Source: Candidatus Peribacter sp. (lineage in GTDB: Bacteria; Patescibacteriota; Gracilibacteria; Peribacterales; Peribacteraceae). Taken from it: a stretch of DNA of 64,000 bases. Where the stretch lies: the NCBI GenBank assembly GCA_030647195.1, contig JAUSKD010000045.1, positions 19,849-83,848 of the forward strand, written 5' to 3'. Below, piece by piece: positions 1 through 64,000 of the stretch. Numbering within the stretch: position 1 is the first letter of the stretch; every line of letters begins with the position of its first letter. Both the position numbers and the translations under genes were made by a program. The notes below the pieces were generated by a model. It saw only the letters and a program-made list of their open reading frames with translations, searched no databases and was not told the DNA's origin.

Positions 1-359
1 GTGATGGTGGAGCCGCCAGACACGACATGCCCGGTCGAAAGGTTCTGCCAGAGGGCACGGATTGTTCCCCTCAGGCTCACTCCCGGATGGGTGTAGAACC
101 CCCGGTCCTCGATGGCGAGCAGTGCCGAAACGCACGAGCGTGGAACTTCACGGAGAGGAATCCACTGCTGCGAACCGTGCGTGGCCCGATTGAGCTGATA
201 GAGCTCTTCGCCGGTGCGATCCAGAATGCGGATGGAAGATTGCGTGCGGTCGAGGAACCGCTTCGGCAGAGGCAGGAGGATCGCCACTGCGAGCACGAGC
301 AGCGGGAGGAACCAGAGGTGCGCGTGTCGATACCATTTGGTTTGACCGATTTTCTGCAT
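1..359 (-). CDS. pbpC: Penicillin-binding protein 1C-like transglycosylase, N-terminal part (continues beyond the window start)
   Basis: Reverse-complement translation from ATG at 359: MQKIGQTKWYRHAHLWFLPLLVLAVAILLPLPKRFLDRTQSSIRILDRTGEELYQLNRATHGSQQWIPLREVPRSCVSALLAIEDRGFYTHPGVSLRGTIRALWQNLSTGHVVSGGSTIT. TM helix plus GT51 motifs EDRxFxxHxG and GGSTIT. Open at the edge, so absent from the ORF track. Confidence 0.9.
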   Translation of the reverse strand, partial: MQKIGQTKWYRHAHLWFLPLLVLAVAILLPLPKRFLDRTQSSIRILDRTGEELYQLNRATHGSQQWIPLREVPRSCVSALLAIEDRGFYTHPGVSLRGTIRALWQNLSTGHVVSGGSTI

Positions 360-457
360 AGCAGGATCTTAGCAAGGGATAGGGGGAAAGTATTAGGGGG
401 TAAGGACCTTTCTTCGATTACCCTTACCCCTTGATACTTATCCCTTACCCCTTTCAT

Positions 458-3400
458 CTACTCTCCAATCGTCACAAGCTTTCCTGCGGTCTGTCCGAAG
501 ACCTCGGGGAAGTACATTTCAAACACGTGAGCCGGGCGTTCGTGGAAGGTGCCCGGTGTCGTCGCGCGCACGAGGTAGGTCAGCTGGTACACGCCGGTCG
601 GAAGCTCATCAGCGAAGGCGAAGAACATGTCGTCCCTGAGTTCCCGGTGGTTGAACCGCCACAGCCCGCTCTGCCAGTAGTTCTCATCCCACATGCGTGT
701 CGTGTCGTCCGACAGCAGCGTCTTCTGCGCCGTTTGCAGGTTGACGTCGATTGGCTCGAAACCGGCCGGGAAGGGGCTCTCGATGGCCACGAAGTGACGG
801 TCCTCGGGCACGGTGATCGTGAGGGTCACGCGGTAGGTATTGCCCACGGTGGGCGTCTTCTTCTGACCCGCCCGGCCGTTGGCCGGATCGGACGGGTCGG
901 GGAGCGGCTCGGTCGTTCTCAGTACGCTGATGCCCTCCTCTGCGGGCGGCAGGGTATCGGCCGTGTAGAAGTACGAGAGCACTGCGTCGTAGTACAGACG
1001 GCCCGTGCCTTCTTTGCCGATTTTGAGCGTTGTCGTCTCGCCTCTGACGAGCTCATCCAGCGCCAGCTTCACTTCTTTGCGCGAGAGCACGTTTTGCTTC
1101 GTGACCTTCCAGTCGAGGATCTTCGTTCCGTTCACGTCCACCCCTGCGGTGAAGTTGGCATCGAGTTCCTTCGTCTGCTGCAGGTAATCGATGAAGGCGA
1201 GGAGCACCGAGACCGTGGACTGCGTCGTATCCCAGTGTCCGTCCTTGCGGATTTGGAGCAGGTAGCGCACGGCATTGGGAATCAGGGCGTTCTTCGGATC
1301 GATACGAAGCATGGCCTGCAGCACGAGCGCGGACGTGCGGTCATTGGTGTGCATGAGAGAGCCGTACGTGCCGATGTCCTCTTCTTCAAAGTGCGTGCCC
1401 CGGCCGTCCACTTTCGCGGACCGCAGGATTTCCGTCACGATGTCGCGCGCCTTGCCTTTGGACTTTGCCCGGTCGAAGGCCATGGCCAATTGCGCCTTGG
1501 CGAAGAGCGGGAGCTTGGCGCGCTGCTCATCCAAGTTACTGAGCAGGCTCACGTCCACATTGCCCGTTTCCGCGAGGGCGAACAGGATCTGCGCGCGGGT
1601 GGCGGCATCCAGTTGCTCATTGGGATCGGATCTGCGCAAAGCAGCGTCGAGGTACTGCCGCGTACGGGCGATCACGCCGTCATCCACGGCAAAGCCGCTG
1701 TCACGGATGAGGGAAAGCGCCTGGAGGGCGTAGGCGCTGAGGGCGGCGTAACTCCGGTTGCTCTCCTGCCAGTAGCCGAATCCTCCGTCGCCGCGCTGGA
1801 AGGTGTAGAGGCGCGTGAGTCCCGTCGTGACCATGTCGTCGAGCTTCTTTTTGTCGACGATGTGGAAGGCATCGAAGCCCTGCAGGCGCAGGAGGACGAC
1901 GTCGGGCAGGATGCTTGAGATGGTCTGTTCCGCACAGCCGTAGGGGTAACTCGCAAGGTACTGGAGCCCGCCGGGCAGGTAAGTGGCGAGGGTTGGAGAA
2001 ACGGTCACCGACAGCGATCCATCGCGCGCATCCTTCTCGGAGGGCACGAGCACCTTCTCCGTGGTTACGTCTTCGGTGATGCCCGTGGTCGCCGCGCTCT
2101 GCGGCGTCCCGTAGGTCAGGATAGGTATGGATTCCTCTACTTCATCGCGTGCGGTTTCGCTCTTTGCGAGGAACGTGAAGGTCGCTTTGCTTGCCCGGGC
2201 GATCGTCACAGGGAATTCCACCTTCGTCTGTTCCCCGGCGCCGATCGTCACCTGTTTGCTCTGTTGCCCGCCCAGGGCGAATCCGCTCCCTGTCAGCGAA
2301 ACGGTAAAGGTGGAAGAGCTCTCGAGGAAATTATGAACAATCGCACCCAGGATCACGCGGTCACCGACGACCGCAAAGCGCGGCCGCACGGGACGCACGA
2401 TCACGTGCTTCGTCTCGATTACGGTGTCTTCCGCCGCGCCGAACGTGGAGGAGAGCGTCTGTCCGATGGCGAGCAGGTGCCAGGTGGTGAGGTTATCCGG
2501 CAGTGTGAACGAGACTTCCGCCTCGCCATTTTCATTCGTGAGGATGGTTGGGTTCCAGTAGGCAGTATCCTTGAAGTTGCCGCGTTTCTTCGCTTCCAGA
2601 TCCGCTCCACCTCCGCCCTTGGATCCGGGCTTGTAGCGGTCGATGAGGAAGGTGAGCATCTCCGCGGTCAGCACCCCCACGGGTCGTTCGCTGTAGAACT
2701 GCGCTACGAGGTCGGGCAACGAAAAGCCGGTCAGCGCGAGCACGCTCATATCCACGACTCCCAGCGATATCTCCGCGCGTGCGGGTTTCCCCTGCCAGTC
2801 TGAGGCAGAGAGCTTCACCGTGACCTTCTCGCCGGGGAGGTACTTCTCCTTGTCCGTCTTGACGTTCACCGTGAGGCGCTTGCTGGTGGTATCGATGGGG
2901 AGCTTGGCGTAGCCGATGCGGAAGGCGGGAGCGCCCGTGTCGAGGCCGTTATCGTTGAATGTCTCGCCGATGCGGGGTTTGATGACGACGACTGAGACGT
3001 AGGCGGTGGGCAGCAAATCCCCGGTGATGGGAACGGTGATCTTCTGTGCCGTCGATTCAATGGTGATCACCTCGCGGTGGATGACCTGTTCGCGCTCCAC
3101 GGTGACGAGGGCCTTCACGTTTTTACCCTGGAAAGGCGATTTGATGAGCAGCGTGGCCGTGTCGCCGATATGGTATTCAGCCTTGTCGGGCACGACATCA
3201 ATGCGATTGTTGTTCTCGTGCGGCCAGTTCACATAGGTACTGGACCAGGCGTACAGGCCTGTTGCGGCTTTGGCCTCGCGCCCCTGATCATCTGCCACCA
3301 CGGCAACGACGCGGAATTCACCACCCTGATCGGGACGGACCATGGTCTTTACCTTTCCCTTCTCATCGGTGGTGACTTTCGTCGCGCGGACGAAGGTATC

Positions 3401-6400
3401 TTCCGGCGTGTTGTCGTAGTAGTACTGTCCATCCACCCCTTTCTTTTTGATGGTGTTCCACTTGCGGCTATAGAGATTCACAGTGACGTTCGTATTCGGC
3501 AGTGCGGAACCATCAGGTTTGACGGTGATCACGCCGATCGCGGCATCCGCGCCGGGCGTCACGACGTAGTCCAGCGTCTTGACCCCCACGTAGGCGTTGG
3601 CCTTGTGAACGGGCACCGACACGCGGTTACTCACCACCTGATTATTCGGGTCCGTAATGTCCGCTTCGATGGTGAGGATCTGGCTCACGGGCTTATCGTC
3701 GATCTTTGCAGGAACGGAGACCTGCAGCCTTCCTGCGGCATCCAACTGTCCCTCGCCCTCCGCGAGGAGCTTTGTCTCGCGCTCGCAGTTCTGCCAGCAC
3801 CATGCGTCTTCGAGACCGAAGGAATACCAGTCATCCTGCACTTTGTTGAAGAAGTAATCCGTGGTCTGCGCCCGCCACGTAACCTTGGCCCCGCCCATGG
3901 GCGCGCCGAAGTAGTAGGCTCCGGCGATAGTCGCCTGCACCGTGTCATCCTGAAAGTAGTCTTCCCGCTCTGTCGTCAGGTCCACGCGGTATTCCGGCTT
4001 GCGGTAGGCGAGGACATCGAACGATCCGTAGGCGTCCCCGTACGGGCTCTCCTGGAAACCTGCGGAAATCTGGTACGAGCCGAGGGGAGCCTTGGCGTCA
4101 ATGGGCAGATCCCCCGCGAAGCTGCCGTAGGCTGAGAGTTTCAGGGATTTGTTGAAGATTTCATTCCCGTTGCTGTCCCGGACCATGACGGTCACGGCGC
4201 GGCTCGTCGCGGGGATCGCAAGCACGCCGTTGCGGTTGCGCGTCCGCAGGATGCCCTTGAAGTGCACGGTATCACCCGCGCGGTAGATCGGCCGGTCCGT
4301 GTAGAGGGTCGAGTGGATGCGCTCGCCGCGATCGGAAGGATTCCAGAAATCGGTGTAGAAGCCGAACATGTCCGGCCGAATGCCGTCACTCCACCGGCTC
4401 GACACGAATGCGAAATCATCCCCCTTTTTCGCGGTAACCCAGAATTCCGGTTCCCATTCGTTCATCGAAGTAGCGAAGCGGTTCATATCGATATCCGTTT
4501 CAAAGAACCCCTCTTGATCCGTCTTGCCCGTCACGATGCCCTCCCCGTTGAGCGCGTTGAATGCGATGTGGGCGCCGGCCACGCCTTCACCCGACCGCAA
4601 ATCCGTTGCCCAGACGAGTGCACGGTTGCCCGAGTACTTGAGTGTGAGCGTGGTATTGGTGAGGGCGAAGATCTGGGAGAATTGCAGCTCTTTGCCGTCG
4701 TACCCTTTCTCGTTGGGGGCGCGCACACGCAGGACGAAAAGCCCGGAGGGGAGGGTCTGTTTCGCCTCCTCAACCATGTCGAGAGGATGGATATCCCACG
4801 TGTTTTTTGTCGCCGGTGGCATGTAGGTCCACGATTGCAGGGGGGTGAGGTTGGCCGGCAGAGCGTCCCACGTCTGATGTGTATCACGGAAGACGAGGAA
4901 ATCTGCGAGACTTACGGATGAGAGCTCCGCTTCCACTTTCGTGATATTCACGGTCTTCATGCGGTACACCGGAGGCTTCGCGCGCTCGAAGATGCCGAAT
5001 TCGCCTTTCGTTTCGAGCAGGAGCTGCGGGTCTAAAGGCGGTGTCTTGAACGAGAATGTGACTGGCTCCTTCAGTGATTGTCCGAAGGTGTCTTTGATGC
5101 CCGTACTCACTGTGATCGTGTACTGCGTCGAGGGATTGAGCGGCGGGTAGGCCGAGAGCTCACGATTGTCCTGCCACGAGGCGAGCTGCCATTCCGTTTC
5201 ATTCCATTTCGGCACGTCCGGCGTGATCGTGATCTGATTCTTGATGGAATCCTCCGAGAGTGGATTGCTGAATTGAAAGAGCACGCGGCCATACTCGTAG
5301 TTGGACTTTGCGATCGTCAGCGCCCCCACGGTCGAAAAATTCAGGATGAATCCCGTTCCGTTGCCGAGGGTGCCTTTTGCCCCGGTGATGCCCGGTGCGA
5401 CGGCGAGCGCATACGTCGAAGAGAAGGCGAGCGGCTTGGCAGGTGTGATGACGAGCGTTTTGCGGTCCGTGACGGTGCGCTTGTCCACTGCGACCGTGCC
5501 GAAGGCGACTGAGCGGATCTCCAACTCTTCCGGCGCGCCGTTTTCCCCCTCGCGTGTGAGCGAGAGGAAAGCTTTGGCGCTGCCCGTATCCATCTCCTGA
5601 TTGAAGGTGAGGGAGGGGAGCGTCGTCGGGCCGGCGAGTGAGAAGCCCTCGGCGGGATCGGTGGTCTCCACCTGCGGTCGCGCTGTTTCGAACGTCCACG
5701 AAAAATCCTCTTCCGTCTTGTCCCCCGAAACGGTCTCTATGCCTTTGGGAATAGAGACGGTGTAGCGGGTACTCGGTAGCAGCCCCTTCTCCGGAATGAA
5801 TTCCACGGCCACCGTCGAGAGCCACCGCCACCGTCCTGCCGTATCGGGCGAGATCGTTACCGGCCAGTGTGCCAGGCGGGCCTGCGCCGCTTCGCCCTGC
5901 ACCTGCGTGAGGGGGATCATGGGCCGGTCGAAGATGATGGTGATCTTGGAGGTTTCCGCGACGTGCTGCGCGCCCACCTCGGGGATGCGGCCAGCGATCA
6001 AGGGCGGACCGGCGACGGTGAACGTGAAATCCAGATCCTGCCCCAAGCCGCTGCCATCCGATTTCTTGGCAGTGCGGTCGAGGTGGAAAACGATGGTTTT
6101 TCCGGCGGGCAGTGGAGAAGTCGGACTGAACGTGAGCGTCTCATCTGTCCAGTCAAACGTTCCCGTAATGCTCTCCGGCAGCGTCATACTCTCTTCCACG
6201 CTCTTGTGGTCCATGAGTGCAGGGAAACTGAATTGCAATGTTGAAGCGGCCGAAACCCTCTGCCGCAGCGCGAAATCCATCGTGGTCTGGCGGCTTGGAA
6301 AGCGCACGGTTCCCGTTGCGAAGAGGGCGATCAGCGTGATGAAGACGACCAGCACTGTCGCAAGCGCGATGGGTCGCCGGCTGACGGTTGCGGTCACGGA

Positions 6401-6424
6401 TGAGAGGCGACTGGAGGAGGACAT
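458..6424 (-). CDS. Alpha-2-macroglobulin family protein, membrane-anchored, with thioester motif
   Basis: 1988 aa; N-terminal TM; Ig-like/MG domains; PYGCAEQ thioester motif; directly upstream of pbpC, as in the known yfhM-pbpC arrangement. Confidence 0.92.
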   Translation of the reverse strand: MSSSSRLSSVTATVSRRPIALATVLVVFITLIALFATGTVRFPSRQTTMDFALRQRVSAASTLQFSFPALMDHKSVEESMTLPESITGTFDWTDETLTFSPTSPLPAGKTIVFHLDRTAKKSDGSGLGQDLDFTFTVAGPPLIAGRIPEVGAQHVAETSKITIIFDRPMIPLTQVQGEAAQARLAHWPVTISPDTAGRWRWLSTVAVEFIPEKGLLPSTRYTVSIPKGIETVSGDKTEEDFSWTFETARPQVETTDPAEGFSLAGPTTLPSLTFNQEMDTGSAKAFLSLTREGENGAPEELEIRSVAFGTVAVDKRTVTDRKTLVITPAKPLAFSSTYALAVAPGITGAKGTLGNGTGFILNFSTVGALTIAKSNYEYGRVLFQFSNPLSEDSIKNQITITPDVPKWNETEWQLASWQDNRELSAYPPLNPSTQYTITVSTGIKDTFGQSLKEPVTFSFKTPPLDPQLLLETKGEFGIFERAKPPVYRMKTVNITKVEAELSSVSLADFLVFRDTHQTWDALPANLTPLQSWTYMPPATKNTWDIHPLDMVEEAKQTLPSGLFVLRVRAPNEKGYDGKELQFSQIFALTNTTLTLKYSGNRALVWATDLRSGEGVAGAHIAFNALNGEGIVTGKTDQEGFFETDIDMNRFATSMNEWEPEFWVTAKKGDDFAFVSSRWSDGIRPDMFGFYTDFWNPSDRGERIHSTLYTDRPIYRAGDTVHFKGILRTRNRNGVLAIPATSRAVTVMVRDSNGNEIFNKSLKLSAYGSFAGDLPIDAKAPLGSYQISAGFQESPYGDAYGSFDVLAYRKPEYRVDLTTEREDYFQDDTVQATIAGAYYFGAPMGGAKVTWRAQTTDYFFNKVQDDWYSFGLEDAWCWQNCERETKLLAEGEGQLDAAGRLQVSVPAKIDDKPVSQILTIEADITDPNNQVVSNRVSVPVHKANAYVGVKTLDYVVTPGADAAIGVITVKPDGSALPNTNVTVNLYSRKWNTIKKKGVDGQYYYDNTPEDTFVRATKVTTDEKGKVKTMVRPDQGGEFRVVAVVADDQGREAKAATGLYAWSSTYVNWPHENNNRIDVVPDKAEYHIGDTATLLIKSPFQGKNVKALVTVEREQVIHREVITIESTAQKITVPITGDLLPTAYVSVVVIKPRIGETFNDNGLDTGAPAFRIGYAKLPIDTTSKRLTVNVKTDKEKYLPGEKVTVKLSASDWQGKPARAEISLGVVDMSVLALTGFSLPDLVAQFYSERPVGVLTAEMLTFLIDRYKPGSKGGGGADLEAKKRGNFKDTAYWNPTILTNENGEAEVSFTLPDNLTTWHLLAIGQTLSSTFGAAEDTVIETKHVIVRPVRPRFAVVGDRVILGAIVHNFLESSSTFTVSLTGSGFALGGQQSKQVTIGAGEQTKVEFPVTIARASKATFTFLAKSETARDEVEESIPILTYGTPQSAATTGITEDVTTEKVLVPSEKDARDGSLSVTVSPTLATYLPGGLQYLASYPYGCAEQTISSILPDVVLLRLQGFDAFHIVDKKKLDDMVTTGLTRLYTFQRGDGGFGYWQESNRSYAALSAYALQALSLIRDSGFAVDDGVIARTRQYLDAALRRSDPNEQLDAATRAQILFALAETGNVDVSLLSNLDEQRAKLPLFAKAQLAMAFDRAKSKGKARDIVTEILRSAKVDGRGTHFEEEDIGTYGSLMHTNDRTSALVLQAMLRIDPKNALIPNAVRYLLQIRKDGHWDTTQSTVSVLLAFIDYLQQTKELDANFTAGVDVNGTKILDWKVTKQNVLSRKEVKLALDELVRGETTTLKIGKEGTGRLYYDAVLSYFYTADTLPPAEEGISVLRTTEPLPDPSDPANGRAGQKKTPTVGNTYRVTLTITVPEDRHFVAIESPFPAGFEPIDVNLQTAQKTLLSDDTTRMWDENYWQSGLWRFNHRELRDDMFFAFADELPTGVYQLTYLVRATTPGTFHERPAHVFEMYFPEVFGQTAGKLVTIGE

Positions 6425-6504
6425 AGTGGGATGTGGAAGAGGTGAACTTTCATGCTAGCGGTGTCGGTGCTCAACCCTCAATTTCCCGTGCAAGTCTGGT
6501 GTTG

Positions 6505-6538
6505 ACTAATTGACTCTTTAGTCAATTTGTGTACAATC
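6505..6538 (+). promoter_or_regulatory. Sigma70-type promoter with overlapping inverted repeat
   Basis: TTGACT-16-TACAAT; TTGACTAA...TTAGTCAA inverted repeat spans the -35 region. Confidence 0.6.
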
Positions 6539-6766
6539 TACCGGCTCAGAGGACTTCGTCTTCTCAGCAGTGATCATTCGCAGAGTTGGCAAGTATTCCT
6601 CGTGGTGCGTTCATTCCGATACGGTGTTCTGCCGTTGGTGTTGAAAGCAGCTTCGAGTCCCCTGAAAGGGGATTGGGGGCTGTTTTCGCGCCGCTGCGGA
6701 TTCTCGGGAATCTTCCGAACGCAGGGCTCGTTGTGTCGATGGAGAACATGGACAATGGAGGAATCA

Positions 6767-7570
6767 ATGGTTCAGACGCAGATTTTCCTGCCCTATGCCA
6801 TGCCCGGCTGCATGCGCAGGCTGGTCGGACATTTCAGGCGGCATCGCCTGGGGTCCGATCTCGGTCCGGGAGATGGCAACACAAGCCGCGAGCATGACCT
6901 TTTCAACCGTGTGGAGTGGATGGAGGTCGGCTCGCATGCCCTGGAGATTCCGCAATACCTGTGCATGGGCATGCGGAACCCGGAAATCGTGAGTGAGAAG
7001 CTCCTCGCGCACTACGGGATCGCGCGTGAGATCAAGATCGCCGAGCGGCAGTTCTGTGCGGTCGCCATCGGGCGCTTCAGGCTTACTGCGGGGAAGTCCG
7101 TCATCGGCCAGCAGTCATTGCTGATCGAGGACAGCGAACCCGTGGTCTATCAATCGTCGAACGCGCCCGGTCCGGTGGTCTGTGCGAAGAGTGGACGCAG
7201 CTCCGTCTACGTCACACACCTCCCACCGGAGACGAACCTTCCGCTCGCAGACGTCGCGATGAAGATCGAGAGCGACCTGCGACCGACGCACAAGATGGCT
7301 GCCGTGATCCCTCGTATTCATATCACCCGATGGGATAGCTACGCCGGCTACCTCGGTCTCGCGATCAAGGGAACGACTGACATGTGGACGCTCGGCTTTG
7401 CCGAGGCTCACACGATTCTTACGGTCGAACCCGCATTGCCTGACTGTGTGCCGATGCCAGCCCACGTGACGGAAGTCCGCCCGCCGCTCCTTCTCTGGGT
7501 GCGACGGGAAGGCGGCCACTTCGAGTTCCCCGCGCTGGTGGGGATTCTGGCTGCCGAAGACTTCGCGTAG
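6767..7570 (+). CDS. Hypothetical protein, no family recognised
   Basis: ATG at 6767 preceded by GGAGG with 5-nt spacing; MVQTQIFLPYAMPGCMRRLV..., 267 aa. The ORF-track start at 6527 overlaps the promoter/leader. Confidence 0.7.
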   Translation: MVQTQIFLPYAMPGCMRRLVGHFRRHRLGSDLGPGDGNTSREHDLFNRVEWMEVGSHALEIPQYLCMGMRNPEIVSEKLLAHYGIAREIKIAERQFCAVAIGRFRLTAGKSVIGQQSLLIEDSEPVVYQSSNAPGPVVCAKSGRSSVYVTHLPPETNLPLADVAMKIESDLRPTHKMAAVIPRIHITRWDSYAGYLGLAIKGTTDMWTLGFAEAHTILTVEPALPDCVPMPAHVTEVRPPLLLWVRREGGHFEFPALVGILAAEDFA

Positions 7571-7590
7571 CACAAGACCAACTCTGCTTC

Positions 7591-7620
7591 GTCCCGAGTC
7601 GCCTAGCGGCTCGGGACACT
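7591..7620 (+). terminator. Hairpin terminator between convergent genes
   Basis: GTCCCGAGTCGC-CTA-GCGGCTCGGGAC, 12-bp stem with one G-T pair, followed by ACTTTCT. Confidence 0.65.
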
Positions 7621-7622
7621 TT

Positions 7623-9569
7623 CTATTGCCCGCGTATCTGCCGCAGCGCCGCGCGTGCCTGCGCATTGCCCGGATCGTACGCAAGAATCGCTTCGAACTG
7701 GGCGGCCGCACCATTGCGATCTTTCTGCGTGTTAAAGAGCAGGATGCCCAGGTTCAGCCGCGCTGCGGTGAATTTCGGCTGCAGTCGCACCGCCTCGCGG
7801 TAGGCCTCTTCTGCCTCATCGCTGCGGCCGAGCTTCGTCAGCGCAACGCCCAAATTGTAGTGCGCCTGCGGAAAGAACGGATTCAGGTCGAGGGCTGCGC
7901 GGTATGCGGTCACGCCTTCTTCCAGCCGCCCCAGGCCGACCAGCAGCGCTCCCAAATTGAGCTGCGCCGGAGCGAAATCGGGAGCGGACAGAATCGCCTG
8001 TCGGTAATACCGTTCCGCAGTGACGTTGTTTCCCTGCTGTCCGGCAACGACGCCCAGTCCCAGAAGCGCGTAGACGTTTTGGGGGTTGAAGCGCAGCGCC
8101 TCTTCGTAGGTCGACCGGGCTTGGGCGAAGTCATTCTGTTCCCTCAGCGCGGAGGCCAGATTGCTCAGCGTCTTCGATTTGGAGCGGTTCAGTCCCGGTC
8201 CTGTGCGGCCCTTCTCGCGCATGATCGTCAGGGCGGTGTTGTACGAGGCAATGGCCTTCGCTTCATCCCCGCTGTAGCGCTGCACATTCCCCAGATTCAC
8301 ATGGGCCACGTAAGCATCGGGCGAGACCTTCAATGCCTGGGTGAACAGTGCCGTGCTGTCCTTCCATGTGCGCGACTGAAGAGCCGAGAGCACGCCCAGA
8401 GCCGCAAGCAGAAAACAGGCGGCGATGATGCAGGGTCTGGTCCGCGCACGGCAGAAATGTCCGAATGCCAGAATGATGAGGAAGAAGATGCCGATGCTCG
8501 GCACATAGGCGTAGCGGTCGGAGGCGAAGTAGAAGAAATCGCCCTTGGCGAAATTGAGCAGGGTGGGGGAGACGGTGATGAGGAAGAAAGCGATCCCGAA
8601 GAACACGTCCCTGGTCCACCGCAGTGACACCAGCGTGATCAGCAGGAGGAGGATGAAGAGCAGCAGGGGGATCAGGATGTCTGAGCGCGAGAGGGTGACG
8701 GGTCCCACGAAGGGATAGAGCACCGAAAGCCCGGACGGAGCGAAGATTTTTTCGAGGTAGAACATCATGCTCCTGGGGGCCATCAGCAGTTTCTCCGTCG
8801 GGCTGGATGCAGTCAGGACGCCCGTTTTGCCCATCCACGCGATCACGCCGAAGATTCCTGACAGTGCGAGGTAGGGGAGTTTCTCGCGGAGCATCCTGCG
8901 GTCCCACGCGCGGCGCTCATGGATGTCAAAGACGAAGAGGAGAACGGGCAGGGTGATCACGGTCACCTTGGCCAGCAAGCCCAGGGAGAATGCCGCGAGG
9001 CTTGCGTAGTACGTTTTGCTTTTCCCGTCAGAGCGGTATTGCAAATACGCAATCAGGCTCAGGAGGAGGAAGAACGTCGAGAGCACATCCTTTCGCGCGC
9101 TCGCCCACGCCACGGCTTCGGTGTGGAGCGGATGCAGTGCGAACAGAAGCCCCCCGAAGAGCGCTGTCCATCCCCGCCACGGTCGGTCCTGACCGCTGTG
9201 CCCCCGCCGCGTGAGCGTGAGCAGGAGCCACGCGACGAGCAGGGCATTCAGCGTGTGCCAGAGGAGGTTCTGGATGTGATAGATCGTGGCATTGGTCCCG
9301 CCGAGCAGGTAGTCGATCTGATAGCTGAAGAAGGTGAGCGGGATGTAGAGCTCGGGGTCGTAACTCGTGAAAATCGTCTTGAGTGAACCGGGTGTGATGG
9401 AGCGGATGGACGGGTTTTCGTAGATGAGCAGGCCGTCATCCCAGCGCACGAAGGTGTGGGTCAGCGAACTTCCGTAGACGAAGAACGTCGCGAGAAAAAA
9501 TGCACAGACGATCCACCAGAGCACGGGGCGGGACGGCAGGGAAGGGGACGAAGGATGGTCGGCGTTCAC
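7623..9569 (-). CDS. Multi-TM glycosyltransferase-like protein with C-terminal TPR repeats (TMTC/PMT-like architecture)
   Basis: N-terminal half has many hydrophobic segments and WDDGLLIYENPSI near the N-terminus; C-terminal TPRs such as AHYNLGVALTKLGRSDEAEEAYREAVRLQPKF. Confidence 0.75.
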   Translation of the reverse strand: MNADHPSSPSLPSRPVLWWIVCAFFLATFFVYGSSLTHTFVRWDDGLLIYENPSIRSITPGSLKTIFTSYDPELYIPLTFFSYQIDYLLGGTNATIYHIQNLLWHTLNALLVAWLLLTLTRRGHSGQDRPWRGWTALFGGLLFALHPLHTEAVAWASARKDVLSTFFLLLSLIAYLQYRSDGKSKTYYASLAAFSLGLLAKVTVITLPVLLFVFDIHERRAWDRRMLREKLPYLALSGIFGVIAWMGKTGVLTASSPTEKLLMAPRSMMFYLEKIFAPSGLSVLYPFVGPVTLSRSDILIPLLLFILLLLITLVSLRWTRDVFFGIAFFLITVSPTLLNFAKGDFFYFASDRYAYVPSIGIFFLIILAFGHFCRARTRPCIIAACFLLAALGVLSALQSRTWKDSTALFTQALKVSPDAYVAHVNLGNVQRYSGDEAKAIASYNTALTIMREKGRTGPGLNRSKSKTLSNLASALREQNDFAQARSTYEEALRFNPQNVYALLGLGVVAGQQGNNVTAERYYRQAILSAPDFAPAQLNLGALLVGLGRLEEGVTAYRAALDLNPFFPQAHYNLGVALTKLGRSDEAEEAYREAVRLQPKFTAARLNLGILLFNTQKDRNGAAAQFEAILAYDPGNAQARAALRQIRGQ

Positions 9570-9630
9570 CGTCCCACTCTAAAACTCCCGCGCGCAGGAT
9601 GGTAGGCACCGGAAGAGATGAACAAATTAT

Positions 9631-10701
9631 TTATTCAATGTATGCCCTCTTGAGCAGATTGCGCGTCACGAAGAAGAGCAGCGCAAATGCTCCCATGATC
9701 GTAATCCAGAGCGCGGGTCCCGTTGCGGGTTGCGCAATGGGCAGCGGAGCGCCGCCGTGCAGGGTGGTCTTGGCCCCCTTCACGCTCTTCACGGACGAAG
9801 AGCTGCCTCCTGCGGTGATGGGTTTGCCCTGTGCGTCGAAAGGATGTGCGCGATTGCCGTTGACGGTGTACGGATTGACGGGCAGCTGTACGACGCGATC
9901 GGGTTCACGGCGGCTGTCTGAGGAGGCGGCACCCGAAGGCACGGAATTCCGCGCTCCGGCAGCAGGATACGCAGCATCGGCATCACCATTGCCCGCGAGC
10001 ACGGAAGCGATATCCACGAATCCGTCTGCGTCGGCAGGAGGCAGAGCGAATGCCAGGTTGCCTGTCCTGGAGAAGAGGGATGAAGATTGTCCCGCTCCGG
10101 CGGAGGAGGTGGCGCTGTGCGTTGCACTGTCGAAGGGAACTGTCTGCGCGAGGTTCTGCCTGGTCGCAGTGTTGACGGCAGCGGTCGGCGTTCCCGCCTT
10201 GGCTGCCAGCACCGTGATGCTGGCCTCCATGCCCTGTGCGTTGATGCTGTAGTAGGAATAAGTGCCGGCATCGAACTCAGGCGTGATGGTCAGTGTTGCG
10301 CTCTCTTTCGGCGCGATGGAGTGCGTGGAAAAGCATTCCTGATTGTGCGTGCAGAGCGCATCGGATTGCAGCACCTGCGGACGGTCGGTTTCATTGATCC
10401 AGCGGATGTCTCCTCCGGTGGTAACGGTGACGGAAGTCGGAGAGAAGCCGTTCTCGGTGATCCGAACCGTGGTCTCGGTGCCCTGATCAAATCCGAAGAA
10501 GAGCGAAAAGCCGATCGAGATGGCAAGCAGCATGCCTGCGATGGCAGCCGGTTGCCGTGACAGGCGTCGCATGCGCGGCTGGTGAGCTTGCTCTGCGGGA
10601 GGCTCCTGACTCTGTTTCGGTCTCTCCGCGACGTGCACGGGGAGTAGTTGCTCCTCCGCGGACGCATCGGTGGACTGCCAGTTGGGATGAAGATCGGTCA
10701 T
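9631..10701 (-). CDS. Cupredoxin-like domain surface protein with TM segments and C-terminal sorting-signal-like tail
   Basis: TTVRITENGFSPTSVTVTTGGDIRWINETDRPQVLQSD...GTYSYYSINAQGMEASITVL resembles plastocyanin-like repeats; C-terminus QPATGPALWITIMGAFALLFFVTRNLLKR. Confidence 0.7.
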   Translation of the reverse strand: MTDLHPNWQSTDASAEEQLLPVHVAERPKQSQEPPAEQAHQPRMRRLSRQPAAIAGMLLAISIGFSLFFGFDQGTETTVRITENGFSPTSVTVTTGGDIRWINETDRPQVLQSDALCTHNQECFSTHSIAPKESATLTITPEFDAGTYSYYSINAQGMEASITVLAAKAGTPTAAVNTATRQNLAQTVPFDSATHSATSSAGAGQSSSLFSRTGNLAFALPPADADGFVDIASVLAGNGDADAAYPAAGARNSVPSGAASSDSRREPDRVVQLPVNPYTVNGNRAHPFDAQGKPITAGGSSSSVKSVKGAKTTLHGGAPLPIAQPATGPALWITIMGAFALLFFVTRNLLKRAYIE

Positions 10702-12380
10702 GATGCGCGTGGAGTGTGGGTCAGGGCCACGATCTGTCTGCGAGAGGCGAGGGCGGTGCCGGTAATCGCCGAGATGGTGAGGATCAGGGTGACCACCGAA
10801 GACATGCCCGTCTCTCCGGGAACGGTGATCAATGTTTTGGTGGCCAGCAGGTCTCCCGTGAGGGGGGCAGTGGACGTCTTGGGATTCCCCACTTCGACTG
10901 CGACCTCCTGGCTGAAGGCGGATTCCTCATCCTGTGCGCTCAAGGCCCGAATGGCGACGAAGTACGTAGTCTTCTCGGGCAGGCCGCGGATGGCCATGCT
11001 TGTCGAGTCGCCCGAGATCGTCTTTCGCTGGATGTAGCGTCCGGTGGTCGTTCCGTAGTAGAGGTTGTAGGCCTTCAATTGGGAGGAGGTGAGCGGGTCC
11101 CAGGCGATGTACAGGCTGGTTCCTTCTGTCGTGATCCGCACGTTGCGCACCTGCAGCAGCGCGAAGGCGGTCCCGCTCGTGGGCGGCATGGCTGTTGGCG
11201 CAGAGGAAGATGCAACTGCCTTTGCACAGCGGTTGCTTTCGCAGATGCCGCTCATACAGTGGCTGCCTGCGGTGCACGCGCCTCCGTCTTCCACTTTCAG
11301 GATATCGCCGCGGCACACGCCTCCGCTGCAGAGTCCTCCCTTACAGTCGCCGTGCTCGCTGCAACTCATGCCATCGGGCAGCAGGGTCCGGGAGGTGGCG
11401 GAACTGGCGGAGGAGCCGGAACCGGTCGGGGCACTGGAGCTCGATTGCACTTCGGTTGTGCAGGCGATGGAACAGCCGTCGCCCGCGAGGAAGTTTCCGT
11501 CGTCACACTGTTCGCCGGCTTCCACGAGGCCGTTGCCACAAATGGGAGCTGCAACGGAAGAGGCGCTGCTCATTGTTGAAGAAATTGCGGAACTGCCGCT
11601 CCCTGCGGGATGCGTTGTGGCACTGCTCGTACTGGAACCGCTGCCGGATGCCTGCGAGACGGAGCTCGATCCGGATCCGGTGCTGGCGGCCGAGCTTGCG
11701 ACGGAGCCACTGTCGCTCGAGAGCGACGTGGCGGAGGAGGCGGAAGAGGCCGCGGGAGTTTCGAAGGTGACGAGCAGTGAACCGGGATTCTGGGTGAGAA
11801 TATCCTCCGTGCCGCCGGCATCCTTCACGGCGACGACGCGGGTGTGTCCCGTGGGTTGCACATCGTAGAAGCTGAGCACATCCGTTTTGGTTTGAGGTAC
11901 GGATTTCACCTGCAGGAGGACGCGAGCCACGAGGATTTCCTCGGTGGCAGGTTCTGCGGCGGCTGTTGCCGAGAGATCAATCTTGATGAGTCCGTCTGTT
12001 GCAGAAAATTCCAGCTCTCCCGGGGCGGGGGTGGAAAGTACGGCTCCGGCGGTGACCCCTTTCCCTTCCAGGACCGCAGAGTTGTACTGCAGCCATGCAC
12101 GCACACGGCTGATCTTTCTCTTTCCGGGATTGGTGAGCATCAGATCCATATGGAGCTGATCATCTTTCTTCTGCGGGGCGGTCTGGAGCGTTTCGGGGTC
12201 TTTCACGGTATACGTCGGGCAGGGGGTGGTGCCCTCTGCACAATGGGGTCGCAGAAAGAGTGTCGGCTCGGTTGTTCCCTCTGCCATGAACCCTGCCGGG
12301 ATCAGTAGAACCAATGCCAGCAGGGGGAGCAGAAGGATTCTGGCGACGGTCAGCCGACGGGGAGTGGCGGATGTGGTCAT
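10698..12380 (-). CDS. Cohesin-like domain / Ser-rich linker / DUF4215-type Cys repeat / fibronectin III protein with C-terminal TM
   Basis: Signal-like N-terminus; LHMDLMLTNPGKRKISRVRAWLQYNSAVLEGKGV... cohesin-like; CGNGLVEAGEQCDDGNFLAGDGCS; FN3-like segment; PGETG+TM+RR tail. Start overlaps the end of nothing upstream; its stop overlaps the next gene's ATG by 4 nt. Confidence 0.72.
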   Translation of the reverse strand: MTTSATPRRLTVARILLLPLLALVLLIPAGFMAEGTTEPTLFLRPHCAEGTTPCPTYTVKDPETLQTAPQKKDDQLHMDLMLTNPGKRKISRVRAWLQYNSAVLEGKGVTAGAVLSTPAPGELEFSATDGLIKIDLSATAAAEPATEEILVARVLLQVKSVPQTKTDVLSFYDVQPTGHTRVVAVKDAGGTEDILTQNPGSLLVTFETPAASSASSATSLSSDSGSVASSAASTGSGSSSVSQASGSGSSTSSATTHPAGSGSSAISSTMSSASSVAAPICGNGLVEAGEQCDDGNFLAGDGCSIACTTEVQSSSSAPTGSGSSASSATSRTLLPDGMSCSEHGDCKGGLCSGGVCRGDILKVEDGGACTAGSHCMSGICESNRCAKAVASSSAPTAMPPTSGTAFALLQVRNVRITTEGTSLYIAWDPLTSSQLKAYNLYYGTTTGRYIQRKTISGDSTSMAIRGLPEKTTYFVAIRALSAQDEESAFSQEVAVEVGNPKTSTAPLTGDLLATKTLITVPGETGMSSVVTLILTISAITGTALASRRQIVALTHTPRAS

Positions 12381-12401
12381 AGGGTGGAAGAACCAACGAA
12401 G

Positions 12402-12722
12402 TTACGGCAGGGTGCGCAGGATCCGCAGAGCGTCATCAATCGTGAACGAGCCATCCCCATTGGGGTCGGCCTTGAGCTGGTCGGGGGTCGCTTGCGCGTA
12501 CCCCTGCACCACCTCGAGAATTTGAATGACGTCCTGCACATCCACTCCGCCGTCTCCGGTCAGGTCACCACTTTGGCTCACGGAACCGGCTTCAATGAGT
12601 GCGATGGGCTGCACTTCACCGGCGCTTTGAATGCCGATGAGGAAGGAGGCCGCAACGCAGATCCCACTGAAGAAGAGGGCCCGCAAGAACTGCCGTGAAC
12701 GGTATGTAATGTGCATTTCCAA
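12402..12722 (-). CDS. Dockerin type I-like small secreted/membrane protein
   Basis: Duplicated Ca-binding loops: GDLTGDGGVDVQDVIQILEVV and ADPNGDGSFTIDDALRILRTL; N-terminal hydrophobic segment. Confidence 0.8.
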   Translation of the reverse strand: MEMHITYRSRQFLRALFFSGICVAASFLIGIQSAGEVQPIALIEAGSVSQSGDLTGDGGVDVQDVIQILEVVQGYAQATPDQLKADPNGDGSFTIDDALRILRTLP

Positions 12723-12882
12723 ACATTATAGAATATTTCGGGTTTTCCCTCCAGTGCGGGGAAGTTGACTTGAGATACCGATCAGTATATTTCATCTAAG
12801 TGCATGTTGGTGTTCTACAACCTGATTATGATCTGTAAAGTATCGGAATAGACGCTTCGTGCGTACACTCAAGGCTCCTTTC

Positions 12883-13923
12883 ATGGAAAATGTCTTCCTC
12901 TTCACGGGCGAAAACAGCTTCACGCTCCTTGAGGAGCTTTCGAGGTGGATGCGTGAATTCAGGGAACGCCACGGCGAAGAGAACCTGACCCGTCTTTCTG
13001 CGGATGAGTTGACACCATCGGCGTTCCTTAATGAAATCGCATCTGCGCCATTCATCGCGGAGCGCCGTCTGGTCGTCGTGGACGACATTCCTTCGTTCTC
13101 TCAGGAGGAAGCTCCGACGGTCCCCCGACAGGGCACGGGGTCTGCGGGCAGGCGCAAGGCATCGAAAGGAGTCCTCGGCATGCGCGCAGTACTGGCACAA
13201 GTGCATCCGCAGGTGATCGTCCTCTTCGTCGCTCCCAAGCCCGATCGCAGGCTCGCATCCACAAAAGAACTGCTGGAGCTTGCGACCATCAAGACGTTTA
13301 CGCCCCTCAGCGGTGATGCTCTGCTCAAGTGGATGCAGGAGGCATTCCGTGCCGCGGGCGCCCAGACGGAGCCGGCCGTGCCGCGATTGCTTGCCCTGCA
13401 GGTGGGGGAGGACCAGCGCAAGCTCTCGCAGGAGATTGCCAAACTCGCACTGTTCGCAACAGGCCGCACGGTTACGTGCAGCGATATCGACGCGCTCGTG
13501 TTTCCTTCCGCGGAGCAGACGGTATGGCATCTGCTGGATCTGCTCGGGGAGGGAAAAGCGCAGGATGCTGTGCTGTACTGCCGCCAGCTGCTCAAGGGTG
13601 GAGAGAGCGCCCAGAGCATCTGGAATATCTTTCTCTGGATTGTCACGAGTCTGGTTTCCGTGGCGTCCGCGGTGAGCGAGGGAACGACCAGCGTGCAGGG
13701 CATCATGCAGGCGACGGGCGTGAAGTTCGGCGCGGCGCGTGCTCTGCTTCCCCTCGCACGATCCTGCCGGAAAGAGCAGCTCACAGATCTGCTTCTGCGC
13801 GTGACGGACGCCGACATCAGCCTGAAAACCGGCGCATGGAAGGCCGGTGCAGACTCCGAAGAGGAGCTCTTTGCGCTGCTCGACCGGTGCCTGCTTTGCT
13901 TCGGTGGTACGAAGCGTTTCTGA
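12883..13923 (+). CDS. holA: DNA polymerase III delta subunit
   Basis: MENVFLFTGENSFTLLEELSRWM...RRLVVVDDIPSF...ATIKTFTPLSGDALLKWMQE; HolA-type layout. Track start is a GTG at 12859. Confidence 0.85.
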   Translation: MENVFLFTGENSFTLLEELSRWMREFRERHGEENLTRLSADELTPSAFLNEIASAPFIAERRLVVVDDIPSFSQEEAPTVPRQGTGSAGRRKASKGVLGMRAVLAQVHPQVIVLFVAPKPDRRLASTKELLELATIKTFTPLSGDALLKWMQEAFRAAGAQTEPAVPRLLALQVGEDQRKLSQEIAKLALFATGRTVTCSDIDALVFPSAEQTVWHLLDLLGEGKAQDAVLYCRQLLKGGESAQSIWNIFLWIVTSLVSVASAVSEGTTSVQGIMQATGVKFGAARALLPLARSCRKEQLTDLLLRVTDADISLKTGAWKAGADSEEELFALLDRCLLCFGGTKRF

Positions 13924-13939
13924 AGGACTGCATTCCGTT

Positions 13940-14362
13940 TCACTCGTTTTGAATTTTTCCGAGAATGTCTGCCGTATGGGCATCCTCTTCCACGCGCGCG
14001 CTCTGCTCGGTCTGTGAACGTTGTTCGCGGCGGGTGCGCCGCTCCTCATCGACCTTCTGCAGTAGCTGAGTTTCCCCGATGCGCTCGATCTCCTTGGCGT
14101 ACTTGCGATCGATCGCGGCGAGCTGCTGCTTCTCGTTCATCAGGATGTCCTTGAGGTTCTGGATTTGCTCGGGCGTCATCACCGGCAGGATGTTCACCCA
14201 GTACTGCCGCTCCTCGTCGTTCATGCTCTCGGACGCAAGGATCAGATCAATCAGCTCGGGAAACTTCGTTTTCAGATCATCGGGGATCTGGACGCCGGTG
14301 GATGCTTTCTGATCAGGCACGTAACCAGAGTACGCGGAATCACGGATCATTTGCAATTTCAT
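13940..14362 (-). CDS. Hypothetical protein; shares a motif with 53529-54164
   Basis: SMNDEERQYWVNILPVMTPEQIQNLKDILMNEKQQL; hydrophilic helical tail. Confidence 0.7.
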   Translation of the reverse strand: MKLQMIRDSAYSGYVPDQKASTGVQIPDDLKTKFPELIDLILASESMNDEERQYWVNILPVMTPEQIQNLKDILMNEKQQLAAIDRKYAKEIERIGETQLLQKVDEERRTRREQRSQTEQSARVEEDAHTADILGKIQNE

Positions 14363-14369
14363 GATTGGC

Positions 14370-14415
14370 GATTTGCGATTTTGGATATCAAACCACCTTC
14401 ACCAAATCGCAAATC
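14370..14415. repeat. Intergenic inverted repeat
   Basis: GATTTGCGATTTTGG ... CCAAATCGCAAATC, followed by direct partial copies of the arm words. Confidence 0.6.
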
Positions 14416-14441
14416 TTCAAATCTTCACATCGCAAATCTTC

Positions 14442-14996
14442 TCAGGCAACCTTCATGATCTCGTACCGGAAGGTCCCTCCGGGGGCGATCACTTCCACGC
14501 TGTCGCCGGTTTTCTTCGAGAGGAAGGCCTTGCCGAGCGGTGACTCGTTACTGATCTTGTTCTCGACGGGGTCGGCTTCGGTGGCACCCACGATGGTGTA
14601 GGTCTCGGGCTCGTCGCGGCTGGTCTTGTTGCGCACAACGACGGTGGAACCGATCTCGACGGTCCTGTGCGCCGTTTTCTCAGAGATGATCTTGGCATTC
14701 TTGATCTTGCGTTCCAACTCCAGGACCCGGCCCTCGACGAAGGCCTGTTCGTTCTTCGCCTCTTCATACTCGGAGTTCTCGGAAAGATCGCCGTAGGAAA
14801 TGGCTTCCTTCAAACGCTGGGCCACCTCCTGGCGTCGGGTCTTCTTCAGGTAATCGAGCTCGTCCTGCAGCTTCTTGAGTCCTTCCCGGGTCACGAGCGT
14901 CTGCTCGTCATCACCGATGGGTGTTGCACCAGTACCGCCTGAGGGTAGTGAATCTTCCGGAAGGGTGAAATCATCCATATCTGGCATAGCAAACAC
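14442..14996 (-). CDS. greA: Transcription elongation factor GreA
   Basis: LVTREGLKKLQDELDYLKKTRRQEVAQRLKEAISYGDLSENSEYEEAKNEQAFVEGR; ISNESPLGKAFL. Confidence 0.95.
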   Translation of the reverse strand: MFAMPDMDDFTLPEDSLPSGGTGATPIGDDEQTLVTREGLKKLQDELDYLKKTRRQEVAQRLKEAISYGDLSENSEYEEAKNEQAFVEGRVLELERKIKNAKIISEKTAHRTVEIGSTVVVRNKTSRDEPETYTIVGATEADPVENKISNESPLGKAFLSKKTGDSVEVIAPGGTFRYEIMKVA

Positions 14997-15059
14997 GGGG
15001 GAGAAGTGAGCGCAATCCTAGGCTCTGCATGCGTTTCTTGCAAGGAATTCCCGGATTTC

Positions 15060-18000
15060 TCAACGGTCTTCTTTGAGCAGCTGCGGCCAGCAGAGGAGCG
15101 GGAGTTTTTCGGGCGTTTCGCGGAGGAGCGCCTCTTCCATGCGTTTGGCCAGCTGGACGTTCGTGATGAGCGGGATGCCGTGATCGGTGGCGAGTCTGCG
15201 GATGTAGTACCCGTCGGTCTGCTCGGCGGAGCTACTGTGCGTCGGGACGTTGATGACCAGATCCACCCGCTTCTGTTCCAGGTACTCGCGGATGTTGGGG
15301 CTGCGTGGTTCCGAGATCTTGTGCAGCAGCGCCGAAGGGATGCCGCGGGACTCCAGAAACTCATGCGTCCGCTGGGTGGCGAAGAAGGCGAATCCCCGTT
15401 CCGCGAGACGCTTGATCGAGGGCAGCATGTCCAGCTTGTCCTCGATGTGTCCGATGGTGATGAGGATGTTCTTCTTCGGGAGCTTGAACCCGACGGCAAT
15501 GAGCGCGAGCAGGAGCGCCTGTTCGGCAGTGTCCCCGAAGCAGGCCACTTCGCCGGTGCTGGCCATCTCGACACCCAGGCGCGGATCCGCACCGCGCAGT
15601 CGCGAGAAACTGAATTGCGCGGCTTTCACGCCGACGTGATCGAGGTCGATGGTCTGGTAGCGCACGTCTGCGGGGGCTTTGTTGAGCAGGGCCTGCGTGG
15701 CGAGGGTGATGAAATTCACTCCGGTCACTTTGCTGGCGAAAGGAAAACTCCGGCTGGCGCGCAGGTTGCACTCGATCACCTTGAGCCGGTTTTCTTTGGC
15801 GAGCAGCTGCAGGTTGAAGGGTCCGGAAATGTGCAGTCCCCGCGCGATGCCTTTGGCGATCTGCTTGACCCTGCGCAGCGTCTCCAGATTCACGCGCTGC
15901 GGCGGCAGAACGAGCGTGGCATCGCCCGAGTGCACCCCTGCGTTCTCGATGTGCTCCGAGATCGCGTAGAGCAGCAGGTGGCCGTCCTGCGCAACTCCGT
16001 CGAAGTCGATTTCCTTGGCACCCACCTCGAATTTGGAGATGACGATGGGGGCTTCTTTGTTGACGAAGGCGGAACGCTGCACGTAGTCCGTCAGGTCATC
16101 GTGCGAGTGCACCACGGCCATCGAGGCACCCGAGAGCACGTAGCTCGGCCGGACGATCACGGGGTACCCCACGGTTTCGGCGAAAGAGGACGCGCCCGAC
16201 AGCTCCGAGAATTCCTTCCACTCCGGCTGGTCGATGGTGAGCTCATCCAGGAGCGAGCTGAACTTGTGCCGGTCCTCGGCCCGGTCGATATCCTTGGGGG
16301 ATGTGCCGAGAATAGGCAACCCTGCGGCTGCCAGCTTGGGCGAGAGGGAATTCGGGATCTGCCCGCCCATCGAGACGACGATGCCGGCGGGACGGGTGAG
16401 GTCGGCGATGTCGCGCACGCGTTCCTCGGTCAGTTCGTCAAAGAAGAGCGCGTCGCACTCGTCGTAGTCGGTGCTCACTGTTTCGGGATTCGAATTGATC
16501 ATCAGCACTTCGAAGTGCTGCCGCTGTAACTCGTGCGCGGTCTGCACGCAGCACCAGTCGAATTCCACCGAGGAGCCGATGGAGTACGGACCGCCGCCGA
16601 GCACGATGGCCCGGGGCTTCTGACCCGTGAAGGTCGTGTCGTGCTCCGTGCCGTGATAGGTGAGGTAAAGGTAGTTGGTCTGTGCGGGGAACTCGCCGGC
16701 GAGTGTGTCGATCTGCTTGATGACGGGCGTAATGCCGTGCTCGATGCGCAACGCACGGATGTCGTTTGCCGAACGGTCCGCGAGAAGTCCGATGGCCTTG
16801 TCGGAGAAGCCCGCGCGTTTGGCCGTCTTCAGCAGCTCCGGGGTGAGGGGATTTTTTGCCCGTGTCTGCTGCAGCTCTGCGGCAATCAGAATGCACGCAC
16901 GGATGCGATCCAGAAACCAGCGGTCGATGCCGGTGGCAATCGAGACTTCGTCGACCGACCACTCACCCGCCAGTGCAGCGGCGAGGGCGAAGAGTCTGCG
17001 CGGCGTGGGACGTTTGATTTCTTTGCCGACTTCGGAAAATTTCATCGTGCAGGGTGCAAGCCCTTCCTCGCCGATGTTCAACATGCGGATAGCCTTTTGC
17101 AACGCTTCCTCGAATGTCCTGCCCAGCGCCATCACTTCGCCCACGGATTTCATTTCACTGGTGACCGTGTCACTCACGTGCCGAAATTTTTGAAGATCCC
17201 ACCGCGGCATCTTCACAGCCACGTAGTCCAGGGCCGGTTCAAAATCCGCGCAGGTCACCTGCGTGATGGCGTTCTTGAGGTCAGGCAGCAGAGCGCCCAG
17301 GGCGAGCTTTGCGGCGATGAACGCCAGCGGGTAGCCCGTTGCTTTCGAGGCGAGGGCGGAGCTGCGGCTCAGGCGTGCGTTGACCTCGATCACGCGATAG
17401 CGGCGGGACCGCGGATCCAGCGCATACTGGATGTTGCACTCGCCGACGATCTTCAGGTGCCGGATGACCCGCAGTGCGATCGACCGGAGCATCTGGTAAT
17501 CCTCGTTGTCGAGGGTCTGGCTGGGGGCGATGACGATGGATTCGCCCGTGTGGATGCCGAGGGGATCCACGTTCTCCATGTTGCAGACCGTGATGCAGTT
17601 GTCTTCCTGGTCCCGCACCACTTCGTACTCGATTTCCTTCCAGCCGGTCAGGTCCTCCTCGACCAGCACCTGCGGCGATTCGACGAACGCGACTTTGCAG
17701 ATCTCCGCGAGCTCCTTCTCGTTCATGGCCCGTCCGCTCCCTTTGCCTCCGAGGGCGAACGCGCCGCGGATGATGACGGGGAAGCCGATCTCCTTTGCCG
17801 CACTCTGCGCCGCATCGAGGGATTCGCAGGCCTGGGACCGCGGCACATCCACGGCGATGGATTTGAGCTCGGCGTTGAAGAGCGCGCGATCTTCGGTCTT
17901 GCGGATGCTCTCGACCGGGGTGCCGAGCACTTCCACCTCGTATTTCTTCAGGACGCCCGTATCGGCAAGCGCGAGTCCGCAATTGAGTGCCGTCTGTCCA

Positions 18001-18440
18001 CCGAAGCTCAAGGCGATGGCCTGCGGGCGCTCCTGTTCGATGATGCGTTCCACGAACTCCAGCGTGACCGGCACGAAGAACACGCGGTCGGCGAGGTTCC
18101 AGCTGGTCTGGTTCGTGGCGATGTTCGGATTCACGAGGACGATGCGGGCTCCCTCCTCTTTGAACGCCTTGATGGCCTGACTGCCGGAGTAGTCGAATTC
18201 CCCGGCTTCGCCGATCTTCAGCGCCCCGGAGCCGAGCAGGAGGATCGTTTTACCCTTCAGGCGCCCCGGATCGGAAGGCGCAGCATCGGGAAACGGCACC
18301 CCCCTGCCCTTATCTGGGCCTCGGGGGCCGACTGCTGTAAGTCCGGTCATGATCGCGCGGGAGCCTACCGTCTGCGTGAGGCCATAGCAAGTATTTTTGT
18401 CGCTCTTCGTGCGTGGTGCATTGCTCACCGAGGCTGTCAA
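15060..18440 (-). CDS. carB: Carbamoyl-phosphate synthase large subunit (start probably near 18350)
   Basis: KTILLLGSGALKIGEAGEFDYSGSQAIKAFKEEG; two ATP-grasp halves; MGS-like C-terminus. Confidence 0.93.
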   Translation of the reverse strand: MTASVSNAPRTKSDKNTCYGLTQTVGSRAIMTGLTAVGPRGPDKGRGVPFPDAAPSDPGRLKGKTILLLGSGALKIGEAGEFDYSGSQAIKAFKEEGARIVLVNPNIATNQTSWNLADRVFFVPVTLEFVERIIEQERPQAIALSFGGQTALNCGLALADTGVLKKYEVEVLGTPVESIRKTEDRALFNAELKSIAVDVPRSQACESLDAAQSAAKEIGFPVIIRGAFALGGKGSGRAMNEKELAEICKVAFVESPQVLVEEDLTGWKEIEYEVVRDQEDNCITVCNMENVDPLGIHTGESIVIAPSQTLDNEDYQMLRSIALRVIRHLKIVGECNIQYALDPRSRRYRVIEVNARLSRSSALASKATGYPLAFIAAKLALGALLPDLKNAITQVTCADFEPALDYVAVKMPRWDLQKFRHVSDTVTSEMKSVGEVMALGRTFEEALQKAIRMLNIGEEGLAPCTMKFSEVGKEIKRPTPRRLFALAAALAGEWSVDEVSIATGIDRWFLDRIRACILIAAELQQTRAKNPLTPELLKTAKRAGFSDKAIGLLADRSANDIRALRIEHGITPVIKQIDTLAGEFPAQTNYLYLTYHGTEHDTTFTGQKPRAIVLGGGPYSIGSSVEFDWCCVQTAHELQRQHFEVLMINSNPETVSTDYDECDALFFDELTEERVRDIADLTRPAGIVVSMGGQIPNSLSPKLAAAGLPILGTSPKDIDRAEDRHKFSSLLDELTIDQPEWKEFSELSGASSFAETVGYPVIVRPSYVLSGASMAVVHSHDDLTDYVQRSAFVNKEAPIVISKFEVGAKEIDFDGVAQDGHLLLYAISEHIENAGVHSGDATLVLPPQRVNLETLRRVKQIAKGIARGLHISGPFNLQLLAKENRLKVIECNLRASRSFPFASKVTGVNFITLATQALLNKAPADVRYQTIDLDHVGVKAAQFSFSRLRGADPRLGVEMASTGEVACFGDTAEQALLLALIAVGFKLPKKNILITIGHIEDKLDMLPSIKRLAERGFAFFATQRTHEFLESRGIPSALLHKISEPRSPNIREYLEQKRVDLVINVPTHSSSAEQTDGYYIRRLATDHGIPLITNVQLAKRMEEALLRETPEKLPLLCWPQLLKEDR

Positions 18441-18479
18441 TTGTCAGGTTGCCGGTAAAACTGTTCACTAGAGCACTGC

Positions 18480-19322
18480 ATGCGCTCTGCAACACTTCCG
18501 CTCCTCCTCTGTGTCCTTCTGCCGTCACTCGTTTTTGCGGGCTCTTTGGATGATGTCGTGGATGATGCAGGATCGTTCACGGGTGTGCTGCAGCAGATGC
18601 AGGAGGAACAGGCTGCGCAGTCCGCCGATCAGCTGCGGGAATCGGGCAGCGAAATTTTTCCGTCGACCGGGCAGGGAAGTTCCTCCAGTCGTCCTTCCGG
18701 GCTGGACGAAGATCCGACATTTCTCACTGCGCGCGTGGACGGCGTTCCGGTGATCTTCGGGGATGTGCCGAAAGTCGCATGGTTCGCGCCGTACGTGCGC
18801 TCTGTGACGGAGCAGGGGATCGTCTCGGGGTATCGCGAAGCGGACGGAACATTGAAGGGTCTCTTCGGTCCCGCCGATTCGCTGACGATCGAGCAGCTGG
18901 CAAAGATCGCCGTGCAGGTGGCGCGGGTGGATCTCGCATCGTGCGGCTCAGCCCTCAAGAATGCGACGGTGCAGGGGAGCTGGTCGGAAGGGTACATTCG
19001 CTGCACCGAACAGCGCGGGTGGGCGGTCTATGCAGATGGATCGGTGGATGCCCTTCGGCTCGCTCGTCGTGCGGAAGTCGTGGCGACACTCCTGCAGGCG
19101 CTGGGAGTGAAGATCGAACAGAGGACGGGCGGCGTCTTTACCGATGTCGACAGTTCCGTTGAATTCGCCGCGGCGATCGAGATGGCGGCGAAGGCGGGCG
19201 TGGTCGCCGGGGATACCGATGCCCAGGGGAATGCAACGGGTGCTTTCCGTCCCGTGGATCCCGTGAACCGTGCGGAGGTCGCAAAAATCGTCACGATGGC
19301 GCTGCAGGTGTACGGGCAGTAG
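18480..19322 (+). CDS. S-layer homology (SLH) domain protein, secreted
   Basis: Signal peptide; FGDVPKVAWFAPYVRSVTEQGIVSGYREADGTLKGLFGPADSLTIEQLAKI and two further SLH-like segments. Confidence 0.85.
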   Translation: MRSATLPLLLCVLLPSLVFAGSLDDVVDDAGSFTGVLQQMQEEQAAQSADQLRESGSEIFPSTGQGSSSSRPSGLDEDPTFLTARVDGVPVIFGDVPKVAWFAPYVRSVTEQGIVSGYREADGTLKGLFGPADSLTIEQLAKIAVQVARVDLASCGSALKNATVQGSWSEGYIRCTEQRGWAVYADGSVDALRLARRAEVVATLLQALGVKIEQRTGGVFTDVDSSVEFAAAIEMAAKAGVVAGDTDAQGNATGAFRPVDPVNRAEVAKIVTMALQVYGQ

Positions 19323-19328
19323 GTTTGC

Positions 19329-19436
19329 GGGAACGAGGAAATAGGGAACTAGGGAAATAGGTTACTTCGAACAAGCTTTCTCTTTGAGTCGGCCGGCTCG
19401 CGAGTGCCCGAGTTCCCCTTTCCCGAGTTCCCTAAT
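19329..19436. repeat. Low-complexity intergenic inverted repeat between convergent genes
   Basis: GGGAACGAGGAAATAGGGAACTAGGGAAATAGG ... CCCGAGTTCCCCTTTCCCGAGTTCCCTAAT. Confidence 0.6.
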
Positions 19437-20424
19437 GATGGTGTGATTTCAAATAGTGCTCCACGTGTGCTTCCAGCTTTTTGAGTCCACTCCACTGCAC
19501 GACCACCGCACCGAGGATGATGAGCGCCGCTCCGGTCGCCTGGTACCACAGGATGGTTTCATGCAGGTACAGTTGCGAGAAGATGAGTCCGGTTCCGACG
19601 GTGACGGTGCCCAGAAGCGAGACCGTTTGAAGCGGGAGACGCTCCAGTGATTCGTAGTAGCTGAAGATGAGCAGAAAACGCGAGATGAGTCCGTAGCCGA
19701 TCAGGACGCCGAGGAATTCGAGTGGGAATGATTTGATTTCAGTGGCGAAGGGATGCGTGATGAACGGCGACAGCAGGAAAAAGAACGCGATGGCGCTTAC
19801 CGCGCGTGCGACGATGATCACCTGCGGTTCCACGTGGCGCAGGTACTTGCGGATGAGCACGCCGCCGAGTCCGTACACGCCGCCGGCGAGCACAATGAGC
19901 GCATCGCCACCCGCAATACTGATGCCGTCCGTAAACCCGTGCAGGGCGACGGTGAGCAGGCCCAGGAAAATGATGGCACCGCCCAGCCATTCCGACCGCT
20001 TCGGAAAAGAGCGCATCAGCAGGATGCCGAAGAGGATTAGGAAGAGTGTCTCGGAGTTTCCGAACAGCTGCGAGTTGACGGCGAATGTCCGTTCGAGACC
20101 GGTGAACCAGAAGACCGGAGCCACCACGCCGTTGAGTACTCCGGCGGTAAAGAGCGGCAGAATAAGGGATGGGCGCACGTGCCGGATTTTCTTCACAATC
20201 GGAAAGAATCCGAACGTGAGGATCGCGAAGAGCAACAGCATGATCTCGCTCAGAAAAAGCATGGAGAGCGGCGAGAAGAATTCCGTAAGCTTTTTTCCGA
20301 AGGCATTGGTCGTTGAACCAGCGATGATCATCACCGTGAGTGCGATCCAGCCGATTGTGGAGGAGCACAGATGCCTCTGAATGCGCTCAGCTGGCTGCCG
20401 AAGGGTTTCGGTGATGGATTGCAT
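19432..20424 (-). CDS. EamA/DMT-family transporter
   Basis: About 10 hydrophobic helices in two EamA-like halves. Confidence 0.8.
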   Translation of the reverse strand: MQSITETLRQPAERIQRHLCSSTIGWIALTVMIIAGSTTNAFGKKLTEFFSPLSMLFLSEIMLLLFAILTFGFFPIVKKIRHVRPSLILPLFTAGVLNGVVAPVFWFTGLERTFAVNSQLFGNSETLFLILFGILLMRSFPKRSEWLGGAIIFLGLLTVALHGFTDGISIAGGDALIVLAGGVYGLGGVLIRKYLRHVEPQVIIVARAVSAIAFFFLLSPFITHPFATEIKSFPLEFLGVLIGYGLISRFLLIFSYYESLERLPLQTVSLLGTVTVGTGLIFSQLYLHETILWYQATGAALIILGAVVVQWSGLKKLEAHVEHYLKSHHH

Positions 20425-20471
20425 GTGCTGTGATCAGGGCTCACTGTTTACAGTCGTGGAAGCGGTACAGG

Positions 20472-22316
20472 TCATTTGCAATTGGAGGGGCATCCGCGCG
20501 GTGTTCCATTTTCCGGCCCTGCATCGCAGCGTTCCCACGATTCCCGGATGCCATTGCCGCACGCGCGGAACGCCAAGGAAGGCCGAGGAACAAGACCGGC
20601 ATTGATATCATCGAATCCATTTTGATTGCGAGGCACGATATCCATGCTGAATGTCTCAATGCTCGAGCGTCTCTGCGGAGGGACTGTGAGCACGAGGGAT
20701 CCAATTGCTGATTCATCCGCTGCGTTCCACGGCAGTTCGCATGAGAATTCATTCATCATGACTTGATAGGCCGTGTCTTGATTGCACCGCATGGTATTGC
20801 CCACCCCAAGGCCGTACTCTTTCGACGGAAGTGAGATTCTGATATTCACTTTCTGGGGCACAAATTCGCTGAGTGACATTTTGTAGACGAATACTTCCAT
20901 GGCGACCGTCGTCAATTGTTCCCCGCGCAGGACTCTCTGGACGTCCGGTCCGCTTATGCCCATAGCCAGTTTTAATTCCGTATTGCACATAAATCCGCAC
21001 CCATCGCGACCCGTCCGGTTCCCGTCGTCGCAGGATTCGCCAAGATGCGCATCGATCCTGCCGTTGCCGCATGCGTAGAACGTTACGCCTGCGCGATTGG
21101 ATGTGATTTCATTGGTAAATCCCTCTTGAGTATAGGGAATTTCTGCAAGCACTATCTCCGCCGTACTTTCCCGCTCCGGCGGAACCGTGAGGGTGATAGG
21201 AGCCGACAGCGACCCGCTTGGGGCGACAGATGGCAGAATGCACGAGAATTCCTTCGCCGAAACCTGATCGCACCGCAACGGGTCCTCCACCCTGAGCGTG
21301 TACCGGATCGACGGAAGCGTGATCTTGATGCGCACGCTTGGAGCGACGTATGTTCCCGCATTCATGACAACCAGGTTCATAGAAACATCCGTCAGGTTTT
21401 CCCCCCGCCTGACTCGTTCGACGTCCTCTCCCGTAAACCGTGGCTGCAATCGAGTAATGATCCTGCAGCTGTAGCACCCGTCACCAGCCGTCAGATTCCC
21501 ATCATCGCAGCTTTCTCTCCCCTCCACGATGCCATTTCCGCAGACGGCAGCGCGGCAGATATTCAGACAGCTATCCGTATCGATGACATTCCCGTCATCG
21601 CACGTTTCCGTTCCCTCCACGATGCCATTGCCGCATGTAGCTGCGAATGCGGCGGAACTGACTGCGCTTGAGAAGGCGGAAGACGAGCTCATCGTCGATG
21701 ATGCGCTGGATGAGACGGCTGTCGAGGATGATTGTGCTTCAGACGAAGACGCTGACGAAAGGGAAGACGAAGATGATGCAGAAGACAGGGAACTGGACGG
21801 AGAGGAGGCCGCGCTGGAGAGGGAGGAGGATGAGCTTGCTGGCGAGCATGTTCTAAAGACAGTGATGAACTGACTGTTGTTCTGGATATTCCTGTCCTGC
21901 GACGCGATCACGGTGGTGTACAGCTTCTGCGCCTTCTGACAGGGAGCGTTCGGTGTCAGTGTGACGGTGAACGTCAGTACCCGGCGGGCGCCTTTTTCAA
22001 GATTGCCGAGTGAGCACGCCCAATGGCGGGTACCGCTCGCTATGCACTCTGCAGGGGGTGTGACGACGGTGAATGTGGAGAGTGATGTCAGAACCAGTGT
22101 GACGCTGCGCGCGGCAGTCGTTCCGTTGTTGCTCACTTGGATGTTCGAGGTGAATGCATTGAGCGCCGCGTTGTAACGGGTCAGTGCAAAGACAGACACG
22201 TCCGTTGCGCTGCTCACCTGCGCGGTGAAGCGCACCGTTCCGAGTTGGATATGCGCGAAAGCGGCAACGGCGAGGAACAATGCAAGGAGAAATGTTCTGC
22301 GCGAGGGGTTTTTCAT
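20472..22316 (-). CDS. Secreted surface protein with repeat-like beta domains, Ser-rich linker and DUF4215-type Cys repeats
   Basis: MKNPSRRTFLLALFLAVAAFA signal; poly-Ser linker; CGNGIVEGTETCDDGN, CGNGIVEGRESCDDGN, CGNGRIDAHLGESCDDGN. Track start at 22427 is likely too early. Confidence 0.8.
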   Translation of the reverse strand: MKNPSRRTFLLALFLAVAAFAHIQLGTVRFTAQVSSATDVSVFALTRYNAALNAFTSNIQVSNNGTTAARSVTLVLTSLSTFTVVTPPAECIASGTRHWACSLGNLEKGARRVLTFTVTLTPNAPCQKAQKLYTTVIASQDRNIQNNSQFITVFRTCSPASSSSSLSSAASSPSSSLSSASSSSSLSSASSSEAQSSSTAVSSSASSTMSSSSAFSSAVSSAAFAATCGNGIVEGTETCDDGNVIDTDSCLNICRAAVCGNGIVEGRESCDDGNLTAGDGCYSCRIITRLQPRFTGEDVERVRRGENLTDVSMNLVVMNAGTYVAPSVRIKITLPSIRYTLRVEDPLRCDQVSAKEFSCILPSVAPSGSLSAPITLTVPPERESTAEIVLAEIPYTQEGFTNEITSNRAGVTFYACGNGRIDAHLGESCDDGNRTGRDGCGFMCNTELKLAMGISGPDVQRVLRGEQLTTVAMEVFVYKMSLSEFVPQKVNIRISLPSKEYGLGVGNTMRCNQDTAYQVMMNEFSCELPWNAADESAIGSLVLTVPPQRRSSIETFSMDIVPRNQNGFDDINAGLVPRPSLAFRACGNGIRESWERCDAGPENGTPRGCPSNCK

Positions 22317-22441
22317 AGTGAATGATGGAATGTGTGTAATACGTATATTATACAATAGTTCTGGAAATTGCGCTACATAGGAAAAGTGCCGATGACACTG
22401 GTTTCCGACGTTCTCTTCGTTATGCAATTAGGGATGGCTAG

Positions 22442-22476
22442 CCAGCCGTAGCTCCACGCAGTGGAGCGAAGGCTGG
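22442..22476 (-). repeat. Hairpin overlapping the 3' end of tRNA-Leu
   Basis: CCAGCC-GTA-GCTCCAC-GCA-GTGGAGC-GAA-GGCTGG: two perfect stems around an internal loop. Confidence 0.75.
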
Positions 22477-22561
22477 TGCCGCCGGCTGGAATCGAACCAG
22501 CATGCCCGGTAAGGGGCAAGGGATTTTAAGTCCCTCGTGTCTACCATTTCACCACAGCGGC
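22474..22561 (-). tRNA. tRNA-Leu(TAA), CCA encoded
   Basis: GCCGCTG...CGGCGGC acceptor stem; GGGACTTAAAATCCC anticodon arm; GGTTCGATTCC T-arm; ACCA 3' end. Confidence 0.93.
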
Positions 22562-22609
22562 TTTGAAGGATCACTGAGCAGAGTATAGAGCGGGAAGGAT
22601 AAAGTTAGC

Positions 22610-22712
22610 AGGGGGGAGGGAAAGTGAGGAAAGGCAGAAAGGCAAGGAACGTAAGGAAGGAAAAGAAATCTTCCTGCCTTTCCTGCCCTTTCTCACCTTC
22701 CTCACTTTATAT
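22610..22712. repeat. Low-complexity intergenic inverted repeat
   Basis: Purine-rich arm AAAGTGAGGAAAGGCAGAAAGGCAAGGAACG... matched imperfectly by CTTCCTGCCTTTCCTGCCCTTTCTCACCTTCCTCACTTT. Confidence 0.55.
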
Positions 22713-23930
22713 TGGCAGCATTTCCATTTTGTACTTCGGCTGTTCGCGCACGGGTTGCTGCCCCACGGCGAGCGGCTCGCCCGTCTCGGGATCCACTTCC
22801 TCGGATAAGACAATCAGGCGTCGTAAGGTCGTTCCCACGGGAGTGCAGGTCATGAGCGTGCTCAGCCTCCGGTCTCCCGGTTGATCGAGCACGTCCACAT
22901 TGGAGGGTTTCACTTCGTTGATCGAGCGGACAACGTAGCGGTGCTTGTCGCCGCCGTAGTACACCCAGTAGTCGTCTCCCTCCGAGAGCATATGGAGCCG
23001 GGCGAAGACCGTTTTGAAGTTTCCCGGGGCCCACGGGTAGTAGGAGCTGTGTCCGGTCACGAAGAAATTGCCTGCCTGTCCGGGTTTTGCCGTACCCGGG
23101 TAGTGCACCACGCCTTTTTCGAGGGAGAGCTGGATGTCGTTTTCCACCTGCGTCCAGTCTTCGCGAAGCAACGCTTCGTACGGGGGGATGACGATCGGGA
23201 CATTCAGGTTCAGCTTGGGGACGATCAACCGATTCTCCGGTGGCCCGACAGGAGGGAGGAAGCTCAAGAGACTGCCGTCATCCTGGCTGCCGGCGGTCGT
23301 GAGCATCGGGGATTTCAGCAGTTTCTCGCGAAGTTCGGCAGTCGTACCCGCACCCAGACCTGTCTCCGAACGGATTTCCTGCAGGGGGTCCAAGTTCGGC
23401 ACAATGATCTGCCAGAAACTCTGGTAATTGAGCGAGACAAACAGCGCGACGAAGAGGGCTGCGAACGTTCCGCCAAAACGGACGGTATCGATCAGGAAGA
23501 GCGTGACTCTGCTGTAACGCTTGGGCTCGCGCCTGGGTCTGACCACCCAAACAGGCTGGACGAGGAACGCCCAAAAGTGCTGAGCCGCCGCTCCCAATCC
23601 CCGGTAGGCACGCTGCGAGACTGTTCTGCACCCCTCCGCACTCTGACGGTACTGACGCACGCTCTCCTGCAGCAATTCATTGGCGTTGGATGAAGCCTGC
23701 GAAGGCAGTGAAACGCACGTGGATCGCAACCAGGGAACCCACGACGGCATTACATACTTTTTCTTTTCGGGCAGGGCTCTTTCAATCCTTCGTTCCACAG
23801 TTTTTTGCGGCGCCGGGGCGGGGGCTTCCTGAGCGGTGGGAAGAGAGTCATCCACCGGCAGAATGATATTCCCCTGTGCATCGTAGAGGGCTTCGTGCTG
23901 CCGATGCTGGCGTCGATCGAGCGGTATCAT
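22707..23930 (-). CDS. Sortase (class D/E-like) with long N-terminal region and TM
   Basis: TGHSSYYPWAPGNFKTVFARL...RRLSTLMTCTPVGTTLRRLIVLSEEV: catalytic His, Cys (TLxTC) and Arg context. Confidence 0.88.
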   Translation of the reverse strand: MIPLDRRQHRQHEALYDAQGNIILPVDDSLPTAQEAPAPAPQKTVERRIERALPEKKKYVMPSWVPWLRSTCVSLPSQASSNANELLQESVRQYRQSAEGCRTVSQRAYRGLGAAAQHFWAFLVQPVWVVRPRREPKRYSRVTLFLIDTVRFGGTFAALFVALFVSLNYQSFWQIIVPNLDPLQEIRSETGLGAGTTAELREKLLKSPMLTTAGSQDDGSLLSFLPPVGPPENRLIVPKLNLNVPIVIPPYEALLREDWTQVENDIQLSLEKGVVHYPGTAKPGQAGNFFVTGHSSYYPWAPGNFKTVFARLHMLSEGDDYWVYYGGDKHRYVVRSINEVKPSNVDVLDQPGDRRLSTLMTCTPVGTTLRRLIVLSEEVDPETGEPLAVGQQPVREQPKYKMEMLPI

Positions 23931-23999
23931 GACAGTATACCTGAAAATGACTTTTTGAGCTATATCAAGCGGAGAGCAATCTTAGCAGATTCCAGCACC

Positions 24000-25103
24000 T
24001 CATACAGTTTTCTTCTTGCGGGCTTGCACACTGATGATGCCGCTTCCCACTATTTCCTGTCCCCGGTAGAACACAAGTGCCTGGCCCGGCGTAATGGATT
24101 GCACGGGTTTCATAAACTCAAAGAGCCCTGTAGATCGACGAAAAGTGAATGTTCCGCGTTCAGCAGCCGATCGGGCACGGACGCGGGCAGTCAGCCTGAT
24201 TCTTGTGTTCTCTTTCAGTGCCTGACGTGTAAAGCTGATTGAACGAATAGAAGCATGTTTACTAAGAAGAGCCCTAGAAGGAGCCACAAAAATTGTATTA
24301 CTTTTTTGATCAATAAAGACGACATGATGAGGGGCATCCTGTCCGCCGATGTGCAGTCCCTTTCGCTGACCGATGGTGTAGAACGGCAGGCCCTCGTGTC
24401 TTCCCACTGTCCTTCTGTCCAGAGTCTTGATGGGACCGGCTGAAGCTTCTGTGATGTAGCGACGCAGGAATTGAGCCGGAGACTTTTCGGGTATGAAGCA
24501 GAGATCCTGACTCTCCTTGTAGCTCTGGGGATCGAGGGGGAGAGAAAATCTCTTCGCCAGTGCATAGGTTTCGCGCTTCGTCCTGGTACCGAGGGGCAAA
24601 AGCGTTCGGGAAAGCTCTTTCTGTGTGAGGCGGGCGAGAAAGTAGCTCTGATCTTTCGTTCTGTCCGTCGCTTCGAGCAGCGCGAAGCCGCCATTCCTCC
24701 GGACAATGCGTGCGTAGTGGCCTGTCGCCACTTTGTCGCATCGGAGTTTCTGCGCAAGGCTGAGCAGATGCCTGAACTTGAATGACCGATTGCACTCGAC
24801 GCAGGGATTGGGCGTGCGTCCGTCACGGTATGCAGCAATGAAAGGATCCACGACTGTGCATTTGAAGTCCGCTGCAAGATCGAGGGTGTGGAGAGGAATG
24901 GAGAGTGACTTGCAGACGCTTCTTGCCCGTGCGAGCGTTTGTGTGTCACAGCACTTGGTGGGCAGAACCTTTGCGATTGCAGGAGCCAGAGGATCCTGCC
25001 ACAACTGGAATCGCACGCCGACCACATCATGCCCCTGCTCTTTGAGCAGGCAGGCTACGACGCTGGAATCCACCCCTCCCGACATGGCGACGAGGACGCG
25101 CAT
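24000..25103 (-). CDS. mnmA: tRNA-specific 2-thiouridylase
   Basis: MRVLVAMSGGVDSSVVACLLKEQGHDVVGV; GRTPNPCVECNRSFKF; ATGHYAR. Confidence 0.95.
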   Translation of the reverse strand: MRVLVAMSGGVDSSVVACLLKEQGHDVVGVRFQLWQDPLAPAIAKVLPTKCCDTQTLARARSVCKSLSIPLHTLDLAADFKCTVVDPFIAAYRDGRTPNPCVECNRSFKFRHLLSLAQKLRCDKVATGHYARIVRRNGGFALLEATDRTKDQSYFLARLTQKELSRTLLPLGTRTKRETYALAKRFSLPLDPQSYKESQDLCFIPEKSPAQFLRRYITEASAGPIKTLDRRTVGRHEGLPFYTIGQRKGLHIGGQDAPHHVVFIDQKSNTIFVAPSRALLSKHASIRSISFTRQALKENTRIRLTARVRARSAAERGTFTFRRSTGLFEFMKPVQSITPGQALVFYRGQEIVGSGIISVQARKKKTV

Positions 25104-25167
25104 GGTGTCATCCTACCTTGATGCGTCTTCCCTTCAATAATTCCCGCGGATTTGCCATAATGCAGGG

Positions 25168-26220
25168 GTGATTGAGAAACTTCGTGCACTGGCCACCGAG
25201 TACGCTCGCATGCAGCTTGAGATGCAGGATCCGGCTGTTCTGGCCGATCCCAGGCGCATGGCTCAGCTTGGCAAGCGCTATAAGGAGCTCGAGAAGCTGG
25301 TGTCGCTGCTGCAGGAGTATGACCGTTGTGAGGAGGCCATTGCCTTCGCCGCGAAGGTGACCGAGGCTGATTTGAAACAATTGGCCGAGGATGAAGCTGC
25401 GCATGCTGTGGCACGTAAAGAGGAGCTTCTGAGTGGCATGCGCTCGTTTCTTGTTCCCAGGGATCCGCAGGATGAGCGCAATGTGATTCTGGAGGTCCGT
25501 GCGGGCACTGGCGGGGAGGAGGCGGCGCTCTTCGCCGCAGAGCTGCTGCGGATGTATCTGCGTTACGTCGAACAGAAACGATGGAAGTCCGAGCTGGTCA
25601 GCAAGACGGATGCGGAAGGAGGGGGCATCAAGGAAGCAGTTGTGCGCATCGAGGGACCTGCCTTCGGGGACTTCAAGTTCGAGTCCGGCGTGCACCGCGT
25701 GCAGCGGATTCCCGAGACGGAGAAGAAGGGTCGCGTGCACACTTCGGCGGCCACCGTTGCCGTGTTGCCCGAGGCGGAGGAGGTGGATATTGCAATCCGT
25801 CCGCAGGACCTGAGGATCGATACATTCCGGAGCGGCGGCGCCGGCGGGCAGAACGTCAACAAGGTCGAGAGCGCCATCCGCATTACGCACATTCCCACGA
25901 ACACGGTGGTGGCCTGCCAGACCGAGCGCAGTCAGCAGCGCAACCGCGAGATCGCGATGAGTTTACTGCGCAGCCGCATCTTTGAGGCCGAGCGCGAGAA
26001 GCTGGCGAAGGAGCGCGGCGAAATGCGGGCGGGGCAGATCGGTTCGGGCGACCGCAGCGAAAAGATCCGCACCTACAACTTTCCGCAGGATCGCGTGACC
26101 GATCACCGCATCAATCAGAACTTCAGCAATCTGCCTGCGGTCATGGAAGGCGGCCTGGGAGCGATTATCGAGGCGTTGAAACAGGCTGATCAGGATCGGA
26201 GAGTGGCTTCCGCACTCTAA
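25168..26220 (+). CDS. prfA: Peptide chain release factor 1
   Basis: GGQ motif RSGGAGGQNVNKVESAIRITHIPT; FESGVHRVQRIPETEKKGRVHTSAATVAVLPE is RF1-like, lacking the RF2 SPF motif; GTG start. Confidence 0.92.
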   Translation: MIEKLRALATEYARMQLEMQDPAVLADPRRMAQLGKRYKELEKLVSLLQEYDRCEEAIAFAAKVTEADLKQLAEDEAAHAVARKEELLSGMRSFLVPRDPQDERNVILEVRAGTGGEEAALFAAELLRMYLRYVEQKRWKSELVSKTDAEGGGIKEAVVRIEGPAFGDFKFESGVHRVQRIPETEKKGRVHTSAATVAVLPEAEEVDIAIRPQDLRIDTFRSGGAGGQNVNKVESAIRITHIPTNTVVACQTERSQQRNREIAMSLLRSRIFEAEREKLAKERGEMRAGQIGSGDRSEKIRTYNFPQDRVTDHRINQNFSNLPAVMEGGLGAIIEALKQADQDRRVASAL

Positions 26221-26552
26221 CGCTTTTTGACTTCATCCGCTTCTCTCTCTTTTTGTGCGATGACGCTCGTGATTGCGTTCGTGGTCGCAGCGATGAGCGC
26301 GGCGATCGTTGTTGCCGTCGTGACTTCTGCTTCCACGATGAAGTGATCGACAGTGCACTGGCGCCTATCGAGCAGGGATTGCACGTCCTGCTCGACTTCG
26401 ATGAGGATATCAGGAATATCAAGGGAATCTGCGCCCAGCTCTGCGAGTTGAAGTGTTTCATCTGCCAAACTCGCTCTTTCAACATACAGGTGATCGCGCA
26501 GTGCGTCCTTCACAATCCGACGTGCCTCCGCTTCAGCGTCCAATCTCTGCAT
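26217..26552 (-). CDS. Acyl-carrier-protein-like protein
   Basis: LQLAELGADSLDIPDILIEVEQDVQ carries the GADSLD phosphopantetheine-site motif; stop overlaps the prfA stop convergently. Confidence 0.65.
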   Translation of the reverse strand: MQRLDAEAEARRIVKDALRDHLYVERASLADETLQLAELGADSLDIPDILIEVEQDVQSLLDRRQCTVDHFIVEAEVTTATTIAALIAATTNAITSVIAQKEREADEVKKR

Positions 26553-26605
26553 AAAAATATTATGATAAAATATCATATAAATGTCAACTATTCACCAGTT
26601 GAATA

Positions 26606-27934
26606 TTAGCGTGGCCGGATGGTCTGCATCAAAGCAATTCGCTGATGAATGAGTGATGCCGTTCCGATATCTGCACGATGACGCACGGGTCCCTTCACCT
26701 GCCTGCAGAACTCTTCGGCGATCTTCTCCGCCTCCGCGAGGTCTGTGCCGACGCCCACGATCCCGGCGGTTCGCGATCCGCCCACATGCAGGATGCCCTG
26801 TTCGTCTTCCGCGATGTCTCCAAAAAAGAGACGTGCGTTCTTGGGTACAGGCGGAAAGCTCACCACGGCGCCCTTTTGGTCTTTGCTGACGGGATAACTT
26901 TCGGGGGTGAGGTATTTGCAGACCGTGGCTTTGTGCTCGAATTGAACGAGGTCTTCGGTGAGCGTGCCCTGCGTGATGGCCTGACAGATCGAAACAAGGT
27001 CAGAAGAGAGGAGCGGGAGCACATTCAGCGCCTCGGGGTCGCCGAAGCGCGCGTTATACTCAATGACCCGGATTCCGTCTTTCACAGCGATGAATCCTCC
27101 GTACAGAATTCCGCGGTACGGTTCGCCGCATTCCTTCAGCAGTGCCTGGGCAGTGAGACGATTGATCTCCTTCGCGCGCGCGAGATCGGATGCAGCGAGG
27201 AAGGGGAGTGAATGATTCGCATCCGTGTAGGTGCCCATGCCGCCCGTATTGGGGCCGGTATCTCCTGCGTAGGCGCGCTTGTGATCCTGGATCGCGGGCA
27301 TATCGATCACTTGTGTGCCGGACACGAATGAAAGCAGGCTGAATTCCACGCCGATCAGTTTCTCCTCGATCACGACGCGCCCTCCCTCATCGATGCACTC
27401 TCTGGCGTACTGCATGCCTTCTTCGATGGTGGCCAGATGTTCGCCGCTCACTTTGACCCCTTTGCCGCCCCTGAGCGCGTCATACTTCACCACGTAGTTT
27501 CCCTGTAATTCTTGTGCAATATATTTGTTCAATTCTTTTGGCTCGTACGAGGTAAAAACGCGGTACTTGGGTACTGAGTCGGGAATGAATTTTTGCAGCA
27601 GGTCACGTGCGAAACTCTTGCTCGATTCGATACGTGCGAGGGATTTTTTCGGCGCGACAGTGGGGATACCCGCGGCTTCCAGCAGGTCAGCAAGGCCGCC
27701 ACCGATCGGATCATCCGGGCCGACGATGGCGAGATCGGGCTTCGCCTTCTTTGTGATATCCATCACCCACGGAAAATCGAGGAGAGAACCGACGTGCAAC
27801 TCTGCGGAGAGGCGCTTCAGTCCGGGATTCTTGGTCGTGCAAACGGAAATAAGTTCCGGCTTCTGCGGACTTCTCGAAAGCGCATCGGCGATGGCGTGTT
27901 CGCGGGCGCCGGAGGCGACGAGGAGGATCTTCAT
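26606..27934 (-). CDS. purD: Phosphoribosylamine-glycine ligase
   Basis: MKILLVASGAREHAIADAL; YNARFGDPEALNVLPLL. Confidence 0.95.
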   Translation of the reverse strand: MKILLVASGAREHAIADALSRSPQKPELISVCTTKNPGLKRLSAELHVGSLLDFPWVMDITKKAKPDLAIVGPDDPIGGGLADLLEAAGIPTVAPKKSLARIESSKSFARDLLQKFIPDSVPKYRVFTSYEPKELNKYIAQELQGNYVVKYDALRGGKGVKVSGEHLATIEEGMQYARECIDEGGRVVIEEKLIGVEFSLLSFVSGTQVIDMPAIQDHKRAYAGDTGPNTGGMGTYTDANHSLPFLAASDLARAKEINRLTAQALLKECGEPYRGILYGGFIAVKDGIRVIEYNARFGDPEALNVLPLLSSDLVSICQAITQGTLTEDLVQFEHKATVCKYLTPESYPVSKDQKGAVVSFPPVPKNARLFFGDIAEDEQGILHVGGSRTAGIVGVGTDLAEAEKIAEEFCRQVKGPVRHRADIGTASLIHQRIALMQTIRPR

Positions 27935-27936
27935 AA

Positions 27937-29442
27937 CTACACCAAGGCCAGCATCTTCTGATTGTCCCCTTCCTCTTCATCGTTCTGGAAGGACTCTCGT
28001 GTACTGTTGCGGCAGCTGCCGAGTTCCTTGAGCAATTTGGGCGTCACTTCGGGGGTGGGGTACTTTTTGGTGAAGCATCCTTCGCTGAAGTGTTTGATCT
28101 TGGGGTTTCCGTACCAGATGGCTTTGTGCATATCCTCGACGGTGCCGTAGAAGAGGCCGTCGGCTTTGATGTACTTGCGGATCTCTTCCACGGACATGTT
28201 TGCACCAATGAGTTCCTGGGTGGTGGGCAGGTCGATGCCGTACGGATCGGGGCTGATGATGGGAGGAGACGCCGAGGCGAAATACACTTTCTTGGCGCCG
28301 GCCTCGCGCACCAGCTCCACGATTTTCTTCGAGGTGTTGCCACGCACGATGGAGTCATCGACCAGCAGGACGGACTTGCCTTTGAATTCAAGTTCGATCG
28401 GATGGAGCTTGAAGTGCAGGCTGCGCTTGCGCATGTTCTGCCCCGGCATAATGAAGGTGCGGTGGATGTAGCGGTTTTTAATTAAACCCTCGCGGTAGCG
28501 CACGTTGAGTTTGCCCGCGAGCCCGGCCGCCACGGGACGACCCGTATCCGGCACGGGCACCACGGAATCGATGTGGATGCCGGCTGCCTTGATCTGCCGC
28601 GCGAGCGCCTCACCCATGCGGACGCGCGCCTTGTACACGTTCACACCGTCGATGGTGGAGTCGGGTGCCGCGAGGTACACCCACTCGAAGATGCAGGGGT
28701 TGAGCTCGCCGTGCCGGACCTGCCGGGAGTGCAGACGGTTCTTGTGGTCGATGAAGACCACTTCGCCCGGGCGCACGTCGCGTATAAATTCAAAATCAAG
28801 CGCGGGGAACGCGGAGTTTTCTGAGGCGATGATGTACTCCTCTTTCATGCCGTACTTGCGTTTGCCGATTTGAAGAGGCCGGATGCCGTGTGGATCGCGG
28901 AAGCCGACGATTCCCTGACCGCCGATCAGCGCCACGGCGGAGTAGGCGCCCTTGCAACGCTTGTAGACGCTCTTCATGGCGCTGAAGACCTGGTCGGGCG
29001 TCAGGCGCCCCTTCGGCCGCTGATTGCGAATCGCAACGGAGAGGACATTGAGCAGCACTTCGGAATCAGAATTCGTGTTGAGATGGCGGTACTCTTTCTC
29101 GAGCAGAAACTTGCGAAGCTCCGCGGCGTTCGTCAGGTTGCCGTTGTGTGCCAGAGCGATGCCAAAGGGTGTTGAGACGAAAAAGGGCTGCGCTTCGAAT
29201 TCGCTGGAGCAGCCTGCGGTGGGGTAGCGCACGTGCCCGACCCCCATGGTGCCGCGAAGGCGAAGCAGAGACTTGTCGTGAAAGACATCCTGCACGAGTC
29301 CGTTTGCTTTCTTCAGATGGAATTGGTTGTTATAGGTGATGATTCCTGCTGCATCCTGACCGCGATGTTGGAGGAGAATGAGGCCGTCATAGAGATCCTG
29401 AATCACATCTCTGAACCCGGCGACTGCAATTATTCCGCACAC
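27937..29442 (-). CDS. purF: Amidophosphoribosyltransferase
   Basis: MCGIIAVAGF N-terminal Cys glutaminase; LLVDDSIVRGNTSKKIV PRPP motif. Confidence 0.96.
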   Translation of the reverse strand: MCGIIAVAGFRDVIQDLYDGLILLQHRGQDAAGIITYNNQFHLKKANGLVQDVFHDKSLLRLRGTMGVGHVRYPTAGCSSEFEAQPFFVSTPFGIALAHNGNLTNAAELRKFLLEKEYRHLNTNSDSEVLLNVLSVAIRNQRPKGRLTPDQVFSAMKSVYKRCKGAYSAVALIGGQGIVGFRDPHGIRPLQIGKRKYGMKEEYIIASENSAFPALDFEFIRDVRPGEVVFIDHKNRLHSRQVRHGELNPCIFEWVYLAAPDSTIDGVNVYKARVRMGEALARQIKAAGIHIDSVVPVPDTGRPVAAGLAGKLNVRYREGLIKNRYIHRTFIMPGQNMRKRSLHFKLHPIELEFKGKSVLLVDDSIVRGNTSKKIVELVREAGAKKVYFASASPPIISPDPYGIDLPTTQELIGANMSVEEIRKYIKADGLFYGTVEDMHKAIWYGNPKIKHFSEGCFTKKYPTPEVTPKLLKELGSCRNSTRESFQNDEEEGDNQKMLALV

Positions 29443-29449
29443 GAGAGGA

Positions 29450-29473
29450 TTAGGGGGTAGGGGGTAGGGCGTA
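29450..29473. repeat. Short low-complexity intergenic array
   Basis: GGATTAGGGGGTAGGGGGTAGGGCGTAGG-type tandem words. Confidence 0.5.
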
Positions 29474-29586
29474 GGACACGCTCAAGCAGACCTTGCGGAG
29501 CGAAATCCGGAAGGCCGAAAAGCAGGGAAACGGTGTTTCCACGTATGCATTTTACTCAGAATGCGACGCACCGCAAGTTCTTCGAC

Positions 29587-30477
29587 TCATTTCTGCAACT
29601 GACGCTCCTTCGCGCGAACGCAGTTGCGAATCAAGGAAGCAACAGTCATCGGCCCGACACCGCCCGGAACCGGCGTGATGGCGGAGGCTTTCTCTGCAAC
29701 CGATGCATCGCAATCTCCCACGAGCCCCGCATCGGTCTTGTTCATGCCGACGTCGATGACCACAACGCCCTCTTTCACCATGTCACCGGTGATGAGGTTT
29801 GCCTTGCCCACGGCGACGATCAAAATGTCGGCCTGTCGTGTCAGATCGGCGAGATTCTTCGTATGGTGGTGGCAGACCGTTACGGTGGCATCGCGGTTCA
29901 AGAGCATCACGGCGATGGGCTTGCCCACGGTATTGCTGCGACCCACGATCACGACGTGCCTGCCCTTCACCGGAATTTTGTAGTGTTCCAGAAGAATGAC
30001 GATGCCGCCGGGGGTCGCGGGCGGCAGGTGTTCAAATTCCACCGAGAGGAACATCTTGCCCAGGTTGTATGCGCCGAAGCCGTCGATGTCCTTCTTCGGA
30101 TCGATCGCCTTCACGATCTCGGGAACATGCGCTTGCAGCGCTGGAGGCAGGGGAACCTGCACGATGAATCCGGTGACATCCGTATCGGTATTGAGTTTCG
30201 TCACGATGTCCATCAGGGTAGCCAGCTCCGTGTCTTCCGGCAGGTGGATGTGCTCACTGCGCATGCCCACCGCCTCGCAGCTCTTGAATTTCTGCTTGAT
30301 GTAGCTGGCACTTGCCGGATCATTGCCCACCTGCACCACAACCAGTTTGGGATCGAGCTTCTTCACCTTGGGCTTGAGGGTCAAAAGGAGCGCATCCGCT
30401 GCTTCCCGTCCGGAGAGGATTTGTGCTGGCATTGCATTGCCATGATAGAGGGAGGAAATGTTGCTGTGAACGGCCAT
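29587..30477 (-). CDS. folD: Methylenetetrahydrofolate dehydrogenase/cyclohydrolase
   Basis: DVTGFIVQVPLP; HVVIVGRSNTVGKPIAVMLLNRDATVTVCHHHT; TPVPGGVGPMTVASL. Confidence 0.95.
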   Translation of the reverse strand: MAVHSNISSLYHGNAMPAQILSGREAADALLLTLKPKVKKLDPKLVVVQVGNDPASASYIKQKFKSCEAVGMRSEHIHLPEDTELATLMDIVTKLNTDTDVTGFIVQVPLPPALQAHVPEIVKAIDPKKDIDGFGAYNLGKMFLSVEFEHLPPATPGGIVILLEHYKIPVKGRHVVIVGRSNTVGKPIAVMLLNRDATVTVCHHHTKNLADLTRQADILIVAVGKANLITGDMVKEGVVVIDVGMNKTDAGLVGDCDASVAEKASAITPVPGGVGPMTVASLIRNCVRAKERQLQK

Positions 30478-30508
30478 TTCTACTTTTTTGTCTGCTACGC
30501 TGTCAGGG

Positions 30509-31564
30509 ATGGCGATAGCGACGCGTCAGCACAGGTTCGGGGAGCTCTTTCCGTCAGCGCCTGCGTTCCGCTGGCGGCAGGCGGAAGCGGCGCTCTTTCA
30601 GCCCGATGCAAAGGGGTGGGGGAGTGTCTCGGTCTTTCCCAAGGCGATGCGTGAGGAAGCGGAGGCGAAGATTCCATGGATGTCCGTCGCGCTCGATCGG
30701 ATGTTCGAGAGCAGGGATCAAGAAACACTCAAGGCGGTGCTCTCGACGGAAGACCATTTGCTCTTCGAGACCGTGCTTATGGGGAATGCCCGGGAGCAGT
30801 GGACGGTGTGCGTGTCGTCACAAGTGGGATGCGCCATGCGCTGCGCGTTCTGCGCCACGGGGGCGATGGGACTCAAGCGAAGTCTCAACGAGGACGAGAT
30901 CACCGATCAGCTGCGGTTCTGGCAGTCATTTCTCCGGGAGCGGCCGGAAGCCGATGCGCGCATCAGTAACGTTGTCTTCATGGGCATGGGCGAGCCGCTC
31001 ACGAATGTGGACAATGTGAAGCAGGCCATCCGCACGTGGGTGGACAAGACCGACATCGGCCCGACGCACATCACGGTCTCCACGGTCGGGGTTCTGCCCG
31101 CGATGGATCAGTTGCTGGAGGATAAGGACTGGCCATCGGTGCGGATTGCGATTTCGCTTCACAGCGCGGATCAAACCGAGCGAGAAAAGATTGTGCCAAG
31201 TACCGTACCGCACTTTTTGGACAAACTTGCGGACTGGTGCCGGCGCTACCGCCAGATCCTCGGCAACCGTCGTCACCATCTCACCTTCGAGTACACGCTG
31301 ATCAGCGGCGTCAACGACACCCCGGAGCAGGCGGAAATGCTTGCGCGGTTCATTGAGCGGTGCGGCAAGCCGAAACTGAATGTCATTCCACTGAATCCCG
31401 TTTCAGGGAAACCCTTCACCGCAAGCGATCAGAAGAGGATTGAGCTGTTCAAGCAGGTGATTCTGCGTCACGGGATTGACGTGATGCAGCGCCGAACCAT
31501 GGGGGATGACATTGCGGCGGCCTGCGGTCAGCTCGCGACTGGGGAACAGCCGCATATGATTTGA
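30509..31564 (+). CDS. rlmN: 23S rRNA (adenine-C2) methyltransferase RlmN
   Basis: Radical SAM CxxxCxxC: GCAMRCAFCATGAMGLKRSL; NVVFMGMGEPLTN. Confidence 0.95.
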   Translation: MAIATRQHRFGELFPSAPAFRWRQAEAALFQPDAKGWGSVSVFPKAMREEAEAKIPWMSVALDRMFESRDQETLKAVLSTEDHLLFETVLMGNAREQWTVCVSSQVGCAMRCAFCATGAMGLKRSLNEDEITDQLRFWQSFLRERPEADARISNVVFMGMGEPLTNVDNVKQAIRTWVDKTDIGPTHITVSTVGVLPAMDQLLEDKDWPSVRIAISLHSADQTEREKIVPSTVPHFLDKLADWCRRYRQILGNRRHHLTFEYTLISGVNDTPEQAEMLARFIERCGKPKLNVIPLNPVSGKPFTASDQKRIELFKQVILRHGIDVMQRRTMGDDIAAACGQLATGEQPHMI

Positions 31565-31611
31565 TGTGCAATCATTTTTGCAAGGAGCACATTCTTTTGC
31601 TGGTTCCTTTC

Positions 31612-31644
31612 GTACTTTCTTTGTCAGGGCGACAAAGAAAGTAC
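31612..31644. terminator. Perfect 14-bp hairpin between convergent rlmN and tmk
   Basis: GTACTTTCTTTGTC-AGGGC-GACAAAGAAAGTAC. Confidence 0.55.
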
Positions 31645-31760
31645 CAAAGAAAACGCTCCGCCTATGGCCCTCTCCGCTATCGCCGCCACATAGTCGGGTT
31701 TCCGGGATTATGTGTGTTGTATTGTTTCGAACCGGTTTTGTTTCTGTAGGTGTTTCGCCG

Positions 31761-32348
31761 TTATTTTATTTGCACGTGTCTGTAGATCACTTCGGCCACT
31801 TCCTCCAGTGATCCGGAGGTATCGATGACGCGGATCAGAGGATCTTCCGCCGCGAGGAGCTTGTAGGCGTCGTAGACCTTGTGCTGGAGCTCCGTGCGTT
31901 CCAGTGCATCCGTCTGATCGCGCCGGGTCATGCGTTCCTGCAGGACTGCGAAGGGCGGGAGCAGGAAGAATGTTTCGTCAGGTCGAATAAATTTTTTGTT
32001 CATCTCGTCCAGTTGCGCCCGCGAAATGCCGAGGGCAAAACCGTAGGCGATGGTCGAGTGAAAGTAGCGGTCCGAAATCACCGTTGTCCCCCGGGCGAGT
32101 GCCGGTTCGATCACCTGCTCAAGGTGCCACGTGCGGTCTGCGCAAAACCGGCTCTGTAGATCGAAGGGCGAGAAGGATTTTCCCGCGCGCAAGTCGCTGC
32201 GGATAGCCGATCCGATGGGTCCGTCGGTGGGCTCGAACGTGCACAGGACGGGGAGTTTTTCGCGGGCCAGGCGGTCTCCGAGCAGCTTCACATGCTTGGT
32301 TGTTCCCGCTCCGTCGGGTCCTTCGAGGACAATGAATTTTCCGCGCAT
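31761..32348 (-). CDS. tmk: Thymidylate kinase
   Basis: KFIVLEGPDGAGTTKHVKLL P-loop; ISDRYFHSTIAYG. Confidence 0.92.
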   Translation of the reverse strand: MRGKFIVLEGPDGAGTTKHVKLLGDRLAREKLPVLCTFEPTDGPIGSAIRSDLRAGKSFSPFDLQSRFCADRTWHLEQVIEPALARGTTVISDRYFHSTIAYGFALGISRAQLDEMNKKFIRPDETFFLLPPFAVLQERMTRRDQTDALERTELQHKVYDAYKLLAAEDPLIRVIDTSGSLEEVAEVIYRHVQIK

Positions 32349-32377
32349 TGGGCGTCAGTATACGCCAAAGCCGCATG

Positions 32378-32406
32378 TTGAAATATAGGTCAAAATGTTG
32401 TATAAT
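32378..32406 (+). promoter_or_regulatory. Sigma70-type promoter for the 32421-35274 operon
   Basis: TTGAAA-17-TATAAT upstream of ATG 32421. Confidence 0.65.
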
Positions 32407-32420
32407 TACTAGAAAGACAC

Positions 32421-32858
32421 ATGAACTTCCTCCGTGCGATCTCCGGCCTTCCCGGGCTTCTCAAACGGCCTGCATTCGTGGCCCAGGTCATCGCGACGGA
32501 TTTTCTGCCGTGGGTCCTCTGGGAGGAGCCGAAGAACATCCTGCGCGGGTACTTCGCGTACGCCAGAGCGTTCTCGGAAATTCTGTCCGTGCCGTTCCTG
32601 CTCAGGTCGCTCATGAGTCCCTGGAAGGGTATTGCGGAGGAGATGCCGAGCATCGTCCGGTGGGACCAGTTTCTGCAGGCGTTCTTCGTCAACCTGGTGA
32701 CGCGGATGATCGGCATGGTCATCCGGTTGGTCGCGATCATCCTCTCCCTCGTCCTGCAGGTTTTGCTCTTCGCGCTATTCGTTGTGCTCTTCGTGGGATG
32801 GTTCGTCTTCCCGCTTGTCGCGATCGGCATTCTCGCCGTTGTGTTCATCATTGTCTGA
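32421..32858 (+). CDS. Hypothetical membrane protein, operon partner of the AAA+ protein
   Basis: 145 aa, C-terminal hydrophobic helices; stop is 1 nt before the next ATG. Confidence 0.75.
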   Translation: MNFLRAISGLPGLLKRPAFVAQVIATDFLPWVLWEEPKNILRGYFAYARAFSEILSVPFLLRSLMSPWKGIAEEMPSIVRWDQFLQAFFVNLVTRMIGMVIRLVAIILSLVLQVLLFALFVVLFVGWFVFPLVAIGILAVVFIIV

Positions 32859-32859
32859 C

Positions 32860-35274
32860 ATGGCCTCTACGATCGATATCACCGGCACACGCACCTGCCT
32901 CGCAGCCATCCTGACCGGGCTCTTTTTCAGCCTGGCGACGTGGCTCGGCACGGCGGTGCTGTTCGGCGCCATCTTCCTGTTCGCGGAAGAGAGCAGCCAG
33001 TGGACGGCGGCGGGGCTGCTGGCCGCACTGATCCTTGCCGCACTCTTCATCATCCGGCGCTTCATCGTAGACCGGTTGGGGGACGATGCGCACCTCGCGC
33101 TCAATGCAAAGACAGCGGCGGACCGCCTGCCGCTCGATCTGGTCGTGCACCTGCATGATTTCACTTCTGTTTCCACAGCAGAGCTGCTGCGATCTGCCCT
33201 GACATCTTCACGCGGCAGATTCCTGCTCGCACAGATGGCCGCGCGGCCCGAGGTGGCGTGGGAGTGCCTGCGCGAAACCGCCCAGGACCTCGATGCGTCC
33301 GCGTTCCTCGATGAGGCAGCGCAGCGTCTGCCGGAGTTTGGCAAGAAAATGATTTCAGCGCCGTACATTCTGTACCTGCTCTTCGAGAAGAGTCCGTTGT
33401 CCGCGGAATTCCTGAATGGTCTCGATCTCTCTCTGCAGGATCTGAAGGCCATGCTCACGTGGGAGAAATTCCACACGCTCATGCCCAAAAAACATATGAT
33501 GTTCAGTCCGCACGTGCTCATCCGCACCTTCGGCGGGCTCGAGAAATCATGGATGCTGGGGTACACGAGTGCGTTAGACCGTCTCACGAGTGAAATCACC
33601 AGCGAAATTCTCTGGAAGGATGACCGTTCTGTGCTCCTGCACGCGCCGATGATCGAAGAGGCGCACCGCATCCTCGCGCGGCAGGCGAATCACAACATTC
33701 TCGTGGTCGGGCCGCAGGGAGTGGGCAAAACGACATTTGTGGAAAATGCCTTGTATCAACTTCGCCGCAGCGAGGTGAAAGAATCAAAATCCACGACCAG
33801 GATCCTCACGCTCAGGACCGCGGAGTTGCTGTCGGGCGGCGCGCCCTCCGACACGTTCCTGCTGCAGGCGCTCCGGCAGGCAGAGAAGACGGGGCACTAC
33901 GTGCTGGTCATCGAGAATATTGCGCTGCTGCTTGCGTCCGCCGATTCCAAAGTGCTGACGGTGCTGCAGAAACTGCTGGAGACGAAGAATATTTCGGTGA
34001 TCGGCATTGCGCGTACAGAGGATTATCACGACGTCATCAAGCGCTCCACGGCGGTCGAGAGTCTCTTCTCGGTGTTGCCCCTGGAAGAACCGAAGGACGA
34101 GGAAATTCTGGCGGTCCTGATGGAGCAGCACTTCCGTCTGGAGCATGCGCTCCACGTTACGGTCACGTACAAGGCACTGCAGGCCATTCTCACGCTCACA
34201 CGCCGCTATCTCGGCAGGGGAGCATTCCCCGGCAAGGCCGTTTCTGTCATGACGGATGCCATGGCGGCCGCGCACAAGGCGCGGGTGAGCGCCGTCATCG
34301 AGCCGCACATTCGCGAGATCGTTTCGCGCACCTCGCACGTGGACGTGACGGACGTGAAGGAAGGTGAGCGTGACCGGCTCCTGAAGCTCGAAGAGACGAT
34401 GCGCGCCTCGGTGATCGGACAGGAGGTCGCGGTGCATGCGGTGGCCAGCGCCCTCAAGCGTGCGCGCCTGGATGTCGGCGCCGGCAAGCGGCCGCTCGGC
34501 ACGTTCCTCTTTCTGGGTCCCACGGGAGTCGGCAAGACGCAGACCGCCAAGACGCTGGCCGAGGTGTACTTCGGCGCCGCGGACCGCATGATCCGCCTCG
34601 ACATGAACGAGTACTCCACCGAAGCCAGCATCGAGGGCATTCTGGGATCGCCGCAGGCCGGCAAAGATCATGCCGAGGGGTTCCTGACCAAGCGCATTCA
34701 GGATCAGCCGTTCTCGCTGCTGCTCCTCGATGAAATGGAGAAGGCACATCCCTCCGTCGTCAACCTGTTCCTGCAGGTGCTGGATGAAGGCGTGCTGATC
34801 GACCATCACGGGGTGAAGACGGATTTCCGCAACACGATCATCATCGCGACCTCGAATGCCGGAGCGCTCTTCATCCGGGATTTCGTATCAAAGAATCCCA
34901 CGGTGGACCCCGGGACCTTCAAGAAGGCGGTAACCGATACGGTCCTTGCCCAGAAGATCTTCTCGCCTGAGTTCATCAACCGCTTCGACGAGGTCGTTGT
35001 GTTCCAACCGCTCTCGCTTGCGGATGCCACGAAGGTGGCGTTCCTGCAGATCCGGGAAGTGGTCGCCGATATCCTGAAGAAGCGCGGCATCATCGTTCAG
35101 GTGGAGGAGCCGCTCATCCGGCAGATCGTTGCGCGCGGCTACAGCGCGGAATTCGGCGCACGTGCCATGCGGCGCGTCATCACGCAGGAGCTCGAAGATC
35201 GCATTGCCGAGGAGCTGCTCAAGCGTGACCTGAAGCGCGGTGAAACCATCGTGATCGGGCTGAAGGCGCAGTAG
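32860..35274 (+). CDS. Membrane-anchored two-domain AAA+ ATPase, ClpA/B/C-like
   Basis: Two N-terminal TM helices; Walker A GPQGVGKT and GPTGVGKT; C-terminal FSPEFINRFDE. Start moved to 32860 (MASTIDI) from track start 32782. Confidence 0.85.
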   Translation: MASTIDITGTRTCLAAILTGLFFSLATWLGTAVLFGAIFLFAEESSQWTAAGLLAALILAALFIIRRFIVDRLGDDAHLALNAKTAADRLPLDLVVHLHDFTSVSTAELLRSALTSSRGRFLLAQMAARPEVAWECLRETAQDLDASAFLDEAAQRLPEFGKKMISAPYILYLLFEKSPLSAEFLNGLDLSLQDLKAMLTWEKFHTLMPKKHMMFSPHVLIRTFGGLEKSWMLGYTSALDRLTSEITSEILWKDDRSVLLHAPMIEEAHRILARQANHNILVVGPQGVGKTTFVENALYQLRRSEVKESKSTTRILTLRTAELLSGGAPSDTFLLQALRQAEKTGHYVLVIENIALLLASADSKVLTVLQKLLETKNISVIGIARTEDYHDVIKRSTAVESLFSVLPLEEPKDEEILAVLMEQHFRLEHALHVTVTYKALQAILTLTRRYLGRGAFPGKAVSVMTDAMAAAHKARVSAVIEPHIREIVSRTSHVDVTDVKEGERDRLLKLEETMRASVIGQEVAVHAVASALKRARLDVGAGKRPLGTFLFLGPTGVGKTQTAKTLAEVYFGAADRMIRLDMNEYSTEASIEGILGSPQAGKDHAEGFLTKRIQDQPFSLLLLDEMEKAHPSVVNLFLQVLDEGVLIDHHGVKTDFRNTIIIATSNAGALFIRDFVSKNPTVDPGTFKKAVTDTVLAQKIFSPEFINRFDEVVVFQPLSLADATKVAFLQIREVVADILKKRGIIVQVEEPLIRQIVARGYSAEFGARAMRRVITQELEDRIAEELLKRDLKRGETIVIGLKAQ

Positions 35275-35286
35275 CCAACAGCACGC

Positions 35287-36357
35287 TCACTCGCCCATGC
35301 CCGTATAGCGCTGGACCTTCTCGAGGCTGGGATGGTAGTTCCCTTGCATGGCCCTCCGGTTCTTCCATCCTTCCAGAAGCATCGCATCGTGACCGGCGGG
35401 GATATCGATGCCGCCCGGTTTCGGAAACGTCTGCTGGTATGGCCGTTCCACGTTGGCGCGTGAGAAGGAGGAGCCGGTGTGCCCGCGCACTTTCGCCATC
35501 GCCTGCAGCAGGGAGCGGGAGGTTTCGGGGGAATGCCCGCCCGAGAGAAAAACCACCAGCAGTTCCTCGGGGATCTCGGCACGTTCGCAGATGCGCTGCC
35601 AGGCTTCTGCGCTCGCTTCGGGAATAATCCGCTCGCCGCTCGCACTCCCCGGGGCCGGGAAGCTCGTCTTGATGGCATAGGGGTGATCACTCAAGCCTTC
35701 GCGGCTGATGCCGTCGATCATTCCCCCAAGAACACGCGTCATAAGTTCTTCATTCTCCTGCAGTGTTCCGGCATTGTCCTTGGCGAACTCGGGCTCGAGG
35801 ATCGCCATCATCTGCCCGTTTTTCGCCGCCTTCCGTTGGACCTGCACCATCTGGTCGGCCGCATCGTCTGCGTGGCCCTTGCCGCAGGTGATCGTGGTGC
35901 GCGTCTTGATCAGGTGTACGCCCCACTTTTCGACAAGCTCGCGCATCCCGACGCACAACTGGTCCAGCTCTGTTGCGAGACCCGTGTTCTTGTCGAGCCC
36001 GAGCTTTTTGCCGATGACGAGGACGTTGCTGTCCCGAAGGGAATCCTGCAGGGGCTTTCCATCCGGTCCGACGAGTGAGAAGAGATCGTCGTGCACGATC
36101 GCCGCGCCGAAGTACTGATTGAGACCCGGTGTCGTCGCCAGCATCACACGCGCGGCCTTTGCTTTCTCCTGAAAGTCCGCTTCATCCCCGATGGGCACGC
36201 CGAATTGCTGCATGTGCTTGCGATGGGTTCCTTCACTCTGGTCCATGGCGAGGAAGTGCGGCGGACGGTTGGGGTCCTGCATCGCCTGTACGGTTTCTGA
36301 AAAGGTGAGCTTCTGGGGATCTTCCGGCAGAGGAGTGAGTTCGCATGGTTCGGACAT
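35287..36357 (-). CDS. Class I fructose-bisphosphate aldolase
   Basis: FLAMDQSEGTHRKHMQQFGV; AILEPEF; KTSFPAPG; SFSRANVERPYQQTF. Confidence 0.8.
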   Translation of the reverse strand: MSEPCELTPLPEDPQKLTFSETVQAMQDPNRPPHFLAMDQSEGTHRKHMQQFGVPIGDEADFQEKAKAARVMLATTPGLNQYFGAAIVHDDLFSLVGPDGKPLQDSLRDSNVLVIGKKLGLDKNTGLATELDQLCVGMRELVEKWGVHLIKTRTTITCGKGHADDAADQMVQVQRKAAKNGQMMAILEPEFAKDNAGTLQENEELMTRVLGGMIDGISREGLSDHPYAIKTSFPAPGSASGERIIPEASAEAWQRICERAEIPEELLVVFLSGGHSPETSRSLLQAMAKVRGHTGSSFSRANVERPYQQTFPKPGGIDIPAGHDAMLLEGWKNRRAMQGNYHPSLEKVQRYTGMGE

Positions 36358-36508
36358 GGGAGAGGAGGGAAGTGGGAAACCGAAGACAGGTTGCCCATGG
36401 TATGGCAGATTCCTTTCCCGTGCGGTTGCCTATGGTATGCGAAGTGACCCGTCATCCCATTGTGGACACGGGCAAGCCCTGCAGCGGGGGGAGGGGATGT
36501 CTGGTTTT

Positions 36509-37759
36509 CTAGACTTCGTGAAAGACCTGCGTGCTCCGTTTCCTGAACACGAAGACGAAGAGCATCCATGCGAGGAAGATGAGTCCGCTTCCTACGATCG
36601 TGGGGAGCCCCGGATGCAGGGTGGCGATGACACCGGCGATAATCGGGGGCAGGGCCATGGCGAGTGCCTGGAGGGACTGGTTGATGCCCAGCACTTCGCC
36701 CTGTGATTCGGGCCCGGCCAGATTCGAGACGATGGCGGTGGCGTTGGGGTGTGTGAGGCCGTTACTGACCGCGATGAACGGGAAGACCAGGTAGATGAAG
36801 GCGACGCGTTCAGGCAGCAGCAGGAAGGGGAGCGATGCCGCGAGGGTGAAGGCCGACACGCTCACGATCTGCTCGGACGAAAATCGCCGCGAGAGCGGTC
36901 GGTTGATGAGCCCCTGCGTGATGGCGATCCAGAGCCCCATGTACGCATACAGGTTGCCGATGTCGCTCTGCGTGAAGTTGAAGCGCTCGATGAGCATGAC
37001 CTGAAAGAACTGCGTGAAGAAATTGAACCCCAGCACGAGCAGGAACGAGACGAAGAGAATCGTCCTCAGGTGTGGAAACTGGAATGCGCGGCGGATGTTC
37101 CGAAAGCCGGTGAAGAGACTGATGCGCGTGCTCGTGCGGGTATGGAGCGTCTCGGGCAGGAACCGTACTACCAGAAGGATGTTGAGCCCCGCGAGGATCG
37201 CTGCGGCCCAGAAGGGGGTCGATGACGTGAACCACGGAAGGACGGTGGGATCCGCCAGCTTGCCGCCCATGAAGGGACCCAAAATGAAGCCGAGGCCGAA
37301 GGCCATGCCGATCAGGCCGAAGTTGCGTGCTTTCTCTTTGGGCTCGCTGACATCTGCAATGGCGGACTGCGCAGCCGAGATGTTGCCGCCCGTGAAGCCA
37401 TCCAAAGCGCGGCTGAGGAAGATCAGCCACACCTGTCCTGTCACGATGCCGTATCCGGTGAGCAGATAGCCCAGGAGTGTGCCGCAGAGGGCGATCATGA
37501 TGATTCTGCGCCTGCCGTAGCGGTCCGAGAGGGCGCCGAAGATGGGCGCGCCAAAGAACTGGGCGAGGGGGTACGTGGCGACCAGAAATCCGTAGAGGAT
37601 CGTCCGGGTTTCGAGTGACATGCCCGGGGGCAAAATCCCCGAGGGGCTGATCAAGAGCAGCGCCAGAATCGGGATCGCGAGACCCATACCCAAAAGATCC
37701 AGAAAGATCGTGAAGAAGAGGGTCCAGAGCACGGTACGGGGATGCTTCGGTTTGGTCAT
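36509..37759 (-). CDS. MFS transporter (TetA/drug-efflux-like)
   Basis: 12-TM pattern; GALSDRYGRRRIIM MFS motif. Confidence 0.88.
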   Translation of the reverse strand: MTKPKHPRTVLWTLFFTIFLDLLGMGLAIPILALLLISPSGILPPGMSLETRTILYGFLVATYPLAQFFGAPIFGALSDRYGRRRIIMIALCGTLLGYLLTGYGIVTGQVWLIFLSRALDGFTGGNISAAQSAIADVSEPKEKARNFGLIGMAFGLGFILGPFMGGKLADPTVLPWFTSSTPFWAAAILAGLNILLVVRFLPETLHTRTSTRISLFTGFRNIRRAFQFPHLRTILFVSFLLVLGFNFFTQFFQVMLIERFNFTQSDIGNLYAYMGLWIAITQGLINRPLSRRFSSEQIVSVSAFTLAASLPFLLLPERVAFIYLVFPFIAVSNGLTHPNATAIVSNLAGPESQGEVLGINQSLQALAMALPPIIAGVIATLHPGLPTIVGSGLIFLAWMLFVFVFRKRSTQVFHEV

Positions 37760-37848
37760 GGGGAGGTGCCAGTGTAGCGGAAGCGACATCAAGAAAGAAT
37801 GTCACCCTGAGGAGCGGGCAGAGCGGGTGTCTCGAAGGGTGGTCAATT

Positions 37849-38082
37849 TCAGTTCGGGTTCGGATACTTCTGCGGGTGCAGCACGGGGTCTTCCAGGTGC
37901 AGAATGGCCTTCCATTGTTCGCGCACTGCGGGGATCTTCAGCGCATCATCCACGCGCTTTGCCGTGGCCAGCTCCTTTTCCGAGGCAGCCGTTTTCGACT
38001 CCATCACGTGCAGGTACGTCGCCACGTCATCAGGATGGAGCTCGGGAATGTTTTCGGGGGTGGGGGAGGCAGGTGAAACCAT
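37849..38082 (-). CDS. Small hypothetical protein
   Basis: 77 aa intact ORF in an otherwise unoccupied gap. Confidence 0.5.
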   Translation of the reverse strand: MVSPASPTPENIPELHPDDVATYLHVMESKTAASEKELATAKRVDDALKIPAVREQWKAILHLEDPVLHPQKYPNPN

Positions 38083-38165
38083 CAGAATAGTATACAGGAT
38101 TTTGGCTTATTTGTCTTCTCTTTCCACCTCCCGGCGCTAGAGTGATTCGCTCTTCCCATTTCTCT

Positions 38166-38576
38166 ATGCCCAATCGTCGTGTGTTTCTTGTTGATGACAG
38201 CGCTCGCGAAAGGCAGGAGGTTTCTGATGATATCCATACTTTCTGCGGTGAGGATGTCGAGATCGTGACTGAGGGCGAAGTCGGAATGGCGATTATCGCG
38301 TTTCGTCGGCTCATGGCAGAGGGCATCGGTCTCGATGCGGCCATTCTCGATTATCAATTGGAAGACCGAATGACCTCCAAACCTCTCTATCGCCAGATGC
38401 TTGCGCTGGCCCCTGAATTTGCCAGTCAACGTGTGGCACTTCGTACCTCCTTAGGCGAAGAAGAGGTGCGCGGAATGTTTGCCGAAGATGGTCTTCCATT
38501 TCCGCCGAAGTATCTCTCGAAGGGGCACCTCAGGGACATGCTTGAATGGCTCAAGTCCCTGCCGCCGGTGAAGTGA
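38166..38576 (+). CDS. Response-regulator receiver-like protein (stand-alone)
   Basis: RRVFLVDDSARERQEV; LDAAILDYQLED; YLSKGHLRDML: CheY-type DD, D and K positions. Confidence 0.72.
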   Translation: MPNRRVFLVDDSARERQEVSDDIHTFCGEDVEIVTEGEVGMAIIAFRRLMAEGIGLDAAILDYQLEDRMTSKPLYRQMLALAPEFASQRVALRTSLGEEEVRGMFAEDGLPFPPKYLSKGHLRDMLEWLKSLPPVK

Positions 38577-38641
38577 GTTGAAGTGTCACCCTGCCTGCCT
38601 CATTCCCAGCCCCTTCGTCACATTTTGCACATAACCTCCAT

Positions 38642-39226
38642 TTATTTTTTGAACTGCGGGAATTTAATCTGTGGTTGAGCAAATTTTAATTGATTAAGGA
38701 ATTTAATGTCATTTTCATCAAATGGTTCAAACAAACGATATTTTTGATCGCAATTAAGCACTAATTTTTTTCCTATCAATGAGTTGTACTGTTTACCCGT
38801 AAGTGGGTCAGTAAAGTTTATTGAAAATATAATATAATCGGGATACTGCTTTTTGTATGTCCATAAAACATTGAATAGTCCTAATGGCAGAGTTTTGCCC
38901 GCGCTTAACTCATTGAAAGAACTTGTTGGTAGATCAGGTGTAACTTTATTTATGGGATTTGTATCTCTAACAAGAAATTTAATTGTGAGATTTGATGCCG
39001 ATCTTTGCCCCTCGTTTTTAAATTCGAAATTACATAAAAAAGTCGAGGAATTATTATCAAAGGATATGTCATAGTCATTCAAAACTATATTCGCTTTTTT
39101 CATTTCAAAATCAGCTTTTGTAATTTGTGAAGTATCATAATTAATGACCACAGAAAAAATTGAAACAAGTAAGGCAATAATGCCAATTACTCTGGAGGTT
39201 TCGTCGATTTGCTTTGCGGCTTTCAT
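38642..39226 (-). CDS. Hypothetical protein, one N-terminal TM, AT-rich gene
   Basis: 194 aa ORF with base composition clearly different from neighbours. Confidence 0.65.
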   Translation of the reverse strand: MKAAKQIDETSRVIGIIALLVSIFSVVINYDTSQITKADFEMKKANIVLNDYDISFDNNSSTFLCNFEFKNEGQRSASNLTIKFLVRDTNPINKVTPDLPTSSFNELSAGKTLPLGLFNVLWTYKKQYPDYIIFSINFTDPLTGKQYNSLIGKKLVLNCDQKYRLFEPFDENDIKFLNQLKFAQPQIKFPQFKK

Positions 39227-39233
39227 ATGAATA

Positions 39234-39253
39234 GGGCCGCCTTGCGGCGGCCC
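39234..39253 (-). terminator. Hairpin downstream of groEL
   Basis: GGGCCGCC-TTGC-GGCGGCCC perfect stem. Confidence 0.6.
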
Positions 39254-39262
39254 CTTAAGTAG

Positions 39263-40900
39263 CTAGAAATCCATTCCTCCACCTCCGCCACCCGGCATCT
39301 GCGGCATCGGCTCCTCCTTCTTCGGGATCTCCGTGACCGCTACTTCCAGTGTGAGGAACATGGAAGCAACTGAGGCGGCGTTCTCGAGCGCACTGCGGGT
39401 GACCTTCTTCGGGTCGATCACGCGGGCCTTCACCAGATCCTCGTACTTGCCCGTGAGCACGTTGTAGCCGTCTGCTCCCTTGAGTCCCTTCACCTTCTCG
39501 AACACGACTTCGCCCGTGATGCCGGCGTTGTCTGCGATCTGGCGGCAGGGGGCACTGAGCGCGTCACGCACGATGTCGATCCCTATCTGCTCGTCTTCGT
39601 TCTCCGACTTGAGCTTGCTGAGTGCTGGGATGGCGCGGATGTAGGCCGTGCCTCCGCCCGGGACGATGCCTTCTTCGGCTGCGGCGCGCGTGGCCGAGAG
39701 GGCGTCTTCGACGCGGTGCTGTTTCTCCTTCTGTTCGACTTCCGTGGCTGCTCCCACCTTGATGACGGCGACTCCGCCGGAGAGCTTGGCCAGACGCTCT
39801 TGCAGCTTCTCTTTGTCGAAATCGGATGTCGTCTTCTCGAGCGAGATCTTGATCTCCTTCATACGCTGCTCGATATCCCCCTTCTTGCCGTGTCCGTCGA
39901 TGACGAGGGTCTTATCCTTGTCCGCGACCACTTTGCGCGCGCGGCCCAGATCCTCGATTGTTGCACTCTCCAGCTTGAGCCCCACCTCTTCGCTGATCAT
40001 GCGGCCTCCCGTGAGGGCGGCGATGTCCTTCAGAATTTCTTTGCGGCGGTCACCGAAGGCGGGGGCCTTCACGGCGAGGGCCGAGAATGTGCCGCGGAGT
40101 TTATTGACGACCAGTGTGGCCAGTGCCTCACCTTCGACGGTCTCGGCGATGATCACGAGCTCCTTGCGGCCGCGCTGGGCCAGTGCCTCCAAAAGCGGCA
40201 GGATCTCCTGGATCGAGGTGATCTTCTTATCCGTGATGAGGATGTACGGGTTCTCGTACGCGGCCTCCATGCGGGCCGGATCCGTGATGAAGTACGGCGA
40301 GATGTACCCGTTCTCGAACTGCATGCCTTCCACCAATTCCTTTTCAATGCCCAGCGTCTGACCGGCCTCCACCGTCACGACGCCATCTTTGCCCACTTCG
40401 TCGATGATCTCGGCGATCACGTCGCCGATCTCGCTGTCCTGCGCCGAGATGTTGGCGACTGCCGCGTACTCCTCCTTCTTCGAAACGACTTTCTTCATCG
40501 CCTCAAGTTCGTGGTTCACGGCTTGAACTCCCTTCTCGATGCCCTTTTTGATGGCGATCGGGTTACTGCCCGCATTCAGATGCTTGAGACCCTCTTCCAT
40601 CATGGCGAAGGCGAGCACGGTGGCTGTCGTGGTGCCGTCACCGGCGGCGTCGTTGGTCTTGGTCGCGGCCTCGCGCACCAGCTGTGCGCCCAGATTCTCG
40701 AACGGATCCTCGAGGTCGATTTCCTTGGCGACGGAGACGCCGTCTTTGGTGACGGTCGGTCCGCCATACTTCTTCTCGATCACGGCGTTGCGGCCCTTGG
40801 GGCCCATGGTGGCGCGCACGGCCATGGTGAGCTTTTCGACGCCCTTGAAGATCTTTTTGCGTGCTTCATTTCCGAAGAGGAGTTGTTTGGCGGGTGACAT
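39263..40900 (-). CDS. groEL: Chaperonin GroEL
   Basis: [57 protein letters not shown] tail. Confidence 0.98.
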
Positions 40901-40904
40901 AACG

Positions 40905-40966
40905 ATAGGGGGGAGGGGAGTTAGGGAACGAGGGAAGTAGGGAAATCGGGAACTCGGGAGAAGGGA
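40905..40966. repeat. Low-complexity intergenic array
   Basis: GGGAACGAGGGAAGTAGGGAAATCGGGAACTCGGGA, same words as the 19329-19436 element. Confidence 0.5.
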
Positions 40967-41305
40967 CTATTTCACTTTGCCGAGGATGGAATCGAGATGC
41001 AGGACTTTGACTTCGACATCTTTGCCGCTGACATCCTTCAGCTTCACGTCGTCGCCGGCGTACTTGCCGAAGAGCACGCGATCGCCCACTTTCAGGAAAT
41101 CAGAAGGGTTCGCCACGGGCTTGCCTTCGTTCATGATGCCGCCCTTGCCCAGCGCGACGACGACGCCTTCCTGCGGTTTCTCGCCGGAGGCCGTATCGGG
41201 GATCACGATGCCCGAGGCCGTCACCTGCTCTGCGGGCAGGGGATGCACGACCACGCGGTCACCCAGCGGTTCGATATTTACTTTCAGTTGCGGAATGGCT
41301 GCCAT
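40967..41305 (-). CDS. groES: Co-chaperonin GroES
   Basis: [39 protein letters not shown]; start reassigned from 41377. Confidence 0.96.
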
Positions 41306-41363
41306 AGAAGAGGAAGGGGAAAGGGAGCGTAGAGAAGAATGTGGCGTCGACGCAGTGACGCCG

Positions 41364-41390
41364 TTAGCAGTCGGCATTTTAGAGTGCTAA
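41364..41390 (-). promoter_or_regulatory. CIRCE operator (HrcA site) of groES-groEL
   Basis: TTAGCAGTC-N9-GAGTGCTAA, one mismatch to TTAGCACTC-N9-GAGTGCTAA. Confidence 0.9.
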
Positions 41391-41477
41391 TCGGATCAGT
41401 CAAGGGGCGCCCCAAAATGACAGGAGGATTTTCTTGAAGTGACGGAAGATGATCACTAGAGTGCCGCGGCAATTTTT

Positions 41478-41987
41478 GTGGAAACACCACATTCCTCTGT
41501 TGCTGGCCCGATGGTCTCCCGTGCTCCCGACGGAGTGAGGAAGCTTACGGAGCAGGCCATCCGGAGTCTGAGTGATGCCGTCGGGTGTATCGATTCATCC
41601 ACGCACCAGACGATCAACGAGGACATGCTGGACGCATTCGGTCATCCCCTCGGGCAGGTGAGCGTCCGTGTCATTCCGAACGGGCATCTGGCGCGTGTGG
41701 ACGTGCTGCTGCACGGTGTGCCGGCACACGTCAAAATCCTGCTCATGTCGATGGTTCTCGAGGAGCTCCGCGGACAACAGTTCAAAGGAGTGTGGCAGGC
41801 ACACCCCCTCCTCTGTCGCTTTACGGTGCCGAAGGAGATGAGGCTGTTACTGGGAGCTGAGGCCCCGGCTCGCGCTGCCGTTCCCTCTGTGGAGCGGACG
41901 GTATGTTCTCTCACGCTCGATTACCTCGAACAGATACAGGAACGTTTGGAGGGCGGATCCGAGCGGAAAGGGGGGAGCAGGCGCTGA
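41478..41987 (+). CDS. Hypothetical protein divergent from groES
   Basis: 169 aa ORF; GTG 41478 or ATG 41511 start. Confidence 0.55.
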   Translation: METPHSSVAGPMVSRAPDGVRKLTEQAIRSLSDAVGCIDSSTHQTINEDMLDAFGHPLGQVSVRVIPNGHLARVDVLLHGVPAHVKILLMSMVLEELRGQQFKGVWQAHPLLCRFTVPKEMRLLLGAEAPARAAVPSVERTVCSLTLDYLEQIQERLEGGSERKGGSRR

Positions 41988-42084
41988 GTCCCGGCATCGC
42001 AAGATACACAATCGCGGTTGCTGTCTATTGTTTTCCGGTGCCCGTCTTTCGCATAATTCATCGATTTCCTCCCCAATTCATATT

Positions 42085-43545
42085 ATGCGCATGCCTCGTT
42101 CGTTTTCTTTGCTCTCCATGTTCTGTGCCGGGCTGATCCTCGGCGGAGCCGGCGTGGGGATAGCGGCCACCATCCGCGGCTCATCCATTTTCTCAGACGT
42201 TCCCGAAGGGGCGTTCTTTGATGAGGCGGTCGGTGAGATGTATTCCGTCGGCGTGATCCAGGGGTACAGCAACGGGAATTTCGGTCCCAATGATTTCGTC
42301 ACCCGCGGCCAGATCGCCGTGTTGATGAAGCGTCTGCGCGATGACATCCGGGGATCGGGAGGAGCCCAGTCCAGCTCCACGCAGTCTTCCAGTTCCTCTT
42401 CGAGCAGCTCATCCTCCAGCAGTTCCACCTCCTCGAGTTCCAGCTCCAGCTCGACCGCGCCGAATGAATTCGGTGCCTTCCGCTTCTCGAGCACCACGTT
42501 CAGCCTCCCTGAGGCGGTTTCCGCACTCACGGTGAGCGTCGAGCGTCAGGGCGGATCCAAGGGGGCCGTCACGGTCAAATATTCCGTGAAGGCCGGTACG
42601 GCCACGGCGGGTGAAGACTTTGTCGCGGTGGATCAATCGGTCCTCTCGTTCAAGGATGGCGAAACGCGCAGGAACTTTACGGTCTCCCTCAAGGATGACC
42701 TTCTGGCCGAAGGGTCCGAGACCGTCCTCCTCGAGCTCTCCGCTCCCACGGCAGGGGCGTCGCTCGGCTCGCCCAGCGCAGCCACGCTGACGGTGCTGGA
42801 TAACGAGGCGCCCTCCTCGGGATCCTCGTCCAGCAATTCCTCGGCCTCGTCGCAGTCCTCCGGTGCGGGCACGCTTGGCTTGAGCGCGCTGGCGTACGAA
42901 GTGCGCGAGAATTCCGCTGCAGCCACGATCACCGTCGTGCGCACGGGTGGATCGACCGGGCAGGTGGGCGTGACCTATGCCACGAGCAACAAGACCGCGA
43001 TCGCGGGGGCTGAGTACACTGCCACCAACGGCACCCTCACGTTCGCCAGTGGCGAGACCAGCAAGACGTTCTCAGTGCCTATTCTTGACGATACCTCCGT
43101 GGACGGAAAGAAGAGTCTGACCCTGACATTATCCGCGCCGTCGGGGGGTGCTCTTCTGGGGACCTTCACGTCACCGCTGAATATTGCCGATGACGAGATC
43201 GGCACCTTTGGCAGCGGGTCATTCATGTTCGGCAAATCGGAGTTCGATGGTACGGAGGGCACGGGGATCGCCACGATTACGGTGAACCGCGTGGGAGGCA
43301 CGTTGCACACCGTGAGCGTGTCCTACTCGACGTCCAACGGCACCGCGGCTCCGGGGCTGGATTACACGTCGACAAGCGGAACGCTCACGTTCGCACCGGG
43401 TGAGCAGAGCAAGACGTTCACCATTCCGATTACCAAAGACAGCCTCAATGACAGCGGTGAGTACTTCACGGTTTCGCTCTCGGCCCCCACCGCAGGCACG
43501 CAGCTCGAAACTCCCAGTACCGCGCAGGTGAACGTGTACGAATAG
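42085..43545 (+). CDS. Secreted SLH + Ser-rich linker + Calx-beta repeat surface protein
   Basis: Signal-like N-terminus; IFSDVPEGAFFDEAVGEMYSVGVIQGYSNGNFGPNDFVTRGQIAVLM (SLH); repeated Calx-beta units such as GTATAGEDFVAVDQSVLSFKDGETRRNFTV. Confidence 0.88.
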   Translation: MRMPRSFSLLSMFCAGLILGGAGVGIAATIRGSSIFSDVPEGAFFDEAVGEMYSVGVIQGYSNGNFGPNDFVTRGQIAVLMKRLRDDIRGSGGAQSSSTQSSSSSSSSSSSSSSTSSSSSSSSTAPNEFGAFRFSSTTFSLPEAVSALTVSVERQGGSKGAVTVKYSVKAGTATAGEDFVAVDQSVLSFKDGETRRNFTVSLKDDLLAEGSETVLLELSAPTAGASLGSPSAATLTVLDNEAPSSGSSSSNSSASSQSSGAGTLGLSALAYEVRENSAAATITVVRTGGSTGQVGVTYATSNKTAIAGAEYTATNGTLTFASGETSKTFSVPILDDTSVDGKKSLTLTLSAPSGGALLGTFTSPLNIADDEIGTFGSGSFMFGKSEFDGTEGTGIATITVNRVGGTLHTVSVSYSTSNGTAAPGLDYTSTSGTLTFAPGEQSKTFTIPITKDSLNDSGEYFTVSLSAPTAGTQLETPSTAQVNVYE

Positions 43546-43568
43546 CCATTGCACAAGGAAAAGAAAGG

Positions 43569-43591
43569 GGCGGCCTGCGGGCCGCCTTTTT
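43569..43591 (+). terminator. Rho-independent terminator
   Basis: GGCGGCC-TGCG-GGCCGCC-TTTTT. Confidence 0.85.
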
Positions 43592-43594
43592 CGT

Positions 43595-44053
43595 TCAGGA
43601 CCGCAGTGTTGCGATGAGCCGCTTCGGCTTGAGGAAGAGATCGAGGGCGTCGTTGATCGACGGAACGACGATGTCCGATGCCAGGAGTGTCAGAGGGTGG
43701 GCGCCTTCCGCCTGCAGCACGCAAATTCTTAAGCGAACCGTCTGAAAGAGCTCGAGGTCTATTCTGCCGTTGCCGATTGTCGCCGTGGTTTCAGGCTCGA
43801 GCGACCTGGCCTCTGCTGCCTTCGCCTTCGCATCGGGCGTCACGCGCACTTCGATCTGGAGCTCCCCGGCGATCGCGTGTGCATTGCCCTGCGTGTCGCC
43901 CGTGAAGAGGATGAGTCGCAATTGCTCTCGAAGGGCATCAATACGCTCCTTGACGCCGGGAATGAGGATTCCATCAATGGTGAGGGTCCCGTTGAGGTCC
44001 AAGATGACCGTCTTGATGGGGAACGGTTCCTGACCGGGAATGGTGAGATGCAT
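43595..44053 (-). CDS. HAD-superfamily hydrolase
   Basis: VILDLNGTLTIDG; ILFTGDTQGN; IGNGRIDLELF. Confidence 0.82.
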   Translation of the reverse strand: MHLTIPGQEPFPIKTVILDLNGTLTIDGILIPGVKERIDALREQLRLILFTGDTQGNAHAIAGELQIEVRVTPDAKAKAAEARSLEPETTATIGNGRIDLELFQTVRLRICVLQAEGAHPLTLLASDIVVPSINDALDLFLKPKRLIATLRS

Positions 44054-44149
44054 AAACGGATACTATGAACTTTTCTTTTTTATTTTGTCAATTCCTCCGG
44101 GGAAGAATATTTGCGCTGCAGGGTGTGTGCTACACTCTCGCCGCCCTGT

Positions 44150-44236
44150 GCCGACGTGGCGGAATTGGTAGACGCGCACGCTTCAGGAGCGTGTGATCGC
44201 AAGGTCATGGGAGTTCGATTCTCCCCGTCGGCACCA
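44150..44236 (+). tRNA. tRNA-Leu(CAG), CCA encoded
   Basis: GCCGACG/CGTCGGC acceptor; CACGCTTCAGGAGCGTG anticodon arm; GTTCGATTC T-loop; ACCA end. Confidence 0.94.
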
Positions 44237-44256
44237 TATAGGGTTTACTAGAACTC

Positions 44257-44970
44257 ATGAATGTAAAAGATGAAAACAGGACTGGCTCAATTCTGTTGAA
44301 AATGAATTTTCCGGCTCCATTTATTAAGCAAAATAAAATAGATGACTTATTAGACTCAAAAAAAGCTGCCGATTATCCATTTATCGAGTGGCTTGAGACT
44401 TTCTTCAAAGTAAAGCGAGATGGGTTCGATAGGAAGCTACTCGAAAGATTTGTTGAAATAAATAATGAACAAACGTTCATGAGTATTTTCCCTATAGTGC
44501 ATACAAATAAATTTGAAAATCTGGAGAATGCATTAAGTGACTCTTGCCGCTGTTATTGTCTCAGCCTTGATACAGCATCTATTGCTCTCTCTGGAGTTGC
44601 TGCAGAAGCAATGACTCAAATGATTTGGGAGATCTCTAAGATGACTATTAAAGGAAAGCCAATTGATAAGTCCAAAGAGAAAGCCATTTTTGGAAAGGAA
44701 TTCGATAGTCCTTACCTTTCCCAATATAGAAGATTACAAATATTAAGAGCTTGTGAATTTGTAAGCGAAGAACAATTTCAAAAGTTGGATTACATCCGTG
44801 AAAAAAGAAATGAAGTTGTTCATTTCGACAAGAAGAGTTCTTCAGAGGCTGACAAAGAGTCAGCACTACAGTGTTTTCACAAAACAATGTCACTATTTAA
44901 GGAAATCACCAATATTCAATTTGATGGTCAAAATATCAAAAGTATAAACCAATATTTTCTGACCGATTAA
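44257..44970 (+). CDS. HEPN-like domain protein (putative), AT-rich gene
   Basis: VAAEAMTQMIWEI ... QKLDYIREKRNEVVHF: helical region with RxxxxH (RNEVVH). Confidence 0.55.
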   Translation: MNVKDENRTGSILLKMNFPAPFIKQNKIDDLLDSKKAADYPFIEWLETFFKVKRDGFDRKLLERFVEINNEQTFMSIFPIVHTNKFENLENALSDSCRCYCLSLDTASIALSGVAAEAMTQMIWEISKMTIKGKPIDKSKEKAIFGKEFDSPYLSQYRRLQILRACEFVSEEQFQKLDYIREKRNEVVHFDKKSSSEADKESALQCFHKTMSLFKEITNIQFDGQNIKSINQYFLTD

Positions 44971-45090
44971 GTAATGAAATACCTATAGAATATAGAATTC
45001 AGAACCCCCCTTACCACCATCGTGATTGTGCTTCCGGTTCCGAGCTTTCCTCCCTTCCACCCCGGGAGGTTATTCGGCATACTGGCCCGG

Positions 45091-47112
45091 ATGTTTTCGC
45101 AAACGCTTGCGCGCCTCAGGCGCGTTCCGTGGGAGAGGGTAAGTCAGGTTGCCCTGCTGCTCCTGCTCGCTTGGGCCATTCTGTGGCGCGGCGGACGGAC
45201 ACTCGAGACGACACTGCTCCTCGGCTTCGTGGCGTGTGCGGTCGTCCTGCTGCAGAGTCAGCGCAGCCGTGCGGCGGAACGGGCGGTGTCTCCGGTCGTC
45301 TGGTGGCTGACGATTGCGTTCGTCGCATGGACGGCTCTGAGTTACGTGTTCACGACTACGATGAACTACGGCTTCGACGAGGTTGCGCAAACTGCGTCCC
45401 TCGCGCTCCTCTTTCTGTGGATGGCGCGCCTGCCTGAGGAGGCGAAGGTGCGCACGTCCGTGCTCCGCGTTCTTTCGGTGACCGTGCTTCTCGCATGTCT
45501 CATCGGGGTGCTCGTGTACGCGATGGGTCCCCTCAATCGTTTCGTCGGAACGTTCCTTGACGTGCGCGCCCCATGGAAGAACGCGTGGCCCAATGCGTGG
45601 GCCGAGCTGCTGCTGCTCGCCTGGCCCGTGGCTCTGCTGCTGTCGCGCCCGGATGCAGAGCAGGGCAGGGGAGCCATCCAGACCTTCTGGAAGATCGTGA
45701 AACGCACCACGCCTGCGGGCGTGATGGTGGGATGCCTGCTCTTAAGCTTTTCGCGGGCCGCGTTCCTGGCTTTCCTCGGGCAGGGGCTCATCCTTCTCCT
45801 CTGGTCGTACCGGCGGCGGTTCTCGTGGAAGCGCGGCGCGGCGGTGGCCGTGGGATCACTCGCAATCGCACTCATCATCTTCGGCCTCAGCAATCACCTG
45901 CGGTCCCGTGCGCATGCCGTGCAGTCGCTTTCGGAACGCACGTTCTTCCTCGCTCCCGAGGGCGCCAGTTCCGTTTCGGAGCGGCGTGCATTCTGGCGGC
46001 AGGCTCTCGTGCTGGCCATGCAGCGCCCCGTCTTTGGGTGGGGTCCCGGGAGCTTCCGCTTTGCCGAGACGCCTCTCATGCAGGATGTGCTTGCGACCTC
46101 CGATCATCCGCACAACGTGTTCCTCAAGGCTGCCGCTGAACGAGGATTGCCGGCGGCACTGCTGCTGCTCGTTCTGGCCGCTGTCCTTGTCCTGCCGCTC
46201 CTGAAGGGGCTGGTGCCATCCTGGCGTTGTCCTCTGAAGGGCTGCCCGGTCTGGTGCGTTTTCTCCCGCATTCCCCGCCGGGAGCTTTCGAGTGGGCAGG
46301 TGCTTCTCCTGACCGCGCTCCTCGGCGTACTCGCCCATAATCTGGTGGATTTCAATCTGCACTATATCGCCGTCAGTCTTCCTTCGGTCCTGATCCTGGG
46401 CATGCTCGTTCCGACGCACTTTGGCAGAACGAACAAAAAATTTGTTCATATTTCCGAATTTGTGCTCACGGTGATCCTGCTTGCGGCGCTGTTGCACGAA
46501 GGTTTCTTCGCCATCACATCCACGCTGGCTCGTCGTGCGGATGCGCGGGGGAAGACGGCGCAGGCCCTCACGTGGTACCGGTGGTCGGCAGGGGAGTGGT
46601 ACAGCCGTGATCTGCCGCTGGCTCTTGCGCGTCTGCAGATCCGTGCCGGCGCCCCGGATGCCGCTCTGCGCGAAATGCGCCGGTACACCGAGGTGACGAA
46701 CCCCGTCGATGCGCGCGGATGGATGGTGCAGGCGGAGATTGCGACGACATTGAAGGAGACTCAATTGGCAACCCAATCCTATCAACGCGCGTTCGCCCTC
46801 GGCCGCTACACCGATTTGCGTATTCTGCACGGGCTCTTGCCGCTTTTGGCCCTGCAGAGCACGACGGAGCTACCGGACCGGAAAGAGGAATTTTCTCTGG
46901 TGATGAAGCGGTTCTACGATGCCATCCTCAAAAACAGTCATTACGTCGCCCTCACGCCCAACGTGGAGGCATTCGTGGGAATGGCAGAGAGCATGGCTCA
47001 GCTGTATCCCGCCGAAGCACCGCGTTATCAGGTGATGGCGGCCGGCGTTGCCCGTCAGGCGAAAACGGAAAGATTAAGGCAGGCCCAACTAGAATCCCAA
47101 GTTCTCTGGTGA
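45091..47112 (+). CDS. O-antigen ligase/polymerase-like membrane protein
   Basis: Many TM helices; FSRAAFLAFLGQG; GWGPGSFRFAETP...DHPHNVFLKAAAERGLPAALLLL; HNLVDFNLHY; C-terminal helical repeats. Confidence 0.8.
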   Translation: MFSQTLARLRRVPWERVSQVALLLLLAWAILWRGGRTLETTLLLGFVACAVVLLQSQRSRAAERAVSPVVWWLTIAFVAWTALSYVFTTTMNYGFDEVAQTASLALLFLWMARLPEEAKVRTSVLRVLSVTVLLACLIGVLVYAMGPLNRFVGTFLDVRAPWKNAWPNAWAELLLLAWPVALLLSRPDAEQGRGAIQTFWKIVKRTTPAGVMVGCLLLSFSRAAFLAFLGQGLILLLWSYRRRFSWKRGAAVAVGSLAIALIIFGLSNHLRSRAHAVQSLSERTFFLAPEGASSVSERRAFWRQALVLAMQRPVFGWGPGSFRFAETPLMQDVLATSDHPHNVFLKAAAERGLPAALLLLVLAAVLVLPLLKGLVPSWRCPLKGCPVWCVFSRIPRRELSSGQVLLLTALLGVLAHNLVDFNLHYIAVSLPSVLILGMLVPTHFGRTNKKFVHISEFVLTVILLAALLHEGFFAITSTLARRADARGKTAQALTWYRWSAGEWYSRDLPLALARLQIRAGAPDAALREMRRYTEVTNPVDARGWMVQAEIATTLKETQLATQSYQRAFALGRYTDLRILHGLLPLLALQSTTELPDRKEEFSLVMKRFYDAILKNSHYVALTPNVEAFVGMAESMAQLYPAEAPRYQVMAAGVARQAKTERLRQAQLESQVLW

Positions 47113-47152
47113 GGCCCGGCCCGGGCTGCTAGAGTGCATTCCCATTTTCCCT

Positions 47153-47659
47153 ATGAAGCGTTCTCTTGTTCTCCTCGGCATTCTCCCTCTGCTCCTCGCG
47201 GGATGCGGTTCCGCCGGCGGGGATGATAAACCGCTCGGGAGCGAGAGTTTCCGCTATAACATCCCTTCGGGGGCCGTGCAGGATCTGCGTTTTGGCAAGG
47301 AACAGTTCTTCGCCTATGGGGCGATCGTGGGAACAGCAGCAACGCCTGCCAACGGGCTCACGAAGATCCACGTCTTTGAGAAGGGGGTTTCGCTGCACAC
47401 GTTGCAGGTGAATGTCGCTCTGCCCAAGGATGGCTCCTTTTTCGAGGGCTGGCTGGTGAACCCCAAAACGAACGAGCGCCTGTCTACAGGTCACTTAAAG
47501 AGTCTTTTTGGCGATGTCCGGCATAACCTGGACTACCAGGCAGAGCGTGATCTGAGGGCCTTCACAAAGGTGATCATCACACTGGAAAAGGACGATGGCA
47601 ACCCTGCCCCGGGAACCGAGGTGGCGACGGGTATGCTCAAGGAATTGAAGCGGGACTGA
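47153..47659 (+). CDS. Lipoprotein, hypothetical
   Basis: MKRSLVLLGILPLLLAGCGS lipobox. Confidence 0.75.
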   Translation: MKRSLVLLGILPLLLAGCGSAGGDDKPLGSESFRYNIPSGAVQDLRFGKEQFFAYGAIVGTAATPANGLTKIHVFEKGVSLHTLQVNVALPKDGSFFEGWLVNPKTNERLSTGHLKSLFGDVRHNLDYQAERDLRAFTKVIITLEKDDGNPAPGTEVATGMLKELKRD

Positions 47660-47804
47660 GGCGGGTTACTCCCTGATTTAGGTTTAAAGAATCCGCCCGA
47701 CCTGGCGCTTTAATGCGCGGGGAGGCGGTGGTGGGAAACTGCAAGGCTGTGAGTTTCTGTTTTGCCTGCAGGATTCCGAAGTTCCGTCCGTTCCAGGTCA
47801 GGCG

Positions 47805-47936
47805 TTAGCCGAGGACCGGGAGACTCATCACCATTGCGAGGGAGAGGAAGGTGATGAGCAGCGCGTGCATGAGCACGAGCTGGGCGGAAGCACAGTGAAG
47901 ATGTTGCTTCACGGGTTTAATCGTAGTGGTTGCCAT
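47805..47936 (-). CDS. Putative 43-aa single-TM small protein
   Basis: ATG 47936 to TAA: MATTTIKPVKQHLHCASAQLVLMHALLITFLSLAMVMSLPVLG; below track length cutoff. Confidence 0.4.
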   Translation of the reverse strand: MATTTIKPVKQHLHCASAQLVLMHALLITFLSLAMVMSLPVLG

Positions 47937-48212
47937 AAAGGCGCGGCAGTGTACTCATCGCCAACTTGTTGTCTAGATACCTTTGACTCATATTTGTGCT
48001 CAGTATTCTGGTACTTGTCAAAAAACTGGCACTTCTTGGCTTCATGAAAGGCTAAACCGGTTAATTTTGAGGGGTAGGGTGGGGGATCGGATATTGTACA
48101 AATTTTGTGTTCATACTGGGTCGAATTTCTTCATATTCAAAGAACATATTTGACGATAAATCAATATCACACCGACTTTTGGATCCTGATTCGCTCAAGT
48201 TTGGCTTCAGCT

Positions 48213-49529
48213 TCAGTGATTCGTTTGACCGGTGCGTTCAGTAAACGGATAACGGGGAGAGTGGTCATCGTTTTGCAGGGAAGAGAGCTTATTGAGGAAT
48301 CTCTGAATATTCCCCGGCTTTCCATCCTGTGACGTGACCGTCAGTTCCAGTGGGGGATCTCCGTTACTTTGCGACTCGTCGTAGTGCATTGCGGCGATAT
48401 TCACCCCATCCAGTGCGCAGTCCATATCAATGAGCAATTGCAGCAGGGCTTTCGGCCTGTCCGGAAGATGAATGCCCAGTTGCGCGGCAATTCTGCGGAA
48501 CTGGATGGCAGTTTTGACTACCAGATCGTTTCTGCTCATATCGAAGTTCGTTCCCGAGAGGATGCAGACCGTTGCTCCGTCGGCCGGAGCGTCCAATGCC
48601 TCCAGTGCGGCGAGAGAGAGCGCCCCTGCAGGTTCGGTGATCCTCCCTTCGATTTGGTAGAGATCCGCCATGGTGGCGCAGACCAATCCGTTGGAAACGG
48701 TCATCATGCGCGCCCGGCCCTGACGTACGGCATCCTGCACGGTTTCGAACGGCCGGTCCCCGGGGCGGGCCACGGCGGCGCCGTCCACAAACGTATCGAC
48801 GTGGTCCAGCGTGGCGGGGTGTCCTTCCTTGAGCGATGCCAACATGCAGGCGGCGCCCTCCGGTTCTACACCGATGACCTCCGTATCCGGGTGTTCATCC
48901 TGCAGGGCGAGAATCGTACCGGCCATGAGCCCGCCACCACCCACGGGGACGATGACCCGCGCGAGCCGCTCCCGGCGTTCCCGCATCTGTGCGGCTATCT
49001 CGGCAGCCACGGTTCCCTGTCCGCGGATGACATCCCAGTCGTCAAAGGGATGGAGGAAGACCGCCTGCCGTTCCCCGGCGAAGGAATGTGCCGCGTGTGC
49101 CGACTGATCGTATCTGTCCCCGACGAGAGTGATGTCGACGAATCCGTTCCCATGACGCTTTGTGGCATCCACTTTCTGGGGTTTGGTGATGGTGGGCATG
49201 AAGACCGTCCCGCGTGCATGAAAGTAATTGCATGCGGCAGCAACCCCCTGGGCATGATTCCCGGCGCTGGCACAGACGACTCCGCGTGCACGTTCTTCTG
49301 CCGATAGTGAGAGCATTTTGGCCGCGCTGCCGCGTCCCTTGTACGAGCGGACGAGTTGCTGGCCTTCATCTTTGATGTAGACAGGGCTGCCTGCCGCGTC
49401 GGAAAGACGGCGCGAAAGCACCAAAGGAGTTTCACTGATGAGTTCTGCAGGGAGCTCTTTCTGCGTCCTGCGTATCTCTTCGGGGGTGGGGGCCTGACTG
49501 CCGGAAGGCAGGAATGGGGGGGTATTCAT
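48213..49529 (-). CDS. ilvA: Threonine ammonia-lyase (threonine deaminase)
   Basis: SYKGRGSAAKML PLP Lys context; CASAGNHAQGVAAAC; IVPVGGGGLMAGT; start reassigned to 49529. Confidence 0.92.
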   Translation of the reverse strand: MNTPPFLPSGSQAPTPEEIRRTQKELPAELISETPLVLSRRLSDAAGSPVYIKDEGQQLVRSYKGRGSAAKMLSLSAEERARGVVCASAGNHAQGVAAACNYFHARGTVFMPTITKPQKVDATKRHGNGFVDITLVGDRYDQSAHAAHSFAGERQAVFLHPFDDWDVIRGQGTVAAEIAAQMRERRERLARVIVPVGGGGLMAGTILALQDEHPDTEVIGVEPEGAACMLASLKEGHPATLDHVDTFVDGAAVARPGDRPFETVQDAVRQGRARMMTVSNGLVCATMADLYQIEGRITEPAGALSLAALEALDAPADGATVCILSGTNFDMSRNDLVVKTAIQFRRIAAQLGIHLPDRPKALLQLLIDMDCALDGVNIAAMHYDESQSNGDPPLELTVTSQDGKPGNIQRFLNKLSSLQNDDHSPRYPFTERTGQTNH

Positions 49530-49556
49530 GGGACTAATGGGAAGTGACAGACATAC

Positions 49557-49577
49557 AAAAAACCCGCTGGGCGCGGG
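49557..49577 (-). terminator. Attenuator-type terminator upstream of ilvA
   Basis: Minus strand CCCGC-GCCCA-GCGGG-TTTTTT, between the leader ORF and the ilvA start. Confidence 0.7.
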
Positions 49578-49609
49578 GAGTAGTACGAGCATATTCAGCA
49601 GCTACTTCC

Positions 49610-49666
49610 TCACGCCTGGGTGGCGGGGGTAATAATCATGCTGCTGATAATGGCGCGGAGGACCAT
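49610..49666 (-). CDS. Putative ilvA leader peptide MVLRAIISSMIITPATQA
   Basis: 18 codons with four Ile (ATT ATC ... ATT ATT), plus Val, Leu and two Thr, directly before the terminator hairpin. Confidence 0.6.
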   Translation of the reverse strand: MVLRAIISSMIITPATQA

Positions 49667-49678
49667 GGGAATGCTGCG

Positions 49679-49706
49679 AGTGTAATTGCAATTCTTCTTC
49701 TGTCAA
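49679..49706 (-). promoter_or_regulatory. Sigma70-type promoter of the ilvA leader
   Basis: Minus strand TTGACA-16-TACACT. Confidence 0.65.
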
Positions 49707-49722
49707 ACAGATGTCTCACCTC

Positions 49723-49798
49723 TGGTCGGGGTGAAAGGACTCGAACCTTCGACCTCACGGTCCCGAACCGTGCGCTCTACCAACTGAGCTACACCCCG
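49723..49798 (-). tRNA. tRNA-Pro(CGG), CCA encoded
   Basis: CGGGGTG/CACCCCG acceptor; CACGGTTCGGGACCGTG anticodon arm; GGTTCGAGTCC; ACCA. Confidence 0.94.
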
Positions 49799-49898
49799 AT
49801 GCGTGCCATCCTAGCAGAGGAGCGAAGGTGGAACAGGGGATTTGTCCCTCTTCCGTGTTGGCGGGATCGGGAGGCAATTTCTGGTAGGATGTCTACTC

Positions 49899-50840
49899 GT
49901 GATCGCCTCCCACCGCACGGTCATTGGCATTCTGCTGGCTTCACTCCTCCTTCTGCTGCTCGCGGGTGGCAGCGGGTTACTGTTCTTTTGCACTTCTGCA
50001 TGGTGCCCTGATATCGCTCCCTCAAAGAGAACCGCCGCTATCGATTTCACTTCCTGCCAGCAACTCCGGTTTGCGGTGGAGCAGACCTCGCCGCCACGCT
50101 GCATCGCCGGGAGCGCAATCTACTATGCGTCCTCCGGGAGCAGTCTTCGCATTGTGGAACCCCGTGCGGATCAGGAGGTGTCGCTGCCCCTGATTGTGCA
50201 GGGTGACGTGCGCATCGGCAGCGGAACAACGGCGCGTCTGGCCCTGATGGATCACGACGGATTCGCGCTGGCGGAGGAAGTGCTTGCTTTACCCAAAGCG
50301 CTCTCGGGCCAGATCGTTCCATTCAGTCAATCGGTTTCTTTTCCGCGGCCGCTTGGCACCGGAGGGATTCTTTCGGTTTCACTCTTCACGCAAAAAGGGA
50401 AGCTACAGGAGCAGGCGGAAATCCTTGTGCGGTTCCTCCCGACCGCCTCTGTCGAGATCAAGGCGTTCTTCGGCAATACTGAGCGCGATCCCAGGGCGGA
50501 GTACTGCGATGTGTCCTACCCCGTTGCCCGGCGCGTTCCGGTCTCGGACGATCTGCTCGCCGCGTCTCTGCGCGAGCTTCTTAGCGGACCCGGCATTCTG
50601 GAGCAGCGGCAGCGATTTTTCACCAGTCTGCCCGACGGGCTCGTCGTTCGCTCGCTTCACGATGACGATGGTCATGTGACTGTCACCTTTGACAGAGCGC
50701 TCGCGGAAGGCGTCGCCGGATCCTGCCGGGTTATGGCCATCCGTTCCCAGATTGAGCGCACCCTGAAGCAATTCCCGTTCGTGAAAGAGGTGACCATCAG
50801 CGTCGAAGGAATCCCGGATGAGGAAGTCCTGCAACCCTAA
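49899..50840 (+). CDS. GerMN-domain protein with Gmad2-like region, membrane-anchored
   Basis: N-terminal TM; VEIKAFFGNTERDPRAEYCDVSYPVARRVP...LRELLSGPG...HVTVTFDRALAEGVAGSCRVMAIRSQIERTLKQFPFVKEVTISVEG. Confidence 0.8.
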   Translation: MIASHRTVIGILLASLLLLLLAGGSGLLFFCTSAWCPDIAPSKRTAAIDFTSCQQLRFAVEQTSPPRCIAGSAIYYASSGSSLRIVEPRADQEVSLPLIVQGDVRIGSGTTARLALMDHDGFALAEEVLALPKALSGQIVPFSQSVSFPRPLGTGGILSVSLFTQKGKLQEQAEILVRFLPTASVEIKAFFGNTERDPRAEYCDVSYPVARRVPVSDDLLAASLRELLSGPGILEQRQRFFTSLPDGLVVRSLHDDDGHVTVTFDRALAEGVAGSCRVMAIRSQIERTLKQFPFVKEVTISVEGIPDEEVLQP

Positions 50841-50848
50841 CCCTATCC

Positions 50849-51316
50849 CTAATCCTCCGTGGTGGCGTTCGTGCTCCCAGGCTGGCGGATTTCCTGATGA
50901 ATCAGCTCGTACCGGTGGCGCGTGCGGTACCGCAGGAGGAGAGTCGCCTGTTCGGCGCGGCGCGGAAGGGCCTTTGCGATGCGCTGTTGCGAACCCGTGC
51001 GCATGCGGTTGAGGACGTTCTCGCGGCGTGCCTGCTCGCGCACATCGCGCCGGCTCAGGCGTTCGCGTTCCTTCGCCTGCTTCTGCCCGATCAGCCAGGC
51101 ATTCTGCTTTTCGTTCACGCACTGGCGCAGCAACGTGAGCAGCGCAGCCTCGAGGTCTCCTTGTCCGAACGGGAGAGTGGCCCGGCACTCGGTATCCCAT
51201 TCCTGCTGCTGGAGCTGTTCGGGCGTCAGTTCAAGCACAGCATTCGACGCAAAGGCGGAGAGAGGAAGTGAGAGCTGGAGGAGCGAGAGGGCGAGGGCGG
51301 TGAGTGTGGTGCGCAT
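50849..51316 (-). CDS. Secreted hypothetical protein
   Basis: Signal peptide MRTTLTALALSLLQLSLPLSAFA; charged helical body. Confidence 0.6.
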   Translation of the reverse strand: MRTTLTALALSLLQLSLPLSAFASNAVLELTPEQLQQQEWDTECRATLPFGQGDLEAALLTLLRQCVNEKQNAWLIGQKQAKERERLSRRDVREQARRENVLNRMRTGSQQRIAKALPRRAEQATLLLRYRTRHRYELIHQEIRQPGSTNATTED

Positions 51317-51435
51317 GGTGTCATTGTCCCCCTTCGTACTCGAGGAATGCAAGGTGGTGCCTGCCCCGCACCGAGGCCGGGATGTGTTTGTATCAAAATG
51401 CGATGGGCTCTGGTGCGGGGTAGTATCATTTCTCC

Positions 51436-53505
51436 GTGCAGATCTCTTCGCCCCTCACGGCTTCGCTCCTCAGGACCACGCCGGCGTTTGTCGAAGCGCT
51501 GATGGCAATGGGCATCGGGACCGCTCAGCAGCTGGCTGAGTACCTGCCCCGGGCGCACGAAGACCTGAGCCAGATCCAGACGATCGGCGATGCGCCGCTG
51601 GGCGAGAAGGTGACGGTGCGCGGCACGGTGAGCCGGATCGCGCTGGTGCGCACCAGAAGCCGCAAGACCATTGTGAAGGCGCTCTTTACGGACACAAACG
51701 GCGACAGTGCGGAAGTGGTGTGGTTCAATCAGCCGCACGTCAAGCGCATGCTGACCGATGGCGACGAGGTCGTGCTGACCGGCAAGATCGAGGAGGAGGG
51801 TTACAAGCTCAAAATCATGAGTCCGCAATTTGAACGAGCCGGAACGCGTCCCCTCGTGCATGCCGGACGCCTGGTGCCGATCTATCCGCAGCACGACATC
51901 ATTTCGACCAAGTGGCTGCGTGAGAAGATGGTGCTGCTCCGCAGCGTCATGAAGGATCTGCCAGAGACCCTACCCGCTGAGGTGGTGCGGGAAGAGCATC
52001 TGCTCTCCCGTGCCGAGACCATCGAAGCACTTCATTTCCCCGGGACACCGGAGGATGTTGCCCGCGCCCGCGAGCGGCTGGCATTCGAAGAGATGTACCG
52101 CATGCAGCTCGAGGCGCTTACGCAGCGACAAGAATGGCAGCGGCACCGTCAGGAACGGCTGAAAGTCCCCATGGATCCGGAGGTCATCAAGGCGTTCTTC
52201 CGGACGCTCAAATTCACGCCCACCAAGAGTCAGAAGATCGCCATCTACGAGATCCTGCGGGACATGGAGAAAGACACGCCCATGTCGCGGCTGCTCGAAG
52301 GGGATGTGGGCTCGGGCAAGACGCTGGTGGCCGCGGCCGTGATGGCCAACGTGCTCGCGCACGGCGGCCAGTGTGCCCTGATGGTGCCCACCGAGGTGCT
52401 GGCGCGCCAGCACGCCGAGACCATCGCGCGCATGCTCATCGCGCTCGGAAACGATCTCACCACGCGACGCGCCCGAGGGGAACCTGTGCCCGTGCTGCGC
52501 ATGCCGACGGTTTCCCTGCTCGTCGGATCGCTGCCTGCAGCGGAGGCCGCAGAGGTGCGCCGGGCTGTGGCGTCGGGCCAGACGGATATCGTCATCGGAA
52601 CGCACGCGCTCATTCAGGAGGCGGTGACATTCGCCGATCTCAAGTTCGTCATTGTCGACGAGCAGCATCGCTTCGGCGTGGATCAGCGTGTCCGCCTGCA
52701 AGAGAAGGGCAGTCCACACGTGCTCACCATGACGGCCACGCCCATTCCCCGTACGTTGGCACTGACCGCATACGGGCACCACGATCTCTCGGTATTGCTC
52801 GAGAAGCCCGGAAACCGCAAGAGGATCCACACGAAGGTGGTCTCGCCCCGTGATCGCATGACCGTCGAGCGATTCATCGACCAGCAGATTGCGGAGGGTC
52901 GGCAGGTCTTCGTGATCTGCCCGCTGATTACTGCCTCGGACCACGAAGAGATGGCGGAGGTGAAGAGTGTTGCGAATGAAGAGCGGAGGCTCAAAGAGAG
53001 CTTTCCGCGGCGGCACATCGCGGCCCTGCACGGCCGGATGCAGCCGGATGAGAAACAGAAGATCATGCGCTCATTCAAGGAGCGGCAGGTGGATCTGCTC
53101 GTTTCGACGGCGGTGATCGAAGTGGGGATCGACGTGCCGAATGCCTCGATCATGCTCATCGAGGGGGCGGAGCGATTCGGTCTCGCCCAGTTGCACCAGT
53201 TCCGCGGACGTGTGGGGCGCGGGGAACACCAGAGCCACTGTTTCCTTGCTACCACCACGGTCGAGCAGGCGCGCTCACCGAGGCTCAAGGCCATGGAGGA
53301 GCACGACAGCGGGTTCATCCTCGCGGAGATTGATCTCAAACTTCGTGGCTTCGGAGAGCTCTTTGGTACACGCCAGAGCGGGTTTTCCTTTGCCGCCTTT
53401 CAGGAGTTCGTGCAGCCGGAATTTATCGTCCGGGCCAGGCGTGCAGCGGAGCGCACTTTGGGCGAAAAGCCGTTTGCCGGGAGCGGATTGGCTGCTAGAC
53501 TCTAG
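51436..53505 (+). CDS. recG: ATP-dependent DNA helicase RecG
   Basis: RLLEGDVGSGKTLVA; DEQHRFGVDQR; TATPIPRTLALTAYG; HQFRGRVGRGEHQS. Confidence 0.96.
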   Translation: MQISSPLTASLLRTTPAFVEALMAMGIGTAQQLAEYLPRAHEDLSQIQTIGDAPLGEKVTVRGTVSRIALVRTRSRKTIVKALFTDTNGDSAEVVWFNQPHVKRMLTDGDEVVLTGKIEEEGYKLKIMSPQFERAGTRPLVHAGRLVPIYPQHDIISTKWLREKMVLLRSVMKDLPETLPAEVVREEHLLSRAETIEALHFPGTPEDVARARERLAFEEMYRMQLEALTQRQEWQRHRQERLKVPMDPEVIKAFFRTLKFTPTKSQKIAIYEILRDMEKDTPMSRLLEGDVGSGKTLVAAAVMANVLAHGGQCALMVPTEVLARQHAETIARMLIALGNDLTTRRARGEPVPVLRMPTVSLLVGSLPAAEAAEVRRAVASGQTDIVIGTHALIQEAVTFADLKFVIVDEQHRFGVDQRVRLQEKGSPHVLTMTATPIPRTLALTAYGHHDLSVLLEKPGNRKRIHTKVVSPRDRMTVERFIDQQIAEGRQVFVICPLITASDHEEMAEVKSVANEERRLKESFPRRHIAALHGRMQPDEKQKIMRSFKERQVDLLVSTAVIEVGIDVPNASIMLIEGAERFGLAQLHQFRGRVGRGEHQSHCFLATTTVEQARSPRLKAMEEHDSGFILAEIDLKLRGFGELFGTRQSGFSFAAFQEFVQPEFIVRARRAAERTLGEKPFAGSGLAARL

Positions 53506-53528
53506 AACAGTCACTTTCTCTCGTTCCT

Positions 53529-54164
53529 ATGGCACAGACTCCCACTCCTCCACAGCCTCCCCGACCGGGCGATCCGGTTCCTGTCGGCGGTCTTGATCCC
53601 ACGCAGGTGTTCGGCACGCCCCCGCCCCCGCCTCCTCAGGCGCAGGGACAGCAGGCAGGCGGTGCGCAGGACGGAGCCGCGCCCATGGCGGATCAGGGGC
53701 CGCCCCCGCCGCCCCCCGGTGTGACTGCGACGAAGGAGATGGGCTTCGATGATGAGGATCTGAAGATCCTCGCAGAGGTGGGCAATTACCGTTTCGGGAG
53801 CATTACCGCTCTGCTCACGAACGACAAGATCCCCGTTCCCGCTCATCCCGAGACCAAGTTCGACGACCAGATGTTCCTGACGTTCCTGCGGGGAAGTATC
53901 TCGCTCACGCGCGATGAGAAGTGGCGCATCATCATGGCGATCCCCAAGTTGTCGCAATTCCAGATCGACGAGCTGCAGAAAATTCTGGAGGAGGAGAAGC
54001 GCAAGTTCTCCGATCTCTCGCCCAAGCACCTGCTGCAGCTGCAGAAGCTGGAGCAGAAGCATGCCGAGGATTGGCGTGATCTGCAGGCGGTTTCGGTGCA
54101 GCAGACAGCCAAAGCACAGGAACAGGATCAGGCAGCAGAGATCCGCAAGCAGTTGGGACTTTGA
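53529..54164 (+). CDS. Hypothetical protein, Pro-rich N-terminus; shares a motif with 13940-14362
   Basis: SISLTRDEKWRIIMAIPKLSQFQIDELQKILEEEKRKF. Confidence 0.7.
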   Translation: MAQTPTPPQPPRPGDPVPVGGLDPTQVFGTPPPPPPQAQGQQAGGAQDGAAPMADQGPPPPPPGVTATKEMGFDDEDLKILAEVGNYRFGSITALLTNDKIPVPAHPETKFDDQMFLTFLRGSISLTRDEKWRIIMAIPKLSQFQIDELQKILEEEKRKFSDLSPKHLLQLQKLEQKHAEDWRDLQAVSVQQTAKAQEQDQAAEIRKQLGL

Positions 54165-54169
54165 CTTTT

Positions 54170-54203
54170 CGTGAAAGGAAAACCTAACGGTTTTCCTCTC
54201 ACG
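54170..54203 (+). terminator. Long hairpin after the 53529 gene
   Basis: CGTGAAAGGAAAACC-TAAC-GGTTTTCCTCTCACG, 15-nt arms with one mismatch. Confidence 0.7.
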
Positions 54204-54316
54204 AGCTCTCTTTTCCCTTCAGCGGTGTCGCTCCAGTTGCGGGTCTAAGCCGGAGGCACCCACAACTTCGCGACAGATTATTTCCAATAATACATGCCTG
54301 AGACCAATAAAAGCCG

Positions 54317-54904
54317 CTAGAGCACATTCATCCGGTACAGCACGAAGCCGGCGACGCCGATGAGCGTTGCAAGCAGTCCCTTGAAAATTCCTTTGCCCGT
54401 GGCTTTCCAGATTCCCGAGAGGAGCAGAAAGAGGTAGGCGGCAAGTGTGAAGCTCAAGACCAGGGGCGAGAGGAACAGACCCTCCACGAAGGGAATGCGG
54501 AAGGGGAGGGGACGAGAGTGCTGATAACTTCCGAGTGCGTAGACCAGGGCGTACCACGCCAGCAGCCATCCGGCGTAGAGACGCAGCGTATCGAGGAGCG
54601 GGAAGTACGATGACGGGGATTCGGACTTAGGACTTAGGACTTCGGGGCTTTCCGTAGTGATCTCAGACGATACGGGATTCTCTTCTGGCGTTTCGTCGGG
54701 GACAGCAGGAGGCGTGAAGGAGAGGAGTTTTTCGGCCTGTTCGGGCGTCAGCGGTTGTTCGCTCGCCGTGGATTCGTGAATCTCTTCCGGGACCAGATGC
54801 ATTTGTTTCAGGGCATCGTGTGCGGCTTGCAGACTGAACGACTCGATGGTGCCGGATACGCGCTGACCGTCTAACTGAATCGCCGTATAGGTGAATTGCG
54901 GCAT
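54317..54904 (-). CDS. Membrane protein with GspF/PilC N-terminal-like motif
   Basis: PQFTYTAIQLDGQRVSGTIESFSLQAAHDALKQMHLVPEEI; three C-terminal TM helices, no GspF membrane domain. Confidence 0.6.
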   Translation of the reverse strand: MPQFTYTAIQLDGQRVSGTIESFSLQAAHDALKQMHLVPEEIHESTASEQPLTPEQAEKLLSFTPPAVPDETPEENPVSSEITTESPEVLSPKSESPSSYFPLLDTLRLYAGWLLAWYALVYALGSYQHSRPLPFRIPFVEGLFLSPLVLSFTLAAYLFLLLSGIWKATGKGIFKGLLATLIGVAGFVLYRMNVL

Positions 54905-54925
54905 GGGGCTATCGTACCACAGTGA

Positions 54926-55882
54926 TCAGGCTCCCGGCTGCACCTCCATGGCCGAGAGGTGTTGCGTCATGTAGTCCACGGCAGCCTTGAGCGCGGAGGG
55001 TGCGGAGATCTCGATGTGGCGGTCCTTCGTCCATTCCCGGTAGCCGCGCACGGTCGAGCCGTCATCGCGCACGTCTTTATCTGCGATCCCTTTGGCAGAG
55101 AGGGCTCCGCCAAGCAGGTTCACCGCAATCGGACCGTCCGAGAGATTCTCGAGGGATAGGGAGCCGACTTCGATGTGCCAGAGGGCTTCGGAAGCGGTGC
55201 CGAACGACTTGAAGTACCAGTTGCGGTGCACGGGAACGCAGAAGCCGACCGTCGGCGGCGCGCAGTACGCCTGCGTCCAGTTGGCCGTGGCGAGGTTTTG
55301 TTTGGCCATGGAGGTCACTTGTGCCGAGACATCAATCGTGACGGGGGCCGTGCTGACGGAGGAGGAAGAGTGTTGGGCGGAAGACACGGGAGCGGGCTTT
55401 GACGATGGTGCGCTGGAGGCCACGGGCAGGGGGGAGGAAACCGACGATGCCGAAGCAACCGAGGAAGCCGACGACGCAGACGAGGAAACCGATGCGACGG
55501 ATGTGCTGCTGGATGAAGAGGTCTCGAGCAGTCTGATTTGTTCGACGCGCATGATCGTGCCGCCTTCTTCCACCGTGGGGCGGATGGATCCTGTGGCTTC
55601 CGCTTGTTCACCGACGTATCCGTTCAAATCAACAGTCTCGCTTGCGAGCAGAATGAAGCGACCGTCGCTGAGCTCGAGGCGGTGCGTCCCTTCCATATAG
55701 ATGCTGATGCCCGCCGGGCGCACCGTTCCCGTGAAGGAAACATTGTGCGTCTCGACAACGGGGGACTCGGAAGAGGAGGAAGAGGAGAGAAGGGGATCTT
55801 CGGTGGGAGTCGTCGGGGTACTGCCGCCGCAGGAGGCGAGCAGAAGACCGATGGTGAGAAAGGGGAGCAGGCGGGAGCGCAT
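54926..55882 (-). CDS. Lipoprotein with Ser-rich linker
   Basis: MRSRLLPFLTIGLLLASCGGS lipobox; poly-Ser segments. Confidence 0.78.
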   Translation of the reverse strand: MRSRLLPFLTIGLLLASCGGSTPTTPTEDPLLSSSSSSESPVVETHNVSFTGTVRPAGISIYMEGTHRLELSDGRFILLASETVDLNGYVGEQAEATGSIRPTVEEGGTIMRVEQIRLLETSSSSSTSVASVSSSASSASSVASASSVSSPLPVASSAPSSKPAPVSSAQHSSSSVSTAPVTIDVSAQVTSMAKQNLATANWTQAYCAPPTVGFCVPVHRNWYFKSFGTASEALWHIEVGSLSLENLSDGPIAVNLLGGALSAKGIADKDVRDDGSTVRGYREWTKDRHIEISAPSALKAAVDYMTQHLSAMEVQPGA

Positions 55883-55936
55883 GAGAGGGGAGAGAAAGGG
55901 GTTGCATTCTACCTCCATTTGGAAAATCGGGACAAC

Positions 55937-55969
55937 AAAAATCCCCCGGGGAACGTTTCTCCGGGGGAT
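55937..55969 (-). terminator. Rho-independent terminator after the DsbA-like gene
   Basis: Minus strand ATCCCCCGG-AGAAACGTTCC-CCGGGGGAT-TTTTG. Confidence 0.8.
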
Positions 55970-55983
55970 GAGGGACAGAGCGA

Positions 55984-56703
55984 TTACTCCAGCAGACCGT
56001 CGATGGCGGTCTTGAAGTTGGCAAGAGGCTGGGCGCCCGAGACGACTGCAACCTTCTTGGTCTTGTTGTTGATGATCAGGTTGCCCGGGGTGCCCTGAAT
56101 GCCGGCCTTGGTGCCGGACTGCATCATTTCGGCAGTCTTCGTCGCATACTTGCCGCTATCCACACACTTCTGGAAGGCTGTCTGGTTGAGGCCGATGTCC
56201 TTGGCGTATGTACCAAGCTGTGCGAGGTCGGATCCCTTTTCGTAAATCATATCCACCAATGCCCAGAATTTGTCGTTGCCTCCCAGTTCTGCGGCACACT
56301 CCGCGGCCTCTGCGGCCTTCTGCGCGGTCGGGTGGAACGAGAGCGGGTAGTGGCGGTACACCCAGTTCACCTTGTCGCCATAATCCTTGAGGAGTTGCAC
56401 CATCGTGGGGTGAACACGGGCGCAGAAGGGGCACTCCAGATCCGAGTATTCGAGAATCGTGATCTCCGCATCGGCATTTCCGCGAATGTGATCCGCGGAG
56501 GTGATGGCCTCGATGTCTGCGAAGGCCGGCACGGGATCCTCTGCCGGGGCAGGTGGTGTTGGCTGAGCGGCGGTCGGCGCAGCGGTCGGAAGCTTACCGA
56601 TCGGAGTGCCTGTCATTTTGGATCCGGCGAATCCGATCACGATCCCGATGAGGACCATCGAAACACCAAACCACATTTTCGTTTCCTGCTGGGGAGTGGA
56701 CAT
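55984..56703 (-). CDS. DsbA-family thiol oxidoreductase, membrane-anchored
   Basis: ILEYSDLECPFCARVHPTM (CPFC); IQGTPGNLIIN cis-Pro. Confidence 0.9.
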   Translation of the reverse strand: MSTPQQETKMWFGVSMVLIGIVIGFAGSKMTGTPIGKLPTAAPTAAQPTPPAPAEDPVPAFADIEAITSADHIRGNADAEITILEYSDLECPFCARVHPTMVQLLKDYGDKVNWVYRHYPLSFHPTAQKAAEAAECAAELGGNDKFWALVDMIYEKGSDLAQLGTYAKDIGLNQTAFQKCVDSGKYATKTAEMMQSGTKAGIQGTPGNLIINNKTKKVAVVSGAQPLANFKTAIDGLLE

Positions 56704-56818
56704 AAGAATGGGGGAGGGAAATGAGCCCACCTAGTTTAGAGGAACTTCCCGAGTTTTCCAGTGGCCCTTCTTCCCGAAAGAGGTTTCAAATTATCGAAGA
56801 TGTGTTGCAGTAGTTTGC

Positions 56819-58231
56819 TTACTGCAGGGCAGCGGAGAGCTTGTTTTCTGCACTTGCGTGGAGCAGCTCGTACTTTTTTGCCAGGGATTTCGGCAGGCTG
56901 GTGTAGCGCGAGACGATTACCTGCTGCTTCTCCGTTCCATCCGCGAACGCGATGTGTTGCACCCAGGAGATTTCGTTCTTGCGGGGCGGGCGCTCGGCTT
57001 CAGGAAAATCGGCAAGATCGGAGGACGCAAAGTACGGTCCCGAGATACGGGTCTTGCGTCCGTCGGGTGTGCCGTAGATTTGTACGACGGCTTCGCTGCC
57101 TTCGGTGTATGCCTGGAACACGAGGTAGTTGCCAGTATCATTCACGAAGGTGAGGTCCTGCTGGCCGGGAAAGACCGTTGCGTCGATGCCCACTCCGTAC
57201 TTTTCGTAGTACGAGACGTACATGCTGTGATTCGCGCGTTTCACGGAAGTGAAGCCGGCGTTCAGCATCGCCCGGAAAGTCGTGGTGGATGCCTGGCAGA
57301 TGCCTCCGCCGGGAGCCATGACGAGATCGGTGGTGTTGAAAATCACCTTGGCATCGCGCCAGCCGTTGCCGTTGGTGACGGGGCCGCCGAGGGTCGCGTT
57401 GAACGAGAATGTTTCACCCGGGGGAACCACGGCATTATTCACATGCTGATTGATGGCCTTATTCACATTGTGGATGCGGGCAGCCGGGGACCCGACGTAA
57501 TCGGATTTTCCGACCCCCAGGAGCGTCAGCTCCCCCAGGGGAACATCCGAGAGATTTTCGATGGGGCCACCCATGACGTACAGAGGTGCCGTGATTGCTT
57601 CCGTGCCATCGGTGAGCGCGGATGTGAGGTCGCGGGTGATAGTGGGCAGATCGAAGACGATGCCAGCGCGGGCGGCTCCGGTACTGGTCACGACCCTCTG
57701 GATCTTATGATCTTGCACGACGGAGGTAATGACGGCCTTTTTCGGCGGGACGATTCCGTCGATGATTTCCTGCCGGAGGTACTGGGCGATGCGCTCCCCG
57801 TCGACGCGGAAGTGCGCCGATGCCGGCGAAATCTCCGCCTTGAGCCACGTCGGATAGCGCTGAAGGCTGACATCCCACGAGCGGTACGAGAGGTTATCCT
57901 GCAGCTGCAGCGTGACGGTGGTTTTGTGCTGCAGGAGCGCGCGCTGCTCCTTAAGCGCCCCCAGCAGTGTGGAAATGGACGGGGAAGTGCCTTGGTCTCG
58001 CGCAATGCGCTTGCTCATGCGTTGCGCCACACGGACCAGCGCATCTTCGCCGGGAGTGGCGGGACCCGAGGCCTCGGCCGCGAAGCCGCCGAAGGAAACT
58101 GCCGGAAAGAGTCTGGTCTTCGGTGACCAGGCACTGTCCAGCGATGGATCGGTGGGTACTGCGATGCTCAGAAGAAGAATCGCACAGGTTGCGAACAGTG
58201 TCCCGAGTTGAGTTTTGTACTTATTCGTCAT
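56819..58231 (-). CDS. VanW family protein
   Basis: VPPGETFSFNATLGG...APGGGICQASTTTFRAMLNAGF; start reassigned to 58231. Confidence 0.88.
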   Translation of the reverse strand: MTNKYKTQLGTLFATCAILLLSIAVPTDPSLDSAWSPKTRLFPAVSFGGFAAEASGPATPGEDALVRVAQRMSKRIARDQGTSPSISTLLGALKEQRALLQHKTTVTLQLQDNLSYRSWDVSLQRYPTWLKAEISPASAHFRVDGERIAQYLRQEIIDGIVPPKKAVITSVVQDHKIQRVVTSTGAARAGIVFDLPTITRDLTSALTDGTEAITAPLYVMGGPIENLSDVPLGELTLLGVGKSDYVGSPAARIHNVNKAINQHVNNAVVPPGETFSFNATLGGPVTNGNGWRDAKVIFNTTDLVMAPGGGICQASTTTFRAMLNAGFTSVKRANHSMYVSYYEKYGVGIDATVFPGQQDLTFVNDTGNYLVFQAYTEGSEAVVQIYGTPDGRKTRISGPYFASSDLADFPEAERPPRKNEISWVQHIAFADGTEKQQVIVSRYTSLPKSLAKKYELLHASAENKLSAALQ

Positions 58232-58261
58232 TTTGGTGTGTGTTATTGAAGTTCGTCTGAT

Positions 58262-58290
58262 ATTATACAATATATGGTAAATATTGGCAA
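58262..58290 (-). promoter_or_regulatory. Sigma70-type promoter of the VanW gene
   Basis: Minus strand TTGCCA-17-TATAAT. Confidence 0.65.
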
Positions 58291-58558
58291 TATATTTTCT
58301 ATTAATCAATCTGGCTTTGCTGATCTGTAACCGCCATTCCCAGAGTGCGCGGCAGAAGCCTTGAAAAGGGAGAAATGCGGCCTCCATTCCCATCAGACGA
58401 CCGAACACTCACATTCCTACATGCAGTGGTCTTGCCGTTGAACGCTTTTCCTTTTCCGGGAGCATCAGGCCTGCCTGCCAGCGCATCGAGTCGGCCGGAG
58501 GCCGCAAACATTCAACCGCCGCTTAGACGAGACGGTGTGTGAGGAATGTTCGAGAAGT

Positions 58559-58634
58559 TGGTGGAGCTGAGGGGATTCAAACCCCTGACCTCCGCAATGC
58601 GAATGCGGCGCTCTATCAGCTGAGCTACAGCCCC
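58559..58634 (-). tRNA. tRNA-Ala(CGC), CCA encoded
   Basis: CCGCATTCGCATTGCGG anticodon arm; GGTTTGAATCC; ACCA. Confidence 0.92.
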
Positions 58635-58638
58635 ACAG

Positions 58639-58714
58639 TGGTGGCCCAGACCAGGATCGAACTGGTGACACCTCGCTCTTCAGGCGAGTGCTCTACCAAC
58701 TGAGCTACCGGGCC
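58639..58714 (-). tRNA. tRNA-Phe(GAA), CCA encoded
   Basis: CTCGCCTGAAGAGCGAG anticodon arm; AGTTCGATCCT; ACCA. Confidence 0.93.
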
Positions 58715-58770
58715 ACTCGGAAGCAAGCGCACTGTATCAGGGCTCCTTGGCAGTGAGAAGGGATTCAAGG

Positions 58771-59580
58771 CTAAAATCCAAGCGACGACAGCGGGAAGAA
58801 GATGGAGTTCCAGTCAAAGACGTTTCGCACGACGTAGAGGGGGCTCTCGAGCGCCGAGGGGAACATGAAGAACAGCGGATTGAACGCCTGCTCCACCGTG
58901 CAGTCGCTTCTGCAGGTGATGTCTGCACCCGGATCACATTCCTCCGCAATCATGGTTCCGGAAACGGGATCGGAGAAGTTGTCATCCAGCAGGCCGTCTC
59001 CGCAGGTGGGAAATTTGCAGTTCGCACGGCACCGGTTCCGCAGGGAATTGCTGTTGTTCCCTCCCCAATCGCACTCTTCACCGCTTGCTGTTTCGAGAAG
59101 ATTATTACCGCATCCGGCCGCAACGGAGCTTCGGGAGGAGGAGCTGACGCTGGAGGCGGGTACCTCGTTGCAGACACCGGTGCGGCGTTGTTCTTCGCAT
59201 GCCTGCTGATTATTTTCGTCGGAATACTCGAACGCTTTGACATCGGTCTCGAGCAGATTGGGTACGCACGTCGTCCCGGCACGCAGCATGACGCACCGTG
59301 CCGTGCGCCCGTTCGAAAGGCAGCAGTAGGGGTTGTTCGTGGCGACGGGGGGATCGATGGTCTGCTGTCTCCACTGGCAACCGGGCCATCCGCTCCAGGA
59401 GTAGATGAAGCCGCCTTCGACTTTTGTGAGTTCGCTGGGCGGGGAAGGACACACGGTGGACTGCGCAAGGACCCTGGGAATCGCGGTGCTGCGTATGTGC
59501 AACGACCATACGAGAGCACAGACCATGAGCACGACGACGGCCCCGATGGAGAGATCGATGAGAGAGTGTTGTCGAATCAT
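58771..59580 (-). CDS. Secreted Cys-rich surface protein with DUF4215-like repeats
   Basis: Signal/TM; CGNNLLETASGEECDWGGN...CGDGLLDDN...EECDPGADITCRSDC. Confidence 0.7.
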   Translation of the reverse strand: MIRQHSLIDLSIGAVVVLMVCALVWSLHIRSTAIPRVLAQSTVCPSPPSELTKVEGGFIYSWSGWPGCQWRQQTIDPPVATNNPYCCLSNGRTARCVMLRAGTTCVPNLLETDVKAFEYSDENNQQACEEQRRTGVCNEVPASSVSSSSRSSVAAGCGNNLLETASGEECDWGGNNSNSLRNRCRANCKFPTCGDGLLDDNFSDPVSGTMIAEECDPGADITCRSDCTVEQAFNPLFFMFPSALESPLYVVRNVFDWNSIFFPLSSLGF

Positions 59581-59665
59581 AAGTGGAGGAATCTTCAGTA
59601 TCCTACAACAGAGAAACGCGCCAAATCTGAGAACGTCTTGAAAAAAACGCAGAGGATTGCAATTT

Positions 59666-61006
<1,341 letters not shown>

Positions 61007-61018
61007 CTAGACATCCGC

Positions 61019-62119
61019 ATGATTTCTCCTAGCATGCGTCCCTCTTTTATGGATGACGAGACTGCTCTGGAAAGGCAGGACGACGCGGAATTCATTCTTG
61101 AACCGGAAGAACTCGATGCGTGCGTACGTGCGGCGGAGGAACAGTGCGGACTGGTGGTCCGCGGGGATCCGGGAATGGTGAGGGTTCTCGAGGAGCTGGT
61201 GCTCCAGCGCCGATCCCATGCCATCACGACACTTGTTGGGGAGCCGGGAGTTGGTAAAGAAAAATTCGCGCGGTTCGTTCATTTCTTGAGAAATTCGGGA
61301 GGCCCGTTTGTCGATGTGAACATGGCGGGAATCAGTGAACACTTGTTCGAGAGTGAGCTCTTTGGGCATGCCAAAGGCGCTTTTACCAGCGCGAACGGGG
61401 AACGCATGGGACGTTTCGAGCAGGCAGGCAAGGGGACGCTCTTTCTGGATGAAGTGGGTGACATGCCCTACGACCGTCAGGGTCTGCTGCTGCGCGCATT
61501 TGAGCAGCGCACGTTCAGTCGCGTCGGCGATAACCGCCAGCTGACACTGGATGCGACGATCGTGTGTGCGACGAATGCCGATATCCATCATGCGGTGAGC
61601 ATCGGAAGGATGCGGCGCGATCTACACGATCGCCTGTGCAGTTGTGTTGTCGTGATTCCGCCTTTCCAGGAGCGGGCGCACGATCACCGGGTGCATCTGA
61701 TGCGCTATCTGGCACACAAGATTGGCATGGAATGCGGTTGCACCGGACTGGAGATTGAACCGGAGGCAATGCAGATGTTCCTTGAGCACCCTGTCGGAGG
61801 GAATGTCCGTGGGATTGAAAATGTGCTTCGAAGGGTGGGGGGCTATGTATCCCATAGGCAACAATCGCGCATCGGGAAGCCGCTCATGCGTCGGGCGCTC
61901 GAAGAAGTGAGAAAAGCGGAAGACACTTCTTTCATGCATACCGATCTGCGTACTCAACTCATCCGGCAGGCGATGGATCACGGTCTCAGTGCGGCCATAG
62001 AGCCTCTCAAGGGCCAGATTGTGCGTGCGGTTCTGGAACATTCAGAGGGCAATCAATCGAGGACCGCGAAGATATTGGGCATTTCACGACAGTTTCTGCG
62101 AAGGCTTCTTGCGGATTAG
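61019..62119 (+). CDS. Sigma-54-interaction-type AAA+ regulator with Fis-type HTH (start uncertain, 61019/61034/61049)
   Basis: GEPGVGKEKFARFVH; ELFGHAKGAFTSANGERMGRFEQAGKGTLFLDEVGDMP; EHSEGNQSRTAKILGISRQFLRRLL. Confidence 0.85.
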   Translation: MISPSMRPSFMDDETALERQDDAEFILEPEELDACVRAAEEQCGLVVRGDPGMVRVLEELVLQRRSHAITTLVGEPGVGKEKFARFVHFLRNSGGPFVDVNMAGISEHLFESELFGHAKGAFTSANGERMGRFEQAGKGTLFLDEVGDMPYDRQGLLLRAFEQRTFSRVGDNRQLTLDATIVCATNADIHHAVSIGRMRRDLHDRLCSCVVVIPPFQERAHDHRVHLMRYLAHKIGMECGCTGLEIEPEAMQMFLEHPVGGNVRGIENVLRRVGGYVSHRQQSRIGKPLMRRALEEVRKAEDTSFMHTDLRTQLIRQAMDHGLSAAIEPLKGQIVRAVLEHSEGNQSRTAKILGISRQFLRRLLAD

Positions 62120-62163
62120 GAGTTCTTGCATCTCTGATGCTGTCGTCCCTTGACGACACCAGA

Positions 62164-62190
62164 TTGGCACTCTAAACTTGCGAGTGCTAA
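62164..62190 (+). promoter_or_regulatory. CIRCE operator of dnaK
   Basis: TTGGCACTC-N9-GAGTGCTAA, 22 nt before the dnaK ATG. Confidence 0.9.
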
Positions 62191-62212
62191 TTTCGCATTT
62201 TCCCCTTTCTCT

Positions 62213-64000
62213 ATGTCCAAGATCATCGGTATCGACCTCGGCACCACCAATTCCTGCGTCGCAGTCGTTGAAGGCGGCGAGCCCGTCGTCATCGCGAATG
62301 CCGAAGGCAACCGCACCACGCCCTCCGTCGTCACCTACAAGGATGACGGCGAAATTCTGGTCGGTGTCACGGCGAAGCGCCAGTCCGTGACGAACCCGAA
62401 GAACACGGTCTACTCCGCAAAGAGGTTCGTGGGACGCCGGTATGAGGAAGTGCAAACGGAGGCGAAGCGCATGTCCTTCTCGGTGGTCTCGGGCAAGGAG
62501 GGACGCGCGATGATCGAGATCAACGGCAAGAAGCTTCTGCCGCAGGAAGTGAGCGCGCAGGTTTTGGCCAAGCTCAAGCGTGATGCCGAAGCGTACCTCG
62601 GAACGAAGGTGGAGAAAGCGGTCATCACCGTGCCGGCGTACTTCGACGACTCGCAGCGTCAGGCCACCAAGGAGGCGGGTGAGATCGCGGGTCTGGAGGT
62701 GGTGCGCATCATCAACGAGCCGACGGCCGCGGCACTCGCCTATGGTTTGGACAAAGGACACGAGCACACGATCATCGTCTACGATCTCGGAGGCGGCACG
62801 TTTGACGTCTCGGTGCTCTCGCTCGGAGAAGGCGTCTTCGAAGTGGTCTCCACCAACGGCGACACGCACTTGGGCGGTGACGATTTCGATCAGGTGGTTG
62901 TCGAGTGGATGCTCGCGGAATTCAAGAAGGAGCAGGGGATTGACCTCAGTAAAGATCCCATCGCGATCCAGCGCGTTCGCGAGGCGGCGGAGAAGGCGAA
63001 GATCGAGCTCTCGTCCGCAACCCAGACCGAGATCAGCCTGCCCTTCATCACGGCGGACAGCTCCGGGCCCAAACATCTGTCGCTCAAGCTCTCGCGTGCC
63101 AAGCTGGAGTCGCTCGTGGCGGATTTGATCCAGAAGACCGTTGCGCCCTGCGAGGCCGCGCTCAAGGATGCCAAGCTCAAGAAATCCGAGATTCACGAAG
63201 TGGTGCTCGTCGGCGGCATGACACGCATGCCGGCCGTGCAGGCGAAGGTGAAGGAGCTCTTCGGACGCGAGCCGCACATGGGGGTCAATCCGGACGAGGT
63301 GGTGGCCATCGGCGCCGCGGTGCAGGGCGGAGTGCTGGGTGGGGATATTCATAAGGACATTGTGCTTGTCGATGTGACACCGCTCTCACTCGGGATCGAG
63401 ACCCTTGGCGGAGTCGCAACCAAACTGATCGAACGCAATACCAAGATCCCGACGAAGAAGAGTCAGGTCTTCTCGACCGCCGCGGACCATCAGCCCTCCG
63501 TGGAAGTCCATGTCGTGCAGGGCGAACGCGAGATGGCTGCGGACAACAAGTCCCTCGGACGCTTCATCTTAGACGGCATTCCGCCTGCACCGCGGGGAGT
63601 TCCGCAGATCGAGGTGACCTTCGACATCGACACGAATGGCATCATGCACGTCACGGCCAAGGATCTGGGTACCAGCAAGGAACAGCACATCCAGATCAAG
63701 GGTTCCACGGGCTTAAGCAAGGACGAGGTGGAGCAGATGAAGAAGGACGCCGAAGTGCATGCCGAGGATGACAAAAAGAAGCGTGAGCTCATCGATCAGC
63801 GCAATCAGGCGGATGCCCTCGTGTTCAATCTCGAAAAGCAGATGCGCGAGCACGATGCCAAGATTCCCGATGATCTCAAGAAGAAGGTGAATACACGCAT
63901 CAGCGAGGTGAAGGACGTGCTGAAGAAAGAGAATGCGACCGTCGATGAGATCAAGAAGGCGGCCGACGCGCTCTCAACCGAAGCAATGGAGATCGGCAAG
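62213..64000 (+). CDS. dnaK: Chaperone DnaK (3' end beyond window)
   Basis: [47 protein letters not shown]; open at the edge. Confidence 0.98.

Follow-up and report, generated by a model that had tools for sequence, protein, structure and literature searches.

The question raised by this locus is what a dockerin and a cohesin encoded side by side, with a cupredoxin-like protein next to them, may be used for by a member of the Peribacteraceae, which are ultra-small, uncultivated bacteria (Patescibacteria). Cohesin-dockerin pairs outside cellulosomes are known, and their purpose is mostly unclear. The window, i.e., the whole stretch of 64,000 nucleotides that was analysed, belongs to a genome of 1.35 Mb that is 98.6% complete. 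The initial annotation had described three genes on the same strand at 9631-12722 as a possible minimal non-cellulosomal assembly, which might attach a copper or redox protein at the cell surface. The three open reading frames, named here DOC, COH, and CUPR, were confirmed on the minus strand at the positions given in that annotation, and are listed below with their promoter and domains.

12725..12753, minus strand: operon promoter, with the -35 TGGAGG at 12748-12753, a 17-nt spacer, and the -10 TATAAT at 12725-12730.
12402..12716, minus strand: DOC, a 104-aa exported dockerin protein starting at ATG 12716 (basis: Pfam Dockerin_1, PDB profile match, and the census of the Ca2+ loops).
10698..12380, minus strand: COH, 560 aa (basis: Pfam, and orthologs in 35/35 family genomes).
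11760..12269, minus strand: modelled cohesin domain of COH, aa 38-207 (basis: scaffoldin cohesin profile and structure model).
10890..11183, minus strand: FN3 domain of COH (basis: alignment of 35 genomes and likeness to fibronectin FN3).
10701..10823, minus strand: C-terminal sorting-like tail of COH, VPGETG, a hydrophobic stretch, and SRRQ (basis: permissive motif pattern, 35/35 tails).
9631..10701, minus strand: CUPR, 356 aa, with an N-terminal transmembrane helix, a cupredoxin-fold domain, a linker, and a tail.
10204..10482, minus strand: domain of CUPR modelled as a cupredoxin fold, in which the type 1 copper site is missing (basis: plastocyanin profile, model, Foldseek, and ligand census).

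The signal and membrane segments of the three proteins were identified by eye. DOC begins with a hydrophobic stretch, a signal or an anchor, with a plausible S/T-A-G cleavage site after it; a short linker and one type I-like dockerin follow, and there is no cargo domain. COH is made up of a signal peptide, the cohesin, a Ser-rich linker with a DUF4215 Cys repeat, the FN3 domain, and a C-terminal anchor tail, while CUPR has some 50 N-terminal residues before its transmembrane helix, followed by the cupredoxin fold, a low-complexity linker, and a tail of QPATGP, hydrophobic, and basic segments. The tails of both COH (PGETG) and CUPR thus share the three parts of motif, hydrophobic stretch, and basic end, with motifs that are not the canonical LPXTG. 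A related G-x-T-G-like motif was found under a permissive pattern in the COH tails of all 35 genomes, being loose in several of them, and the window genome encodes four sortases over the cut-off.

The three genes appear to form one transcriptional unit. The overlap of 4 nt between COH and CUPR (10698-10701), which the initial annotation took as a sign of coupling, is real and recurs as exactly 4 nt in 14 of the 31 orthologs measured, and the spacing between DOC and COH is mostly 1-35 nt in the orthologs with reliable starts. Upstream of DOC, a sigma-70-like promoter is present in 33/33 orthologs (the window and 32 relatives), with a -10 of TATAAT, TATACT, or TACAAT, a spacer of 17 nt in 31/33, and a -35 resembling TTGAGA. 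In some genomes, the window included, this -35 is weak (3/6 matches), which is why a generic promoter scan missed the window promoter. The same box was found upstream of COH in 0/34 cases and upstream of CUPR in 1/31, and its presence before DOC with almost none before the other two genes is the pattern expected of a single operon. The gap from the -10 to the DOC ATG is 8 nt in 29/33 orthologs and 6 or 10 nt in the rest, and transcription is predicted to begin about 2 nt ahead of the ATG, near 12718, so that the operon mRNA is predicted from these signals to be near-leaderless. Given this, TTG 12722 was rejected as the start of DOC in favour of ATG 12716, because the conserved -10 would let transcription begin only past that TTG. 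Farther upstream, a GTCAA element conserved in 24/33 orthologs reads TTGAC on the opposite strand and may, tentatively, be the -35 of a divergent holA promoter. Elsewhere in the window, the thymidylate kinase gene at 31761-32348 (minus strand) has a TATACT that ends 8 nt before its first ATG, possibly giving a second near-leaderless transcript.

The order of the trio, whose conservation had been proposed as a check, is held across the family. In 35 genomes from 31 genera, the arrangement carB-greA-u140-holA (divergent)-DOC-COH-CUPR is kept, barring contig ends and small local changes, and COH is present in 35/35 genomes, DOC in 34/35, and CUPR in 35/35, two of the CUPR copies being cut by contig ends. 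The exception for DOC is G023, in which COH is present and no DOC lies between holA and COH. Since the trio is conserved across 31 genera, it is more than a chance arrangement. It is a feature of the family with relatives in the class, rather than of the phylum as a whole: the family cohesin profile hits 37/380 Patescibacteria genomes, 16 of them from the Peribacteraceae, and the hits outside the class are weak. Dockerins occur in 149/380 of these genomes, and in three genomes farther away in the phylum a cohesin and a dockerin are encoded no more than about 1.2 kb apart.

The gene directly downstream of CUPR (7623-9569, minus strand) encodes a membrane protein with PMT_2-like and TPR parts, whose architecture resembles that of the TMTC-type O-mannosyltransferases. 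It was rejected as a fourth core member of the operon, given that it directly follows CUPR only in the genus of the window and in G020. Other envelope genes around the operon encode an SLH-domain protein (18480-19322), a Cys-rich DUF11/DUF4215 protein (20472-22427), a sortase (22707-23930), and a bacterial alpha-2-macroglobulin (458-6424).

The assignment of DOC to the dockerins rests on its profile and on its calcium loops. Pfam Dockerin_1 matched DOC at E=1.1e-4 with 22.7 bits against a curated cut-off of 22.9, and with 23.8 bits, above the cut-off, in the genome search, and the DOC profile matches solved PDB dockerins and EF-hands. The two loops expected from the initial reading of the gene, DLTGDGGVDVQD and DPNGDGSFTIDD in the window, are both intact in 32 of the 33 aligned orthologs (loop 1 in 33/33, loop 2 in 32/33), with an invariant Asp at positions 1 and 12 of each loop. 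This census was made without G031, whose DOC falls outside the alignment and has lost loop 1.

For COH, the Pfam Cohesin match in the window lies below the curated cut-off (E=2.4e-4, 21.8 bits, cut-off 24.1), and the same family is above the cut-off in 28/58 relative genomes, many of these matches being at the orthologous place. The COH cohesin profile matches scaffoldin cohesins at E 7e-4, and the structure model of the domain is mostly at pLDDT above 80-90, although the alignment is shallow. When this model was searched with Foldseek, the 50 best PDB matches were all cohesins (best E 5.6e-8), the Archaeoglobus fulgidus cohesin among them. As modelled, the N-terminal domain of COH is a cohesin beta-sandwich, as the initial annotation had anticipated. 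Pfam also identified DUF4215 (1.2e-7) and fn3 (6.8e-9) in COH, and the FN3 domain, which resembles that of fibronectin, is the most conserved part of the protein, with a mean column identity of 65% over 35 genomes. It is plausible that this domain is the adhesive face of COH.

A classical cellulosome is excluded because only a single cohesin and a single dockerin in the genome are credible. The cohesin is COH, which adjoins DOC, further matches being weak, and the dockerin is the 104-aa DOC itself, which carries no catalytic subunit, further matches again being weak and none passing at E 0.01. The earlier view that this is not a classical cellulosome thus stands, and its remark that no glycoside hydrolase is nearby agrees with the Pfam scan of those neighbour genes covered. 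No cellulose-binding domain was matched in DOC, COH, or CUPR.

We consider it fairly likely that the three-gene unit encodes a small, constitutive, Ca2+-dependent, surface-anchored envelope complex of a non-cellulosomal kind, in which DOC would clasp COH and CUPR would be a structural partner. Under this model, the three genes would be transcribed as one unit, and COH, once exported, would stay at the surface through its C-terminal sorting or anchor tail, displaying the cohesin and, on the far side of the Ser-rich linker, the highly conserved FN3 domain. The cargo-free DOC would be exported as well, would fold on two Ca2+ ions, and would bind the COH cohesin 1:1 as a dedicated clasp. This clasp might fasten COH to the membrane, with the N-terminus of DOC left uncleaved, or it might cap COH and make it stiffer. 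CUPR, a third structural partner, would be held by its N-terminal transmembrane helix, and it bears a sorting-like tail of its own; its cupredoxin fold, lacking a type 1 copper site, would serve as a beta-sandwich module. Both the anchoring mode and a structural or adhesive, rather than catalytic, role of the complex are what we infer. The sorting-like tails with the sortases of the genome, and the giant surface proteins with terminal dockerins that adjoin COH-FN3 homologs in related families, also speak for this complex. In this form, the minimal non-cellulosomal assembly first suggested for the locus retains a conserved operon and a modelled cohesin fold, and loses its copper or redox cargo.

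On the other hand, COH may be a docking port for large surface proteins that bear dockerins, with DOC acting only as a plug, competitor, or chaperone until it is exchanged. Extra dockerin proteins do occur in some family genomes (G004, G008, G010, G015, G029, and G031) and could be real partners of COH, and in related families giant proteins with terminal dockerins adjoin the COH-FN3 homolog. However, neither the window genome nor most of the family genomes have another dockerin that passes E 0.01, so such a port would usually be without any other client, and we regard this reading as unlikely. The G029 genome is a case of its own, with eight dockerin matches, several of them on large proteins, which is a marked expansion relative to its relatives.

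The related families show what such giants look like. At loci L129-L134, from other families of the class, COH-FN3 homologs have as neighbours cohesin lipoproteins, a bitopic protein that is CUPR-like and has TGP in its tail but no cupredoxin match, and surface proteins of very large size, some with a dockerin at their end. The giants at L130, L131, L132, and L134 (G042, G035, G053, and G048, respectively) are about 1100-2500 aa long and stand beside the cohesin lipoproteins and the COH-FN3 homologs, and some of them carry a dockerin at the C-terminus. In the L131 giant, the N-terminus gave a weak cohesin-like match as well, which makes a head-to-tail polymerisation conceivable. The trio of the Peribacteraceae may be a stripped-down form of this class arrangement, or the giants may be an elaboration.

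One other possibility, which we hold to be somewhat more improbable than the port, is that there is no binding between DOC and COH, DOC being an independent small Ca2+-binding protein of the envelope and the cohesin binding a glycan or another protein, with the two genes lying together because of shared regulation. Since DOC and COH are in the same frame, the TAA between them could be read as a residue, and the resulting single chain was modelled together with relatives. In this fused model (pTM 0.57, shallow alignment), the cohesin folded well, DOC was mostly at pLDDT below 50, and no interface between the two was resolved, which is compatible with the absence of binding, as is the presence of COH without DOC in G023. 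Against this, the pair is adjacent and near-exclusive over 31 genera, its domains are those of the two partners in a known binding pair, and coevolution is stronger between DOC and COH than between DOC and the housekeeping neighbours. In partial correlations of distances over 22 genomes, a small sample, DOC reached 0.54 with COH, 0.39 with CUPR, and 0.08-0.13 with four housekeeping neighbours, some control pairs for which no interaction is expected also being high (CUPR-holA 0.56, holA-carB 0.56, COH-carB 0.40). Given the copy number, the adjacency over 31 genera, and this correlation of distances, DOC probably grips the cohesin of COH, in keeping with the clasped envelope complex proposed above.

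The third gene was initially read as a cupredoxin-like anchored protein, and this description holds for the fold and, as read by eye, for the transmembrane helix. Pfam Cupredoxin_1 matched CUPR at E=5e-4, just under the curated cut-off, the plastocyanin profile matched the domain at E 6.5e-11, and the model (pLDDT 90.7) was matched by Foldseek to plastocyanin at E 1.5e-8. By profile and model, the domain has a cupredoxin/plastocyanin fold. It is thus alike in fold and in sequence profile to the cupredoxins of the plastocyanin/amicyanin type, and it differs from them in that the ligands of the type 1 copper site have been lost family-wide. In 32/32 aligned orthologs, Ser, Asn, or Thr stands in place of the Cys ligand, the second ligand His is essentially absent across these 32, and the first ligand His is retained in 20/32, the window protein having Gln in its place; the CUPR of G017 lacks the cupredoxin domain. 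A copper or redox role of CUPR was rejected on this census, and the idea of a redox cargo fails because the copper ligands are lost in the orthologs. That the dockerin-cohesin pair attaches CUPR as a copper protein at the cell surface is therefore highly improbable, despite the homology to plastocyanin and the first His of 20 orthologs, given also that the CUPR-like proteins of the related families have no cupredoxin match and that CUPR needs no clasp for its attachment, having a membrane helix of its own and no dockerin.

Comparison with known systems shows which parts of the proposed clasp complex are familiar. The pair shares with the cellulosomal type I cohesin-dockerin pairs (e.g., PDB 1g1k, 4ums, 5lxv) the cohesin fold, the two F-hand Ca2+ loops, the secretion signals, and the surface display. 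It differs from them in having a lone cohesin where those have a scaffoldin with several, a dockerin protein without enzyme or cargo, and a single pair in the genome. The same modules occur outside classical cellulosomes in Archaeoglobus fulgidus (2xdh), in ANME archaea (PMC9012536), and in Cloacimonadota (PMC8542988), and the archaeal and bacterial gene sets described in these reports (PMC9012536, PMC8542988) are variable or carry enzymes, whereas in the Peribacteraceae a single operon, whose dockerin is free of cargo, is conserved in synteny family-wide. In Southlakia epibionticum, a saccharibacterium and thus also of the Patescibacteria, Tn-seq found the envelope proteins SEML1_0315, with a dockerin domain, and SEML1_0890, with an FN3 domain, to be essential (PMC10633639), and these may be likened to DOC and COH by domain description only. 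A report on Peribacteria genomes stresses large exported proteins and sortase and mentions neither dockerin nor cohesin (PMC4736985), and no published description of the DOC-COH-CUPR operon was found in the literature searched. Non-cellulosomal cohesin-dockerin pairs are thus already known, and what sets the present locus apart is the combination of a cargo-free dockerin and a single cohesin as a family-conserved operon.

In the Peribacteraceae, the molecular clasp of the cellulosome looks to have been given a new use as an integral component of the cell surface. The trio has been kept across 31 genera whose genomes measure only 0.7-1.4 Mb, and this points to an important function in the envelope. 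The dockerin of about 75 residues and the cohesin domain of about 170 residues offer a small expressible system for the function of such pairs outside cellulose degradation. More tentatively, the cohesin-dockerin pair may, in Patescibacteria, be a core and vertically inherited part of the envelope, a 1:1 Ca2+ clasp that would link membrane and wall and present an FN3 adhesin, with no role in the breakdown of polysaccharides. The operon provides candidate surface proteins for the building of the patescibacterial envelope or for attachment to a host.
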